This document shows positions 1 through 64,000 of a stretch of DNA of 64,000 nucleotides, one piece after another. The DNA comes from Candidatus Rokuibacteriota bacterium (GTDB lineage Bacteria > Methylomirabilota > Methylomirabilia > Rokubacteriales > CSP1-6): positions 1 through 64,000 of the forward strand of contig QHSL01000078.1 of assembly GCA_003220435.1 (NCBI GenBank). The letters are read 5' to 3'. Both the position numbers and the translations under genes were made by a program. Position 1 is the stretch's first letter, and the number at the start of each line of letters is the position of its first letter. The notes beneath the pieces were generated by a model. That model was given only the letters and a program-made list of their open reading frames with translations. It was not told the DNA's origin and searched no databases.

Positions 1-8940: not shown

Positions 8941-9386
8941 TCGCGCTGGTTACGCACGCGGCCGGTGACCGCGTCGACGCTGACGCGATAGGTGATGGCG
9001 CCGGACGTGAGGCGAAGCTCGCTGCCGCTGGAGGTGCCCTGGGGATAGAAGTGGATCGTCAGCGCGGCGGGCGTCGTGGCCTGGATCGTCAGGCGCGCCG
9101 GGATCGCGCGCGTCCAGCGGACCTCATCCTCGCCGGCGACGACCGTGACTTGTCGCTCGACCGGGTTGACCAGGACCGTGTGCTCCTGGCGCGTCGTGAT
9201 CGCCTGCTCACGCGCGTGGCGCAGCGTCGCCGAGAATCCCGCCACCTCGGCGCGGACCCGCACCGCCTCCGTGCTGCGACCGATCGCCGGCGCCACCAGT
9301 CCGATCGCCACCGCGATGACCAGCAGGGTGACGATCAGCTCGATGAGGGTAAAGCCGCGAGCGCCTATTTCTGACCGCTGTCCCAT
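8937..9386 (-). CDS. gspH: Type II secretion minor pseudopilin GspH
   Basis: 149 residues: leader GQRSEIGARG|FTLIELIVTLLV, a hydrophobic helix, and the GspH/FimT motif LRHAREQAITTRQEHTV, followed by a beta domain. Its start lies 22 nt inside the 3' end of gspG, so the two are probably translationally coupled. Confidence 0.9.
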   Translation of the reverse strand: MGQRSEIGARGFTLIELIVTLLVIAVAIGLVAPAIGRSTEAVRVRAEVAGFSATLRHAREQAITTRQEHTVLVNPVERQVTVVAGEDEVRWTRAIPARLTIQATTPAALTIHFYPQGTSSGSELRLTSGAITYRVSVDAVTGRVRNQRE

Positions 9387-9805
9387 GAGGTGATATCAGC
9401 GTTCTCGCCCTCGCCACCCGGCGCCCCATCGGCGCCCTCGGACCACAGGTCGTACTCGCCGTTCTGGCCGGGGCAGCAGCGGTACTTGTACTGGTTGCCC
9501 CACGGATCCTTCGGCACCGCCTTCTTGAGGTAGGGGCCGTTCCAGTTGGGGACGTTCGGATTGCGCTGGAGCGAATCGAGCCCCTGGGAGGTGTTCGGGT
9601 ACACGCCGACGTCGAGCCGATACTGGTCGAGCGCCGCCCCGAGCAGCTCGATCTGCGCCCGCGCCGCCGCCTGCTTGGACTGCCCCACCCTCCCAAACAA
9701 CCGCGGCCCCACCAACCCGACCAACAGCCCCAGCACAATGATGACCACGAGCAGCTCGATTAACGTGAACCCGGCCTCATCCCTAAGCCAGGAAGTGGAC
9801 CGAAT
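9365..9805 (-). CDS. gspG: Type II secretion major pseudopilin GspG, start codon uncertain
   Basis: The mature protein starts at FTLIELLVVIIVLG and has the GspG hallmarks NWNGPYLKK, PKDPWGNQYKY and a C-terminal acidic loop, so this is the major subunit of the pseudopilus. No ATG, GTG or TTG lies near the leader. An in-frame ATT at 9805 would give a normal 12-residue leader (RSTSWLRDEAG) and 146 residues, the usual family length. The alternative is a TTG at 9973 that overlaps the gspF stop (TTGA) but would add 56 residues translated through a large inverted repeat. Unusually for GspG there is a CC pair in the C-terminal loop (YRCCPGQ). Confidence 0.85.
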   Translation of the reverse strand: MRSTSWLRDEAGFTLIELLVVIIVLGLLVGLVGPRLFGRVGQSKQAAARAQIELLGAALDQYRLDVGVYPNTSQGLDSLQRNPNVPNWNGPYLKKAVPKDPWGNQYKYRCCPGQNGEYDLWSEGADGAPGGEGENADITSWDSGQK

Positions 9806-9866
9806 CCTCGGCCGCCGGCTGCCGCCGCTCTTTCTATCTCGAAAGCCGCCGATGAGCCAGCTACCC

Positions 9867-9958
9867 CGGTTGAAGAGGACGGGGGAGAGCCCCGCTGAGA
9901 TCCGTGTAGTCAGTGCGCGGACGAAGCCGGCGGGGCTCGCCCCCGTCCCCCTCAACCG
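9867..9958. repeat. 29-bp inverted repeat between gspF and gspG
   Basis: The arms at 9867-9895 and 9930-9958 are reverse complements over 29 nt with three mismatches, separated by 34 nt. Transcribed on the minus strand it would form a very stable hairpin between gspF and gspG. It has no T-run, so it is more likely an attenuating or RNA-protecting hairpin, or a small inserted palindromic element, than a simple terminator. Confidence 0.75.
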
Positions 9959-9969
9959 AAGACGCAACC

Positions 9970-11178
9970 TCAAAGCGGTATCTCGTTGATAGAAAAAATA
10001 GCGAGCATCATCGCGACGACGATGAAGGCCACCAGCACGCCCATGCCGAGAATGATCACGGGCTGCAGCAGGCCGAGCACCCGCTTGAGCTCGTTGTCGA
10101 CGTCGACCTCGAACGTCTCGGCGACCTTGAGGAGCATTTCCTCGAGACGGCCCGTCTCCTCGCCGACTCGCACCATGTGGATCGCGAGCGTCGGGAACTG
10201 ACCCTCCGCCTGCATTCCCGCCGCCAGCGTGCCACCCCGCTTCACCCCGTCGGCGACCCGCTCGACGGCCTGCCCGATGGCCAGATTGGTTATCGTGTCA
10301 CCCACGACAGCGAGCGCACCCATGACGGGCACGCCGCTCTTGAGCATGGTCCCCAGCGTGCGCGCGAAGCGCGCCGTCTCGATCTTCATGAAGAGCGGCC
10401 CGACCAGCGGCAGGCCCAGCATCGTCTGGTCCCAGCGGACCCGCCCCTGGGGAGTCCCGGTCCACACCCGCCATCCCAGGAGGGCCCCGAGGATCAGCAG
10501 CACGCCCGCCCACCAGTACCCCTGCACGCCCGCGCTCACCCAGAGAAGGATCTGGGTCGGTAGCGGCATCGCCTGGCCCAGGTCGGCGAAGATCGTCGCG
10601 AACCGAGGGATCACGAAGGTCATCAGGAAAACGACGGCGCCGATGCCGACGGCGACGAGAAAGATCGGGTAGGCGACCGCCGTCCTGACGGCATCGGCGA
10701 ACGCGGAGCGGGCCTCCAGGAATTCGGCGAGTCGGCGAAGCGTGACTTCGAGAACGCCGCCCCGCTCGCCAGCGCGCACCATATTGATGTAGAGGCGCGA
10801 GAAGGGGCGCGGATGGTGCTTGCCAAGCGCCTCGCTGAGCGACGCGCCGCCGCGGACGCTCAGCAGCAGGTCGGTGACGATCGCCTTGACGCGCGGGTTG
10901 GGCGCGAGCTCCTCGAGGATCGACAGACCGCGATCGAGGGGGAGGCCCGCCTCGAAGAGCGTCGCGAGCTGCTGCGTGAAGGCCAGGAGGTCGCGCTGGC
11001 TGACGCGCGAACCGCCGAACGAGAACCAGCCTCCGCGCTCGGCGTGCGGAGCGACACGGATGGGGAAATAAGCGTCCCGCTGAAGGCGCTCGATGACGGC
11101 CCGGGCGTCTGGCGCTTCCATCACGCCGTCGATTGTCTGACCGCGCCGGTCGGCGGCCCGGTACACGAAAACGGGCAT
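9970..11178 (-). CDS. gspF: Type II secretion inner-membrane platform protein GspF
   Basis: 402 residues, the normal GspF length. Two repeated cytoplasmic GspF domains (LAFTQQLATLFEAGLPLDRG near residue 70 and FARTLGTMLKSGVPVMGAL near 270) each precede membrane helices (IFLVAVGIGAVVFLMTFVIP; a final helix near VIILGMGVLVAFIVVAMM). It forms the multi-pass core contacted by the GspE ATPase. It starts 6 nt after gspE. Confidence 0.95.
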   Translation of the reverse strand: MPVFVYRAADRRGQTIDGVMEAPDARAVIERLQRDAYFPIRVAPHAERGGWFSFGGSRVSQRDLLAFTQQLATLFEAGLPLDRGLSILEELAPNPRVKAIVTDLLLSVRGGASLSEALGKHHPRPFSRLYINMVRAGERGGVLEVTLRRLAEFLEARSAFADAVRTAVAYPIFLVAVGIGAVVFLMTFVIPRFATIFADLGQAMPLPTQILLWVSAGVQGYWWAGVLLILGALLGWRVWTGTPQGRVRWDQTMLGLPLVGPLFMKIETARFARTLGTMLKSGVPVMGALAVVGDTITNLAIGQAVERVADGVKRGGTLAAGMQAEGQFPTLAIHMVRVGEETGRLEEMLLKVAETFEVDVDNELKRVLGLLQPVIILGMGVLVAFIVVAMMLAIFSINEIPL

Positions 11179-11184
11179 CGCGGG

Positions 11185-12879
11185 CTAGGCGTCTTCCTGG
11201 GTGACCCTGAGAACTTCCTCGACGGTCGTGACGCCCTCGCACGCCTTCGCCCAGCCGTCGAGCCTGAGCGTGACCATGCCCGCCTCGAGCGCCGCCCGGC
11301 GGACCTCGCGCGTCGGCGCCCGACGCAGGATCAGGCTGCGGGCATCCTCGGTGATCGGGAACAGCTCGTAGATGCCCGTCCGCCCGCGGTATCCGGTGCC
11401 GCGGCACTCGTCGCAGCCGCGTCCACGGTAGAGGCGGACACCGGCCGTCCCCGTGATGCCGAGCGCGTTGAGGTCGCCGGGCCCCGGTGAGTCGGGCGCG
11501 CGGCACCCGGTGCAGATGCGCCGGACGAGCCGCTGGGCCAGCACGCCCTCGAGCACCGACGCGACGAGGTACGGCTCGACGCCCATGTCTTGCAATCGCG
11601 TGATCGCCCCCGCCGCGTCGTTCGTGTGGAGCGTCGAGAAGACCAGGTGGCCGGTGAGCGAGGCCTGGATCGCGATCTCGGCGGTTTCTAGATCTCGGAT
11701 CTCGCCGATCAGGATGACATCGGGGTCTTGACGGACGATGTGCCGGAGCCCGGTGGCGAAGGTCAGGCCGATCTTCGGCTTGACCGGGATCTGGTTCACG
11801 CCCTTGAGCTGGTATTCGACCGGATCCTCGACCGTGATGATCTTGCGGTCCGGCGAGTTGATCTTGTCGAGCGCCGCGTAGAGCGTCGTCGTCTTGCCAG
11901 AGCCGGTCGGCCCGGTGACCAGGAGAATCCCGTGGGGCCGACGGATCATCGAGTCGAAGTTGGGAAGCATGGTGAGGCCGAAGCCCAGCTTCTCGAGCGG
12001 GAGAAACACGCTCTGGCGGTCGAGCAACCGCATCACAATCGACTCGCCGTGGACAGTGGGGATCGTGGACACGCGGATGTCGATGCGGCGCCCGTGCAGG
12101 GTGACCCGGATGCGCCCGTCCTGCGGCAGCCGTCGCTCGGCGATGTTCATCTCGGCCATGAGCTTCACGCGCGAAGTGACGGCGGCCTGGAGCCTCCGCG
12201 GCGGCGCTTCCTGATCGAACAGGATGCCGTCGATGCGATAGCGGATCCTCAGCGTGTCCTCGAAGGGCTCGATGTGGATGTCGGAGGCCTCGGCGCCGAT
12301 GGCGCCCTCGATGAGGAGGTTCACGAGCCGGACCACCGGCGCCTCGAACGCCATGTCACGCAACTGGCTGACGTCCTCGTCCCCGACGTCGACGGGGTCG
12401 TCCTCCATGCCCTCGACGATGCGCTGCAGCGGCGTGGCGACGCCGTCGTAGGTGCGATCGATCGCCTCGACGATCGCGTCGGCCGGGCTCACCACGACCT
12501 TCACGGCGAACCCCGTCGACTGGGCGAGATCGTCCACGATGATCGGGTTGAGCGGATCGGCCGTCGCGACCGTCAACACGTTGCCCTCGACGCTCACCGG
12601 GCAGACCGTGTATTGGCGGAGGTACTTCGGCGAGAGATTCTTCACGATGGGCAAGGGGGACGGCAGCTCGTCGCGCGTGAGGTAGGCGAGCCCCTGCTGC
12701 AGCGCGAGCGCGCGCAGCACGTCGTCGTCCTTGATCGCGCCCAGCGCGACCAGCGCCTCACCCACGCGCTCGCCGGTGGTTCGAGAGCGCAGCAGGGCGC
12801 GCTCCACGACATCGGGGGTGGTCAGGCGTTCGTGGACGAGAATCTCACCGAGCCGGCGGAAAAGCGCTGCGATCCCCAT
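11185..12879 (-). CDS. gspE: Type II secretion ATPase GspE
   Basis: 564 residues: an N1E/MshEN-like N-terminal domain, a linker and the ATPase domain with Walker A GPTGSGKTTTLYAAL (around residue 320), the Asp box (VEDPVEYQL), Walker B (DVILIGEIRDLETA) and His box (TGHLVFSTLHTNDA). A tetracysteine zinc module (CTGC, then CDEC about 30 residues on) matches GspE. It powers pseudopilus assembly from the cytoplasm. It is the first gene of the operon. Its ATG is only 16 bp from the start of the divergent ZIP gene, so the two promoters overlap. No prepilin peptidase gene is in the window. Confidence 0.95.
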   Translation of the reverse strand: MGIAALFRRLGEILVHERLTTPDVVERALLRSRTTGERVGEALVALGAIKDDDVLRALALQQGLAYLTRDELPSPLPIVKNLSPKYLRQYTVCPVSVEGNVLTVATADPLNPIIVDDLAQSTGFAVKVVVSPADAIVEAIDRTYDGVATPLQRIVEGMEDDPVDVGDEDVSQLRDMAFEAPVVRLVNLLIEGAIGAEASDIHIEPFEDTLRIRYRIDGILFDQEAPPRRLQAAVTSRVKLMAEMNIAERRLPQDGRIRVTLHGRRIDIRVSTIPTVHGESIVMRLLDRQSVFLPLEKLGFGLTMLPNFDSMIRRPHGILLVTGPTGSGKTTTLYAALDKINSPDRKIITVEDPVEYQLKGVNQIPVKPKIGLTFATGLRHIVRQDPDVILIGEIRDLETAEIAIQASLTGHLVFSTLHTNDAAGAITRLQDMGVEPYLVASVLEGVLAQRLVRRICTGCRAPDSPGPGDLNALGITGTAGVRLYRGRGCDECRGTGYRGRTGIYELFPITEDARSLILRRAPTREVRRAALEAGMVTLRLDGWAKACEGVTTVEEVLRVTQEDA

Positions 12880-12887
12880 GCTATGCT
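12879..12887 (+). promoter_or_regulatory. Extended -10-like element before the ZIP gene
   Basis: TGCTATGCT, with TATGCT as -10 and the extended TG, ends 8 nt before the ZIP start codon. No -35 is seen at the usual distance. Such proximity implies a leaderless or nearly leaderless transcript. Confidence 0.4.
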
Positions 12888-12895
12888 CGCCGATT

Positions 12896-13627
12896 ATGGT
12901 AGCATACCTGGCCCTCGTAACCGCCGCTGCGGCCGCCGATCTGGCGGGTGCGCTCCTGGTGGCGACCGTGCACCAGAAGGGGCTGGCGCCCCTCCGCTAC
13001 TTCGTCGCCGGCGGGGCCGGGTTCATGCTGGCGGCCGCCTTCGTCCGGATGCTCCCCGAGAGCGCACAGGTCGAGCATGCGTTTCTGTTCGTCCTCGTCG
13101 GGTACTTCGGCGTCCACCTCTTCGAGCACACCGTGGCGCCGCACTTTCACTTCGGCGAAGAGATCCACCCGGAGGCGCTGCTCCGGCCGTCGGCCGGCTA
13201 CCTGGCGCTCCTCGGCCTCGGGGTCCACACCCTGTTCGACGGTGTGGCGATCGCCGCCGGGTTCATGATCGGCCCGGCGCTGGGCGCCCTTCTCTCGCTG
13301 GCCGTGCTCCTTCACAAGGTGCCCGAGGGGTTCACGATCGCGTCGATCATGCTGGCGGGCGGCCAGTCGCGTGCGGCCGCGATCGGCGCCGGCGCGCTGC
13401 TGGGCGTGCTTACGATCGCCGGCGCGACGGCCACGAGCTTGCTGGCCGGCCACTACGTGGGCTACGCGCTCGCGCTCTCGGCCGGCGTCACGATTTACGT
13501 GGCCGCGTCGGACCTGATCCCGGAGGTCAACCGCGAGGGCGGGCCGGCGCTCGGCTGGACGGTCTTCGCGGGGCTCCTGCTCTTCGTGATCGCCGACTGG
13601 CTGGTCTCGCCGCTCGGCGGCCACTGA
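12896..13627 (+). CDS. ZIP-family metal cation transporter
   Basis: 243 residues with about eight predicted membrane helices and a His-rich segment ([14 protein letters not shown]) between helices 3 and 4. The ZIP signature residues are present: [16 protein letters not shown] in helix IV and [15 protein letters not shown] in helix V, which supply the metal-binding His/Asp/Glu. It probably moves Zn2+ or related divalent metals across the inner membrane. The ATG at 12896 is chosen because it begins the first hydrophobic helix and lies just after the divergent gspE start; the frame is open further upstream inside gspE. Confidence 0.88.
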
Positions 13628-13636
13628 TGCTAAGCT
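13628..13636 (+). promoter_or_regulatory. Extended -10-like element before aroQ
   Basis: TGCTAAGCT immediately follows the ZIP stop codon and ends 7 nt before the aroQ ATG. It has the same form and spacing as the element before the ZIP gene. Confidence 0.4.
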
Positions 13637-13643
13637 CGCCGCG

Positions 13644-14096
13644 ATGAAAGTCCTCGTCCTGCACGGCCCCAACCTGAATCTGCTCGGGACCCGGGAGCCC
13701 GGCGTCTACGGTCGCGTCACGCTCGCCGAGGTCGACCGGATGCTCCGCGAACACGCGCGCCGCCGGGGCGACTCGGTCGAGTGTCGCCAATCCAACCACG
13801 AGGGACAGCTGATCGACTGGCTCCAGGGCGCGGAGCGCGCGCGGTTCACCGGAGTGGTCATGAACCCCGGAGCGTTCACCCACTACTCGATCGCCCTCCG
13901 CGACGCAGTCGCCGCGATCAAGCTGCCGGTTGTGGAGGTCCACCTCTCCAACGTGCACTCACGAGAGGAGTTCCGGCGACACTCGGTTATCGCCGGCGTC
14001 GCGCGCGGGCAGATCTCGGGATTCGGCCCGCAGAGCTATCTGCTCGGCTTCGACGCGCTCACGTCGCTCTCGCGCCGACCGGCCTCACGACGATGA
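13644..14096 (+). CDS. aroQ: 3-dehydroquinate dehydratase, type II
   Basis: 150 residues. It dehydrates 3-dehydroquinate to 3-dehydroshikimate in the shikimate pathway. The type II signature is complete: [19 protein letters not shown] with the catalytic Tyr, the NHEG loop, [15 protein letters not shown], and [14 protein letters not shown] with the catalytic His. Length is normal for the dodecameric enzyme. It stands alone among unrelated genes. Confidence 0.96.
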
Positions 14097-14158
14097 ATCA
14101 CCGCCGCTTCCTCGACGTCTAACCGGCGGCGGGGAGGGGGGCGAGCGGGTGAATCCAG

Positions 14159-15178
14159 GTGGACAGCAACGATGCGGCCCTGATCGAGCGGTGCCGCGCC
14201 GGCGACCTGACGGCCTTCGAGCCGCTGGTGGAGAAGTACCGCCAACGGGTGTACCGGCTCGCCTACAACGTCCTGCGCGACGCCGACGAGGCGCGGGACG
14301 TCTCTCAGGACGCCTTCATCCGGGCCTTCCAGGCGCTCCCCTCGTTCCGGGGCGACTCCGCGTTCTACACGTGGCTCTTCCGCATCGTGATGAATGTCGC
14401 CCGGGATCGCGTGCGGCAGCACGCGGCGCGAGGTCGCGCCTTCGGAACCGAGCGCGTCGACGAGAAAGACTGGGACCGGACGCTCGTCGATCCGGGGACC
14501 GCGCCCGACGCGAGCGCGGCGCAGATCGAGGAGCGCGAGCGCATCATGCGGGCTCTAGCAACTTTGTCGGAGCAGCATCGCACGATTATCATGTTGAGTG
14601 ATCTCGAGGGGCTCTCGTATCGCGAGATCGCCGAGGTGCTGAGCATCCCGATGGGAACCGTGATGTCGCGGCTGCACAACGCGCGCAAACGACTGCGTGA
14701 CAGTCTCGGACCTCTCCTCGTCGTCCTGCTGGTGCTGCTGCTGGCGCTCGTCGCGGCCCACGCCGAGGCTCAGCAGGTCGTCCGCTTCGGCACCCGGATC
14801 GTCCTCGCCAGCGACACGCCGCCGCAGACCGCTCCGAGCCGCGCGCCGGAGCCGCCCGACGAGCGGCTCGAAGCGTTTCTGCCGAAGCTCCGCCAGCTCT
14901 TCCGCTACAACCACTACACGTCGCTGGAGCGCTATCGCGGCGAGGTGAAGGTGGGCGCGACCCAGCGCTGGCCGGTCCCAGGCGACCGGCAGCTCGAGGT
15001 CACGCCCCAGAGCGTGCGCAAGGACACGGTGACGTTTAACGTCCGCCTCATCCGCGGCAGCGTCGCCGAGGTCGCCACGAGCATCCAGGCGCAGTCGGGC
15101 AATCCCGCGGTGATCGGCGGCCCGCGCCACGGCGCCGGAACGCTCATCATCATCCTGTGGACCAACCCCACCCCATGA
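14159..15178 (+). CDS. ECF sigma factor fused to a membrane helix and exported domain
   Basis: 339 residues from a GTG. Residues 1-182 are a complete RpoE-type ECF sigma factor: region 2 (about 20-88, with DEARDVSQDAFIRAFQ) and region 4 (about 127-182, LSYREIAEVLSIPMGTVMSR). With no stop, the frame continues into a hydrophobic stretch LLVVLLVLLLALVAA (186-200), an AHAEA cleavage-like site and a ~135-residue domain that elsewhere would be a separate exported protein (FRYNHYTSLERYRGE, later VIGGPRHGAGTLIIIL). No anti-sigma factor is adjacent. The fusion may tether the sigma factor to the inner membrane with a periplasmic sensor. A lost stop codon or assembly error between two genes is the alternative. 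Confidence 0.8.
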   Translation: MDSNDAALIERCRAGDLTAFEPLVEKYRQRVYRLAYNVLRDADEARDVSQDAFIRAFQALPSFRGDSAFYTWLFRIVMNVARDRVRQHAARGRAFGTERVDEKDWDRTLVDPGTAPDASAAQIEERERIMRALATLSEQHRTIIMLSDLEGLSYREIAEVLSIPMGTVMSRLHNARKRLRDSLGPLLVVLLVLLLALVAAHAEAQQVVRFGTRIVLASDTPPQTAPSRAPEPPDERLEAFLPKLRQLFRYNHYTSLERYRGEVKVGATQRWPVPGDRQLEVTPQSVRKDTVTFNVRLIRGSVAEVATSIQAQSGNPAVIGGPRHGAGTLIIILWTNPTP

Positions 15179-15191
15179 TCGGGGCGCGGTG

Positions 15192-16721
15192 ATGAGCGCC
15201 GGCGAGGAGCGCTACTTCAAGGAGCGCGCCCGCATCGAGCAGGGCCACACGAAGTATCGCGAGAAGCTGCGCGAGGAAGGCAAGCTCTTCGTCCGAGACC
15301 GGCTCAAGCTGATCCTCGACTCCGGCACCGCGTTCCAGGAGGACTGGCTGTTCGCGCGCTCAGCCGAGGCCGACACCCCCGCCGACGGCGTCGTCACCGG
15401 CGTCGGACAGGTCGGGGGCCGACCGGTCTGCGTCATGGCCAACGACTACACGGTCAAGGCGGGCTCGTGGGGCGAGAAGACCGTGCAGAAGATCGTGCGC
15501 ATCCAGGAGAAGGCGGCCCGCCTCCGGGTGCCGCTCCTCTATCTGGTGGACGCGGCGGGCGGGCGGATCTCGGAGCAGATCAAGATCTTTCCGGGACGGT
15601 TCCACGCCGGCCGCATCTTCTACAACGAGGTCCAGCTCTCCGGCGTCGTGCCTCAGATCTGCGTTCTGTTCGGCCCGTCCCCGGCGGGCTCGGCGTACCT
15701 CCCGGCACTCACCGATGTCGTGATCATGGTCGACGGCAAGGCCTCCCTTTACGTCGGCAGCCCGCGCATGGTCGAGATGGCGATCGGCGAGAAGACGACG
15801 CTGGAGGAGCTGGGCGGCGCGCGCATGCACTGCAAGGTCTCCGGGTGCGGCGACGTGCTGGCGCAGTCCGACGAGGACGCGCTCGAGCTGGCCCGGCGAT
15901 ACCTCGGCTACATGCCGCAGTCGTACCGCGAGCTCCCGCCCGCGACCACGGCCGCTCCGCCCACAGCCGGCCGGCCCATCGACGAGATCGTGCCGTACGA
16001 CCAGCGCAAGTACTTCGACATGTACGAGGTCATCGACCGGCTGATCGACGCGGGCTCGTGGTTCGAGATCAAGCGCCTCTTCGCCCAGGAGGTCATCGTC
16101 GGCTTCGCACGCCTCGACGGCCACCCCGTCGGGATCGTCGCCAACCAGCCGAAGGTCAAGGGCGGCGTGCTGATGGTGGACTCGTCCGACAAGGCGGCGC
16201 GGTTCATCTGGCTGTGCAATGCCTACAACATCCCGCTCGTCTACCTCGCCGACGTCGCCGGCTTCATGGTGGGCACGAAGGTCGAGCAGCAGGGGATCAT
16301 CCGCCACGGCGCCAAGATGATCTTCGCCACGGCGCAAGCCACGGTGCCGAAGATCTCGGTGATCGTGCGCAAGTGCTATGGCGCCGGTCTCTACGCGATG
16401 TGCGGCCCGGCCTTCGAGCCCGACGCCGCGATCTCGCTCCCGCAGGGGCAGATCGCCATCATGGGGCCGGAGCCGGCGGTCAACGCCGTCTACTACAACA
16501 AGATCATGGAGCTGCCGGAGTCGGAGCGGGCGGCGTGGGTCAAGCAGAAGCGCGACGAGTACGCGCAGGACGTCGACACCTACCGGCTCGCCTCCGAGAT
16601 GCTGATCGACGACATCGTGCCCGGCAGTGCCCTCCGCGACGAGCTGATCAAGCGCCTCGCGTACGCCCAGACCAAGGCGCACGAGTTCCCGGCGCGCCGA
16701 AACGGCGTCTGTCCGGTCTGA
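15192..16721 (+). CDS. Acyl-CoA carboxylase carboxyltransferase (beta) subunit
   Basis: 509 residues of the propionyl/methylcrotonyl-CoA carboxylase carboxyltransferase family. It transfers carboxyl from biotin to an acyl-CoA. Both crotonase-like halves are present: the N-terminal half with VYLVDAAGGRISEQ-like PLLYLVDAAGGRIS and GPSPAGSAYLPALTD, the C-terminal half with PLVYLADVAGFMVGTKVEQQGI, KCYGAGLYAMCGPAFEPD and the C-terminal MLIDDIVPGSALR. The acyl-CoA substrate cannot be decided from this sequence. No biotin carboxylase or BCCP gene adjoins it. A GTG three bases upstream of the chosen ATG is also possible. Confidence 0.9.
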   Translation: MSAGEERYFKERARIEQGHTKYREKLREEGKLFVRDRLKLILDSGTAFQEDWLFARSAEADTPADGVVTGVGQVGGRPVCVMANDYTVKAGSWGEKTVQKIVRIQEKAARLRVPLLYLVDAAGGRISEQIKIFPGRFHAGRIFYNEVQLSGVVPQICVLFGPSPAGSAYLPALTDVVIMVDGKASLYVGSPRMVEMAIGEKTTLEELGGARMHCKVSGCGDVLAQSDEDALELARRYLGYMPQSYRELPPATTAAPPTAGRPIDEIVPYDQRKYFDMYEVIDRLIDAGSWFEIKRLFAQEVIVGFARLDGHPVGIVANQPKVKGGVLMVDSSDKAARFIWLCNAYNIPLVYLADVAGFMVGTKVEQQGIIRHGAKMIFATAQATVPKISVIVRKCYGAGLYAMCGPAFEPDAAISLPQGQIAIMGPEPAVNAVYYNKIMELPESERAAWVKQKRDEYAQDVDTYRLASEMLIDDIVPGSALRDELIKRLAYAQTKAHEFPARRNGVCPV

Positions 16722-16748
16722 TCGAGCGGTGGGACGGGCGGCGCCGCC

Positions 16749-18432
16749 TCAGCCGCCGAAGCGCCGCCGGGTCGTGGCGAGCGTCTCGGCGATCGGCTCC
16801 GGCAGCCGCGGGCCGAAGTCCTTGTAGAACTCGCCCATCGGCCGTCACGTCGAGTCCGCTCGTGTCGAGCGCGCCGGGCGCCGGGACCCAGCCGATCGGC
16901 GTCTCCGCCGCGCGGCCCGTCCCGCGAATGCGCTCGACCATCCACTTGAGCACACGGACGTTGTCGCCGTAGCCCGGCCACAGGAAGCGGTTGGCGGCGT
17001 CGCGGCGGAACCAGTTGACGCGGAAGATGCGGGGCGGCTTGGCCAGGCGCGGCCCCATGGCCAGCCAGTGCGCGAAATAGTCGGCCATGTTGTAGCCGCA
17101 GAACGGGATCATGGCCATCGGATCACGGCGCACGACCCCGACCTTCCCGGTGATCGCCGCCGTCGTCTCCGTGCTCATGGCCGATCCGAGGAAGACGCCG
17201 TGCACCCAGTCGAACGCCTCGAAGACGAGCGGGACCACGGCCGAGCGGCGCGAGCCGAAGATGACGCCCGAGATCGGCACGCCCTGCGGTTCTTCCCAGT
17301 TCGGCGCGATCGACGGGCACTGCTCGGCCAGCACGGTGAAGCGCGAATTGGGGTGCGCGGCCGGCCCGTCGCCCGGCTTCCACGGCCGTCCTTGCCAGTC
17401 CGCGAGCCCGGCCGGAGCCGACGGCGTGAGCCCTTCCCACCACGGCTCGCCGTCCGGCGTGAGCGCCACGTTGGTGAAGATCGTGTTCGAGCGCACCATG
17501 GCGGTCGCGTTCGGGTTCGTCTTGGGGCTCGTGTTGGGCGCGACTCCGAAGAAGCCGCGCTCGGGGTTGACGGCGCGGAGCTGGCCGCCGGCGTCCACCC
17601 ACATCCACGCGATGTCGTCGCCGACGGTCCATATGCGCCAGCCCGGGAGGTGCGACACCGCCATCGCGAGGTTCGTCTTGCCCGAGGCGCTCGGCATCGC
17701 CGCCGCCAGATAGGTGACGCGCCCCTCCGGATCCTCGACGCCGATGATCAGCATGTGCTCGGCCAGCCAGCCCTCCTGGCGCGCCTGCGACGACGCGATG
17801 CGGAGCGCATGGCACTTCTTGCCGAGGAGGGCGTTGCCCCCGTACCCCGAGCCCACGCTCCAGATCAGCTTCTCCTCGGGGAAGTGGAGGATCAGACGGC
17901 GATCGGGCGAGAGGTCGCCGAGCGAGTGCAAGCCGGCGATGAAGTCGTCGTCGCGGCGCATGTGCTGGATCGCCACCTGTCCCACGCGCGTCATCAGGTG
18001 CATGCTCGCGACCACGTACGCGCTGTCGGTGACCATCAGCCCCACGCGGCTCATCGGCGAGCCGCACGGCCCCATGAGGTAGGGGATGACGTACATCGTG
18101 CGGTCCTTCATGCTGGAACGGAGAAGCGCGCCGGCCTTCGACTTCGCCTCGGTCGGCGCGATCCAGTTGTTGGTCGGCCCCGCGCCGTCCTTCTCGCGGC
18201 TGCAGATGAAGGTGAGCTGCTCCGTGCGGGCGACGTCCGACGGGTGGCTCCGGTGCAGGTAGCAGTTCGGGTAGCTCCGCGGATTGAGCGGCAGGAGCGT
18301 CCCGTCCCGCAGCATTGCCTCGATCAGCGCGTCGTACTCGGCCTTGGACCCATCACTCCAGACGACGCGAGAGGGCCGAGTCAGTCCGGCCGCCTCTTCC
18401 ACCCACTTCTCGGCCACGCCGGTCACACTCAT
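16749..18432 (-). pseudogene. pckG: PEP carboxykinase (GTP) with frameshifted C-terminus
   Basis: From the ATG at 18432 (GAAGGGG ribosome-binding site) about 527 residues match GTP-dependent PEP carboxykinase, which interconverts oxaloacetate and PEP. Visible are NNWIAPTEAKSKA, YVIPYLMGPCGSPMS, the P-loop PSASGKTNLAM (Ser where many homologues have the reactive Cys), DDIAWM and VFEAFDWVHGVFLGSAMSTE. Near 16845, after GLDVTAD, the frame stops making sense. The expected end (MGEFYKDFGPRLPEPIAETL to a stop at 16749) is found in another frame, with roughly 15-20 expected residues missing before it. A small deletion has thus joined the ends out of frame; without correction the frame runs on to 16648. 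The catalytic core is intact, so the product may still work. An assembly error is possible. Confidence 0.85.
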
Positions 18433-18515
18433 AGGGACCCCTTCGCGTCGGTCGGGATGGGTTGCTTCGTGTGTAAAATTGTCGCCCTGTCGCCGCGGGT
18501 GCGTCAAGAAGAACA

Positions 18516-18524
18516 TGCTAGCAT
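18516..18524 (+). promoter_or_regulatory. Extended -10-like element before cobS
   Basis: TGCTAGCAT ends 7 nt before the cobS GTG, the same motif and spacing as seen before the ZIP gene and aroQ. No -35 is visible. Confidence 0.4.
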
Positions 18525-18531
18525 TCGCGGC

Positions 18532-19275
18532 GTGACGGGCCTGTTCGTCGCCGCGCGCTATCTGACGATTGTGCCAATTCCCGGGCCCACTTCCACGCAC
18601 CCCGACGCCCTGGGCCGAGCTGCCGGTTGGTTTCCGGTAATTGGACTCGGCGTCGGGGTTTACCTGGTGATCGTCGAGAAGATTACCGGAGTCCTCTTCC
18701 CGTCGCTCCTGGCCGGGCTGCTCACCGTGACGGCCTGGAAGCTTGTGACCGGCGGCCTGCATCTCGACGGCCTCGCCGACTGTCTCGACGGCCTCGGCGG
18801 ACGCGACGCCGAGCACCGGCTCGCGATCATGCGCGACAGCCGCATCGGCGCGTTCGGCGCGATCGGTCTCATCCTCTTTCTGCTCCTCGAGATCGGCGCG
18901 GTCGTCGAGCTGCCGCCGAGCGTGCGCGCGCGCGCGCTGCTCGTCGTGCCGGTCGTCGCGCGCGCGACGCCCCCGCTGCTCGCGCTGCTGTTTCCCGCGG
19001 CGAAGTCCGAGGGATTTGGCGCGGCGTTCCGCGCGAGCGTCAGCGGGCGCGCGGCGCCGATCGCGCTGGCCCTCGCGCTGCTGGTGGCGGCGATGGCGCT
19101 TCGCTCGCTCGGCGTCCTGGTGGTTGCGGTCTCCCTCCTGAGCGCGGTGGCCGTCGCGCGGTTCGTGGCGACACGCGTCGCCGGCATCACCGGCGACGTC
19201 CTGGGCGCGGCGATCGAGGTCACGGAGCTGGCCGGTCTCCTGACGGTGTCGGCGTGGTCGCGGCTGGTAGCCTGA
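18532..19275 (+). CDS. cobS: Adenosylcobinamide-GDP ribazoletransferase
   Basis: 247 residues with six to seven predicted membrane helices. CobS joins adenosylcobinamide-GDP with alpha-ribazole (or its phosphate) to form adenosylcobalamin (phosphate) at the inner membrane. The family motif GGLHLDGLADCLDGLGG with its metal-binding Asp residues and the following IMRDSRIGAFGAIGL are intact. The GTG at 18532 is used because it starts the first conserved segment (FVAARYLTIVPIPGP). It lies 8 kb from the other B12 genes and has no riboswitch of its own. Confidence 0.93.
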   Translation: MTGLFVAARYLTIVPIPGPTSTHPDALGRAAGWFPVIGLGVGVYLVIVEKITGVLFPSLLAGLLTVTAWKLVTGGLHLDGLADCLDGLGGRDAEHRLAIMRDSRIGAFGAIGLILFLLLEIGAVVELPPSVRARALLVVPVVARATPPLLALLFPAAKSEGFGAAFRASVSGRAAPIALALALLVAAMALRSLGVLVVAVSLLSAVAVARFVATRVAGITGDVLGAAIEVTELAGLLTVSAWSRLVA

Positions 19276-19868
19276 TCTACCTCTTCCGTCACGGCGAAGT
19301 CGTCCTCGCCGAGACGGGCCGGTTCATCGGCCACCTCGACGTGCCGCTCTCGGCGCGGGGCGAGCGCCAGAGCGCTGCGCAGGCGGCCCGGCTCTCCACG
19401 GTCAAGGTGGCCGCGGTGTTCGCGAGCGATCTGGGGCGCGCGCGGCGGACGGGCGAAATCATCGGCGCGCCCCACGGGCTGGCGCCCACCGTGGTGCCGG
19501 CGCTCCGTGAGATGGCGATGGGGCGCTGGGAGGGTCTCACCGCCGCCGAGATCAAGCAGCGGGAGCCCGAGCGGTTCGCCGACTGGATGTCGAGCATCGG
19601 CGAATTCCCGTTCCCGGACGGCGAGAGCATTCCGGACCTCGAGGCCCGTGCCTGGCCCGCGTTCGAATCGATCGCGACCGCGCACGTGGGCCGGGCGATC
19701 GCCGTCGTCGCGCACGGCGGAACGAACCGGACGCTCATCTGTCGCGCGCTCGGCCTCCCGCGCAGTCGGCTGCTGGCGCTGGGTCAGGGCTACGGTGCGC
19801 TGACGGTTCTCGAGCGCGTCGACGAGGCGTGGCACCTGCGACACCTTAACGAACTGCCGATGCTATAA
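19254..19868 (+). CDS. cobC: Histidine phosphatase, probable alpha-ribazole phosphatase CobC
   Basis: 204 residues of the phosphoglycerate-mutase-like superfamily with the phospho-histidine motif YLFRHGEVVLAETGRFIGH, the second Arg/Glu site (LREMAMGRWEG) and the late catalytic His (VVAHGGTNRTLI). It overlaps the 3' end of cobS by 22 nt; that coupling supports dephosphorylation of alpha-ribazole 5'-phosphate or cobalamin phosphate rather than a glycolytic role. Sequence alone does not fix the substrate. The start is a GTG at 19254. Confidence 0.8.
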   Translation: MVAAGSLIYLFRHGEVVLAETGRFIGHLDVPLSARGERQSAAQAARLSTVKVAAVFASDLGRARRTGEIIGAPHGLAPTVVPALREMAMGRWEGLTAAEIKQREPERFADWMSSIGEFPFPDGESIPDLEARAWPAFESIATAHVGRAIAVVAHGGTNRTLICRALGLPRSRLLALGQGYGALTVLERVDEAWHLRHLNELPML

Positions 19869-19872
19869 GGGA

Positions 19873-20382
19873 GTGCGAAAGGACAGCCATGAACCTGCCC
19901 GCGAGAGGTCGTTCGCCGTCCCCGGCACTGGCCTCGTGCTCAACAACATCCTCAAGTGGATGGATCGCGACCCGGCCTCGCCCAACGTCGTGCGGCCCGG
20001 GCGGAAGGCGGGGACGATGATGTCGCCCACCCAGGTCTTCCTGGACGGCGCCTTCAGCGTGTCGATCGGCACCCCCGGATCGTACGGCATCCTCCAGACC
20101 ACCCCCCAGATGCTCCTCAACCTGCTCGAATTCGGCATGAACATCCAGGAAGCGATCGAGGCGCCGCGCGTGCGCGTCTATCGCGACCGGAAGATCGACG
20201 CGGAGTCCCGGATTACGGCCGACACGCGGTCGGGTCTGGCCGAGCGCGGCCATGACGTCAACCTACTCGCCGACTGGTCGTGGGTCGTGGGAGGAGGCCA
20301 GGGGATCGTGCGCGATCCCGAATCCGGGGTGCTCATGGCCGGCGCAGACCCCAGGCGCGACGGCTACGCCCTGGCGATCTAG
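19873..20382 (+). pseudogene. C-terminal remnant of gamma-glutamyltranspeptidase
   Basis: About 155 residues match only the end of the small subunit of gamma-glutamyltranspeptidase: VPGTGLVLNNILKWMD, GRKAGTMMSPTQVF, GTPGSYGILQTTPQMLLN and the terminal ADPRRDGYALAI. The large subunit and the nucleophilic Thr that starts the small subunit are absent, so it cannot be active. A short ATG-led segment (ATGAACCTGCCC at 19889) sits in a different frame upstream, as if the original start had been joined to the 3' end by a large internal deletion. Confidence 0.8.
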
Positions 20383-20447
20383 CCTGGACCCTGGTGAGAA
20401 AGTCCCGGGCACCGGGCGATTTTGGACCAGGAGGATAGACCACCACC

Positions 20448-20474
20448 TAGCCATCACGGTGATATTGCTAAGGT
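20448..20474. promoter_or_regulatory. Palindrome and -10-like element upstream of the DUF2059-like gene
   Basis: ATCAC-G-GTGAT (20453-20463) is a perfect dyad, flanked by TAGC and GCTA. A TGCTAAGGT (20466-20474) follows, resembling the extended -10 elements elsewhere in the window. The gene start is 70 nt downstream. This could be an operator overlapping a promoter; the rest of 20383-20543 shows nothing else. Confidence 0.3.
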
Positions 20475-20543
20475 TTAGCTAGGCACCGATCCTGCACCAA
20501 GCCCTTGTAGGCGCGCATGGCGCGCACAAGGGGTGCGAAAGTG

Positions 20544-21428
20544 ATGGCTCGGGAATGGACGATCCTCGCGGCGCTCGGCACAGTGCTCGTCTTCAGCGGA
20601 ACACCCGCGACCGCATCCGTCGCGAACGGATCAGACTCCGGAGCCATGACGGCCTCCGGGCCACTGTCCGTCGCCGAGCGCAATGGTCTGGACGAGCTGC
20701 TCGAGCGCTCCGGTCTTCGCGTTCAGCTGGAGAGCCTGTCGGCCGGTGTCCGGATCCAGTTCCTGCGGGGTCAGGGCCGGATCAGCAGCCAGGACCGGGC
20801 CACGATCGACCGCATCGCGTCCACAAACTTCGACGCTGACGCGATCTACTCGCGGATCAAGGTCGAGTTCGAGCGCAACCTCGACGCTGGAAAGCTCGCC
20901 GACGCGCTTGCGTGGTACCGCTCGCCGCTCGGCAAGCGCATCACCGGGCTCGAGCTGATGGCGCTGGCGTTCGAGAACGGCTGGGACAGCGCCGTGAGTA
21001 TCGAGCGGAAGCAGGCCTCGCAGCACCGCATCGCGCTCGTCGAGCGCCTGGACGCCAGCGGCGGCGCGTCGGAAACGACCGTGGACGTGACCCTCTTCAT
21101 CGTTCGCAGCCTGACCCGCGCGTTCCAGCCCGTGCTGCCGGCGGCCGCCCGGGTCAGCAACGTCCAGCTCGATGACCAGATCGCGCGGGCCCGCAGTCGC
21201 ACGCTGGAGCAGATCCGGGGCACGTGTCTCGTGAGCATGCTCCTCGCCTACCGTAGCCTCACGAACCAGGAGCTGAGCGAGTACGTGCAGTTCGTGGAGT
21301 CCGAGGCGGGCCAGTGGTACATGAGCCTGATGAACAGCGCGCTGCTCGCCGCGGTCGACGTCGCCGCCACGGCCACCGCCCGGGAACTCGCGACCGCCGT
21401 TCCTCAGGTCGTGGGCGACCACCGCTGA
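20544..21428 (+). CDS. Exported protein with DUF2059-like domain
   Basis: 294 residues from the ATG at 20544 (AAGGGG 10 nt upstream; an ATG at 20517 is possible). A signal peptide (AREWTILAALGTVLVFSG to ATAS) leads to a helical protein. It has two segments with the DUF2059 pattern of a fully helical periplasmic protein: ALAWYRSPLGKRITGLE in the first half and LSEYVQFVESEAGQWYMSLM near the end, both variants of the 'Y..P.G+' theme. Function is unknown. The neighbouring genes give no clue. Confidence 0.65.
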   Translation: MAREWTILAALGTVLVFSGTPATASVANGSDSGAMTASGPLSVAERNGLDELLERSGLRVQLESLSAGVRIQFLRGQGRISSQDRATIDRIASTNFDADAIYSRIKVEFERNLDAGKLADALAWYRSPLGKRITGLELMALAFENGWDSAVSIERKQASQHRIALVERLDASGGASETTVDVTLFIVRSLTRAFQPVLPAAARVSNVQLDDQIARARSRTLEQIRGTCLVSMLLAYRSLTNQELSEYVQFVESEAGQWYMSLMNSALLAAVDVAATATARELATAVPQVVGDHR

Positions 21429-21435
21429 GCGGCGG

Positions 21436-22107
21436 TCAGGGCTTCCGGAAGAGGATCGCTCCGAAGAAGGATTGAGCGGACGACAGCGTGTCGTCCGAGT
21501 CGATCGCCACCGAGACGACGCCCGGGTTATCGGGCTGCTCGCCGTAGATCTTCACGTAGTCCTCGACCACGTTGCGCCGCTCGGTGAACCACTTGCCGAG
21601 CTCGGTCGTCCCCGAGCGCACCACGACGTAGTGGACCATCCCGGTCTTCTGGCTCGGCACGAAGCTGCCGGTCGGCGCGGTCGTGTCCCAGATGTAACCG
21701 ATGATTCGCGACCGGACCGCCTGCGGGAACCGCGGCCAGGTCACATAGATCTGAGCCGCCTCGTCGTCGGTGTTCTTCTTCCGGCAGTCGCCGCCCTTCG
21801 GGAGCTCGACGACCCTCCAGCTCCATTCGAGGATCGGCGTCTGCTTGAGGTCGACCTTGCCCTTGATGTCCTTGCTGATCGTCGAGCTGTCGATCTTGCT
21901 CTTGAGGTGGAGCACGCGGTGGCCGTCGTTCTCGACGACGGTCATGTTGTATTGCGGCAAGCCCCACGTCTGCCCGCCCTGCCAGCTGTTGGGGACGCCG
22001 GTGACCCCGATCTGCTGACTCTTCCAGTCTTCGACGACGACGACGTCGGCCGCCCAGGCGGCAACGGCGGACGCCAGCAGCAGCACGAGCGCGACGAACC
22101 GTGCCAT
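21436..22107 (-). CDS. DUF3047 family exported protein
   Basis: 223 residues with a signal peptide (ARFVALVLLLASAVAAWA) and a beta-rich domain with conserved LEWSWRVVELPKGGDCRKKN, AAQIYVTWPR and IGYIWDTTAPTGSF, the hallmarks of DUF3047 proteins. They are predicted periplasmic carbohydrate-binding-like folds of unknown role. It converges with the preceding gene and is divergent from the S4-domain gene, with 37 nt between the starts. Confidence 0.8.
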   Translation of the reverse strand: MARFVALVLLLASAVAAWAADVVVVEDWKSQQIGVTGVPNSWQGGQTWGLPQYNMTVVENDGHRVLHLKSKIDSSTISKDIKGKVDLKQTPILEWSWRVVELPKGGDCRKKNTDDEAAQIYVTWPRFPQAVRSRIIGYIWDTTAPTGSFVPSQKTGMVHYVVVRSGTTELGKWFTERRNVVEDYVKIYGEQPDNPGVVSVAIDSDDTLSSAQSFFGAILFRKP

Positions 22108-22144
22108 TGTCCGAGGCTCCTCGAGCCTATGATACCGTCTCCTC

Positions 22145-22522
22145 GTGCGTAGCCAGTCTGATTCGATTCGCGTCGACAAGTGGCTGTGGGCGGCACGCGT
22201 CTTCAAGACCCGCAGCCTCGCCGCGTCGGCGTGCGACGGCGGCAAGGTGGACGTCAACGATCAGGCGGCGAAGCCGGCGAAAAGCCTGCACGCCCGCGAC
22301 GTCGTGAAGGTGACCCTGGCGCAGGGGCGACGCCGGATCCTGAAGGTCGCGACGCTCGACGATCGGCGCGGCTCCGCGACAGCCGCCAGGACGTTGTACG
22401 AAGACCTGACGCCGCCCGAGCCGCCGCGCCTTCGCCAGGCGCCGCCGCCGTGGCGACCCCCCGGCTCCGGCCGCCCGACCAAGCGCGAGCGCCGCGAGCT
22501 CAGCAGACTGAGAGGACGATAG
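22145..22522 (+). CDS. S4-domain RNA-binding protein, Hsp15-like
   Basis: 125 residues. An S4 domain occupies the first ~65 (IRVDKWLWAARVFKTRSLA, KVDVNDQAAKPAKSLHARD), followed by a basic Pro/Arg-rich tail (KRERRELSRLRGR), as in HslR/Hsp15, which binds free 50S subunits carrying nascent chains. It starts at a GTG 11 nt after TATGAT, again a -10-like box very near the start codon. Confidence 0.88.
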   Translation: MRSQSDSIRVDKWLWAARVFKTRSLAASACDGGKVDVNDQAAKPAKSLHARDVVKVTLAQGRRRILKVATLDDRRGSATAARTLYEDLTPPEPPRLRQAPPPWRPPGSGRPTKRERRELSRLRGR

Positions 22523-22581
22523 GCGAAGTAGGGCGAACCCAGCGGCGAGAGCTATAGTCAACCCGAGCGCCGGAGCGTGCG

Positions 22582-23364
22582 ATGGAACAGTATGACTGGA
22601 ATGCGATCGTCGACGGCCTCAACCGCTACATCCGTCTTCGCTCGATCCCTATCGGCATGAAGCTCTTCGAGACGGTCGAGGCGATGGAAGCGATCCCGAA
22701 GATCCGACGCCCGAAATTGCGGCACACCACCGATCAGATCGTCGCTCAGGCGCGCCAGCTCGGCTGGACGGTCGGGATCACGATGGCGGACCTCATCGGC
22801 GCCCAATGCGGCGCGGTCATCGGGCTCCATCCTCAAGATAGCGAGTGGCTCTCCGGGCATCGGATGGCGGGCGTCTGGTTCAAGACCAAAGAGGATGCGA
22901 GCCTGCACCAGCACGCCATGGACTGTGTCCCGCACGGCCACTACCGGGCCATGGCCGTCTCACCGCTGACCTCGGGGCGGCTGGACCCGCCCGACATTTG
23001 TCTCATCTACGGGACGCCCGGGCAGATGATCTTCTTCATCAATGGCCTCCAGTGGACCGGATACCGGAAGCTCAGCTTTACGTCAGTCGGTGAGTCGGCG
23101 TGCGCCGACTCATGGGGCAAGGCTCTCAAGACCGGGGAGCCCGCTCTGACGATCCCGTGCTACGCGGAGCGGCGGTACGGCGGCGTGGCCGACGACGAGC
23201 TACTGATGGCGATCCCGCCGCGCTTCTTGCCCAAGGTGATCGAGGGGTTGGCGGCGCTCGACAAGAACGGGCTGCGATACCCGGTGCCGCCCTACGGCAT
23301 CCAGTCGGACGCGGGGGCCGGGCTGGCGGTCAGCTACGCTTCCGAGGAAGCGAGGCCACGATGA
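22582..23364 (+). CDS. DUF169 family protein
   Basis: 260 residues of the DUF169 family (YIRLRSIPIGMKLFETVEAM at the start, CADSWGKALKTGEPALTIPC and GVADDELLMAIPPRFLPKVI near the end). Four cysteines are spread through the protein. Family members are often annotated as uncharacterised and appear near redox or C1 genes, but no reaction is established. It has GGAGCG 7 nt upstream of the ATG and overlaps the next gene by ATGA, so both are probably co-expressed. Confidence 0.82.
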   Translation: MEQYDWNAIVDGLNRYIRLRSIPIGMKLFETVEAMEAIPKIRRPKLRHTTDQIVAQARQLGWTVGITMADLIGAQCGAVIGLHPQDSEWLSGHRMAGVWFKTKEDASLHQHAMDCVPHGHYRAMAVSPLTSGRLDPPDICLIYGTPGQMIFFINGLQWTGYRKLSFTSVGESACADSWGKALKTGEPALTIPCYAERRYGGVADDELLMAIPPRFLPKVIEGLAALDKNGLRYPVPPYGIQSDAGAGLAVSYASEEARPR

Positions 23365-23819
23365 AGCTCATCGGCGAGGTCTTCGACGGGTTTCGGACCG
23401 CCCGCGAGGAGAAGATCAAGCACCTCGAGCGGGTACCCATCTTCGAGGGATGCAGCACCCGGCAGTTGCGCGCGGTCGCCGATATCTCGAAAGTCGTGGA
23501 GGTTCCGGAGCGCACCGTGCTCACCCGGCAAGGCGAGCCGGGAGAAGAGTTCTTCATCATCGTCGACGGAACGGCGCTGGTGACGCTGTCGATGCACAAG
23601 AAGCACCGGCTTCGCCCCGGCGAGTTCTTCGGCGAGATGAGCCTGCTCGACGGCGAGCCGCGCTCGGCCACTGTCAAGGCCGAGACCGACCTGCGCGTGC
23701 TGGTGATCAATCGCGCCCACTTCTGGGAGCTCATCCGCGCTGTCCCAGAGTTGACGCAGCAGATGCTCATCGGCCTCTCCCGCCGCATCCGCGACCTCGA
23801 AAACGCCATGAACGCGTAA
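23361..23819 (+). CDS. Cyclic-nucleotide-binding-domain protein
   Basis: 152 residues, essentially one CAP-type cyclic nucleotide-binding domain: IFEGCSTRQLRAVADIS, GEPGEEFFIIVDGTALV, and the phosphate-binding cassette FFGEMSLLDGEPRSATVKAE with Glu and Arg in place. There is no DNA-binding HTH after it, so it is likely a stand-alone sensor domain. The ATGA overlap with the DUF169 gene suggests it modulates that protein. Confidence 0.85.
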   Translation: MKLIGEVFDGFRTAREEKIKHLERVPIFEGCSTRQLRAVADISKVVEVPERTVLTRQGEPGEEFFIIVDGTALVTLSMHKKHRLRPGEFFGEMSLLDGEPRSATVKAETDLRVLVINRAHFWELIRAVPELTQQMLIGLSRRIRDLENAMNA

Positions 23820-23838
23820 TCCCGAGCCCGGCACCGGC

Positions 23839-23958
23839 GAGCGCGGGGGGTATGGGGGGCCCGTCGAGGCCCCGCGGCGAGGAAGGGAGATCGAGCAGCG
23901 CCGCGGCGGGGCCGGGGCGCTGTGAGCGCGGGGGGTATGGGGGGCCCGTCGAGGCCCC
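23839..23958. repeat. Two copies of a 35-nt GC-rich direct repeat
   Basis: The 35 nt at 23839-23873 recur exactly at 23924-23958, 85 nt apart. Each copy contains GGGGGGTATGGGGGGCCC. In the second copy ATGGGGGGCC pairs with GGCCCCCCAT across a 6-nt loop (23937-23962). They fill the space between two convergent genes and could act as bidirectional terminators or be REP-like elements. Confidence 0.8.
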
Positions 23959-23970
23959 CCATGTGATCAG

Positions 23971-24804
23971 TCAGAACGTCAACTTGTCGCCGGGGCTGAT
24001 CGGGAAGAGCTGCGTGGTCGTCTGGCCAAGAGCAGCCTGGTACTCCTGCGGTGTGCCGCGAAGCACCGGGAACGTCCCGTAGTGGAAGGGGATCGCGAAC
24101 TTCGGCTTGAGCATCTCCTTCGTCGCGTAGGCCGCGTCCCGTGGATCCATCACGAAGTGACCGCCGATCGGGATCATGACCAGATCGGGCTTGTAGTACT
24201 CGCCGATCAGGCGCATGTCCCCGAAAAGCCCCGTGTCCCCCATGTGATAGATCTTGAATCCGTTCTCGACCTCGACGATGAAGCCGCAGGGCTCGCCGCC
24301 GGGATACGTCGTGCTTTTCTTCGTCGCGGGGTCGGTGACGGTCACTTCGGACGAGTGCTCCGCACGTACCTGCGTGATCGTGATCTGCGGTCCAGCGGGA
24401 TTCACGCGGCCGCCCTTGCCGAAGCGTACCGCCTTCTCCGGGGTCACCCAGCCGAGGTCGACCATCGTCGCGATGAGGCCGGCTGGACCGAGCACCGTCG
24501 CGCCCGAGCGCCTCGCCAGCTCTGACACGTCACCGGTGTGGTCGCCGTGACCGTGGGTCACGAGGATCACGTCGACCTTGCCGAGCGCGTCGAGGTTCTT
24601 GTACTGCTGCGGGGTCTTCGGGTTGTTGGTGAGGAACGGATCGATCACGATCACCTTGCCGGTGAGCGTCGTGATCTTCGTCGCAGCCTGGCCGAGCCAG
24701 TGCACCTCGGTCTTGGCCGTCTGCGCCCAAGCCCGATCGGTGGCGAGGCTGACGCTGAGGGCCCCGGCGGTGAGCTTCAAGAAATCGCGGCGGACCATCT
24801 CCAT
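23971..24804 (-). CDS. Tat-exported metallo-beta-lactamase-fold hydrolase (UPF0173-like)
   Basis: 277 residues. The N-terminus carries a twin-arginine signal (MVRRDFLKLTAGALSVSLA to AWA). The mature part has the metallo-beta-lactamase metal site THGHGDHTGD, the later HMGDTGLFGDM and the C-terminal PFHYGTFPVL, as in UPF0173 metal-dependent hydrolases. The substrate is unknown; export through Tat points to a folded, metal-loaded periplasmic enzyme. Confidence 0.88.
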   Translation of the reverse strand: MEMVRRDFLKLTAGALSVSLATDRAWAQTAKTEVHWLGQAATKITTLTGKVIVIDPFLTNNPKTPQQYKNLDALGKVDVILVTHGHGDHTGDVSELARRSGATVLGPAGLIATMVDLGWVTPEKAVRFGKGGRVNPAGPQITITQVRAEHSSEVTVTDPATKKSTTYPGGEPCGFIVEVENGFKIYHMGDTGLFGDMRLIGEYYKPDLVMIPIGGHFVMDPRDAAYATKEMLKPKFAIPFHYGTFPVLRGTPQEYQAALGQTTTQLFPISPGDKLTF

Positions 24805-24868
24805 GGCTCCCTCCCGGCGGTGAGGATGATGCGAGACCTTACCATCCAGGCGGGAAGCGCGCGAGCCC

Positions 24869-27136
24869 TCAGCGATCCTCGAGCGCCTGACGGACGACGC
24901 GCCGGACGTCGGCCAGCACGAACGGCTTGCCGAACGTGGCGACCTCGGTGCGCCGGAGAAACTCGGCGCTCTCGGGGCCGAGCGTGTCGCCGGTGACGAA
25001 CACCATGCGACGCATTAGGTGCGGGTGGCGGCGGGCGACCTCGGCGTGCAAGCCGGGGCCGTCGAGCTTCGGCATGCGCAGGTCGCTGATGACGAGATCG
25101 TAGGTTCCGGCCCCGAGCTTGTCGAGGGCCATGAGCCCATCTTCCACCGTTTCGACCTGGTGCCCGTCGCGGGTGAGCATCTCGGCGAGCAGCGCGGCGA
25201 TCTCCGGCTCGTCGTCGACAACGAGAATCTTCTTGCCGGCGGCGACGGACTCGGGCTCTTGCTCAGTGTCGGGCGCCGCTTCGATTGCTTCGACCGGCAA
25301 CTCCATCCGGAAGCTGGCGCCCTGACCGGGGGCGCTCGCCACCTTGAGGGTGCCGTGATGCGTGTTGACGATGCCCTGACAGATGGCGAGCCCCAGGCCC
25401 GTGCCCTCGCCCGGCGGCTTCGTGGTGAAGAACGGTTCGAAGAGCCTCGCCTGGATGTCCGGAGAGATGCCGGGTCCGTTGTCGGCGACCTCCAGCACGA
25501 TCGAGCGATCGTCGGCCGCGGCCCGGGTGACGACCGTGATGCGTCGCGGCCTCGGCGTCTCGCGCAAGGCCTGCTGCGCATTCGTCAGGAGGTTAATGAC
25601 GAGCTGGTGGAGCTGATGGCCGTCGGCGGTGAGGCGGGGAAGCCGCTCCGACAGCTCGAGCCGGAGCTCGACGTTGTCGACCCGCAGCGGGTACGCGACC
25701 AGCTCCAGCGCGTCGCGTACGACCTGGTTCAGGTCCACCCGCGTGCGCTCGGGAGGCCGCTGGCGGGCGAGGGTCAGGAAGTTCCGAACGATGCGGGCGC
25801 AGCGCTCGGCGGCGTGGATCATCTTCAGCGCTCGCTCGGCGACTTTTGGATCGCTGGCGCTCTTGAGCAGGGCCGCATGCCCGGTCAGGACCGACAGCGG
25901 ATTGTTCAGCTCGTGCGCGACGCTCGCCAGGAGCTGTCCCATCGCCGCGAGCTTCTCACTCTGGGTGAGATGCTCCTGGAGGCGCTTTCGCTCGGTGATG
26001 TCTTCCTTGATCGCGATGAAGTGCGTGATCTCGCCCTGCTCGTCCCGGACGGGCGTGATCGTTTGCTCCTCCGGGTAGAACGAGCCGTCCTTGCGCCGGT
26101 TGATGATCTCGCCCCGCCACGTCTGCCCGGCCAGGATGGTCTCCCACAGGCTCTGGTAGAAGGCCGCGTCGTGCTGGCCAGACTTGAGAAGGCGGAACGT
26201 CTGGCCGACCACCTCCTCGACGCGATACCCGGTGATGCCGGTGAACCCGGGATTTGCCCAGATGATCGCTCCCTCACGGTCCGTGATGACGATGCCGCTG
26301 GCGGCCGCGTCCAGCGCGCTGGCCTGCAAGCGAACTTGCTGCTCGGCCCGCTTGCGCTCCGAGATGTCGCGGAGCACTCCGAGTCGCCCCACGACGCGGC
26401 CCTCGCTCCGCACGCTGGCCATATTCGCTTCGATCCAGATCAGGGTGCCGTCCTTTCGGCGCAACGGCGCCTCGAGGACCGCAGCCGGCTCCCGCCCCCT
26501 GGCGGCCGCGGCCAGGCGCTCCTGGGCCCGGCGCGAGCCTTCGGGCGTCAACAGGTTGAAGACGCGCTGTCCGGCGAGCTCATCGGAGGTATAGCCCGTG
26601 ATGACCTCGGCCCGCCCGTTCGCGAAGATGAGACGACCCTCCAGGTCCGTGAGGAAGACCGCGTCGTTGATGTGCTCGGCGATGAGCCGGTAACGCTCCT
26701 CGGACTCGCGCAGGGCACGGCCGAGCCGCTGGCGGTCGAGCGCCTTGTCAAGGGTCGCCAGCAGGTGATCCATCTCGAACGGCTTGATCAAGTACGCGAA
26801 CGCGTCTCCGTTGATCGCCTGCAGCGCCGTCGGGAGCGAGGCGTAGCCCGTGATGAAGATGACCTCGAGATCGGGGCATGCCGTCCGCAGCGAGTGCAGG
26901 AGGTCGACACCGGAGATGTCCGGCAGCTTGATGTCCACGATCGCGGCGTCGCAGGCAGACCGCTGGAGCCGCGCGAGGCCGTCGGCTCCACGCGTCGCGC
27001 TGTGGATGGAGTACCCCTTGGCCTGGAGCACGTCGCCGATGGTTTCGCGCATCCCGACGTCGTCGTCGATGATCAGCAGGCGTGCCGACGGCTTTCCCGC
27101 CGTGCGTTGCACCACCCCTTCGCCGCGGGCCATCAT
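24869..27136 (-). CDS. Hybrid sensor histidine kinase (REC-PAS-PAS-HisKA-HATPase-REC)
   Basis: 755 residues without membrane helices. A receiver domain (Asp68 in [10 protein letters not shown], Lys118) comes first, then two PAS/PAC units (about 148-262 and 270-385), HisKA with His408 ([16 protein letters not shown]), HATPase ([34 protein letters not shown]) and a second receiver ([26 protein letters not shown]). It is a cytosolic phosphorelay kinase. The ATG at 27136 overlaps the stop of the upstream regulator (ATGA), so both form a two-gene unit. The signal is unknown. Confidence 0.92.
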
Positions 27137-27735
27137 GCTCCGCTGGGCGGCGCCAGCAGGCGCGCCAGCTCCACGTCCAGGGAGTCGAGCTCCAGGGGCT
27201 TGGTGAGGCAGGCGTCCGCGCCGGCGGCCAGCAGACCCGGCACCAGGTGTGGATATCCGGTGATCCCGAGAATCTTGGTCCCCCGCGTCTCGGAGTTCGT
27301 CTTGAGGTGGCGGCAGACCTCGATCCCGTCGAGCTTGGGCATCATGACGTCGAGGATCACCAGCGCGGGCCTGAACGAGCCGAGCTTGATCAAGGCCTCG
27401 TAGCCGTCCGTCGCGCTCTCGATTTTGAAGCCCCGCGGATGCGGTGTGAGGAAATCGACGAGCATGTCGACCATCTGCGGCTCGTCGTCGACGATGAGCA
27501 CCCCCGAGAGCTCCGGAGGAATGGGATAGCCCGGCATGTGGTGCTTCCTGAGGAAGCGCTGGAAGTCCTCGACCGCGATCCGAACGTGGCCGCCCAGGGT
27601 CCGGAACGCGTGGAGCCGCCCCTCGCGGATCCAGCTTTTGAGCGTCGGCGTCGAGACCTGACAATGCACTGCCGCTTGGCCGCTGGTCAGCGCGGGCCGA
27701 GACGACGAGTTCGATGGATTCTTCGAATTCTTCAC
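27133..27735 (-). CDS. HTH (excisionase/MerR-like)-receiver response regulator
   Basis: 200 residues in which the DNA-binding part is at the N-terminus. Residues 14-65 form a winged helix of the excisionase/MerR type (TSGQAAVHCQVSTPTLKSWI, GRLHAFRTLGGHVRI), and residues 78-195 form a receiver (VLIVDDEPQMVDMLVDFL, Asp129 in VILDVMMPKLDG, Lys in CLTKPLEL). This is the reverse of the usual receiver-then-output order. It is the likely target of the kinase encoded next to it. Its start is divergent from the first cobalamin riboswitch unit. Confidence 0.88.
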   Translation of the reverse strand: MKNSKNPSNSSSRPALTSGQAAVHCQVSTPTLKSWIREGRLHAFRTLGGHVRIAVEDFQRFLRKHHMPGYPIPPELSGVLIVDDEPQMVDMLVDFLTPHPRGFKIESATDGYEALIKLGSFRPALVILDVMMPKLDGIEVCRHLKTNSETRGTKILGITGYPHLVPGLLAAGADACLTKPLELDSLDVELARLLAPPSGA

Positions 27736-27792
27736 TTCGAAGACTCAGTGTCGCTAGCCGGCTCGCGCAAAGTCAAGTTCTGCCGGCTCCGT

Positions 27793-27821
27793 TGCGATCA
27801 ATGCGGAAATCTGTTAGCGTC
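27793..27821 (+). promoter_or_regulatory. Possible promoter of the first cobalamin riboswitch
   Basis: TTGCGA and TAGCGT are separated by 17 nt, placing a transcription start just before the riboswitch P1 stem. Two imperfect hexamers only; offered because position and spacing fit. Confidence 0.3.
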
Positions 27822-27829
27822 TGCCGGCA

Positions 27830-27990
27830 GTCGCGCCGGGATGCCCACGAGGGCCCAGGGAAGGCGGTAGAAAGCCGCCGCGACCCCGTCACTGTGATCG
27901 GGGACGAAACCCGCGAGTGCCACTGGCCGAGGCCGGGAAGGCGCGGGGAGTAGGACGATCCGAGAGCCAGGAGACCTGCCCGGACGCGAA
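27830..27990 (+). ncRNA. Cobalamin riboswitch 1
   Basis: Conserved parts appear in order: GGGAAGGCGGT (27858-27868), CCCGTCACTGTGATCGGGGA, GCCACTGG and the B12 box GAGCCAGGAGACCTGCC-like AGCCAGGAGACCTGCC (27965-27980). A P1 helix can form between CGCGCCGGG (27832-27840) and CCCGGACGCG (27979-27988). It lies upstream of cobU and should repress cobU-cobT-btuFCD when adenosylcobalamin is abundant, probably by masking the ribosome-binding site GGAGG at 28011. Confidence 0.95.
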
Positions 27991-28024
27991 CGCGAAACCG
28001 GTCTTCGCGGGAGGATCCGGGCAA

Positions 28025-28588
28025 GTGGCGATATCGCTCTTCATCCTGGGCGGTGCGCGGAGCGGGAAAAGCCGTTTCGCGGTCACGCAGCTCCCTCATC
28101 GCGGACGGATCGTCTTCGTCGCCACCGCGGAGGCGCGCGACGCGGAGATGGCGCGGCGCATCGAGCGCCATCGTGCCGAGCGCCCGCACCACTGGCGGAC
28201 GGTCGAGGAGCCGCTCGAGCTCGTCTCGCGTCTGGGCCAGCTCGAGGGTGCCTGTGATGGCGTGATCGTCGACTGCCTCACGCTCTGGGTATCGAACCGC
28301 CTTCTGCGCGGCGATCTCGATGACGCGATCCTCGACGAAGCCTCCGCGCTCGCGCGGCTGATCGGCCGCCGGCAGTCGAGCTTCACGATCGTCTCGAACG
28401 AAGTTGGAACAGGTGTCCACCCGGACACCGCGGTCGGCCTCCGCTTCCGCGATCTGCTCGGCACCGTCAACCAGCGCCTCGCGGCCGCCTGCGACACGGT
28501 CGTGTTGATGGTCGCCGGCCTGCCCCTCACCCTGAAGTCGGCGACCCCGATCCCGCGCCCCGATGACGCGACTGTCCCGGCTCCTTAG
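28025..28588 (+). CDS. cobU: Adenosylcobinamide kinase / adenosylcobinamide-phosphate guanylyltransferase
   Basis: 187 residues. The P-loop ILGGARSGKSRF, the guanylylation-site His in the ERHRAERPHHWRTVEEP segment, DGVIVDCLTLWVSNRLL and VSNEVGTGVHPDTAVGLRFRDLLG are the CobU signatures. It phosphorylates adenosylcobinamide and loads GMP to give AdoCbi-GDP. The GTG at 28025 follows a GGAGG and lies 35 nt after the riboswitch. Its end overlaps cobT by 26 nt. Confidence 0.94.
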   Translation: MAISLFILGGARSGKSRFAVTQLPHRGRIVFVATAEARDAEMARRIERHRAERPHHWRTVEEPLELVSRLGQLEGACDGVIVDCLTLWVSNRLLRGDLDDAILDEASALARLIGRRQSSFTIVSNEVGTGVHPDTAVGLRFRDLLGTVNQRLAAACDTVVLMVAGLPLTLKSATPIPRPDDATVPAP

Positions 28589-29615
28589 CGCGATCGCGCC
28601 GCCGAGCTCGGGCGGCCGGCAGGAGGCGCAGCGCCACCTCGACAGCTTGACCAAGCCGCCGGGCAGCCTCGGGCGGCTGGAAGAGATCGCGCTGCGGCTC
28701 GCCCTCCTGAGCGGGCGCGCGCCGGCGGTGGCTCGTCCGGTGATCTTCACCTTCGCGGCCGATCACGGCGTCGTCGCCGAGGGGGTGAGCGCGTATCCGC
28801 CGGTCGTGACGGCGCAGATGGTGGAGAACTTCCTGCGCGGGGGCGCCGCGGTGAATGTGCTCGCGCGCCAGGCGGGTGCGCGCGTCGTGGTGGCGGACTT
28901 CGGCGTCGCCAGCTCCATCGGCCGGACGCCGGATCTCGTCGCGTGTTCCCTGGGTCCGGGCACGGCGAACATGGCGGTCGGGCCCGCGATGACGCGCGAG
29001 ATCGCGATCCAGGCGGTGGAGACGGGCGCCCGGCTCGCCGACGAAGCGCTGGACGCGGGCGCGGACTTGCTGGGGACCGGCGAGATGGGGATCGGCAACA
29101 CGACGGCGGCCAGCGCGATCGCCGCCGCGGTCACGGGCGCACCCGCCGAGCGCGTCACCGGCCGCGGCACCGGGGTGGACGACGCGACGCTCGCGCGCAA
29201 GGTCGCGGTGGTGCGCCGCGCGCTCGACGTCAACCAGCCCGACGGGGGCGACGGGCTCGACGTGCTCGCGAAGGTCGGCGGCTTCGAGATTGGCGGCCTC
29301 GCCGGGGTGATCCTCGCCGGCGCCGCGCGGCGGGTCCCGGTCGTGCTCGACGGGTTCATCGCCGGGGCGGCCGCGTTGGTCGCCGTCACGCTGGCGCCGG
29401 CGGCGCGCCACGCGCTCTTCGCCTCGCATCGTTCGGCCGAGCCGGGTCACGCCGTTGTCCTGAGTCACCTCGGGCTCGAGCCGTACCTTGACCTCTCGCT
29501 GCGCCTCGGCGAGGGAACGGGCGCCGCGCTGTTCATCCACCTCGCCCGCGCGGCGGCGCTCGTGTGGACCGAGATGGCCACGTTCAAGTCCGCGGGCGTG
29601 AGCACGAGGGCCTGA
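28563..29615 (+). CDS. cobT: Nicotinate-nucleotide-dimethylbenzimidazole phosphoribosyltransferase
   Basis: 350 residues, the usual CobT length. It makes alpha-ribazole phosphate from nicotinate mononucleotide and the lower-ligand base. Motifs: LTKPPGSLGRLEEIA, TFAADHGVVAEGVSAYP, GEMGIGNTTAASAI, VLDGFIAGAAALVA and the catalytic Glu region SHRSAEPGH. Overlap with cobU implies coupled translation. Confidence 0.95.
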   Translation: MTRLSRLLSAIAPPSSGGRQEAQRHLDSLTKPPGSLGRLEEIALRLALLSGRAPAVARPVIFTFAADHGVVAEGVSAYPPVVTAQMVENFLRGGAAVNVLARQAGARVVVADFGVASSIGRTPDLVACSLGPGTANMAVGPAMTREIAIQAVETGARLADEALDAGADLLGTGEMGIGNTTAASAIAAAVTGAPAERVTGRGTGVDDATLARKVAVVRRALDVNQPDGGDGLDVLAKVGGFEIGGLAGVILAGAARRVPVVLDGFIAGAAALVAVTLAPAARHALFASHRSAEPGHAVVLSHLGLEPYLDLSLRLGEGTGAALFIHLARAAALVWTEMATFKSAGVSTRA

Positions 29616-29619
29616 AGCC

Positions 29620-30498
29620 GTGCGGAGCCCCATCGCGCTCGCGCTCGTCTTGGTCGCGACGCTCGCGCCGCCGGCGTCGGCGTTCGCGACGCGCGACATG
29701 CTGGGCCACGACGTCACGCTCGGCGCGCCGCCGTCGCGCATCGTCTCGCTCGTCCCGAGCGTCACCGAGATCGTGTACGCGCTGGGCGCCGAGGGCCGGC
29801 TCGTCGGCGTGACCGACTTCTGTGACTTTCCCCCCGAGGCGCGGCAGAAGCCGCACGTCGGGGGCATGGTCGGGCCGAGCCTGGAGTCGATCGTGGTGCT
29901 CAGGCCTGATCTGGTGATCGCCACCACTGAGGGGACTCGCGAGGAGACGGTCATCCAGCTCCGGCGACTCAAGATCCCGGTCTACCTGGTGGCGGTCCAC
30001 CGCGTCGCGGACGCGACCGATCTGATCGCGCGCCTCGGCGAGCTGACCGGACGGCAGGCGTCGGCCGGGCCGCTCGTCACCAAGATAGAGCAGCGGATCG
30101 CGGCGGTGCAGAAGGCCGTGGTCCTCCTCGGCCGCCCGCGCGTCCTCTACGTGCTCTGGCCGGAGCCGCTCATCGTGCCAGGGCGCGGGGCGATCGTCAC
30201 CGAGCTCATCCAGCTCGCCGGCGGCCGATCCCTCACCGCGGACGACGCCGACGCTTATCCCCGCTACAGTCTCGAGGCGGCGGTAGCCCGGAGTCCGGAG
30301 GTGATTCTGCTGGCGAATCATGGGACCAACAGCGGCCCGATCGCCATGGAAAAGTGGCGGAACCTCAGCGAGCTGCCCGCCGTCAAGGCCGGGCGGCTCC
30401 GCTCGGTCAACGGCGATCTGCTCCATCGCTACGGCCCGCGGCTCGTCGACGGCCTGGAGCAGCTCGCGCGGGCGATCCATCCCGAGGCATTTCAGTGA
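29620..30498 (+). CDS. btuF: Cobalamin ABC transporter substrate-binding protein
   Basis: 292 residues with a signal peptide (RSPIALALVLVATLAPPASA) and a class III periplasmic binding fold: RIVSLVPSVTEIVYALGAE, FCDFPPEARQKPHVGG, SLESIVVLRPDLVIAT. This BtuF family binds corrinoids in the periplasm and docks on BtuCD. Its place between cobT and btuC under a B12 riboswitch decides the substrate over haem or iron. GTG start 4 nt after cobT. Confidence 0.9.
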   Translation: MRSPIALALVLVATLAPPASAFATRDMLGHDVTLGAPPSRIVSLVPSVTEIVYALGAEGRLVGVTDFCDFPPEARQKPHVGGMVGPSLESIVVLRPDLVIATTEGTREETVIQLRRLKIPVYLVAVHRVADATDLIARLGELTGRQASAGPLVTKIEQRIAAVQKAVVLLGRPRVLYVLWPEPLIVPGRGAIVTELIQLAGGRSLTADDADAYPRYSLEAAVARSPEVILLANHGTNSGPIAMEKWRNLSELPAVKAGRLRSVNGDLLHRYGPRLVDGLEQLARAIHPEAFQ

Positions 30499-31511
30499 GC
30501 CCGAGTCGACGCTTGCTCCTGGTGCTGGTCACCCTGTCGGCGGCGCTGCTCCTGGCGGCCGGCGGCGCGCTCTTCGTCGGCAGCGCGTCGATCTCTCCGA
30601 GCGCAGTCCTGGCCGCGGTGTCGGGCCGCGCGGCGCCGGAGTCGGTCGAGCGGGTCGTGACGCTGGCCATCCGGCTGCCGCGAATCGCCGTCGCCGCGCT
30701 CGCCGGCGGCGCGCTCGCCGTCGCCGGTGTCGGGTTCCAGGCTTTGACCCGGAATCCGCTCGCCGAGCCGTCCGTGCTCGGCATTTCCGGCGGCGCCGCG
30801 TTCGGCGTCGTGATCGGGCAGAGCCTCGGCCTCGGGCTGACGCTTGCCGAGGCCGCGGGGTTGACTGGATTCGCGTTCGCCGGCGCGCTCCTCGCGGCAG
30901 CGGCGGTCTATTTCATCGCGGCCGTCGGCCCGGGGCTGTCGATTCAGACGCTCCTCCTGGCGGGCGTCATCGTCGGCATCTTCTTCTCGGCAGCGATCAC
31001 CGTAGTGATCTCGCTCATGGACTTCAACCGCCTCGGCGGCGTCGTCCACTGGCTCCTCGGCAACCTCGCACCGATCCCGCCGGGCGCCCTGGTGCTGTTC
31101 GCGTTGCTGGCGGCGATCGGATTCTGGCTCATCGTGAGCCACGCGCGCGCGCTGAACCTCCTGGCCCTCGGCGAGGAGGCCGCCGTTCAGCTCGGGGTCA
31201 GGGCCCAGCGTCTCAAGCTCACGATCTTCGCCGGCGCGGCGCTGTTGACCGCCAGCGTCGTGGCCTTCGCGGGGCCCATCGGCTTCGTCGGGCTCATCGT
31301 GCCGCACGCCCTCCGCATGCTCCTGGGCTCCGACAATCGCCTCCTCGTGCCCACGTCGTTCGTGGGCGGCGCCATCTTTCTCCTGCTCGCCGACACCGTC
31401 GCCCGCAACGTCGTGGCCCCCGCCGAGCTGGCGGTGGGCGTGATCACGTCGTTCTGCGGCGCGCCCTTCTTCATCTACCTGCTCCGCACCCGCTACCGGG
31501 CCAACCTCTGA
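30495..31511 (+). CDS. btuC: Cobalamin ABC transporter permease
   Basis: 338 residues with about ten membrane helices, FecCD/BtuC family. Visible are RLPRIAVAALAGGALAVAGV, GFQALTRNPLAEPSVLGISG and the coupling-helix region ALGEEAAVQLGV, followed by GPIGFVGLIVPHALRMLLG. It forms the inner-membrane channel with BtuD. The GTG overlaps the btuF stop (GTGA). Confidence 0.92.
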   Translation: MSPSRRLLLVLVTLSAALLLAAGGALFVGSASISPSAVLAAVSGRAAPESVERVVTLAIRLPRIAVAALAGGALAVAGVGFQALTRNPLAEPSVLGISGGAAFGVVIGQSLGLGLTLAEAAGLTGFAFAGALLAAAAVYFIAAVGPGLSIQTLLLAGVIVGIFFSAAITVVISLMDFNRLGGVVHWLLGNLAPIPPGALVLFALLAAIGFWLIVSHARALNLLALGEEAAVQLGVRAQRLKLTIFAGAALLTASVVAFAGPIGFVGLIVPHALRMLLGSDNRLLVPTSFVGGAIFLLLADTVARNVVAPAELAVGVITSFCGAPFFIYLLRTRYRANL

Positions 31512-32356
31512 TGCTCGCCGAGTTCCGCAACGTGAGCTTTGCGTATCCAGCGAACGGCCGCCAGCGTTCGTTCGCGCTGTCGGAGGTCTCGTTCGGGATC
31601 GGCCAGGGCGAGATCGTCGGCGTGATCGGGCCGAACAGCGCGGGCAAGACGACGCTGACCCGGCTCCTGACGCGCGTGATCGAGCCGACCGGAGGCGAGA
31701 TCTTCCTCGAGGGCGCTCCGCTGCGGGGGATCGGTCGCGCGGAGCTGGCGCGGCGCGTGGGCGTCGTGCCACAGGGCGCGCCGTCGCAGTTTCCGTTCAC
31801 GGTCGGCGAGCTGGTGCTGATGGGTCGGTATCCGCACGGTCCCGGCCGCTACTTCGAGAGCCCTCGGGACCGGGCCCTCGCGCAGGAAGCGATGGCGGCG
31901 ACCAGCGTCCTCGAGCTGGCCGAGCTCCCGTTCGACGACCTGAGCGGCGGCGAGCGCCAGCGCGCGATGATCGCCAGGGCACTCGCCCAGGAGCCGCGGC
32001 TGCTTGTCCTCGACGAGCCGACCGCCCACCTCGATCTCCGCTATCAGGCCGAAGCCGCGGCGCTCATGCGACGCCTGAACCAGGAGCGCGGGATGACGAT
32101 CATGCTCGTCTCCCACGACCTCAACCTGGCGGCCGAAGTGTGCGACCGGTTGCTGCTGCTCTCCGGCGGCTGCGCGGCCGCGCTCGGCGCGCCCGAGGCG
32201 GTGCTGGAGGAAACGCTCCTGGCCTCGGTGTTCGGGTGCGAGGTCATCGTGGACAAGAGCGAGGGAGTCGGGCGGCCGGTGATCCGTCTGGCGTGGCGCG
32301 CGCGAGCGACGACGCGCGCCTGGCGCGGGGGAGGTGAGAGCGGCAGTCGAGCGTAG
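31511..32356 (+). CDS. btuD: Cobalamin ABC transporter ATP-binding protein
   Basis: 281 residues. Walker A GVIGPNSAGKTTLTRLL, Q-loop (VVPQGAPSQFPF), signature LSGGERQRAMIARALA, Walker B LLVLDEPTAHLD and the switch His (VSHDLNLA) are all intact. It energises corrinoid import by BtuFC. It begins one base into the btuC stop (TGATG). Its last ~20 residues are Arg/Gly-rich and run up to riboswitch 2. Confidence 0.93.
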   Translation: MLAEFRNVSFAYPANGRQRSFALSEVSFGIGQGEIVGVIGPNSAGKTTLTRLLTRVIEPTGGEIFLEGAPLRGIGRAELARRVGVVPQGAPSQFPFTVGELVLMGRYPHGPGRYFESPRDRALAQEAMAATSVLELAELPFDDLSGGERQRAMIARALAQEPRLLVLDEPTAHLDLRYQAEAAALMRRLNQERGMTIMLVSHDLNLAAEVCDRLLLLSGGCAAALGAPEAVLEETLLASVFGCEVIVDKSEGVGRPVIRLAWRARATTRAWRGGGESGSRA

Positions 32357-32365
32357 CGACGATCT

Positions 32366-32530
32366 CGTTCCGGATGGAGGGAAGCCGGTGAGGCCGCCGA
32401 GGGCCGAGTCCGGCACGGACCCGCCACTGTGAGTGGGGAGCAGACGCCCGGGTGACCACTGTCCGCAGAGCGCGGATGGGAAGGTGGGCGCGCGCGACGA
32501 TCCACGAGTCAGGAGACCTATTCCGGGACG
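32366..32530 (+). ncRNA. Cobalamin riboswitch 2
   Basis: Starts ten bases after the btuD stop. Conserved parts: GGAGGGAAGCCGGTGAGG, ACCCGCCACTGTGAGTGGGG, GGTGACCACTG and the B12 box GAGTCAGGAGACCTA (32506-32520). GTTCCGG (32367-32373) can pair with CCGGGAC (32523-32529) as P1. It controls btuB and the genes behind it independently of riboswitch 1. Transcription may come through from btuD as no separate promoter is visible. Confidence 0.95.
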
Positions 32531-32571
32531 CTAGCTTCCAACCCTTTTCGCGGCAGAAGGAGTGAAGCCAC

Positions 32572-34482
32572 ATGGCGCGGATCATTCGGATGGTGCTGTT
32601 GACGATGCTGCTCGTCGCTCCGAGGGCGGCGTACGCTCAGGAGCCGAAGAAGCTCGACCCCGTGATCGTGACGGCGACCAAGACCGAGACGCCCGCCGAG
32701 CAGCTCGGCGCATCGGTGAGCGTCGTGACCGAGGACGACTTCAAGACCTATCACTACGAGACCGTGGAGGATGCGCTCCGGACCGTGCCCGGCGTCGAGA
32801 TCAGGCGCTCCGGGAGCGTGGGAAAGATCTCGAGCATCTCCATCCGCGGCGCCAACCCCAACCAGGTCCAGGTCCTGATCGACGGCGTGCGGGTCAAGAG
32901 CCCCATGTCGGGGCAGATCGACCTGTCCGACGTGTCACCCGAGCTCATCGACCGCATCGAGGTGATCCGCGGGGCCCAGTCCACGCTCTACGGCGCCGAC
33001 GCGATGGGCGGCGTCATCAACATCATCACCAAAAAAGGTAAGGGCCCCGTCTCCGCCACTGTCGAAGGGGCGGCCGGCAACTACGACACCTACCAGGGCC
33101 GGGCGACGGCCAGCGGCGCCTACAAGCTCCTCGACTACGCGTTCTCGATCTCGCACCTCGAATCGAACGGCCAGTTCCGGAACGACGACTCCGAGAAGAG
33201 GGCGTTCAATGCGCGGCTGGGGCTCTCGCTGCCGTGGGACAGCGCGCTGGCCTTCATCTATCGCTATAACCGGAACGACATCGGGCTCCCGATCAAGTTC
33301 ATCTCCACGAGCCCGCCCCCGCTGCCGATCGTGCCGATCATCGACGTCAACAACCGGCAGTACAGCGAGACGTCGGTCATGGCGCTCACCGCGAGGACTC
33401 ACCCCGTCACCTGGTGGGAGCCCGAGCTGCGCCTCGGGCGCTACCTGAACTATCTCAGGTTCACCGACCTCCCCGACCCGGCCGAGCAGTGCCCGTTCCC
33501 GCCCTGCGAGTTCCCGTCGCGCTCCACGGTCGAGCGGCGAGAGGCCGAGCTCCTGAACCACTTCCACATCGGCAAGTGGTCGACCAGCTCCGTCGGGCTC
33601 GAGTACCGCGACGAGAAGGGCGTGGCCCAGGGCTCCACGCCCTTCGATGCCGAGAGCGCCACCCGGTCGGTCTTCTTCCAGCAGCAGCTCCGGTTCCTCG
33701 ACCGGCTCTTCATGTCGGCGGGCTTCCGCGTCGAGGACAACAGCAAGTACGGCACTCACACCACCGAGCGCGGCTCGCTGGCCTATCTGATCCGCGCGTG
33801 GGGCACGCGCCTCCACGGCAGCGCCGGCTCGGGGTTCCGCGCGCCCACCTTCAACGATCTGTTCTTCCCCGGCTTCTCGGACCCGACGCTGAAGCCGGAG
33901 GAGAGCTTCAGCTACGATTTCGGCGCCGATCAGAAGCTGTGGAAGGATCGGATCCGGCTCGGGCTCACCTATTTCCAGAACGAGTTTACGAACCTGATAT
34001 CCTTCGAGTTCACCAGCACCGCGCCGTTCGTGAAGGGCGTGAACGTCGGACGCGCGCGATCGGCCGGCATCGAGTTCGTCTCGGAGGCGGACCTGCTCGA
34101 CACGCTCACCGCGTCGGTGAACTACACGTACACCGACTCGAAGAACTTCAAGACCGACCGGCCGCTGGCTCGCGAGCCCGTCCACCGGTGGAACATCGCC
34201 CTGAACTGGCGCCCGCATCCGCGGCTCGACCTCTTCACGCAGGTCCACGTGGTCTCCGAGCAGTTCGAGCCGACCGGGGGCGGGGAGGGGGTCTTCAACA
34301 GCGGCCGCACGCCCGTCGACGTGGGCGGCACCTGGCGGATCTTCGAGCGATATGAGTTCATCCAGTCCGTGGACCTGTTCGCCCGCCTCCAGAACCTCCT
34401 GAACGAGGGCTACGCCGAAGTGCGCGGGTTTCCGGCGCTCGGGATCAACGGCCTCCTCGGCCTCCGCGTCACGTTCCAATGA
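32572..34482 (+). CDS. btuB: TonB-dependent corrinoid receptor BtuB
   Basis: 636 residues: signal peptide (ARIIRMVLLTMLLVAPRAAYA), TonB box-like LDPVIVTATK at the mature N-terminus, a plug domain (LRTVPGVEIRR, VQVLIDGVRV, IEVIRGAQSTLYGADAMGGV) and a 22-strand barrel ending in LLGLRVTFQ with terminal aromatic. The AGGAG ribosome-binding site and riboswitch immediately upstream identify cobalamin or another corrinoid as cargo for outer-membrane uptake. Confidence 0.94.
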   Translation: MARIIRMVLLTMLLVAPRAAYAQEPKKLDPVIVTATKTETPAEQLGASVSVVTEDDFKTYHYETVEDALRTVPGVEIRRSGSVGKISSISIRGANPNQVQVLIDGVRVKSPMSGQIDLSDVSPELIDRIEVIRGAQSTLYGADAMGGVINIITKKGKGPVSATVEGAAGNYDTYQGRATASGAYKLLDYAFSISHLESNGQFRNDDSEKRAFNARLGLSLPWDSALAFIYRYNRNDIGLPIKFISTSPPPLPIVPIIDVNNRQYSETSVMALTARTHPVTWWEPELRLGRYLNYLRFTDLPDPAEQCPFPPCEFPSRSTVERREAELLNHFHIGKWSTSSVGLEYRDEKGVAQGSTPFDAESATRSVFFQQQLRFLDRLFMSAGFRVEDNSKYGTHTTERGSLAYLIRAWGTRLHGSAGSGFRAPTFNDLFFPGFSDPTLKPEESFSYDFGADQKLWKDRIRLGLTYFQNEFTNLISFEFTSTAPFVKGVNVGRARSAGIEFVSEADLLDTLTASVNYTYTDSKNFKTDRPLAREPVHRWNIALNWRPHPRLDLFTQVHVVSEQFEPTGGGEGVFNSGRTPVDVGGTWRIFERYEFIQSVDLFARLQNLLNEGYAEVRGFPALGINGLLGLRVTFQ

Positions 34483-34506
34483 GGTCGGCTTGACTCGGGG
34501 TCACGC

Positions 34507-35163
34507 GTGATCGAAGGAATCGAGACCACGGTGGATCGTGACGCCGTGGTCGTCACGGCGCGCGAGCCGCTGGCGGTCCTCTCCTCTGCCTTCGTGAGGG
34601 GCGGATTCGCCGCGGCTCGCACGATCGTGAATCTCCACGTCCCGAAGAATCTCCGGCAAGAGCACTCGGACGACCTGCTGCTCGACTTCGTCGATCGCCG
34701 GCGCCTTCCCGGCCCATGGGTCGGCTTGCTGACCGCGGCGTGGACGGAGCGGGCCGAGCTGGCCGAGGCGCGGGACCACGGCGTGGCCGCGCTCGCGATC
34801 GTGACGGTCGGACTCTCGAACCGGATAGCCGCCGGTACGACGCCGATCGGAGTCTGGGCGCCGTCGACGATCAACGTGATCGTCGTCGTCGACGGCGCGC
34901 CGGATCCGGCCGCGCTCGTCAACGCGGTGATGACGGTCACCGAGGTCAAGACCTCGTTGCTGGCGGCCGCCGACCTCCGGTGCGCCGATGGTCACGTGGC
35001 CAGCGGCACCTCGACCGACGCGATCGTCGTCGCGGCGACCGGCCGCGGCCCACGTCAACGGTTCGGCGGGCCCATCAGCGATATCGGATGGGTGGTGGCG
35101 CGCGCGTCGCGCACCGCGCTGGGCGCCGGGATCCGCCGCTGGATGGAGGAGGAGCACCCGTGA
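34507..35163 (+). CDS. cbiZ: Adenosylcobinamide amidohydrolase
   Basis: 218 residues of the CbiZ family, with HSDDLLLDFVDRRRLPGPWVGLLTAA, ALAIVTVGLSNRIAAG, INVIVVVDGAPDPAALVNAV and STDAIVVAATGRG. It cleaves the aminopropanol arm of adenosylcobinamide to give adenosylcobyric acid, which CobD can rebuild. This lets cells salvage corrinoids with unsuitable lower ligands. Starts with a GTG and ends by overlapping tonB (GTGA). Confidence 0.92.
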   Translation: MIEGIETTVDRDAVVVTAREPLAVLSSAFVRGGFAAARTIVNLHVPKNLRQEHSDDLLLDFVDRRRLPGPWVGLLTAAWTERAELAEARDHGVAALAIVTVGLSNRIAAGTTPIGVWAPSTINVIVVVDGAPDPAALVNAVMTVTEVKTSLLAAADLRCADGHVASGTSTDAIVVAATGRGPRQRFGGPISDIGWVVARASRTALGAGIRRWMEEEHP

Positions 35164-36017
35164 GCCCGCGCGGGCCGCTGCTGCCGATGCTGGCCTCGCT
35201 GACCGCTCACGGAGGAGCCGTCGCGCTCCTGGCGTTTGCGTCGGGCGAGTCGCTGCCGAGCGGGCTCTTCATCGTTCTGTCCGAGCTGGAGCCGGCGGCC
35301 ATCGCGAGCGGGCCGAGGCAGGCGCGGGCCAGCGCCGGACCCCCCGCCACTCCAGCGGCGTCTCCCGCGGCGCCGCGACCCTCGCCCCTCGCCTCGGCCA
35401 CGGCCGCCGCCGTCGCTCCACTCCCTGCTCCGGCGCCGACGACCCCTCCCGAACGAGAGGTGCCTCCTGCGCCGACGCCGGCTCGAGATCCCGAGCGCGT
35501 CGCCGAAGTGTCGGTGATCCGCGAGGAATCGGCCACCGACGCGGCGCGAAGCGCGCCGAGCCCGTCGGCCGTCGCGGGAGCGACGGGCTCTGATCTCGCG
35601 CGGGGCGGCGCCGCCTCCGACGGAGGCGCCGGCCGCGGGACAGCCCAGCACTCGGCGTCCGTGGGCGGTGGCGAGGGCGGAACCAACGTGGCGGTCGCGC
35701 CGTCCGGCTCCGGTGGCGGCGAGCCCGGGTCCGAATACGGTGGGTATTACGCCCGCATCAGACAGCGGATTCAGGAATCACTACGCTATCCATCGGTGGC
35801 GCAGCGGCGCGGCCTCATGGGCACCGTCCACCTGGAGATTCTCATCAGGCCCGATGGTGCGATCGGCAACGTTTCCGTCGCGGCCTCATCGTCGCATCGG
35901 TTGCTCGACGAGGCCGCGCTGGAGACGGTGCGCAGTCTCTCGCCTCAGCCGTTCCCCGCAAACCTGAGGCCGAGGTGGCTGACGGTACGGCTGCCGGTGG
36001 TATTCGACCTGCAGTAG
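35160..36017 (+). CDS. tonB: TonB-family energy transducer
   Basis: 285 residues: short cytoplasmic start, one membrane helix (about 9-27), a Pro/Ala-rich then Gly/Ser-rich periplasmic spacer of ~165 residues, and a C-terminal TonB domain (YYARIRQRIQESLRYPSVAQ, GTVHLEILIRPDGAIGNVSV, LDEAALETVRSL). It delivers proton-motive force to outer-membrane receptors, most directly the BtuB encoded two genes upstream. ExbB/ExbD are not in the window. Confidence 0.9.
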   Translation: MSPRGPLLPMLASLTAHGGAVALLAFASGESLPSGLFIVLSELEPAAIASGPRQARASAGPPATPAASPAAPRPSPLASATAAAVAPLPAPAPTTPPEREVPPAPTPARDPERVAEVSVIREESATDAARSAPSPSAVAGATGSDLARGGAASDGGAGRGTAQHSASVGGGEGGTNVAVAPSGSGGGEPGSEYGGYYARIRQRIQESLRYPSVAQRRGLMGTVHLEILIRPDGAIGNVSVAASSSHRLLDEAALETVRSLSPQPFPANLRPRWLTVRLPVVFDLQ

Positions 36018-36075
36018 TATGCTCACCGATCGGGTGCCCCGCCGGCCCGAGGCGCGGCTCTCACAGGAGGTGGGC

Positions 36076-36591
36076 ATGGACGACGAGAAGGTCCGCACGA
36101 TCGAGCGCGAGCTCGACGGCGTCACGACCGAGTACTACGACGTCGACGTGCGGGGCGACCGGATCGAGCGCCTGCTCACCGAGCTGTTCACGGAGCACTG
36201 GGCGCGGCTCACCGTGGGCCCGCTGATCGAGGGCGCCGCGTACGAGATCCAGTTTGCCGCGCCGCCGAAGGTGACGACGCTCGACGGTTACCTGACGATC
36301 GACACCGGCGTCTGGCACTTCCATCTTTGCGTCAACGATCACCGCGGGAGCCCGAGCGCCGAGTTGGCCCGCATCCGCCGCGTGGCCCGGGCCGCGTTCT
36401 TCCGGAGCGAGGGCGGGTCGCACGTGCCGACGGTGTGGGGGCTCAGGCTCTGGAACGGGCGCGCCGAGCAGATGATCACCGTGCTGTTCCCAAGCCCGCA
36501 CTTCGATGAAAGCTGGCGGCGGCTCCCGGAGCCCCGCTGGGAGAAGACGGAGCTCTGGCAGGAGCTTCGGCGGCGGTACACCGGCGGTTGA
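36076..36591 (+). CDS. Uncharacterised small protein in the B12 operon (DUF7676-like)
   Basis: 171 residues from the ATG at 36076, chosen for its AGGAGG 8 nt upstream; an in-frame ATG at 36019 lacks one. No signal peptide or membrane helix. Conserved-looking patches are EYYDVDVRGDRIERLLTELF, a central TIDTGVWHFHLCVNDHRG with two His and a Cys, and GLRLWNGRAEQMITVLFPSP. The HFHLC...H pattern could bind a metal. It resembles DUF7676 proteins, for which I know no function. Its place between tonB and cobQ suggests a role in cobalt or corrinoid handling; that is inference. Confidence 0.75.
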   Translation: MDDEKVRTIERELDGVTTEYYDVDVRGDRIERLLTELFTEHWARLTVGPLIEGAAYEIQFAAPPKVTTLDGYLTIDTGVWHFHLCVNDHRGSPSAELARIRRVARAAFFRSEGGSHVPTVWGLRLWNGRAEQMITVLFPSPHFDESWRRLPEPRWEKTELWQELRRRYTGG

Positions 36592-37391
36592 TCGTGTGGT
36601 CACAGGCGCGCGGCGTCGTTGCAGTGTGCGCGGCCGTGGCCTTCGGTGCCCCCGACGCGCTGGCCGACGAGATCGACCGGATCGTGACCGATCGTCCGAG
36701 CGTCTCGAACAGCGCGAGCACGGTTCCCCGGGGCGCCTTCCAGATCGAGAGCGGCCTGGAGTACTCGCGCGCCCGGGTAGGCGGTGGGCCTGACGAGCGC
36801 CGCTTCGCCCTCGACGTCACCCTGCGCGCGGGGATCACCGAGCGCGTCGAAGTCGGGATCGAAGGTGAGCCGTTCGTCCGCCTGCGCGGCGCCGAAGACG
36901 ATACGGGTAACGGCGACGTCTCGCTCAAGGGGAAATATCGGTTCCTCGACAGCCGCGAGGGAAGCGCCTGGCCCGCGCTGGCCGTTCAGCCGTTCGTCAC
37001 GCTGCCCGTGGCCCACGCGCCCCACGGTCCCGATCGCCCCGACTTCGGGCTGGTGAGCCTGGCGACCTTCGACCTGCCCTGGCAGCTCGGCCTGGATGTG
37101 AACGCCGGGCTCGCCGCGCTCGGCCAGCGACGTCCGAGTGGCTATCTGGTCCAGGGACTCGTCTCGGCCGCGCTCGAACGAGAGCTCGGCGAGCGCTGGT
37201 CGACGTTCGTCGAGGTGTTCTACGCCTCGGCGGCCGAGCGCGGCAGCCGGGACGTGGTCGGCGTCGACGCCGGGGTCCAGTTCTTCCTGACCCGGCGCCT
37301 CGCCCTCGACACGGCGGTCGAGACCGCGCTCACCGGCCCCGGACCAGACTACGCGTTCCGCGCCGGGGTGAGCGTCCGGTTCGGGAAATGA
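36588..37391 (+). CDS. Outer-membrane beta-barrel-like protein (PF13557-like)
   Basis: About 267 residues: an N-terminal signal sequence (VVAVCAAVAFGAPDALA) then amphipathic strands typical of a small barrel (FQIESGLEYSRARVG, RAGITERVEVGIEGEPFVRL, VGVDAGVQFFLTRRLALDT) ending in VSVRFGK. This matches the 'MetA-pathway of phenol degradation'/transporter-type outer-membrane family. The start is either the TTG overlapping the previous stop (36588) or a GTG at 36594. Position suggests an additional outer-membrane function linked to corrinoid or cobalt uptake, not proven. Confidence 0.75.
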   Translation: MIVWSQARGVVAVCAAVAFGAPDALADEIDRIVTDRPSVSNSASTVPRGAFQIESGLEYSRARVGGGPDERRFALDVTLRAGITERVEVGIEGEPFVRLRGAEDDTGNGDVSLKGKYRFLDSREGSAWPALAVQPFVTLPVAHAPHGPDRPDFGLVSLATFDLPWQLGLDVNAGLAALGQRRPSGYLVQGLVSAALERELGERWSTFVEVFYASAAERGSRDVVGVDAGVQFFLTRRLALDTAVETALTGPGPDYAFRAGVSVRFGK

Positions 37392-38914
37392 GCGTCCTTG
37401 CTCCGTGCCTCATGATTCAGGGCACCGCCTCGGGCGTCGGCAAGAGCTTGCTCGCCGCGGCCTTCTGCCGGCTCTTTGCGCGCGCAGGCTATCGCGTCGC
37501 GCCGTTCAAGGCTCAGAACATGGCGCTGAACGCGGCCGTCACAATGGACGGCGGCGAGATCGGACGGGCCCAGGCCGGCCAGGCCGCGGCCGCGGGAATC
37601 GAGCCCACCGTCGGCATGAATCCGATTCTCCTCAAGCCCGAGCCGGCCGATCGATCGCAGCTCGTGGTGCTGGGACGGGCGGTCGCCAGCGTCACCTGGC
37701 GCGAGTACGCGCGAATGCAGCCCGGGCTCCTTCCCCTCGTCGCCGAGAGCCTCGCGCGTCTGCGCGGCGCCTTCGACCTGGTGATCATCGAAGGCGCCGG
37801 GAGCCCGGCCGAGATCAACCTCCGTGACTGCGACATCGTCAACATGCCGGTGGCCCGCATGGCCGACGCGCCCGTGCTGCTGGTCGGCGACATCGACCGC
37901 GGAGGCGTGTTCGCGGCGCTGCTCGGCACCCTCGACCTGCTGGAGCCTCACGACCGCGCGCGGGTCGCCGGGCTGATCGTCAACCGGTTCCGCGGCGACG
38001 AGGCGATCCTGGCGTCGGGGCTCGCCGAGCTGACGGCGCGCTCCGGCGTGCCGGTGCTCGGGGTCGTTCCGTACCTCGAGCCCGGTCTCGTGCCCGCGGA
38101 GGACTCGCTCGATCTCGACGACTCCGGGCGCTGGGGCTCGCCGGGCTCGCTAGACATCGCCGTCGTCCGACTGCCGCGCATCTCGAACTTTGACGACTTC
38201 GAGCCTCTCGCTTCCGAGCCTGAAGTGAGCGTTCGGTTCGTGCGAAGCGCCGGCGAGCTCGACGGCGCCGATCTCATCGTGCTGCCGGGGACCAAGAGCA
38301 CGGTCGCCGACCTGGAATGGCTTGTCGCGTCCGGGCTCGGTCAGGCGATCCGTGGAGCGGCGGCGGCCGGACGCCCGGTCATCGGGATCTGCGGCGGCTA
38401 CCAGATGCTCGGCCGCGCGGTAGACGATCCCGACCGCGTGGAATCGGCGGCCTCATCGACGCCCGGGCTCGGATTGCTCCCCGTGGTCACGACGTTCGCG
38501 CCGGCCAAGACGACCGTGCGTGTGAGAGCCCGCGCAACGCCGGCGTCTTGGCTCTTTGCCGCCGCGGTCGGCACCGAGATCGCCGGCTACGAGATCCACG
38601 CGGGTCGGACGGGCTCGGGCTCCCCGTCGCCGTTCACGATCGTCGAGCGCGGCGGCCGCCCGGTCACCGAGCACGACGGAGCCGTGAACGGAGCGGGGAC
38701 CGTCCTCGGCACGTACCTGCACGGCCTCTTTGCGAACGACGGGCTTCGCGGGGCGCTACTCGGCGCGCTGGCGAAGAAGAAGGGGATCGACGCCCACCCG
38801 CGCTGGGGCGCGCCCCGCGCCGACCCCTACGAGCGCCTCGCCGACGCCGTGGCGCGGGCCGTCGACCTGACGGCCGTCGCGAAGCTCGTGGGGCTTTCAT
38901 TCCCCAGGCCCTGA
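37388..38914 (+). CDS. cobQ: Cobyric acid synthase
   Basis: 508 residues. CobQ amidates adenosylcobyrinic a,c-diamide at four positions using glutamine and ATP. N-terminal synthetase half: GTASGVGKSLLAAAFCRLFA, FKAQNMALNAAVT, EGAGSPAEINLRD. C-terminal class I amidotransferase half: nucleophile Cys in GICGGYQMLG and catalytic His in YLHGLFAND. Its presence means the strain can at least process cobyrinic-acid-level intermediates even though no ring genes are nearby. Overlaps the previous gene by ATGA. Confidence 0.95.
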   Translation: MSVLAPCLMIQGTASGVGKSLLAAAFCRLFARAGYRVAPFKAQNMALNAAVTMDGGEIGRAQAGQAAAAGIEPTVGMNPILLKPEPADRSQLVVLGRAVASVTWREYARMQPGLLPLVAESLARLRGAFDLVIIEGAGSPAEINLRDCDIVNMPVARMADAPVLLVGDIDRGGVFAALLGTLDLLEPHDRARVAGLIVNRFRGDEAILASGLAELTARSGVPVLGVVPYLEPGLVPAEDSLDLDDSGRWGSPGSLDIAVVRLPRISNFDDFEPLASEPEVSVRFVRSAGELDGADLIVLPGTKSTVADLEWLVASGLGQAIRGAAAAGRPVIGICGGYQMLGRAVDDPDRVESAASSTPGLGLLPVVTTFAPAKTTVRVRARATPASWLFAAAVGTEIAGYEIHAGRTGSGSPSPFTIVERGGRPVTEHDGAVNGAGTVLGTYLHGLFANDGLRGALLGALAKKKGIDAHPRWGAPRADPYERLADAVARAVDLTAVAKLVGLSFPRP

Positions 38915-39864
38915 GTCCCGACGCCGCGACGTCGATCGCGCTGCTGCTCGCTCTTGCCGTCGACCTCACGCTCGGCGATCCGCCGAGTCGCTACCACCCC
39001 GTCGCCTGGATCGGCCGGTTGCTCGCCGCGGGCCGCCGCCTGCTCTGCCGCGGCTCGCCGGCGGCGCTCCTCGCCGGCGGCGCTGCACTGACGATCGGCG
39101 CGGCCATCGCCGCCGGCCTCGCCGCCGCGCTCGCATCGGCGCTGGCCACGCGACTGGGCCCGGCGGGCATACTGCTCGAAGCCCTCGCGCTGACGTGCCT
39201 GCTCTCGCTCCGCGGGCTCGTCACGGCTGCGCGCGCGGTCGCCGCGGACCTCGACCGCGGCGATCTCAGCACGGCTCGACGCACGGTCGCCTATCACCTG
39301 GTCAGCCGGTCGGCCACAACGCTCGACGAGGGACACGTCGCCTCCGCCGCCATCGAGTCGGTCGCCGAGAACTTCACGGACGGGCTCCTGGCGCCGGCAT
39401 GCTGCTATCTCGTCGGGGGGCTCGCGTGGGCCGCCGTCTACCGCGCGGTCAACACCGCGGACTCGATGTTCGGGTACCGCGAGGGCGTGCTCGAGTACTT
39501 CGGCAAGACCGCGGCACGACTCGACGACCTGTTGAACTTGATCCCGGCGCGGATCGCGGCGCTGAGCCTGGTCGCCGGCGCCGCCCTCGCCGGCGAGAGC
39601 GCGCGCGGAGCCGTGGCTATCCTGAGGCGCGACCGCGGCCGCACGCAGAGCCCCAACGCCGGGTGGACGATGGCCGCCATGGCTGGTGCCCTCGCCGTTG
39701 TCCTCGAAAAGCCCGGTGCCTATCGCCTGGGTGACGGCGCGCTGCCGGTCGCCGCGGACATCGAGCGGGCGCTACGGGTGCTGCGAGCGGCAGCGGTGGT
39801 GAGTCTGGTTTTGACTGCGGCCGCCGTTCTCACCGGCGGGCGGCTCCTGGGGCTCCGGAGCTAG
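38911..39864 (+). CDS. cobD: Adenosylcobinamide-phosphate synthase, non-standard start codon
   Basis: About 317 residues with several membrane helices. CobD/CbiB attaches aminopropanol (phosphate) to cobyric acid. Signature segments: LAVDLTLGDPPSRYHPVAWIG, ASAAIESVAENFTDGLLAP, ADSMFGYREGVLEYFGK, RTQSPNAGWTMAAMAGAL. No ATG, GTG or TTG lies near the conserved N-terminus. The CTG at 38911 overlaps the cobQ stop as CTGA, the same coupling used across this operon; an ATT at 38899 is the alternative. Its stop codon shares the palindrome CTAG (39861-39864) with the stop of the convergent receptor gene. Confidence 0.9.
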   Translation: MSPDAATSIALLLALAVDLTLGDPPSRYHPVAWIGRLLAAGRRLLCRGSPAALLAGGAALTIGAAIAAGLAAALASALATRLGPAGILLEALALTCLLSLRGLVTAARAVAADLDRGDLSTARRTVAYHLVSRSATTLDEGHVASAAIESVAENFTDGLLAPACCYLVGGLAWAAVYRAVNTADSMFGYREGVLEYFGKTAARLDDLLNLIPARIAALSLVAGAALAGESARGAVAILRRDRGRTQSPNAGWTMAAMAGALAVVLEKPGAYRLGDGALPVAADIERALRVLRAAAVVSLVLTAAAVLTGGRLLGLRS

Positions 39865-42050
39865 AACCGGTAACTCGCTCCGGCCAGCACGTTGATCGGG
39901 GCCGCCGGCGTCAGGAAGCGCTCGACCGGCGCCCCGGCCACCTTGGCATTCGGTGCAAAAGTTCCGAAGGTTTCGTATGCGTTGTTCAGAAGATTGTTGA
40001 CGGTCACGAAGACTTCGAGCTTCTTCCATTCCGCGCGGACGCCGCCATTGAGGACCGCGTAGTCCCCGAGCTTCCGCTCGACGTTCTCCTCGTCTCCCCG
40101 AAGCCGCTGGGAGCCGACGTACGAGCCACCGACCCAAAGGGTGAGCCACGAGATCGGGTGGCAGTCGAGGCTCGCGTTCAGCCGATGACGCGGCACCAGG
40201 GGGAGCGTGTTGCCCGTCCGCACGCTCTGGGTGCACGGCGGCGCGGCACAGCCCGGGGTCAACCGCGGAGTGGCCAGCGCGAGGTCGTCCTGGAACGTCG
40301 CCTCGGTGTACGTGTAGCTTAGCCGAGCCTCGAGGACCTTCCACGGCTTGAGCCCGATCGAAAGCTCGACGCCCTGGCGCCGTGTGTCGCCCACGTTCTG
40401 GAAGAAGAGGCCGGTGGTGCCCGTCGGCGCGACCGAGAAGATGTCGTTGGTGACGTCGGTCCGAAAGAGGGCCAGCTCGCCGTCGAGCCACGGCGCCGGG
40501 CCAGCGCGCACCCCGAGCTCGTAGTTGCGGGCCCTCACCGCCTTCAGGGGAGGGTCCGGCGCCACGCCCGCCTGAAGTCCCGGGCATACCGCGCCGGGTC
40601 CCGCGCACGTCAGCTCGAGGAACGCGGGCGCCCGGAACCCTTCCGAGTAACCGAAGTAGAACCCCAGCGTGCGGGACAGGTTGTAGTTGAACCCGATCGC
40701 CGGGTTGGCGCGATGGAACTCGCTCACGCCGCTGGAGCTCGCCCGCTGCTCGGGGTTGAGGTCCTCGATGTCGTGCCGGAGCCAGTCCCAACGGACCGCG
40801 GCGGTGACGATCAGCCGATCGCCCTCGCGCAGGATGTGGCGGGCCATGTCGAGCGTGTCTTGCAGGTACACCGCGACCGCCGGCTGCTTGTCGCGGACAT
40901 CCGACTCCGGCCCCCGGGCTCCATCCTCCTCCCGGAACACCCGGACCCGGACGTCGTGGTGCGCGTAGTCGACGCCGAGCAGCAGGCGATTGGCGCGGTC
41001 GAGCAGGGTTCCCTCGTGGCTCAGCTGGGCCGTCCCGCCTGACGACGTGGTCGTGGTGAACGCCCGCGTGTTGGCGCGGGCCTGGTTCACGTTGAACTGC
41101 TCGGCGTCGAGCCACCGGCCGAACCCCATCAACGAGAGCGCGAAGCTCGCGCCCAGCTCCTGGCGAACGCTCAGCGTCGCCACGTTCACGAGCGGCTTGA
41201 AGAAGTCGCCGCCGGTGTAGTTCAGCGTGCGGTCGCGCCGCAGGTCCGAGAACGGCAACGAGCCCGGCTGCTCGATGCGATTCTCGGCGCGCTGGAACGA
41301 CAGGGCAGCGTCCGTCCCGCCCGCCTTGAGACCGAGCTTCGCGAAGAGTTTCTCGATGCGCGAGGACGAGACGTCGCGCCAGCCGTCCTCCCGGAAGAAG
41401 GTGCCGCTGACGTAGTAGTCGAGGGGGGCCCACGCGCCGCCCAGGCGAAGGCGGTATTTCTGGCGCCCGAAGCTTCCGCCCTCCACTTCGGGGATGACCT
41501 CGTATGCCGGCGGAGCGCCGCGGCGCGTGATGATGTTGATGGCTCCGCCGAGAGTGTTCCGGCCGAACACCGCCGCCGGACCGCGGATCACCTCGATCCG
41601 CTCGATGTCGTCGAGCGGCAGCAGGTCGAAGTTGACCTCCTCGATCCCGGGCTCGTTCACGCGCACCCCGTCGACGAAGACGCTCAATCCCTGAGATTCG
41701 CCCGTGACCGGGGTGGACCGGAAGCCGCGGAACGAGAGGTCCATCTGCCACGAGTTCCCCTGCTGATCGTTCAGGGTCACGCCCGGCAGGCGAGAGAGCG
41801 CCTCCTGGAGCGTCACGGCGCCGCTCCCGCGAAGCCGATCGCCCGGCACGATGTTGACGGTGGCCGGAACGCTCGAGAGAGGCAGTGGCGCGCCGGGCAG
41901 GCGCGCCGGAGCCGTGACGGTCAGCTCCGGCAGGCGGGTCGGGTCGTCCTGCGGTCCCGGGGGGTACACCGTCGGCGGCTGAGCGTGCGTCGTCGAGCAC
42001 GCAAGCGCGATCGCCACGACGGCGCACACGAGAGCATCGAGCGGGCGCAT
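39861..42050 (-). CDS. TonB-dependent outer-membrane receptor, cargo unknown
   Basis: 729 residues: signal peptide (LVCAVVAIALACSTTHAQ), TonB box region LPELTVTAPARL, plug domain (LSRLPGVTLNDQQGN, SVFVDGVRVNEPG, IEVIRGPAAVFGRNTLGG) and a large barrel ending in VLAGASYRF. Motifs such as RAPAFLELTCAGPGAVCPG and paired Cys loops are seen in siderophore-type receptors (FecA/catecholate-like). Whether it takes ferric siderophores or corrinoids is undecided. It is not preceded by a riboswitch. The two-component pair lies just upstream in the same direction. Confidence 0.9.
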   Translation of the reverse strand: MRPLDALVCAVVAIALACSTTHAQPPTVYPPGPQDDPTRLPELTVTAPARLPGAPLPLSSVPATVNIVPGDRLRGSGAVTLQEALSRLPGVTLNDQQGNSWQMDLSFRGFRSTPVTGESQGLSVFVDGVRVNEPGIEEVNFDLLPLDDIERIEVIRGPAAVFGRNTLGGAINIITRRGAPPAYEVIPEVEGGSFGRQKYRLRLGGAWAPLDYYVSGTFFREDGWRDVSSSRIEKLFAKLGLKAGGTDAALSFQRAENRIEQPGSLPFSDLRRDRTLNYTGGDFFKPLVNVATLSVRQELGASFALSLMGFGRWLDAEQFNVNQARANTRAFTTTTSSGGTAQLSHEGTLLDRANRLLLGVDYAHHDVRVRVFREEDGARGPESDVRDKQPAVAVYLQDTLDMARHILREGDRLIVTAAVRWDWLRHDIEDLNPEQRASSSGVSEFHRANPAIGFNYNLSRTLGFYFGYSEGFRAPAFLELTCAGPGAVCPGLQAGVAPDPPLKAVRARNYELGVRAGPAPWLDGELALFRTDVTNDIFSVAPTGTTGLFFQNVGDTRRQGVELSIGLKPWKVLEARLSYTYTEATFQDDLALATPRLTPGCAAPPCTQSVRTGNTLPLVPRHRLNASLDCHPISWLTLWVGGSYVGSQRLRGDEENVERKLGDYAVLNGGVRAEWKKLEVFVTVNNLLNNAYETFGTFAPNAKVAGAPVERFLTPAAPINVLAGASYRF

Positions 42051-42139
42051 GGTCTTTCATCGGATCAATACAGGCCGGAGCGCCGGGAAAAGAATCCCCA
42101 CCTGGCCACGAACCGCATGGCCGGGTGGCCACGCGGGAG

Positions 42140-42811
42140 CTACGGCAGGAGTCCGCGTCTGACGGCCTCGACGGCCGCCTGGGTGCGGTCGGACGCGCCG
42201 AGCTTCTCGAGCGCCCGCTGCAGGTACTTCTTCACCGTGCCCACGCTCCAGCGGAGTCGCGCGCCGATCTCGCGGTTCGTCATGCCCTGTGCGACCAGTC
42301 GAAGCATTTCCTGCTCGAGCGCGGTGAGGGACGCGCCGGGCGGATCGTCGATCGCTCGTCTCGCCCCAGACGCGCCCCCGGCGAGCGTGGCCCGGAGCAG
42401 CGCGGGGTCGAGCACCGACTCGCCGTGGCGCACGGCCTCGACCGCCGCCAGGAGCTCCCGACGGCCGATGCCCTTCAGCACGTAGCCGGAGGCGCCGCTC
42501 TCGACAGCGCGCCGGACCAACGCCGGATCGTCGTGCATGGTGACGACCAGCACGGCCACGCGGCGTTCCGTGGACTTGAGCCGTCGCAGCACGGTGAGCC
42601 CGTCGCCGTCGGGCAGCTCGACGTCGAGCAGGATCACCTCGGGCGCGCACAGCGCGGCAGCCTGGATTGCTTCCTCGCCGGTGGCTGCCTCGCCAACCAC
42701 GTTGACGTGGGCGCCGTCGAGCATGGTCCGCAGTCCCTCGCGGACCATCGGATGATCGTCGACGATCATGACGCGAACGGGTGCCGGATCAGGACCGGGC
42801 GACGAGGCCAT
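42140..42811 (-). CDS. NarL/FixJ-type response regulator
   Basis: 223 residues: receiver domain (VMIVDDHPMVREGLRTML, Asp63 in VILLDVELPDGDG, later GYVLKG with Lys) and a LuxR-type HTH at about 158-222 (LTALEQEMLRLVAQGMTNREI, VGTVKKYLQRALEKLG). It overlaps the kinase gene by 23 nt. It may control the receptor gene downstream, as the 89 nt between them are the only control region seen there. Confidence 0.92.
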   Translation of the reverse strand: MASSPGPDPAPVRVMIVDDHPMVREGLRTMLDGAHVNVVGEAATGEEAIQAAALCAPEVILLDVELPDGDGLTVLRRLKSTERRVAVLVVTMHDDPALVRRAVESGASGYVLKGIGRRELLAAVEAVRHGESVLDPALLRATLAGGASGARRAIDDPPGASLTALEQEMLRLVAQGMTNREIGARLRWSVGTVKKYLQRALEKLGASDRTQAAVEAVRRGLLP

Positions 42812-43727
42812 GGCCGAGTGGCAGCTGGGCGTGGACGCGGGTGCCGCCGCCGGCGGCGCGCTCGACTACGCAGGAGCCGCCGAGGAGCCGCGCCCGCTCC
42901 CGCATGCTCAGGAGACCGAGGCCGCTCGCCGCGGCCGGGTCGCCCAGGCCCACCCCGTAGTCGCGCACGTCGAGGTGGACGTGGTCCGTCTCGCGCGTGA
43001 GGACGACCTCGATGCGTGCCGTGCCGGCGTGCTTGCGCGCATTGGACAGGGCTTCCTGAAGGATTCTGAACGCGGCGGTCTCGACGGGCGACGGCAGGCG
43101 GACATCGCCGAGGTCCTCGACGAAGCTCACGGACCATCCGGCGTCGCGCGCGACGTCGTCGAGGCTTCGGCGCACGGCCTCGCCGAGCCCGCCGGCGTCC
43201 ACGGCCAGCGGGCGCAGAGCGGCGAGGATCCGGCGAGTCTCGGCGATCGCCTGCGCCAACCGCTCGGCCGCGATCGCCGTCGCGCCCGCGGCCCGCCGGG
43301 GATCGGTCATCCAGAGGTCGGTCGCGGTGTCCACGTGCTGCTTGGCGCTGACGACAAGCTGGGCGACGCCGTCGTGGACGTCGTACGCGACGCGCCGGCG
43401 TTCCTCCTCCTGCGCGACGACCACCTTCTCGACGAGCGTGCCGAGCGCACGCTCGCGGACGGTCTTCTCCCGCCACGCCCGGAGCGCGATCGCGGTGGCC
43501 GCGAGGATGAGGGCGACTTGCAGCGCATGAACGAGGAGCGCCAGGGAGAGCGAGGCGCCGTGAGCGGTTTCCAGCACGGTCAGCTCGAAAACTTCCCAGG
43601 CCATCATCGTCGCGAACGTGCCCGCCAGCACGAGCTCGCTGTAGTGGCTGACCGCGATCCTGACCAGCTTGAGCACGAGGTGACTCGACGTCGCTCCATA
43701 CCACGGCCCCGGCGCCTTGCCAACCAT
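42789..43727 (-). CDS. NarX-type sensor histidine kinase
   Basis: 312 residues with two membrane helices (about 31-50 and 60-82), then a HisKA_3 dimerisation domain with the phospho-acceptor His118 in EEERRRVAYDVHDGVAQLV and a HATPase domain (FRILQEALSNARKHAG, DYGVGLGD, GLGLLSMRERARLLGG). The periplasmic loop between helices is very short, so the signal is probably sensed in the membrane or cytoplasm. Forms a pair with the overlapping regulator. Confidence 0.92.
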   Translation of the reverse strand: MVGKAPGPWYGATSSHLVLKLVRIAVSHYSELVLAGTFATMMAWEVFELTVLETAHGASLSLALLVHALQVALILAATAIALRAWREKTVRERALGTLVEKVVVAQEEERRRVAYDVHDGVAQLVVSAKQHVDTATDLWMTDPRRAAGATAIAAERLAQAIAETRRILAALRPLAVDAGGLGEAVRRSLDDVARDAGWSVSFVEDLGDVRLPSPVETAAFRILQEALSNARKHAGTARIEVVLTRETDHVHLDVRDYGVGLGDPAAASGLGLLSMRERARLLGGSCVVERAAGGGTRVHAQLPLGHGLVARS

Positions 43728-44253
43728 TGAGGTCTGGAGGGGCGCTCACCTCGACACATCGCGACCGTCATTTAATACCGGTCTAGACGCACTTACGGAT
43801 CTGCGCCTCAGGTTGCACCGGAGGTCGGATTCAAAGCCAGGGGCGGGCTCCGTCTCGAGGGCGAGCGCTCGCTTGCTGGCACCCGCCGGCCACGCCCCTC
43901 GGGCAGCGCGCCTGGCGCGCGTCGGGCGGCGTTTGGCTACCGAAGGAGTCGCATCGACGGGTCGGAGGCCTGGGGCCGAAGGTCGGGCGCCCCGGGGATC
44001 CAACGAGGCTCTCGTCGAGACCGCGCCGTCGCTGGGCCGAGGTCGCGGCGCGCGTGGCCTCGAGCGACGTCGCGCGGCTCGTGGATTCGGCGTCTCCCGC
44101 GTCATCGCTCACGCTCGTGAGCGGCTCGGGTAAGACGCGGCGACGCGATCACCATGCACGACGCTCCTGGCGCGCTCGCCGAGCGCGCGCGGCGGCAAAT
44201 CCGCCAGCTTTTTCTTCGCCGCGTCGCAGCGCCGACGAGTACCCTGATACGCG
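43728..44253. other. 526-bp gap without a convincing gene
   Basis: Frames are open here only because of GC content; none shows a recognisable protein, plausible start and good composition together. On the minus strand GGTATTAAAT near 43790 is the most AT-rich spot and may be part of the kinase promoter. Near the right end GGCGG-CAAAT-CCGCC (44191-44205) followed by AGCTTTTTCTT looks like a plus-strand terminator with no gene to serve, hinting at an unrecognised RNA or a lost gene. Confidence 0.4.
44191..44216 (+). terminator. Terminator-like hairpin with T-run
   Basis: A 5-bp stem GGCGG/CCGCC with 5-nt loop is followed by AGCTTTTTC. The stem is short, so strength is doubtful. It precedes argS by about 40 nt and would isolate argS from upstream transcription. 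Confidence 0.4.
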
Positions 44254-45909
44254 ATGCGACTGACGGAGACGCTCACCGACGGGCTGCGAGCCGCGCTCGC
44301 GAAGGCGGGCTTGCCGTCGCTCGACGAGTGCGCGTGGGAAATCCCGCGGCAGGCCGAGCACGGCGACTACGCGACCAACGCGGCGATGGTGCTGGCGCGC
44401 GCCGCGAAGCGGGCGCCGCGCCAGATCGCCGATCTGATCGTGAAAAATTTTCCCGCGCTCGACGAGGTCGAGCGGCTCGAGGTGGCCGGCCCGGGATTCC
44501 TCAACGTGTTCCTGTCGCCGGCGTGGTGCGCCGGCGCGCTTCGTGAGATTCTGGCGGCGGGCTCCGCGTACGGCCGCGCCGAGAGCCATGCCGGCGGGCG
44601 CGTCCGTCTGGAGTTCGTCTCGGCCAACCCGACGGGACCGCTGGTCATCGTCAACGCGCGCGCCGCTGCGGTCGGTGACTCGCTGGCGCGGCTGCTCCGC
44701 TCGCAGGGCGTGCAGGTCACGACGGAGTTCTACGTCAACGACGCCGGCAACCAGTTCGAGGCGCTCGCACGCTCGCTCGAGGCGCGGGTGCGCCAGGAGC
44801 TGCGCGAGCCCGCCACGCTCCCCGAGAACGGATATCCGGGCGAGTACCTCGTCGATCTCGCCAAGGAGTACTGCGCCGAGGGCGGCGGCCTCTTGCCCAC
44901 CGCCTCCGAGCGCGAGCGCATCGCGCATTTCGGACGCTACGCGGTGACGCGCATCGTCGAGGCGCAGCGCAAGGTCCTGCGCGACTACGGCGTCGAGTTC
45001 GACGTGTGGTCCTCCGAGCAGCGCGACGTCCGGGACCGGGGCCTCCCGGAGAAGGTCCTATCGGAATTCGCGTCGCGCGCGCTCAGCTACGAGGCCGACG
45101 GCGCGCTGTGGTTCCGCTCCACCGCGTTGGGCGACGACAAGGACCGGGTCGTGCGCAAGTCGAACGGCGAGCTGACCTACGCGGCCGTCGACATGGCGTT
45201 CCACCACTACGTGAAGTTCGCGGCCGCCGACCGGGTCATCGACCTCCTCGGACCCGATCACCACGGGGCGGTGGGGCGCATGAAGGCCGCGCTGCAGGCG
45301 CTCGGCCACGCGCCCGAGGCGTACGAGGTGCTCATCGTCCAGCTCGTGACGCTGCTGCGCGACGGTCAGCCCGTCCGCATGTCCAAGCGCCGCGGCGAGT
45401 TCGTGCTGATGGACGAGCTGCTCGAGGAAGTCGGCCGGGACGCCGCGCGCTTCACGTTCCTGATGCGCCGGCACGACAGCCCGCTCGACTTCGACCTGGC
45501 GGTGGCGACCCGGCAGACGAGCGACAACCCCGTCTACTACGTTCAGTACGCGCACGCGCGCATTCGCTCCATCTTCGGCCAGGCGGCCGAGCAGGGGATC
45601 GCCGCGCCGACACCCGCCGGCGTGGATACGAGCCCGCTCGTCGAGCCCGCTGAGCTCGCGCTGATCAAGCGCCTGCTGCAGTTTCCCGAGCTCGTACGAG
45701 GCGCGGCGCTGGCGCTCGAGCCGCATCGCGTCGCCTACTGGCTCCACGAGCTCGCCGGCGAGTTTCACGCCTGGTACAAGAACCATCGCGTGATCCAGGA
45801 CGACGTGCCTCTGATGCACGCGCGCATGGCGCTCTGCGCGGCCGTGGGCGCGGTGATCCGCAACGGCCTCGAGCTCCTGGGCGTGACCGCTCCGGAGAGC
45901 ATGCGATGA
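44254..45909 (+). CDS. argS: Arginyl-tRNA synthetase
   Basis: 551 residues of class I ArgRS: N-terminal additional domain, catalytic core, and C-terminal DALR anticodon-binding domain (YVQYAHARIRSIF through YKNHRVIQ). The KMSKS-like loop reads RMSKRRG. The HIGH-type signature is strongly altered: after SANPTGPL the usual HVGHGR is replaced by VIVNAR, then AAAVGDSLARLL resumes. Such variants occur in a divergent ArgRS lineage, so activity is expected. The ATG follows GATACG at close distance. Ends in an ATGA overlap with the SPOR gene. Confidence 0.94.
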   Translation: MRLTETLTDGLRAALAKAGLPSLDECAWEIPRQAEHGDYATNAAMVLARAAKRAPRQIADLIVKNFPALDEVERLEVAGPGFLNVFLSPAWCAGALREILAAGSAYGRAESHAGGRVRLEFVSANPTGPLVIVNARAAAVGDSLARLLRSQGVQVTTEFYVNDAGNQFEALARSLEARVRQELREPATLPENGYPGEYLVDLAKEYCAEGGGLLPTASERERIAHFGRYAVTRIVEAQRKVLRDYGVEFDVWSSEQRDVRDRGLPEKVLSEFASRALSYEADGALWFRSTALGDDKDRVVRKSNGELTYAAVDMAFHHYVKFAAADRVIDLLGPDHHGAVGRMKAALQALGHAPEAYEVLIVQLVTLLRDGQPVRMSKRRGEFVLMDELLEEVGRDAARFTFLMRRHDSPLDFDLAVATRQTSDNPVYYVQYAHARIRSIFGQAAEQGIAAPTPAGVDTSPLVEPAELALIKRLLQFPELVRGAALALEPHRVAYWLHELAGEFHAWYKNHRVIQDDVPLMHARMALCAAVGAVIRNGLELLGVTAPESMR

Positions 45910-46505
45910 CCGGGCGGGGTCGGCGTCCGCCGAGCCGCCTGGCCTCGCTGCTGTTCGTCGTGGGCTGCCTCGCCGTGCTCGGCACGACGTTCATGCTGGG
46001 CGTCATGGCCGGGCGCTTCTGGCCGCGCGAGCCGTCGGCGCCGACCTCCACGCTCGCCAAAGGTTCCAAAGAGGCGGCCGCGGCTCGGCTCGGCGACCGT
46101 TCGACCCGACCGTCGGAGCCCGCGCCGACGCTCACGTTCTACCAGGACCTGACCGCGCCGCTCACGTCGCCGCCGCCTTCGGCGAAGCCCGGGAGGCCTG
46201 CGCGCGTGGACAGGAGCGACAAGCCCGACGCGACGGCGAAGCCGGATGCCGCGGCGACCGCGGAGGGCAAGGGCGCGAGCTTCACCGTCCAGGTCGGGGC
46301 ATACAGGTCGAGAGAGCCCGCGGACGCGCTGCGCTCGCGGCTCGCCGCCGCGGGGCTCGAGGCGTACGTCGCCCAGCTGGACGCGCCCAGCGGCGTCCGG
46401 TTCCGCGTCCGGGTCGGCGCGTTCACGACGCGGAGCGCCGCGCAGGAGATCGCGGACCGGATCGGCCGGGAGCGCGCGCTGCCGGCCTACGTCACGACCC
46501 AGTGA
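45906..46505 (+). CDS. SPOR-domain membrane protein
   Basis: 199 residues: basic cytoplasmic start, one membrane helix (about 14-35, LLFVVGCLAVLGTTFMLGVM), a charged Pro/Ala/Lys-rich spacer and a C-terminal SPOR domain (FTVQVGAYRSREPADALRSR, VRVGAFTTRSAAQEIADRI). SPOR domains bind denuded glycan strands at the septum. Proteins of this shape commonly follow argS and may take part in cell division. Confidence 0.9.
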   Translation: MTGRGRRPPSRLASLLFVVGCLAVLGTTFMLGVMAGRFWPREPSAPTSTLAKGSKEAAAARLGDRSTRPSEPAPTLTFYQDLTAPLTSPPPSAKPGRPARVDRSDKPDATAKPDAAATAEGKGASFTVQVGAYRSREPADALRSRLAAAGLEAYVAQLDAPSGVRFRVRVGAFTTRSAAQEIADRIGRERALPAYVTTQ

Positions 46506-46506
46506 G

Positions 46507-47037
46507 ATGGCGCCTGCGCGTCCGGGGCGCGTGCTGGTCAGCGAAGAGGCGCTGGCCGCGCGCGTCGCGGAGCTCGGTGGCGCCATCGCCCGCGACTATG
46601 CCGGGGCCAATCCGGTGCTGGTCGGCGTGCTCCAGGGCGCGGTCCCCTTCCTCGCCGACCTCATGCGCGAGCTCCCGCTCGACCTCACCGTGGATTTCCT
46701 CCGCGCGTCCAGCTACGGCTCCGGGACGGACTCGTCCGGCGCGGTGCGGCTGCTCTCCGATCTGACGGTCGACATCAAGGGCCGTCCCGTCCTCCTCGTC
46801 GACGACATCGTCGACACCGGTCTCACGCTCGCGGTGCTCAAGCGCACACTGGAGGCGCGCGGTCCCCTGAGCCTGCGGACGTGCGTGCTCCTCGACAAGC
46901 GGGGGCGGCGTCAGACGGAGGTGACCGTCGACTACGTCGGGTTCACGATTCCGAACGTGTTCGTCGTCGGATACGGCCTCGACTACGACGGGCTCTATCG
47001 CAACCTCCCCTACGTCGCGGCGCTCGACGCGACCTGA
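46507..47037 (+). CDS. hpt: Hypoxanthine phosphoribosyltransferase
   Basis: 176 residues. The PRPP-binding motif [14 protein letters not shown], the N-terminal [19 protein letters not shown], the flexible loop [11 protein letters not shown] and the C-terminal [18 protein letters not shown] define Hpt, which salvages hypoxanthine and guanine. The ATG at 46507 lies just after the SPOR gene stop. hpt-ftsH-folP is a common arrangement. Confidence 0.94.
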
Positions 47038-47063
47038 CGCCGCAACGCGTCAGCGGCCCGTGG

Positions 47064-47072
47064 TGCTATAAT
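47064..47072 (+). promoter_or_regulatory. Extended -10 promoter element of ftsH
   Basis: TGCTATAAT, a perfect -10 with extended TG, ends 12 nt before the ftsH ATG. There is no -35. Just upstream CTGACG/CGTCAG (47034-47053) makes a small hairpin overlapping the hpt stop. Confidence 0.55.
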
Positions 47073-47084
47073 GGCAAGGCCAAC

Positions 47085-48902
<1,818 letters not shown>

Positions 48903-48918
48903 CGGCTCCCGGCTCGGT

Positions 48919-49770
48919 TTGGCGCATCGAGCCTTCCTCGGCGGCGTCCCCGTCGGCAGCGGCAGCCCCGTCGCCGTCATGGGCGCCCTCAACGTCAGTC
49001 CCGAGTCTTTCCACGCGGGTTCAGTGCACACGGTCGGCGAGGAGCTGGTCGCCGCGGCGCTCGCGATGGTCGAGGCTGGCGCGGCGCTGATCGACGTCGG
49101 GGCCCGCTCCACCGCGCCATACCTCGATACCGCCGTCAGCGAGCAGGCCGAAGCGGAGCGACTGGAGCGCGCGATCGAGCTCCTGGCGCCCAAGGTGGCC
49201 GTGCCGCTGTCGGCTGACACGGCCCGTCCCGGACCGGCCCGCTCCGCCCTCGACGCCGGCGCGCGGGTCATCAACGACGTTTCGGGTCTTCGTGACCCCG
49301 CCGTCGGGCGGCTCGTCAGCGAGCACGGCGCGAGCGTCATCCTCATGGCGTCGCCCGGGGCCGGTACCAGCGGCGGGCAACCGGTCGCGGTCGTGCAGGG
49401 GCTGCTGGCGGAGGCCCTCGAGCGCGCGCGGGCGACCGGGATACCGGAAGAGCGGATCGTCCTGGACCCGGGCATCGGCTTCTTCAGGAACGAAGCGATC
49501 GGCTGGGACGAGTGGGACACTCGCATCCTGGGCGGGCTGGAGGCGCTCGGCTCGCTCGGCCGCCCTATCTGTGTCGCCGTGTCACGGAAGTCGTTCATTG
49601 GCGCGATCACGGGCCGGCAGCGAACCGAGGAGCGGCTCGCCGGCTCGCTGGCCGCCACGACCCTAGCGGTGTGGAACGGGGCGACGCTGATCCGCACCCA
49701 CGACGTGGCCGAGACGGTCGACGCGGTACGGGTCGCCGAACGCATCCGGAAAGCGGCGCGCGCCCTATAA
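48919..49770 (+). CDS. folP: Dihydropteroate synthase (divergent)
   Basis: 283 residues of the pterin-binding TIM-barrel family: VMGALNVSPESF in place of the usual MGILNVTPDSFSDGG, IDVGARSTAP, INDVSGL, VLDPGIGFFRNEAIGWDEW, SRKSFIGAITGR and RTHDVAE. The N-terminal loops differ from textbook FolP, but the order ftsH-folP-glmM matches the classical folate context. It condenses 4-aminobenzoate with the pterin diphosphate. Start is a TTG; no better start exists between it and the ftsH stop. Confidence 0.85.
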   Translation: MAHRAFLGGVPVGSGSPVAVMGALNVSPESFHAGSVHTVGEELVAAALAMVEAGAALIDVGARSTAPYLDTAVSEQAEAERLERAIELLAPKVAVPLSADTARPGPARSALDAGARVINDVSGLRDPAVGRLVSEHGASVILMASPGAGTSGGQPVAVVQGLLAEALERARATGIPEERIVLDPGIGFFRNEAIGWDEWDTRILGGLEALGSLGRPICVAVSRKSFIGAITGRQRTEERLAGSLAATTLAVWNGATLIRTHDVAETVDAVRVAERIRKAARAL

Positions 49771-49771
49771 T
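49766..49771 (+). promoter_or_regulatory. -10-like TATAAT before glmM
   Basis: A perfect TATAAT overlaps the folP stop codon and lies 18 nt before the glmM ATG, with GAAAGGGTG as ribosome-binding site between them. No -35 is seen. It would give glmM-acpS its own promoter. Confidence 0.4.
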
Positions 49772-49789
49772 CGAAAGGGTGACCACGCA

Positions 49790-51139
49790 ATGACGCGCTT
49801 GTTCGGTACCGACGGGATCCGGGGCGTGGCGAACGAGGATCTCACGCCCGACCTCGCGTTCCGACTCGGGCGCGAGCTGGTCGCCACCGTCCAGGCGGAG
49901 CATGGGGCCGAACGGGTGCGGCTCGTCATCGGCCGCGACACCCGACGGTCAGGCCCGCTGCTCGAGGCGGCGCTGAGCGCGGGGGCCCTCTCCGCCGGCG
50001 CCGATTGCTACGCGGTCGGCATCCTGCCCACGCCAGGCATCGCCCTGCTCACGCGCCGGCTCGAGGCCCACGGCGGCATCGTGCTGAGCGCCTCGCACAA
50101 CCCGTTCGAGGACAACGGCATCAAGCTCTTCTCGTCGGAGGGGACCAAGTTTCCCGACGCGTGGGAAGCCGAGATCGAGCGGCGGCTCGACGCGGAGGAC
50201 CAGGCGCCCCGCGCCCGCGGCGCGCAGATCGGCGAGCTCGTGTACTACGAGCGCGCCGAGGCCGAGTACGTCGACTTCCTGTGCGGCTGCTTTCCGCTCG
50301 ATCTGCACAAGCTCACCATCGCGCTCGACTGCGCCCACGGCGCGACCTTCCGCGTCGCGCCGCGCGTGTTCCGGCGGCTGGGCGCGCGGGTGGTCACGAT
50401 GGGCGCGCGCCCGGACGGCACCAACATCAACGCCGGGGGCGGTGCGCTCCATCCGGAGAAGCTCCAGAAGAAGATCCGCGCCAGCGGCGCGTCGATCGGC
50501 TTCGCCTTCGACGGTGACGGCGACCGGCTCATCTCGGTCGACCACACCGGCGAGATCCGCGACGGCGACTACGCGCTGGCGATCGCGGGCCGCCACCTGG
50601 CGTCGCGCCAGCGGCTCAAGCAGAATCTCGTGGTGACCACTGTGATGGCGAACCTCGGCCTCGACCAGGCGCTGGAGGCGGCCGGGATCCGCGTCGTCAA
50701 GACGCAGGTCGGCGACCGCTACGTCTTCGAGGAGATGCAGCGGCTCGGCGCCAACCTCGGCGGCGAGCAGTCGGGCCACCTGTTGTTCCTCGACCATTCG
50801 CCGGCCGGCGACGGGATCCTCTCGGCGCTGGCGCTGCTGAGCGTCGCCGTCGAGACCGGCGAGCCGCTCGCGTCGCTGGCCGCGTGCCTGCGAAAGTTCC
50901 CGCAGGTGCTCATCAACGTGCCGGTGCGGTCCAAGCCGCCGATCGAGACCATCGCCGGGGTCGGCGAGCGCGTTGGCGCCTTCGAGCGGGAGATGAGCGG
51001 CCGCGGGCGCGTGCTGATCCGGTACTCCGGCACCGAGTCGCTGGCCCGTGTCATGATCGAGGGCGCCGACGGCACGCGGATCCGCGCGATGGCCGACGAG
51101 CTGGCCGGGCTGATCCGCACCCAGATCGGCGACGCGTGA
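49790..51139 (+). CDS. glmM: Phosphoglucosamine mutase
   Basis: 449 residues. The phospho-serine loop IVLSASHNPFEDNG (Ser102 phosphorylated), metal-binding FDGDGDRL, the sugar-binding GGEQSGHL and the phosphate-binding IRYSGTES are intact. It converts glucosamine-6-phosphate to glucosamine-1-phosphate for peptidoglycan and lipopolysaccharide. It overlaps acpS by GTGA. Confidence 0.96.
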   Translation: MTRLFGTDGIRGVANEDLTPDLAFRLGRELVATVQAEHGAERVRLVIGRDTRRSGPLLEAALSAGALSAGADCYAVGILPTPGIALLTRRLEAHGGIVLSASHNPFEDNGIKLFSSEGTKFPDAWEAEIERRLDAEDQAPRARGAQIGELVYYERAEAEYVDFLCGCFPLDLHKLTIALDCAHGATFRVAPRVFRRLGARVVTMGARPDGTNINAGGGALHPEKLQKKIRASGASIGFAFDGDGDRLISVDHTGEIRDGDYALAIAGRHLASRQRLKQNLVVTTVMANLGLDQALEAAGIRVVKTQVGDRYVFEEMQRLGANLGGEQSGHLLFLDHSPAGDGILSALALLSVAVETGEPLASLAACLRKFPQVLINVPVRSKPPIETIAGVGERVGAFEREMSGRGRVLIRYSGTESLARVMIEGADGTRIRAMADELAGLIRTQIGDA

Positions 51140-51519
51140 ACATCTCGGGCATCGGCGTGGACCTCGTGAGCATCCCGCGGATGCGCGCGATGATCGACCG
51201 CTGGCAGGATCGTTTCCTGCAGCGCGTGTTCACCGAGGGCGAGATCGCCTACTGCCGCCGGCGAAGCGATCCCGCGCCGCACTTCGCCGCGCGCTTCGCC
51301 GCCAAGGAGGCGGGGTTCAAGGCGCTGGGAACGGGGTGGCGCCTCGGCGTCCGCTGGCGCGAGCTCGAGGTCCGTCGCGAGCGGGATGAGGCGCCGACGC
51401 TCATCCTGTCGGGGCGGTCGAGGGAGATCGGGTTGTTTCGGGGCGGGAGCCGGATGCTGCTCTCGCTGACCCACGAAGGAGACTATGCGCTCGCGCAGGC
51501 GATCCTGGTGGGCGACTAG
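51136..51519 (+). CDS. acpS: Holo-acyl-carrier-protein synthase
   Basis: 127 residues. Motifs GIGVDLVSIPRMRAM with the metal-binding Asp, FAARFAAKEAGFKALG and LSLTHEGDYALA belong to AcpS. It transfers 4'-phosphopantetheine from CoA to ACPs and could also charge the ACP of the cluster at 59.6 kb. GTG start. Confidence 0.94.
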   Translation: MNISGIGVDLVSIPRMRAMIDRWQDRFLQRVFTEGEIAYCRRRSDPAPHFAARFAAKEAGFKALGTGWRLGVRWRELEVRRERDEAPTLILSGRSREIGLFRGGSRMLLSLTHEGDYALAQAILVGD

Positions 51520-52255
51520 CTTGGTGATCGGACTCGCCATCCTCGCCGCGTGCGCCGCGCCGGTCGAGTTCCACGAGAGCGAGGGCCTGCCCGGCACGAT
51601 CGCGGGCAAGCTGAGTCGGCGCTCGGTCGTGATCGCGGCTCCGCACGGCACCTCGGATGCGCGCACCGGCGACATCGTCACCGAGATCGGCCGGCGCACC
51701 GGGTTCAGCGTGGTCGTCGCCCGCGGCTTCAACCTCGAGCCCGACACGCCCGAGCAGGCCGGGCGGCGCTACCAGGTCAACCGACCGTACGAGGGCGTGC
51801 CGGGACGCCCGCCGTCCGAGGACGCTGCCACCGATCGTGCGCGACAGGTGTACGAGGTCTATGAACGAAAGGTTCGTGACGCCGCCCAGGGCCCGCTCGG
51901 CTTCTACGCCGAGGTCCACGGGAACGACGATCGAGACGCCGCCAACCGGATCGAGATCGCGACCGTCGGCGTCGACCGTGACGAGGCGCTCCAGCTGCGC
52001 TCCCTCTTCGAGCTGATCCGCGACGCTCACCTGCGGGTGAATCGCGAGGCGCCGAGCCTCGCCGTGCTCGTCGAGCCCGCCGACACCATCCGCTACGCCG
52101 CGTCGGGCGCGAAGCGTGACGGCGTCCTGGCGCTGGCACGGCGCGCGCTCCACATCGAGTTGCCGCGGAGCGCGCGCACGGAGTGGCGGGAGACCTACAC
52201 CGCGATCCTCGCCGACTTCCTCGCCCAGGCGGTCTCGCTGCCCGCCGGAAGGTAG
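51485..52255 (+). CDS. Lipoprotein with amidohydrolase-like motifs
   Basis: 256 residues. The ATG at 51485 lies inside the end of acpS but gives a proper lipoprotein signal: basic RSRRRSWW, hydrophobic core and lipobox LAAC. A TTG at 51521 would lose the basic region. The mature domain has VVIAAPHGTSDARTGDI and GFYAEVHGNDDRDAANRIE, spaced like the metal-binding His/Glu/His segments of N-formylglutamate amidohydrolase or poly-gamma-glutamate hydrolase-like enzymes. That assignment is tentative. Substrate unknown; location is periplasmic membrane face. Confidence 0.65.
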   Translation: MRSRRRSWWATSLVIGLAILAACAAPVEFHESEGLPGTIAGKLSRRSVVIAAPHGTSDARTGDIVTEIGRRTGFSVVVARGFNLEPDTPEQAGRRYQVNRPYEGVPGRPPSEDAATDRARQVYEVYERKVRDAAQGPLGFYAEVHGNDDRDAANRIEIATVGVDRDEALQLRSLFELIRDAHLRVNREAPSLAVLVEPADTIRYAASGAKRDGVLALARRALHIELPRSARTEWRETYTAILADFLAQAVSLPAGR

Positions 52256-52259
52256 CCCC

Positions 52260-53822
52260 GTGCAGGGTGTCTTCACCGCCGAGGAGATGCGGCGGCTCGA
52301 CCGGCGCGCGATCACCGAGCTGGGCATCCCCGGCGCGACCCTCATGGAGAACGCCGGTCGCGGCGCCGCCGACGCGATCGCCGCCGCGCTCCCCGGGCTC
52401 GGCGCGCCGCTGCGGGGCGCGCGGGTGGTCGTCGTCTGCGGCAAGGGCGGCAACGCAGGCGATGGCTTCGTCGTCGCCCGATGGCTCAAGCGCCACGGCG
52501 CGCGCCCCTCGGTGGTGCTCGCCTTCCCGCCCGCCGAGATCGGCGGCGACGCCGGGCAGAAGCTCGCGGAGCTCAGACGCGCGGGAATTCGTCCCATCCA
52601 GCTCGAGGACGACGCGGCGGCCGCGGCTCAGCTTTCGCGGGCCCACGTCGTGGTCGACGCGCTCCTGGGGACCGGCTCGCGCGGCGCGCCGGAAGGGACT
52701 GTCGCGCGGGCGATCGCGCTGATCAATCGGAGTGCGCGACCGGTCGTCGCGCTCGATATTCCCTCCGGGATCTCCGCCGACGGCGGAGCTCATCAGGGAG
52801 TCGCCGTCCACGCGGTGATGACCCTGACGTTCGCCGGGCTCAAGCGCGGGCTGGTCACGGGCCCGGGCGCCTCGCTGGCCGGACGCGTGAAGGTGATCCC
52901 GATCGGCGTGCCCGATGCCGAGGTCGCGCGCACGGTCACGACCTTTCTCCTCGAGCGGAGCGACGTCCGGCGGCATTTTCCGCCGCGCCCGCGCGGAGCG
53001 CACAAGGGGACCTACGGCCATCTGCTGCTGGTGGCCGGCTCGCTCGGCAAGACCGGCGCGGCCGCGCTGGGGGCCTTGGCCGCCATGCGCTGCGGAGGCG
53101 GGCTCGTCACGGTCGCGACGCCTCTCAGCCAGCAGCCGATCGTCGCGAGCCTGGTGGTGGAAGCGATGACCGAGCCGCTGCCCGAGACGGCCGCCCGCAC
53201 GCTCGGGCTGAAGGCGCGCGAAGTCGTGGCCGAGCTGGCCGCATCGCGCGACGCCGTCGCCATCGGCTCTGGCATCGGCCTCGATGCGGAGACTCAACAG
53301 GTCGCGCGGAGCCTGGTCGCCGAGCTACGCAAGGTGCTGGCGGTCGACGCCGACGGGCTGACGGCGCTCGCCCGCCACCTCGAGACGCTGCGCGCGGCGC
53401 CGGCGGCGCGCTGCCTCACGCCGCATCCCGGCGAGATGGCGCGGATGCTCGAGATCAGCGTGGCCGACGTGGAGCGCGACCGGATCGAGTGCGTGCGCTC
53501 GTTCGCCACGCGCCACGGGGCACACGTCGTGCTCAAGGGCGCCGGGAGCGTGATCGGTGCGCCGGACGGCCGCGTGTTCGTGAATCCCACGGGCAACCCC
53601 GGGATGGCGAGCGGCGGCGCCGGCGACGTGCTCACCGGCATGCTCGGCGCCTTCCTGGCGCGCGGCATCGAGCCCGGCGCCGCGCTGCAGGCGAGCGTCT
53701 ACCTGCACGGCAGCGCCGGGGACATCGCCGCCGAGCGCGTCGGTGAAGAGTCGCTGATCGCGCGGGACGTCATCGCGGCGATCCCGGAAGCGTTCACGAG
53801 GCTCCGTGTCGACGCAGACTGA
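52260..53822 (+). CDS. nnr: Bifunctional NAD(P)H-hydrate epimerase / dehydratase
   Basis: 520 residues combining both metabolite-repair activities. The N-terminal epimerase (YjeF_N) has MENAGRGAADAIAA, VVVCGKGGNAGDGFVVAR and ALDIPSGISAD. The C-terminal ADP-dependent dehydratase (ribokinase-like) has HKGTYGHLLLVAGSLGKTGAA, LTPHPGEMARML and NPTGNPGMASGGAGDVLTG. It restores NAD(P)H damaged by hydration. GTG start; 3' end overlaps tsaE by 17 nt. Confidence 0.95.
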   Translation: MQGVFTAEEMRRLDRRAITELGIPGATLMENAGRGAADAIAAALPGLGAPLRGARVVVVCGKGGNAGDGFVVARWLKRHGARPSVVLAFPPAEIGGDAGQKLAELRRAGIRPIQLEDDAAAAAQLSRAHVVVDALLGTGSRGAPEGTVARAIALINRSARPVVALDIPSGISADGGAHQGVAVHAVMTLTFAGLKRGLVTGPGASLAGRVKVIPIGVPDAEVARTVTTFLLERSDVRRHFPPRPRGAHKGTYGHLLLVAGSLGKTGAAALGALAAMRCGGGLVTVATPLSQQPIVASLVVEAMTEPLPETAARTLGLKAREVVAELAASRDAVAIGSGIGLDAETQQVARSLVAELRKVLAVDADGLTALARHLETLRAAPAARCLTPHPGEMARMLEISVADVERDRIECVRSFATRHGAHVVLKGAGSVIGAPDGRVFVNPTGNPGMASGGAGDVLTGMLGAFLARGIEPGAALQASVYLHGSAGDIAAERVGEESLIARDVIAAIPEAFTRLRVDAD

Positions 53823-54228
53823 GATTGCCTCGGCAAGCCCGGCGGAGACCGAGGCCGCCGGCGAGCGTCTCGGCCGTGTCCTACGGCCCGGCGCGGTGGT
53901 CGCTCTGACCGGAGAGCTCGGCGCGGGCAAGACGTGCTTCATCCAAGGTCTCGTTCAGGGTCTCGGTTCCGCGGTCCGCGCCACGAGCCCGACCTTCGTG
54001 CTCGTCAACCAGTACAAGGGCCGTGTACCCGTCTACCATGTCGACGCGTACCGGACCGAGAGCCTGACGGAGCTGATGGATCTCGGCCTTCTCGAGCTGA
54101 TGAGCGGTGAAGGGGTGACCCTGATCGAGTGGGCCGACAAGCTGGCGTCCTTGCTGCCGCCCGACGCGATCCATGTGAGCATCCGTGGCGTCGGCGACGA
54201 GCCGCGCCTGATCACGATCCGCGCGTGA
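53806..54228 (+). CDS. tsaE: tRNA threonylcarbamoyladenosine biosynthesis ATPase
   Basis: 140 residues. Walker A LTGELGAGKTCFIQGL, the SPTFVLVNQY segment, YHVDAYR and LIEWADKLASLLP identify TsaE, which drives the TsaBD complex in t6A37 tRNA modification. Overlap with nnr is the classical arrangement. Starts with GTG. Confidence 0.94.
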   Translation: MSTQTEIASASPAETEAAGERLGRVLRPGAVVALTGELGAGKTCFIQGLVQGLGSAVRATSPTFVLVNQYKGRVPVYHVDAYRTESLTELMDLGLLELMSGEGVTLIEWADKLASLLPPDAIHVSIRGVGDEPRLITIRA

Positions 54229-54303
54229 CCGCGTCACCCGCTCGTCCTCCCGTATCGAAATCAGCGCGTTGACGCGCCCGCGCCCGCCGCGTACGACAGC
54301 CGT

Positions 54304-54978
54304 ATGGCCGTCGAACGCTGGCCCGAGAGCGATCGCCCGCGCGAGCGGCTCTACTGGAACGGCCCCGAGGCACTCGCCGACGCCGAGCTCCTGGCCATCC
54401 AGCTCGGATCGGGCACGCGCGGCAAGAGCGCGGTCGACCTCGCGCGCGAGGTGCTGGCGGCCTACGGCTCGCTCGCCGAGGTCGCGGGCCGCGACGCGAT
54501 CGAGCTCGCGAAGGTCACGGGGGTGGGCCCGGCCAAGGCCGCCCGGCTCGTCGCGGCGTTCGAGCTGACCCGGCGTCTCCGGGCTCGCACCCCTGGAGCC
54601 CGGCTGGTCCTATCCGGTCCCGCCGAGGTCTACGCCGCGTTCGGGCCGCTCATGGAAGACCTCCCGCGCGAGGTCTTCCGTGTCGCGCTACTCGACGCGC
54701 AGAACGGTCTCTTGAGGGACCGCGTGATCTCGCAGGGAACGCTGTCGGCCAGCCTGGTGCATCCGCGGGAGGTGTTCAAGCCGGCCATCCTCGAGTCGGC
54801 CGCGTCGGTGATCTTGCTGCACAACCATCCGAGCGGCGACCCCACGCCCAGCCGCGAGGACATCCGGCTGACGCGCCAACTCGTCGAGTGCGCGCGTCTC
54901 CTGGACCTCCGGATCCACGATCACCTCGTGATCGGGCACGGCCGCTTCGTCAGCCTCGCCGAAAGGGGGATCATCTAG
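54304..54978 (+). CDS. radC: RadC-family JAB/MPN-domain protein
   Basis: 224 residues: N-terminal helix-hairpin-helix region (LYWNGPEALADAELLAIQLGSG, VTGVGPAKAARL) and a C-terminal JAB domain with the metal site LLHNHPSGDPTPSREDI. Despite its name, RadC is not established as a repair protein; family members are predicted metalloproteases or nucleases. Full family length. Confidence 0.93.
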   Translation: MAVERWPESDRPRERLYWNGPEALADAELLAIQLGSGTRGKSAVDLAREVLAAYGSLAEVAGRDAIELAKVTGVGPAKAARLVAAFELTRRLRARTPGARLVLSGPAEVYAAFGPLMEDLPREVFRVALLDAQNGLLRDRVISQGTLSASLVHPREVFKPAILESAASVILLHNHPSGDPTPSREDIRLTRQLVECARLLDLRIHDHLVIGHGRFVSLAERGII

Positions 54979-54992
54979 GACCGGCCCGGGCG

Positions 54993-55235
54993 TCAGCTCT
55001 TCGCCAGCTTCTCGATTTCCTTTCGAGGCAGTGTCTGGAGGCGCGAGAGCAGCGACTTCACCTTGCTCTCACAGGAATGATCGGCCAGGATCAGCTTCTT
55101 CGAGCGGGTACCGTCGACGATGTAGGCCACCCAATCGTCGAGATTGGGTGTGCCCCGCCAGGCCACAGTGACGCCACTCATACGCAGGCGTCGCCGGCCC
55201 TCCACCTTCGCAAGCGGTTTTCTACTGCCGTCCAT
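54993..55235 (-). CDS. Small protein of unknown function
   Basis: 80 residues, basic at the N-terminus (RKPLAKVEGRRRLRMSG), then GVTVAWRGTPNLDDWVAYIV and KKLILADHSCESKVKSLLS, and an amphipathic Lys/Leu-rich end. The ATG has GGAGG 11 nt upstream. It converges with radC, 14 nt between stops. Codon use and the lack of a stronger opposite frame support a real gene. Family not recognised. Confidence 0.55.
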   Translation of the reverse strand: MDGSRKPLAKVEGRRRLRMSGVTVAWRGTPNLDDWVAYIVDGTRSKKLILADHSCESKVKSLLSRLQTLPRKEIEKLAKS

Positions 55236-55568
55236 CGCGCTGTGTACCTCCAGGAGAGGGGACCGGTCGTGGCGACCGCGGCGCAGCCTTGAATTGAACA
55301 GGTGACATCGCGCGCCAACCTTACGAGCGCGCTGATTTCAGTGTCAAGGTCTCGTTTGCCCGCAAAAAATGCGTGCGCGCCAACGCTTCACGAAGCGCGC
55401 CCGCGTGGAATCCGGGGATCTTGGGGGGTGCGCTCTCCGTGGACGAATGGACCGTCATATTTCGACGACGCCCTCGTGAGATCGCGTCAGACCGTGCGAT
55501 TTTGTCGTCTGTGGATAGCGGTGGACAAGTGGATAACGTGTGAGCATTTTCCTTGCCGTTCGAGCGGG
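55236..55568. other. Intergenic region with DnaA-box-like sites
   Basis: No gene is visible in these 333 bases. They are the least GC-rich stretch nearby. TGTGGATAG at 55510-55518 and AGTGGATAA at 55528-55536 each match the DnaA box TGTGGATAA at 8 of 9 positions, in the same orientation and 18 bp apart. GTGGACAAG between them is a weaker match. Confidence 0.45.
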
Positions 55569-56555
55569 TCAGCGCTCCGCAAGAACGCGCTCGAGGATCC
55601 GGCGAGCCAGAATCGGCCCGCGAGTGACGAATCCGGTGAAGTATCCGACGGCGTTCGCCCCCGCGTGGAGAAGCTGCAGCGCCTTGTCGGGAGAGTCCAC
55701 GCCGCCGGTTGCGATGATCTCGAGATCGCGGCCGAACGCGCCTCGCGTCCGGCGCAGATTCGCAAGCGTCGCCGGGAAGATGTCAGGTCCGGAGAGACCC
55801 CCGGCGCCCTGAGAGAGCCGTGGGTCCTCGATGCGTCGCGTGTTGCCGTAGTTGACGATTCGCACGCCCGCGTCGAGCGCGGCCGGGATGATCTGTGACT
55901 GATTTGTCTCGTCGAAGTCGGGTGAAAGCTTGACGATCAGTGGCTTGGACGTGGCTCCGCGAACCTCGCGCAGGAGCGCTGCGAGCTCGCCGGGCTTGCG
56001 GCTCCACTCGTACACCAGCTTGGTGTTGGGGGACGAGATGTTGAACTCGACCAGGTCGCCGAGCGGGCCGAGCTCGCGCACGAGCGTCACGTACTGATCG
56101 ATCGACTCGCCGGCCACGCTGATGATCAGGGGGACGCGCTGGGGAATGTGCGCCACCGCCGCCCGGAACCCCGCGAGGCCAGGATTCTGAAAGCCGTTGC
56201 AGTTCACGAGGCCCGGCCCGGCGTCGGAGCGGGTCCGGATCAGGTTGGGTTGGGGATGGCCGGGGCGAGGGTCGACCGTAATCGACTTGGCAGTGACGGC
56301 GCCGAAACCCAGGCCCATCGCGCGCGACAGGATCCGCGGATCGTAGTACATCGCGGCGAGGATGAGGGGATTGGGCAAGGCCACGCCCCCCAGCGTCACG
56401 GCGAGCCTCGGATCCTCGAGGCGGAAGCCGCCGAGTCGGTCGAGCGGCAGCAGGCGCAGCACGCTCTGGCCAAGAGCGATCGCGGCCGGCTCGGGGAGGC
56501 GGCAGAGGAGGTCGTCGTAGAAGAACCGGTAGAGGGCTGCGATCGATCGGCTCAT
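55569..56555 (-). CDS. pyrD: Dihydroorotate dehydrogenase (class 2-like)
   Basis: 328 residues. The N-terminal amphipathic helices (YRFFYDDLLCRLPEPAAIAL) match the membrane-associating part of quinone-dependent class 2 enzymes. The FMN barrel shows LGFGAVTAKSITVDPRPGHP, LVNCNGFQNPGL, EFNISSPNTKLVYEW and IIATGGVDSPDKALQLLHAGA. It oxidises dihydroorotate in pyrimidine synthesis. Several class 2 motifs are modified (for example KLSPDFDE), so it is a divergent member. The ATG at 56555 begins the conserved helix; the frame extends nine codons further. Confidence 0.88.
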   Translation of the reverse strand: MSRSIAALYRFFYDDLLCRLPEPAAIALGQSVLRLLPLDRLGGFRLEDPRLAVTLGGVALPNPLILAAMYYDPRILSRAMGLGFGAVTAKSITVDPRPGHPQPNLIRTRSDAGPGLVNCNGFQNPGLAGFRAAVAHIPQRVPLIISVAGESIDQYVTLVRELGPLGDLVEFNISSPNTKLVYEWSRKPGELAALLREVRGATSKPLIVKLSPDFDETNQSQIIPAALDAGVRIVNYGNTRRIEDPRLSQGAGGLSGPDIFPATLANLRRTRGAFGRDLEIIATGGVDSPDKALQLLHAGANAVGYFTGFVTRGPILARRILERVLAER

Positions 56556-56623
56556 TCGCGACGACCGGCCGGAGGATAACACGCGCTCTTGACGATGGCG
56601 ACGGTGCCATTTAGGGTAAGACG

Positions 56624-57421
56624 TTGAAATTCATCGTGAACTGGCGCCGCGCAGCTCTCGTCAGCATCATAGCTCTCACCACCGCCTGCGCGACCACGCT
56701 GGGGACGGGTGACGCGCCGCCGCCCCGCCTCGACCAGCGGATCGCCGCGCCGTCGTTCTCTTTCGGGGCCGACACGTTCACGTTTCCCAACCTGATCGGC
56801 GCGCGGCACCCGGACGAACCCGATATCTACGCGCACTATTGCTTCGTGCTGGCGCGCGGGCTGCGCCAGTTCGCCCAGTTCGCGCGGTTCGACCCGGCTC
56901 TGCCCAAGCTCGATCGGGCCGGCTACGTCGAGCGCGTCCAGCGCGTCGCCGACCGGTCGGTGTGGAAGCCGGCTCTTTCCCCCGACGATCGGGTCGTCAT
57001 CCCCGGCTACGCGAACCTGCGCGAGTTCTCGCGCGCCGAAGAGCTCGCGGTCAAGGAGGGGCTCGGCGGTCGGTTCTGGACCTGGGTGCACTGGACCAAC
57101 TGGCGCGTCATGTTTCCAGTGACCAGGAGCCACCAGGAGGCGGTCGCTCGCGAGATCATCGACGACCTGCGCGCCGGCCGGCTGGTCCAGCTCCTGGTGA
57201 CGAACTGGCCGAAGCCGGAGCTGAACCACACGGTGGTCGTCTTCGAGTCGCGCTCGGCGGAAAATGGCATCGAGTTCGTCGTGTGGGATCCGAACAATCC
57301 GTCCGAGCCCGGCGTCATGACGTTCGACCATGGCGCCCGCCGATTCTGGGCGACTGATCTCTACGACACGGAGCCGGGGCCGATCCGAGCGTTCCGCATG
57401 TACTATTCTCCGCTGCTGTGA
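56624..57421 (+). CDS. Lipoprotein with possible papain-like (C39-type) fold
   Basis: 265 residues from a TTG. A lipoprotein signal ends in the lipobox TTAC (Cys22). The mature part carries Cys73 in IYAHYCFVLARGLRQF, His202 in LNHTVVVFES and Asp222 in EFVVWDPNNPSEPG. The order Cys...His...Asp/Asn with beta-strands around the His and Asp is what papain-like and C39-like cysteine peptidases show. This is inference from spacing only. It is in the same direction as, and 126 nt ahead of, the ketosynthase cluster, so it may belong to it. Confidence 0.6.
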   Translation: MKFIVNWRRAALVSIIALTTACATTLGTGDAPPPRLDQRIAAPSFSFGADTFTFPNLIGARHPDEPDIYAHYCFVLARGLRQFAQFARFDPALPKLDRAGYVERVQRVADRSVWKPALSPDDRVVIPGYANLREFSRAEELAVKEGLGGRFWTWVHWTNWRVMFPVTRSHQEAVAREIIDDLRAGRLVQLLVTNWPKPELNHTVVVFESRSAENGIEFVVWDPNNPSEPGVMTFDHGARRFWATDLYDTEPGPIRAFRMYYSPLL

Positions 57422-57456
57422 CGATGCTTCCGCAATTCCTAGCCGCGCCTCAGCCA

Positions 57457-57474
57457 GCGGGGCCCGAGCCCCGC
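57457..57474 (+). repeat. Short GC hairpin ahead of the ketosynthase cluster
   Basis: GCGGGGC (57457-57463) and GCCCCGC (57468-57474) form a perfect 7-bp stem with a 4-nt loop in the 126-nt gap before the first ketosynthase. There is no T-run. It may attenuate read-through from the lipoprotein gene. Confidence 0.4.
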
Positions 57475-57547
57475 GACGGCTTGCGGCGCACACGACCGCT
57501 CACGACGACCGTCGCGCGCCCGCCGGCGCGGCGGTACGGCGCCCGCG

Positions 57548-58738
57548 ATGGCTGGAGCCACGCGCCTGCGCGCTGAGCCCGTCGCGCTTGTCGCCGCCGG
57601 CGCCGTAACGCCGCTGGGCGCCGATCTCGACGCCTTCTGGTCCGGGCTCGTCACGGGAAGCGACGGGATCTCGGCGATCGAGCGGTTCCCGGTGGCCGAC
57701 CTGCGGGTCGGGCGCGGCGGCGAGATCAAGAAGCTCCGGCCGCTGCCGACCCCACGTCAGCCTGGATGCCGCGCCACACACCTCCTGCTGGCCGCGGCCG
57801 AAGACCTGCTCGCCCGCGCCGAGATCAGCGCAGAGCCGTCACGGGTGGCGGTCGTCGTCGGCACCGCGCTCGGCGGCGTCGAGCAGCTCGAGCGAGCCCT
57901 GGCGCCCCAGGGCCGCCCGCGCCACGCCGCCGCGGCCTTCTACGACACGCCCACGCACGCGCTCGCGCGCCGTGTCGACGCGCGGGGGCCGGTCGTCACC
58001 GTGTCGACCGCCTGCGCTGCGGGGGCCACGGCCCTCGGTGCGGCGGCCGATCTGCTGCGCGCGGACCTGGCCGACGTCGTGATCGCCGGCGGCTACGACG
58101 CGCTCTGCCGATTCGTCATGCGTGGCTTCGACGCGCTGCGCTCGCTCACGCGCGAGCGCGTGCGTCCGTTCGACCGCCGGCGCAGCGGCCTGCTGCTCGG
58201 CGAGGCGGCCGCCCTCGTGCTGATGACGCGCGACGAGAGGTCGGGGGATCCGAAGCTCGGTCGGCTGCTCGGCCACGCGAGCGCCAGCGACGCCGCGCAC
58301 ATCGCGGCGCCGGACCAGAACGGCCGCGGCCTCGAGCTGGCTGTTCGGTCGGCGATCGACGAGGCCGGGCTCACGCCCGATGACCTCGACTTCGTGAGCG
58401 CCCACGGAACCGGCACGCCGCTCAACGATCGGATCGAGGCCGACGTGCTCAAGCGCACGCTCGGCGTTCGGGCTCACCAGATTCCCGTCAACTCGATCAA
58501 GGCGGGCCTGGGCCACACGATGGGCGCGGGCGCCACGCTCGAGGCGATCATGTGCCTGCTGGCTACGCGCGAGGGCGTCGTGCCTCACACCCTCGGGCTG
58601 GAGGATCCGGATCCCGCCTGCGACTTGGACCTCGTGATGGAATCACCACGCGCCTTCCGCCCGAGAATCAGCCTCAGCACGTCGCTCGGCTTCGGCGGCT
58701 GCAACGCCGCCCTCGTGCTCGAGGGAACCGAGGCGTGA
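57548..58738 (+). CDS. Beta-ketoacyl synthase (KS1)
   Basis: 396 residues of the FabF/KS family. The catalytic triad is complete: Cys156 in TVSTACAAGATAL, His in SAHGTGTPLND and His in SIKAGLGHTMGAG, plus the terminal Gly-rich LSTSLGFGGCNAALVL. It performs decarboxylative Claisen condensation on ACP-bound chains. Followed by a KS-like partner without Cys, an ACP and a second KS, it fits a type II polyene pathway rather than primary fatty-acid synthesis, since no fabD/G/Z/H genes adjoin it. Confidence 0.92.
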   Translation: MAGATRLRAEPVALVAAGAVTPLGADLDAFWSGLVTGSDGISAIERFPVADLRVGRGGEIKKLRPLPTPRQPGCRATHLLLAAAEDLLARAEISAEPSRVAVVVGTALGGVEQLERALAPQGRPRHAAAAFYDTPTHALARRVDARGPVVTVSTACAAGATALGAAADLLRADLADVVIAGGYDALCRFVMRGFDALRSLTRERVRPFDRRRSGLLLGEAAALVLMTRDERSGDPKLGRLLGHASASDAAHIAAPDQNGRGLELAVRSAIDEAGLTPDDLDFVSAHGTGTPLNDRIEADVLKRTLGVRAHQIPVNSIKAGLGHTMGAGATLEAIMCLLATREGVVPHTLGLEDPDPACDLDLVMESPRAFRPRISLSTSLGFGGCNAALVLEGTEA

Positions 58739-59568
58739 CCGGCACGACGGTCGAGCGCGTCGCGGTGCTCACGGGATGGGGCGAAGGGATCAGCGCCCTT
58801 CCGGCGGATGCTGCCCGGGCCGCGGCCGGCCGCCCCGTGATTCCGATTCCTCGCCCCGACCTTGCGGGCGACCGTTTCCGCCGCGCGACGCGGGAATGCC
58901 TGTTGGGCGTCGCGGCGGTCGATGCACTCCTCCGCGAGGGCGGGATGCCGCGGGACGCGATCCGAGGCACCTCGACCGCGCTGGTCTACGTCACCGGTGG
59001 TGCCTACGGCGCCTCGAACGCCGCGTTCATCGCCGGATCGTCAGGCGCGCCGGCGGGCGACGCTCGCGAGACCAGGCACGCTCAGGCGTGGGCCGGCGCG
59101 CTGCACTTCCCGTACACGGCGCCGAGCGCGATGGCCGGGGAGGTTGCGATCGAGTTCGGGCTGACCGGGCAGTATGGCATCCTGATCGGCGGTGCGGTGG
59201 CGGCGATCGACGCCCTCTGGCAGGCGACGCGGCTCCTGGCCGCCGGTCGCTGCACACGCGCGCTCGTGCTGGCAGTGGAGACCTTCCAAGAATGCGAAGG
59301 GCTCTACGCGCGCGGCCGCTGGCTCGTCCGACGGCCGCTCGTCGAGGCCGCCGCGTGCGCGCTGCTGGTCCCCGGCGCGCAGTCCGCGCAGTACAACGTG
59401 CCGCGGGCGCCCGCCGCGCTCGAGACCCTGGCGCTCGCCCGTGCCGGGGAGACGCTCGCGTGCGCGCCGCTGATTGCGCTGGCGCTCGCCCGTGATGGTG
59501 GGACGATAGGACCCATCAGCGTGACCGGCGAGTGGCGCGGCCGCCGCGCCGGGCTGCAGTGGCGGTAG
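58735..59568 (+). CDS. Truncated KS-like protein without active-site Cys (CLF-like 1)
   Basis: 277 residues related to the N-terminal half of ketosynthases. The segment where the nucleophile should be reads GLTGQYGILIGGAVAAIDAL, with no Cys, and the C-terminal half with the two catalytic His is missing. Such proteins pair with active KS subunits as chain-length factors in aryl-polyene pathways. The GTG overlaps the KS1 stop (GTGA), supporting a heterodimer. Confidence 0.75.
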   Translation: MTGTTVERVAVLTGWGEGISALPADAARAAAGRPVIPIPRPDLAGDRFRRATRECLLGVAAVDALLREGGMPRDAIRGTSTALVYVTGGAYGASNAAFIAGSSGAPAGDARETRHAQAWAGALHFPYTAPSAMAGEVAIEFGLTGQYGILIGGAVAAIDALWQATRLLAAGRCTRALVLAVETFQECEGLYARGRWLVRRPLVEAAACALLVPGAQSAQYNVPRAPAALETLALARAGETLACAPLIALALARDGGTIGPISVTGEWRGRRAGLQWR

Positions 59569-59590
59569 GCGTCTAGGTCCTAGGAGGGCT

Positions 59591-59866
59591 ATGGAACCCA
59601 AAGAGGCGTTCGACGAGCTCAAGACGATCCTCGTGACCCGGCTCAAGTTCGATCCGCGCCGGGCCGTCGACCTGACCCTCGAGACGATGCTGCCGAAGGG
59701 CGTCGAGGACTCGATCGGGCTGGACTCGCTCGACTTCATCGAGCTGTCGATCGCCATCGAGGAGCGGTTCGGCATCGTAATGGACGAGTCGGCGGACCTG
59801 GCCCCGCACTTCGCGTCGTTCGATACGCTGTCGCGCTACATTGCGTCGAGGACGACGCGCGCGTGA
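59591..59866 (+). CDS. Acyl carrier protein
   Basis: 91 residues with the phosphopantetheine attachment Ser46 in the motif GLDSLDFIELSIAIEERF and acidic helix II. A strong GGAGG precedes the ATG. It carries growing chains between the two KS pairs. AcpS at 51.1 kb could load it. Confidence 0.93.
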   Translation: MEPKEAFDELKTILVTRLKFDPRRAVDLTLETMLPKGVEDSIGLDSLDFIELSIAIEERFGIVMDESADLAPHFASFDTLSRYIASRTTRA

Positions 59867-61041
59867 AGCCCGTCGCGATCACCGGGCTCGGCGTCGTCAG
59901 CCCGTTCGGCGCCGGCGTCAAGGCGTACTGGGAGGGGCTCAGCGGCGGCGTTTGTGCGATCCGGCCTATCACTCTGATCGATACCGAAGGGTTCCGCTGT
60001 CGGATCGCCGCCGAGGTGCCCCGTCCCATCGCCGGCTCGGCGCGTCGCTCCCGCGCCGATCGGCTGGCGCTTGCCGCCGCACGAGAGGCGTTGGACGACG
60101 CCGGGGTCGATCGCGGCGATCGTGAGGACGCCGCCGTGATCGTGGGCGCGGTCGGCGGCGGCATGCTCGAGGCCGAGGCGTGGCACTGGCGGCGCATGCG
60201 CGGTAGCGCCGAGCCGGTGCCGCGGCCGCTCGCCTCGAGCTTCCCCTCGGCGCACGCCGACGTGATCGGCAGCACCCTCGGCCTCGCGGGCCCGCGCGAG
60301 ACCGTCGTGACCGCGTGCAGTTCCGGCGCCGCTTCTCTTGCGATGGCGACTGATCTGATCAGCGACGGCGTCGTCCCACTCGCCCTCGCCGGCGGAGTGG
60401 ACGCGCTGACTCGGATCTGCTTCATGGGGTTCAACGCCCTGCGCCTCCTCGACCCGGCACCCTGTCGCCCCTTCGATCGCGACCGGCGCGGTATGTCGAT
60501 CGGCGAGGGCGCGGCGTTCGTCGTGCTCGAGGACGGCGCGCGGGCCAGAGCGCGCGGGGCGCGCGTCTACGCCGAGCTCGTCGGTTACGGGATGACCGGT
60601 GACGCCTTCCACGTCACCTCGCCGCACCCGGAAGGCGAGGGGATGGCGCGGGCCATGCGGATCGCCCTGCGAGAGGCTGGCGTGGCCGCCGCGTCGGTCG
60701 GGTACGCGAACGCCCACGGCACGGCCACGCCCCAGAACGACCGGATCGAGGCGCGGGCGATGCGCGACGTCTTCGGCGAGGGCGGGTTGCTCGTCAGCTC
60801 GACGAAATCGATGATCGGCCACACGATGGCCGCCGCTGGCACGCTCGAGGCGGTGGCGACCGTGCTGGCGCTCGTGAGCGAGCTCGTGCCTCCCACCGCG
60901 CAGCTCGAAACGCCGGACCCGGAGATTCCGTTCGATTGCGTGCCGCGCGCGGCCCGCGAGGCGGCGGTGGAGTTCGCCATCTCGAACTCGTTCGGCTTCG
61001 GCGGCCAGAACGTGACGCTCCTGTTCAAACGCGCAGGGTGA
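59863..61041 (+). CDS. Beta-ketoacyl synthase (KS2)
   Basis: 392 residues, complete KS: Cys152 in TVVTACSSGAASLA, His in NAHGTATPQND, Lys/His in STKSMIGHTMAAAG and SNSFGFGGQNVTLL at the end. FabF-like with an FPSAHADVIGSTLGL segment typical of the polyene/flexirubin-type subgroup. GTG start overlapping the ACP stop. It differs clearly from KS1, so it is not a simple duplicate. Confidence 0.92.
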   Translation: MKPVAITGLGVVSPFGAGVKAYWEGLSGGVCAIRPITLIDTEGFRCRIAAEVPRPIAGSARRSRADRLALAAAREALDDAGVDRGDREDAAVIVGAVGGGMLEAEAWHWRRMRGSAEPVPRPLASSFPSAHADVIGSTLGLAGPRETVVTACSSGAASLAMATDLISDGVVPLALAGGVDALTRICFMGFNALRLLDPAPCRPFDRDRRGMSIGEGAAFVVLEDGARARARGARVYAELVGYGMTGDAFHVTSPHPEGEGMARAMRIALREAGVAAASVGYANAHGTATPQNDRIEARAMRDVFGEGGLLVSSTKSMIGHTMAAAGTLEAVATVLALVSELVPPTAQLETPDPEIPFDCVPRAAREAAVEFAISNSFGFGGQNVTLLFKRAG

Positions 61042-62018
61042 TGAGGCAGCGGGTCGCCATCACCGGCGTCGCCGTCGTGGACGAGCGGACTCCCGACGTC
61101 GCGAGCTGGCTCGCGGATGAGGCGGAAGCCCGGCGCCTCTCGCGCATATGCCAGTTGACCGTGGCGGCCGGTCGCCGCGCACTGGCCGACGCCGACCTCG
61201 ACGCCCAGGGCGGACTGGCGGTGCTGGTCGGCACCGAGTTCGGCGACATGGTCTCGACGATCTCGTTCGTCGACGGGTACCTGAGCCGGGGGCCGGGAGG
61301 CCTCTCGGCGCTTCTGTTCCCGCACACGGTCATGAACACGATGGCGGCGACGACGGCGATCGCCGTTTCGGCGAAGGACCTCTCGCTGACCCTCAGCGCG
61401 CTGACGGTCGCCGGCGAGCTGGCGATCGCGCGTGGGGCCGCGGCGATCCGCGCGGGCCGCGTCGGCGCGTGCCTCGCCGGCGGCGCCGACGAGCCCGCCC
61501 CGCTCGTGATGAGCGCGCTGGGCGAGGCCGGCGCCGCGCCCGAGCTCCGGGCGGCCGGTGCGGGCTTCGTCGTGCTCGAGGCGCTCGACGGCGCGCGCGC
61601 GCGGGGCGCGCGGGTCCTGGGCGAGATCGTCGGCGCTGCCTGGCGTGCGGTGCCGGCCCGTCCCCACCGCATCGGGAGCACCGCGAGCTCGCGCGCGATC
61701 GCCGCCGCGCTCGAGGAGGCGGGCGGGCACGCGGCCGAGGTCGGCCGAGTCTACACGAGCGCGAACGGCGACGGCCCCCGCGAGGAGTGGGAGCGCGCGC
61801 TGGTCGACGCCGCGCTGGCGCCGCACCGCCCGCCGTACCAGTCGCCGAGCGTGCCGGCCGGCCGCCACTCCGGCCTGGCGGCGCAGTCCGTCGCGAGCGC
61901 GGCGTCGGAGGCGGGCGACCGGCTTGCGCTCGTCCACGCGGTGGCCCGCGGCGGCAACCAGGTCGCGATCGTAGTGCGTAGCGCCAGCCGAGCCGGTGCC
62001 ACGGCTCTCATTCCTTGA
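61041..62018 (+). CDS. KS-like protein without active-site Cys (CLF-like 2)
   Basis: 325 residues with ketosynthase fold signatures (VAITGVAVVDERTP, LVGTEFGDM, TMAATTAIAVSAKDLSLTLS). The nucleophile position reads SAKDLSLTLSALTVAGELAI with no Cys, and HGTGTP and the second His motif are degraded (YTSANGDGP). It is a second chain-length-factor-like subunit, partner of KS2. TGATG overlap with KS2. It also carries a C-terminal PSVPAGRHSGLAAQS segment where KS enzymes have their KAGLGH motif. Confidence 0.78.
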   Translation: MRQRVAITGVAVVDERTPDVASWLADEAEARRLSRICQLTVAAGRRALADADLDAQGGLAVLVGTEFGDMVSTISFVDGYLSRGPGGLSALLFPHTVMNTMAATTAIAVSAKDLSLTLSALTVAGELAIARGAAAIRAGRVGACLAGGADEPAPLVMSALGEAGAAPELRAAGAGFVVLEALDGARARGARVLGEIVGAAWRAVPARPHRIGSTASSRAIAAALEEAGGHAAEVGRVYTSANGDGPREEWERALVDAALAPHRPPYQSPSVPAGRHSGLAAQSVASAASEAGDRLALVHAVARGGNQVAIVVRSASRAGATALIP

Positions 62019-63076
62019 GCGCGCTGATCATCGTTCCCGTCTTCAACGAGGCCGACACGGTGGGCCAGGTGGTGGCCGCGGCGCAGGCGCACGGCGCCGT
62101 GCTCGTCGTCGATGACGGCTCCCGCGACGGGAGCGCCGACATCGCCGGCCGCGCCGGCGCCGAGGTGATCCGTCACCCGTACCGGCTCGGCAAGGGCGAG
62201 GCGATCCGCACCGGCGTCACCGCGGCGCGGGCTCGAGGCGCATCGGTCGTGGTGACGCTCGACGGCGACGGGCAGCACAGTCCGGCGGAGCTCGGCGCGC
62301 TGCTCGCCGCGGCGCGGGCCATGCCGCGGACTATCGTGATCGGCGTCCGTCGCGATCCGACGAGCGGCCTGACCCCCGACCGGCTGAACGCGATGATGGT
62401 GGCCGGGTTCTTCGTCAACTGGGTGTGCGGGCTCAGGGTCGACGACACCCAGTCGGGCTTCCGGGCCTACCCGATCGGGCTCTTCGACGACGTCCGGCCT
62501 CGTCACGGCGGGTTCGTGTTCGAGACCGAGGTGCTGGTCGCCGGGGTCGCGCGCGGCTGGCACGTCCACGAGGTCCCGGTGACCACGCTTCCACGGGCCC
62601 GTCAGCGCAGCCGGTTCCGCCCGGTCAGCGACGGCGTCGCGATCGGCGGCTACCTCGCCGGGCGCGTGGCCGTGCGCTGGGCCATCGAGGCGGGGGCCCT
62701 CGTGGGCGCGCTCGTGAAGCCGTTCTTGGGCGAGCGCCGCCGGGCGCGGCACGCCGTGACGATGGAGCAGGCCGCGATCTACGCCGGCGCGCCGGCGCTG
62801 TGGGCGCTGTCGATCGGGAGCTCGGCGATCCAGCACGTCGTCAACCGCGTCAACCTGTGGCGGCGCGACCCCCGGCCCCGCCGGGCGCTGGTCGCCGCCC
62901 AGGCGACCGTCGCCGCGCCCCTCCTGCTCGGGCTCCTCGTGATGCAGGCGTTCGCGCCGCGCCGGATGCCCGACTTCGTCTCGCCGCTCGTGCGCTGGTT
63001 CTGCTCGCAGGACCGACTCGACGCCGAGCCCCAGCCCCTCGCCACCGTCGCGAACCCGGTCGGCCCGCACCGGTGA
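62015..63076 (+). CDS. Family 2 glycosyltransferase with membrane helices
   Basis: 353 residues. The GT-A domain opens with LIIVPVFNEADTVGQVVAAA and contains VVDDGSRDGSADIA, the DGDGQH metal site and DDTQSGFRAYPI, as in dolichyl-phosphate mannose synthase-like GT2 enzymes. Hydrophobic stretches follow in the C-terminal third. In polyene clusters such enzymes are often fused to or sit with acyltransferases that attach the pigment to a lipid or sugar head group. Start is a TTG overlapping the previous stop. Confidence 0.85.
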   Translation: MSALIIVPVFNEADTVGQVVAAAQAHGAVLVVDDGSRDGSADIAGRAGAEVIRHPYRLGKGEAIRTGVTAARARGASVVVTLDGDGQHSPAELGALLAAARAMPRTIVIGVRRDPTSGLTPDRLNAMMVAGFFVNWVCGLRVDDTQSGFRAYPIGLFDDVRPRHGGFVFETEVLVAGVARGWHVHEVPVTTLPRARQRSRFRPVSDGVAIGGYLAGRVAVRWAIEAGALVGALVKPFLGERRRARHAVTMEQAAIYAGAPALWALSIGSSAIQHVVNRVNLWRRDPRPRRALVAAQATVAAPLLLGLLVMQAFAPRRMPDFVSPLVRWFCSQDRLDAEPQPLATVANPVGPHR

Positions 63077-64000
63077 TGGCCGCGCCCCACGACGTCATCG
63101 TAGTCGGGGGAGGGCCAGCCGGCTCCACGACCGGCGCGTTCCTCGCCCGGGCCGGTCGACGCGTGCTCCTGTTCGAGCGCGAGGAGTTTCCACGATTCCA
63201 CGTCGGCGAGTCCTTGCTGCCGGCGACGCTGCCGATTCTCGAGCGGCTGGGCGCGTTGGCGGCCGTCGCGGAGCGCGGCTTCCAGACGAAATACGGCGCC
63301 GCCTTCTACGACCAGGAATCGGCCATCGAGCACACGTTCTACTTCCTCAGGGGCCAGCCCTGGCCGAGGTACTCGTACCAGGTCCGTCGCGCCGACTTCG
63401 ACGCGGTCCTGCTCGAGCACGCCGCGAAGCAAGGCGTCGAGGTGTGGCAGCGCGCGAGCGTGGAGTCGGTGGCGTTCGACCCCGACGGGGTGACGGTGTC
63501 GGCGCGCCACGACGGAGAGTCGCTCAGCGCGCGCGCGAGGTTCCTGGTGGACGCGAGCGGACGCGACGGACTGCTGGCCACCAAGCTCGGACACCGCGAG
63601 CGCATTCCCAACCTCGGCAAGGTCGCGCTGTTCGCCCACTTCCGCGGCGCCGAGCGCGCCCGGGGCCGCGACGAGGGCAACATCCAGATCCACGTCTTCG
63701 CGGACGGCTGGTTCTGGTGGATTCCGCTCGCCGGCGACCTCACCAGCGTCGGCTGCGTCATGCACGCGCGGACCGTGCGCGAGTGGTCGAGGAGCCTCGA
63801 GGCGCTCTACGGTGAGATGATCCGCCGGTGCGAGCGCGTCGCCCTCGGGCTGGTCGGTGCCGAGCGGGTGACCGAGATCCACCGGGCCGCCAACTTCTCC
63901 TACACGAACGGGCCGATCGTCGGCGACCGGTTCCTGGCGGTCGGCGACGCGGTGGCGTTCGTCGACCCGATCTTCTCGACCGGCGTGCACATCGCCATGC
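63076..64000 (+). CDS. Flavin-dependent halogenase-like oxidoreductase, 3' end outside the window
   Basis: 308 residues are visible. FAD-binding Rossmann motif VIVVGGGPAGSTTGAFLARAG, then FEREEFPRFHVGESLLP (the GES region of the tryptophan-halogenase family), the second flavin motif LVDASGRDGLL, WFWWIPLAGDLTSVG and FLAVGDAVAFVDPIFSTGVH. The WFWWIPL segment resembles the WxWxIP motif of true halogenases, but many related enzymes are dehydrogenases or hydroxylases. A close relative is part of xanthomonadin/aryl-polyene clusters. TGATG overlap with the glycosyltransferase. Confidence 0.85.
   Translation, partial: MAAPHDVIVVGGGPAGSTTGAFLARAGRRVLLFEREEFPRFHVGESLLPATLPILERLGALAAVAERGFQTKYGAAFYDQESAIEHTFYFLRGQPWPRYSYQVRRADFDAVLLEHAAKQGVEVWQRASVESVAFDPDGVTVSARHDGESLSARARFLVDASGRDGLLATKLGHRERIPNLGKVALFAHFRGAERARGRDEGNIQIHVFADGWFWWIPLAGDLTSVGCVMHARTVREWSRSLEALYGEMIRRCERVALGLVGAERVTEIHRAANFSYTNGPIVGDRFLAVGDAVAFVDPIFSTGVHIAM

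Follow-up and report, generated by a model that had tools for sequence, protein, structure and literature searches.

ECF sigma factors fused to membrane segments are already known, and the described ones carry an anti-sigma factor within the fusion. The ECF48, ECF52 (SCO4117) and ECF53 sigma factors are proteins of the Actinobacteria (PMC8999054, PMC5826349), and for the membrane-fused sigma factor IutY (ECF243) of Pseudomonas putida, release by Prc and RseP has been demonstrated (PMC8999054, PMC5411451). Among anti-sigma factors, the AXA motif of Bacillus subtilis RsiV is cut by signal peptidase only on signal (PMC4183432), and for RsiV and the RsiP protein of B. thuringiensis it is signal peptidase that serves as the site-1 protease, with the site-2 protease acting next (PMC4183432, PMC8844934). 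The Rokubacteria gene described here departs from these arrangements. Its sigma factor is fused to what appears to be the exported third component of an operon, and the homologue of that operon's anti-sigma factor is encoded by a distant gene with the same promoter. No literature on such a protein in Rokubacteria was found, in a search that did not extend to the large ECF re-classification.

The gene lies in a window of 64,000 nucleotides, by which we mean the whole stretch of DNA that was analysed, taken from a 5.4-Mb draft genome in 147 contigs. Its features are collected in Table 1. The reading-frame translation gives 339 aa with no internal stops, and the N-terminal part has the composition of an ECF sigma factor of the sigma70 family, with regions 2 and 4 separated by a short linker. 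The fused protein scores 115.8 bits with NCBIfam TIGR02937, for which the cut-off is 42.9, and the PDB relatives of the sigma part include RpoE (1or7). The hydrophobic core that follows has a mean Kyte-Doolittle value of 2.8, the highest of any 19-residue stretch in the protein. Residues 185-339 have no Pfam or NCBIfam matches and Pfam finds no zf-HC2 in the fused protein; with no family match, an anti-sigma domain concealed in the C-terminal part was rejected. The sequence-only reading had described a single open frame in which a full sigma factor is followed by a hydrophobic helix and about 135 residues that look exported, which the ORF, Pfam and hydropathy analyses confirm, and it was also correct that no anti-sigma gene is adjacent, the neighbours being aroQ upstream and a carboxyltransferase gene downstream.

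Table 1. Coordinates of the fused gene, its parts, its promoter and the orphan anti-sigma gene (window positions unless another contig is named).
Feature	Position	Strand	Basis or remark
Complete fused gene	14159..15178	+	339 codons + stop, GTG start
Sigma-70 region 2, residues 23-89	14225..14425	+	Pfam PF04542 (Sigma70_r2), 2.9e-18
Sigma-70 region 4, residues 126-179	14534..14695	+	Pfam PF08281 (Sigma70_r4_2), 9.5e-18
Hydrophobic core of signal-peptide-like membrane segment, residues 182-200	14702..14758	+	Kyte-Doolittle maximum of protein
Predicted signal peptidase I motif A202-E-A204|Q205	14762..14773	+	Conservation in 48 homologues
Exported all-beta domain, residues 205-339 (135 aa)	14771..15175	+	Alignment, AlphaFold2, standalone homologues
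-35 element TGAATC of ECF-type promoter	14094..14099	+	Overlaps aroQ stop codon (14094-14096)
-10 element CGTCTAA of ECF-type promoter	14116..14122	+	17 bases after GAAT, 16 after TGAATC
Orphan zinc-finger anti-sigma gene, outside window	G000:C106:18255-18746 (= L154:4756-5247)	-	Operon anti-sigma profile

The fusion is a property of a whole bacterial order and not of one assembly. Full-length relatives are encoded by 37 of 59 related genomes, in all sampled genera of the family and in two further families of the order (families f1-f4, to which we assign the label Rokubacteriales in this analysis). The junction between the sigma and exported parts is without a stop codon in all 48 aligned intact homologues, which come from many separate assemblies and are mostly 50-94% identical to the window protein, and at most loci examined the gene sits between aroQ and the carboxyltransferase subunit gene. 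Within the genus, dN/dS is 0.06 for sigma region 2, 0.12 for region 4, 0.31 for the linker, 0.41 for the hydrophobic segment and 0.19 for the exported domain, values that indicate purifying selection throughout the fused frame. In a draft of 147 contigs an artefact near position 14700 was conceivable, either a stop codon that had been missed or an error of sequencing or assembly; because the relatives are open at the junction in every case, that explanation is refuted and retains next to no probability. It is not credible that about 50 genomes, each assembled separately, share one lost base, and the finding that would have spoken against the fusion, relatives with a stop between the sigma part and the helix, does not occur within the order. 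A single fused gene, in G005 (L144, G005:C120, near 1818), has a frameshift inside the exported domain, giving a frame of 313 aa with the remainder in another frame, either through assembly error or as a decaying gene. The exported domain is strongly diverged in one sub-clade (L145, L147, L109, L046), with 28-34% identity to the window protein.

In its make-up the hydrophobic segment resembles a signal peptide. The last residues of sigma region 4 (ARKRLR) supply a basic n-region, a core with many Leu, Val and Ala residues follows, and the segment closes with A-x-A|Q, so that an AXA motif resembling that of RsiV directly follows the membrane segment. Alanine occupies the -1 position in 46 of the 48 homologues and glutamine the +1 position in 41, and the -3 residue is small or aliphatic in all of them (Ala, Val, Thr, Leu, Gly, Ser or Ile). 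The AlphaFold2 model of the full-length protein, whose overall arrangement is of low confidence (pTM 0.39), has the last sigma helix continuous with the membrane helix over residues 165-204. The natural topology of such a protein would be membrane-inserted, with the sigma factor inside and the domain outside. Site-2 protease and signal peptidase are both encoded in the genome; release of the sigma factor by intramembrane proteolysis is plausible, and the conserved motif suggests that signal peptidase would be the first to cut.

By alignment, the exported domain is a homologue of the third gene in operons of outgroup families. Its AlphaFold2 model is all-beta (pLDDT 89.5) and has no PDB match at E<=0.001. 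A secretin identity was not accepted, the Foldseek match having an E value of 3.1e-3 with a TM score of 0.32 and the Pfam Secretin matches, in 10 of 54 members of the domain, being weak (best E 0.014), and a sequence match to sorting nexin 27 (E 0.0011) was judged to be due to chance. No copy of the domain was detected in nine genomes from other phyla, nor in 199 from the phylum to which L119 (an Acidobacteria record) belongs, these searches having no positive control in the phyla concerned.

The outgroup operons suggest where the fusion came from. Two families of the same class, f8 and f9, have a sigma gene that ends with its own stop codon, then a zinc-finger (zf-HC2) anti-sigma gene with one membrane segment, and downstream a gene that encodes the C-terminal domain as a separate protein. 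This protein is about 150 aa long, brings its own signal peptide and shares the Ala|Gln boundary of the fusion. The sequence-only reading had supposed that the exported part is usually encoded by its own gene, and these standalone proteins of the sister families support it. An unfused three-gene operon is also present as a paralogue in two genomes of f1 (G021 and G090). In the sigma tree the fused proteins form one clade (support 100/100) whose nearest relatives are the operon sigma factors (89/82), a grouping with only moderate support. The aroQ neighbour of the fused gene was not found at the outgroup operons, and orthology is therefore argued from the sequence tree, the exported domain and the promoter and not from position. 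The three-gene operon is likely to be the ancestor of the fusion.

The anti-sigma gene of that ancestor appears to have persisted at another locus. A search of the window's own genome with the operon anti-sigma profile returned a full-length homologue on another contig (C106:18270-18761, E 3e-21); the remaining matches were far weaker and mostly confined to the zinc-finger part. This orphan gene has no sigma neighbour. The tol-pal genes (Pal, YbgF) lie on one side and an alpha/beta hydrolase gene and a DUF502 gene on the other, an arrangement conserved across the order, and a search with the orphan's own profile finds the gene in about 53 of 60 genomes of the order. Two of the genomes without a match (G082 and G085) are 82% and 77% complete, and in two others (G001 and G077) the DUF502 neighbour is near a contig end, beyond which, to judge from the coordinates, the anti-sigma gene would fall. 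In a further three genomes that have the fusion, G022, G027 and G028, both the orphan gene and its DUF502 neighbour are apparently absent by profile search; these belong to one sub-clade, that of the diverged exported domain. All 21 orphan members contain zf-HC2, with the HxxxCxxC motif and single membrane segment of a ZAS protein, and His30, Cys34 and Cys37 are invariant. Aligned to each other, the operon and orphan profiles match along almost the entire length (99.9% probability), including an exported tail ending VMVY...TVVWVF. The anti-sigma tree is unresolved at its base and does not settle strict orthology of the two forms. Several other ECF sigma factors in the genome are also without an adjacent anti-sigma gene, so that pairing by elimination is impossible; homology and the common promoter make the orphan the probable partner of the fused sigma factor. 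The position of the orphan gene beside tol-pal, with the promoter of the fused sigma gene, may link the regulon to outer-membrane or Tol-Pal upkeep.

That promoter, TGAATC-N-CGTCTAAC ahead of the fused gene, is rare. The pattern GAAT-N14-20-CGTCYR is found upstream of 41 of 48 fused genes and 18 of 21 orphan anti-sigma genes, and in 0.36% of first-order Markov-shuffled upstream sequences. With the strict form GAAT-N16-18-CGTCYAA, the 5.4-Mb genome yields five sites, of which one precedes the fused gene and one the orphan anti-sigma gene, and both genes are among the 4-6 strict matches in each of the five genomes searched. Since the reversed control pattern gave 0 to 5 matches per genome, the other strict matches look like background, and a larger regulon drawn from strict sites was not accepted, the other three in the window's own genome failing to recur in all five. 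Both strands of 217 kb of loci from the outgroups and the in-group together contain nine strict sites, every one of them ahead of a sigma gene of this family; they include sites at unfused f9 operons (L129, L132) and at an f7 sigma gene (L164), and the f8 operons have a weaker variant. Because strict sites stand ahead of unfused sigma genes, it is likely that the promoter predates the fusion and was kept by both parts. The fused sigma factor would itself recognise GAAT-N17-CGTCTAA upstream of its own gene. One of those other three sites falls within the end of clpP, immediately ahead of clpX, a place where three of the five genomes have a strict match (L238, L225 and L221, at 1501-1528); it may merely reflect conserved coding sequence.

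We present a model, to which we give a probability of about 0.6, in which the fusion product is an autoregulated, membrane-inserted sigma factor held by a trans-encoded, co-regulated anti-sigma factor and freed by signal peptidase and site-2 protease. An ancestral autoregulated operon encoding a sigma factor, a zinc-finger anti-sigma factor and an exported protein would have undergone a single rearrangement, in the common ancestor of the Rokubacteriales. The signal peptide of the exported protein would have been joined in frame to the sigma factor, and the anti-sigma gene would have been relocated beside tol-pal, retaining the sigma factor's own promoter. The product would be inserted in the membrane with the sigma factor inside and the domain outside, and the tethered form would probably be poor at engaging RNA polymerase and promoter DNA because region 4 abuts the membrane helix. 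In the resting state, the co-regulated anti-sigma factor would hold the cytoplasmic sigma part and possibly contact the exported domain outside; the place of this domain in the ancestral operon prompts our guess that it may modulate the anti-sigma factor from there. An envelope signal would lead signal peptidase I to cut at Ala-x-Ala|Gln, as is known for the anti-sigma factor RsiV, and site-2 protease would then cut the remaining helix. The free sigma factor would use GAAT-N16-18-CGTCYAA promoters to transcribe both its own gene and that of the anti-sigma factor, a circuit of positive autoregulation with a co-induced brake. The sub-clade with the fusion and apparently no orphan anti-sigma gene counts against this model. 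A further proposal, that the C terminus of the sigma factor itself serves as the n-region of the signal peptide and that export and signal-peptidase cutting of the partner domain are thereby coupled to release of the sigma factor, is rather doubtful. If true, it would provide a transcription factor that directly reports protein export or the state of the envelope, with a co-regulated anti-sigma factor in trans.

Cutting by signal peptidase may instead be constitutive, in which case the gene would encode a polyprotein, one frame yielding two proteins that the ancestral operon made from separate genes. The exported domain would then be free in the periplasm, the sigma factor with its signal-peptide tail would be freed or cleared by site-2 protease, and regulation would pass through the trans anti-sigma factor and not through the tether. 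The cleavage motif has been kept as in an ordinary signal peptide despite a relaxed hydrophobic core, the Ala|Gln boundary recurs in the standalone homologues, and removal of signal peptides is a known activity of E. coli RseP (PMC8144685). However, the fusion is permanent throughout the order, which suggests that being physically linked is important, and RsiV shows that such motifs can be cut on signal only (PMC4183432); we consider the polyprotein a serious but minority explanation. The sequence-only reading took a different course and implied a tethered sigma factor that senses the periplasm through its exported domain alone, is released by proteolysis and has no separate anti-sigma factor. 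In that case the orphan would serve a different sigma factor. This would fit the lack of an adjacent anti-sigma gene and the three genomes of one sub-clade with the fusion and no recognisable orphan; yet the orphan is homologous to the ancestral partner and has the same rare promoter in five of five genomes, so that the implication is not supported and autonomous sensing is unlikely.

More improbable still is a second translation start at Met169 in region 4 (window position 14663), which would yield, alongside the fusion, an exported protein that is free and carries an ordinary signal peptide (MSRLHNARKRLRDSL...). The ATG is present in 48 of 48 homologues and the codon for Gly166 just ahead of it is GGA or GGG in 37 of the 48, whereas most other conserved glycine columns prefer GGC. 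Met169 nevertheless belongs to a GTVMSR motif that is also present in the unfused operon sigma factors, and the Shine-Dalgarno energy at this position ranks 54th of 319, equal to unfused controls, and so gives an internal start no support. The Gly166 codon lies six bases before the invariant ATG169 (14653-14665, residues 166-169). The preferred reading remains the membrane-inserted sigma factor with its anti-sigma factor in trans. Retention of the three-gene ancestor by the outgroups makes the rewiring of a signalling operon traceable, and the sigma factor, anti-sigma factor, promoter and cleavage site are a ready set for asking whether signal peptidase acts directly on a sigma factor. A more general lesson is that the lack of an adjacent anti-sigma gene is not the lack of an anti-sigma factor.

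The layout of the fusion is that of ToxR/CadC-type proteins, which have an N-terminal cytoplasmic transcription domain, one membrane segment and an exported sensor-like domain; this is a works-like comparison only, and those proteins have a winged-helix DNA-binding domain where the Rokubacteria protein has a sigma factor. The nearest relatives by homology are the unfused operons of f8 and f9 and the paralogue in two f1 genomes, with homologous sigma factor, anti-sigma factor and exported protein and with the same promoter in f9 and ahead of the f7 sigma gene, but their three genes are separate and adjacent instead of being a fusion and a distant anti-sigma gene. ECF48, ECF52 and ECF53 likewise place an ECF sigma factor and one or more membrane segments on one chain, with an exported domain in ECF52 and with proteolytic release proposed (PMC8999054, PMC5826349). 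However, they have a zinc-finger (ZAS) anti-sigma domain inside the fusion, and the Rokubacteria fusion has none, its anti-sigma homologue being encoded in trans. IutY is also a sigma factor fused to a membrane-crossing C-terminal part, but its partner is a FecR-like anti-sigma domain, which is absent from the Rokubacteria protein, where the sigma factor is joined instead to the exported protein encoded third in the ancestral operon. RsiV and RsiP (PMC8844934) have the same conserved AXA motif after a membrane segment; they are anti-sigma factors, in contrast to the Rokubacteria protein, in which the motif is in the sigma protein itself.
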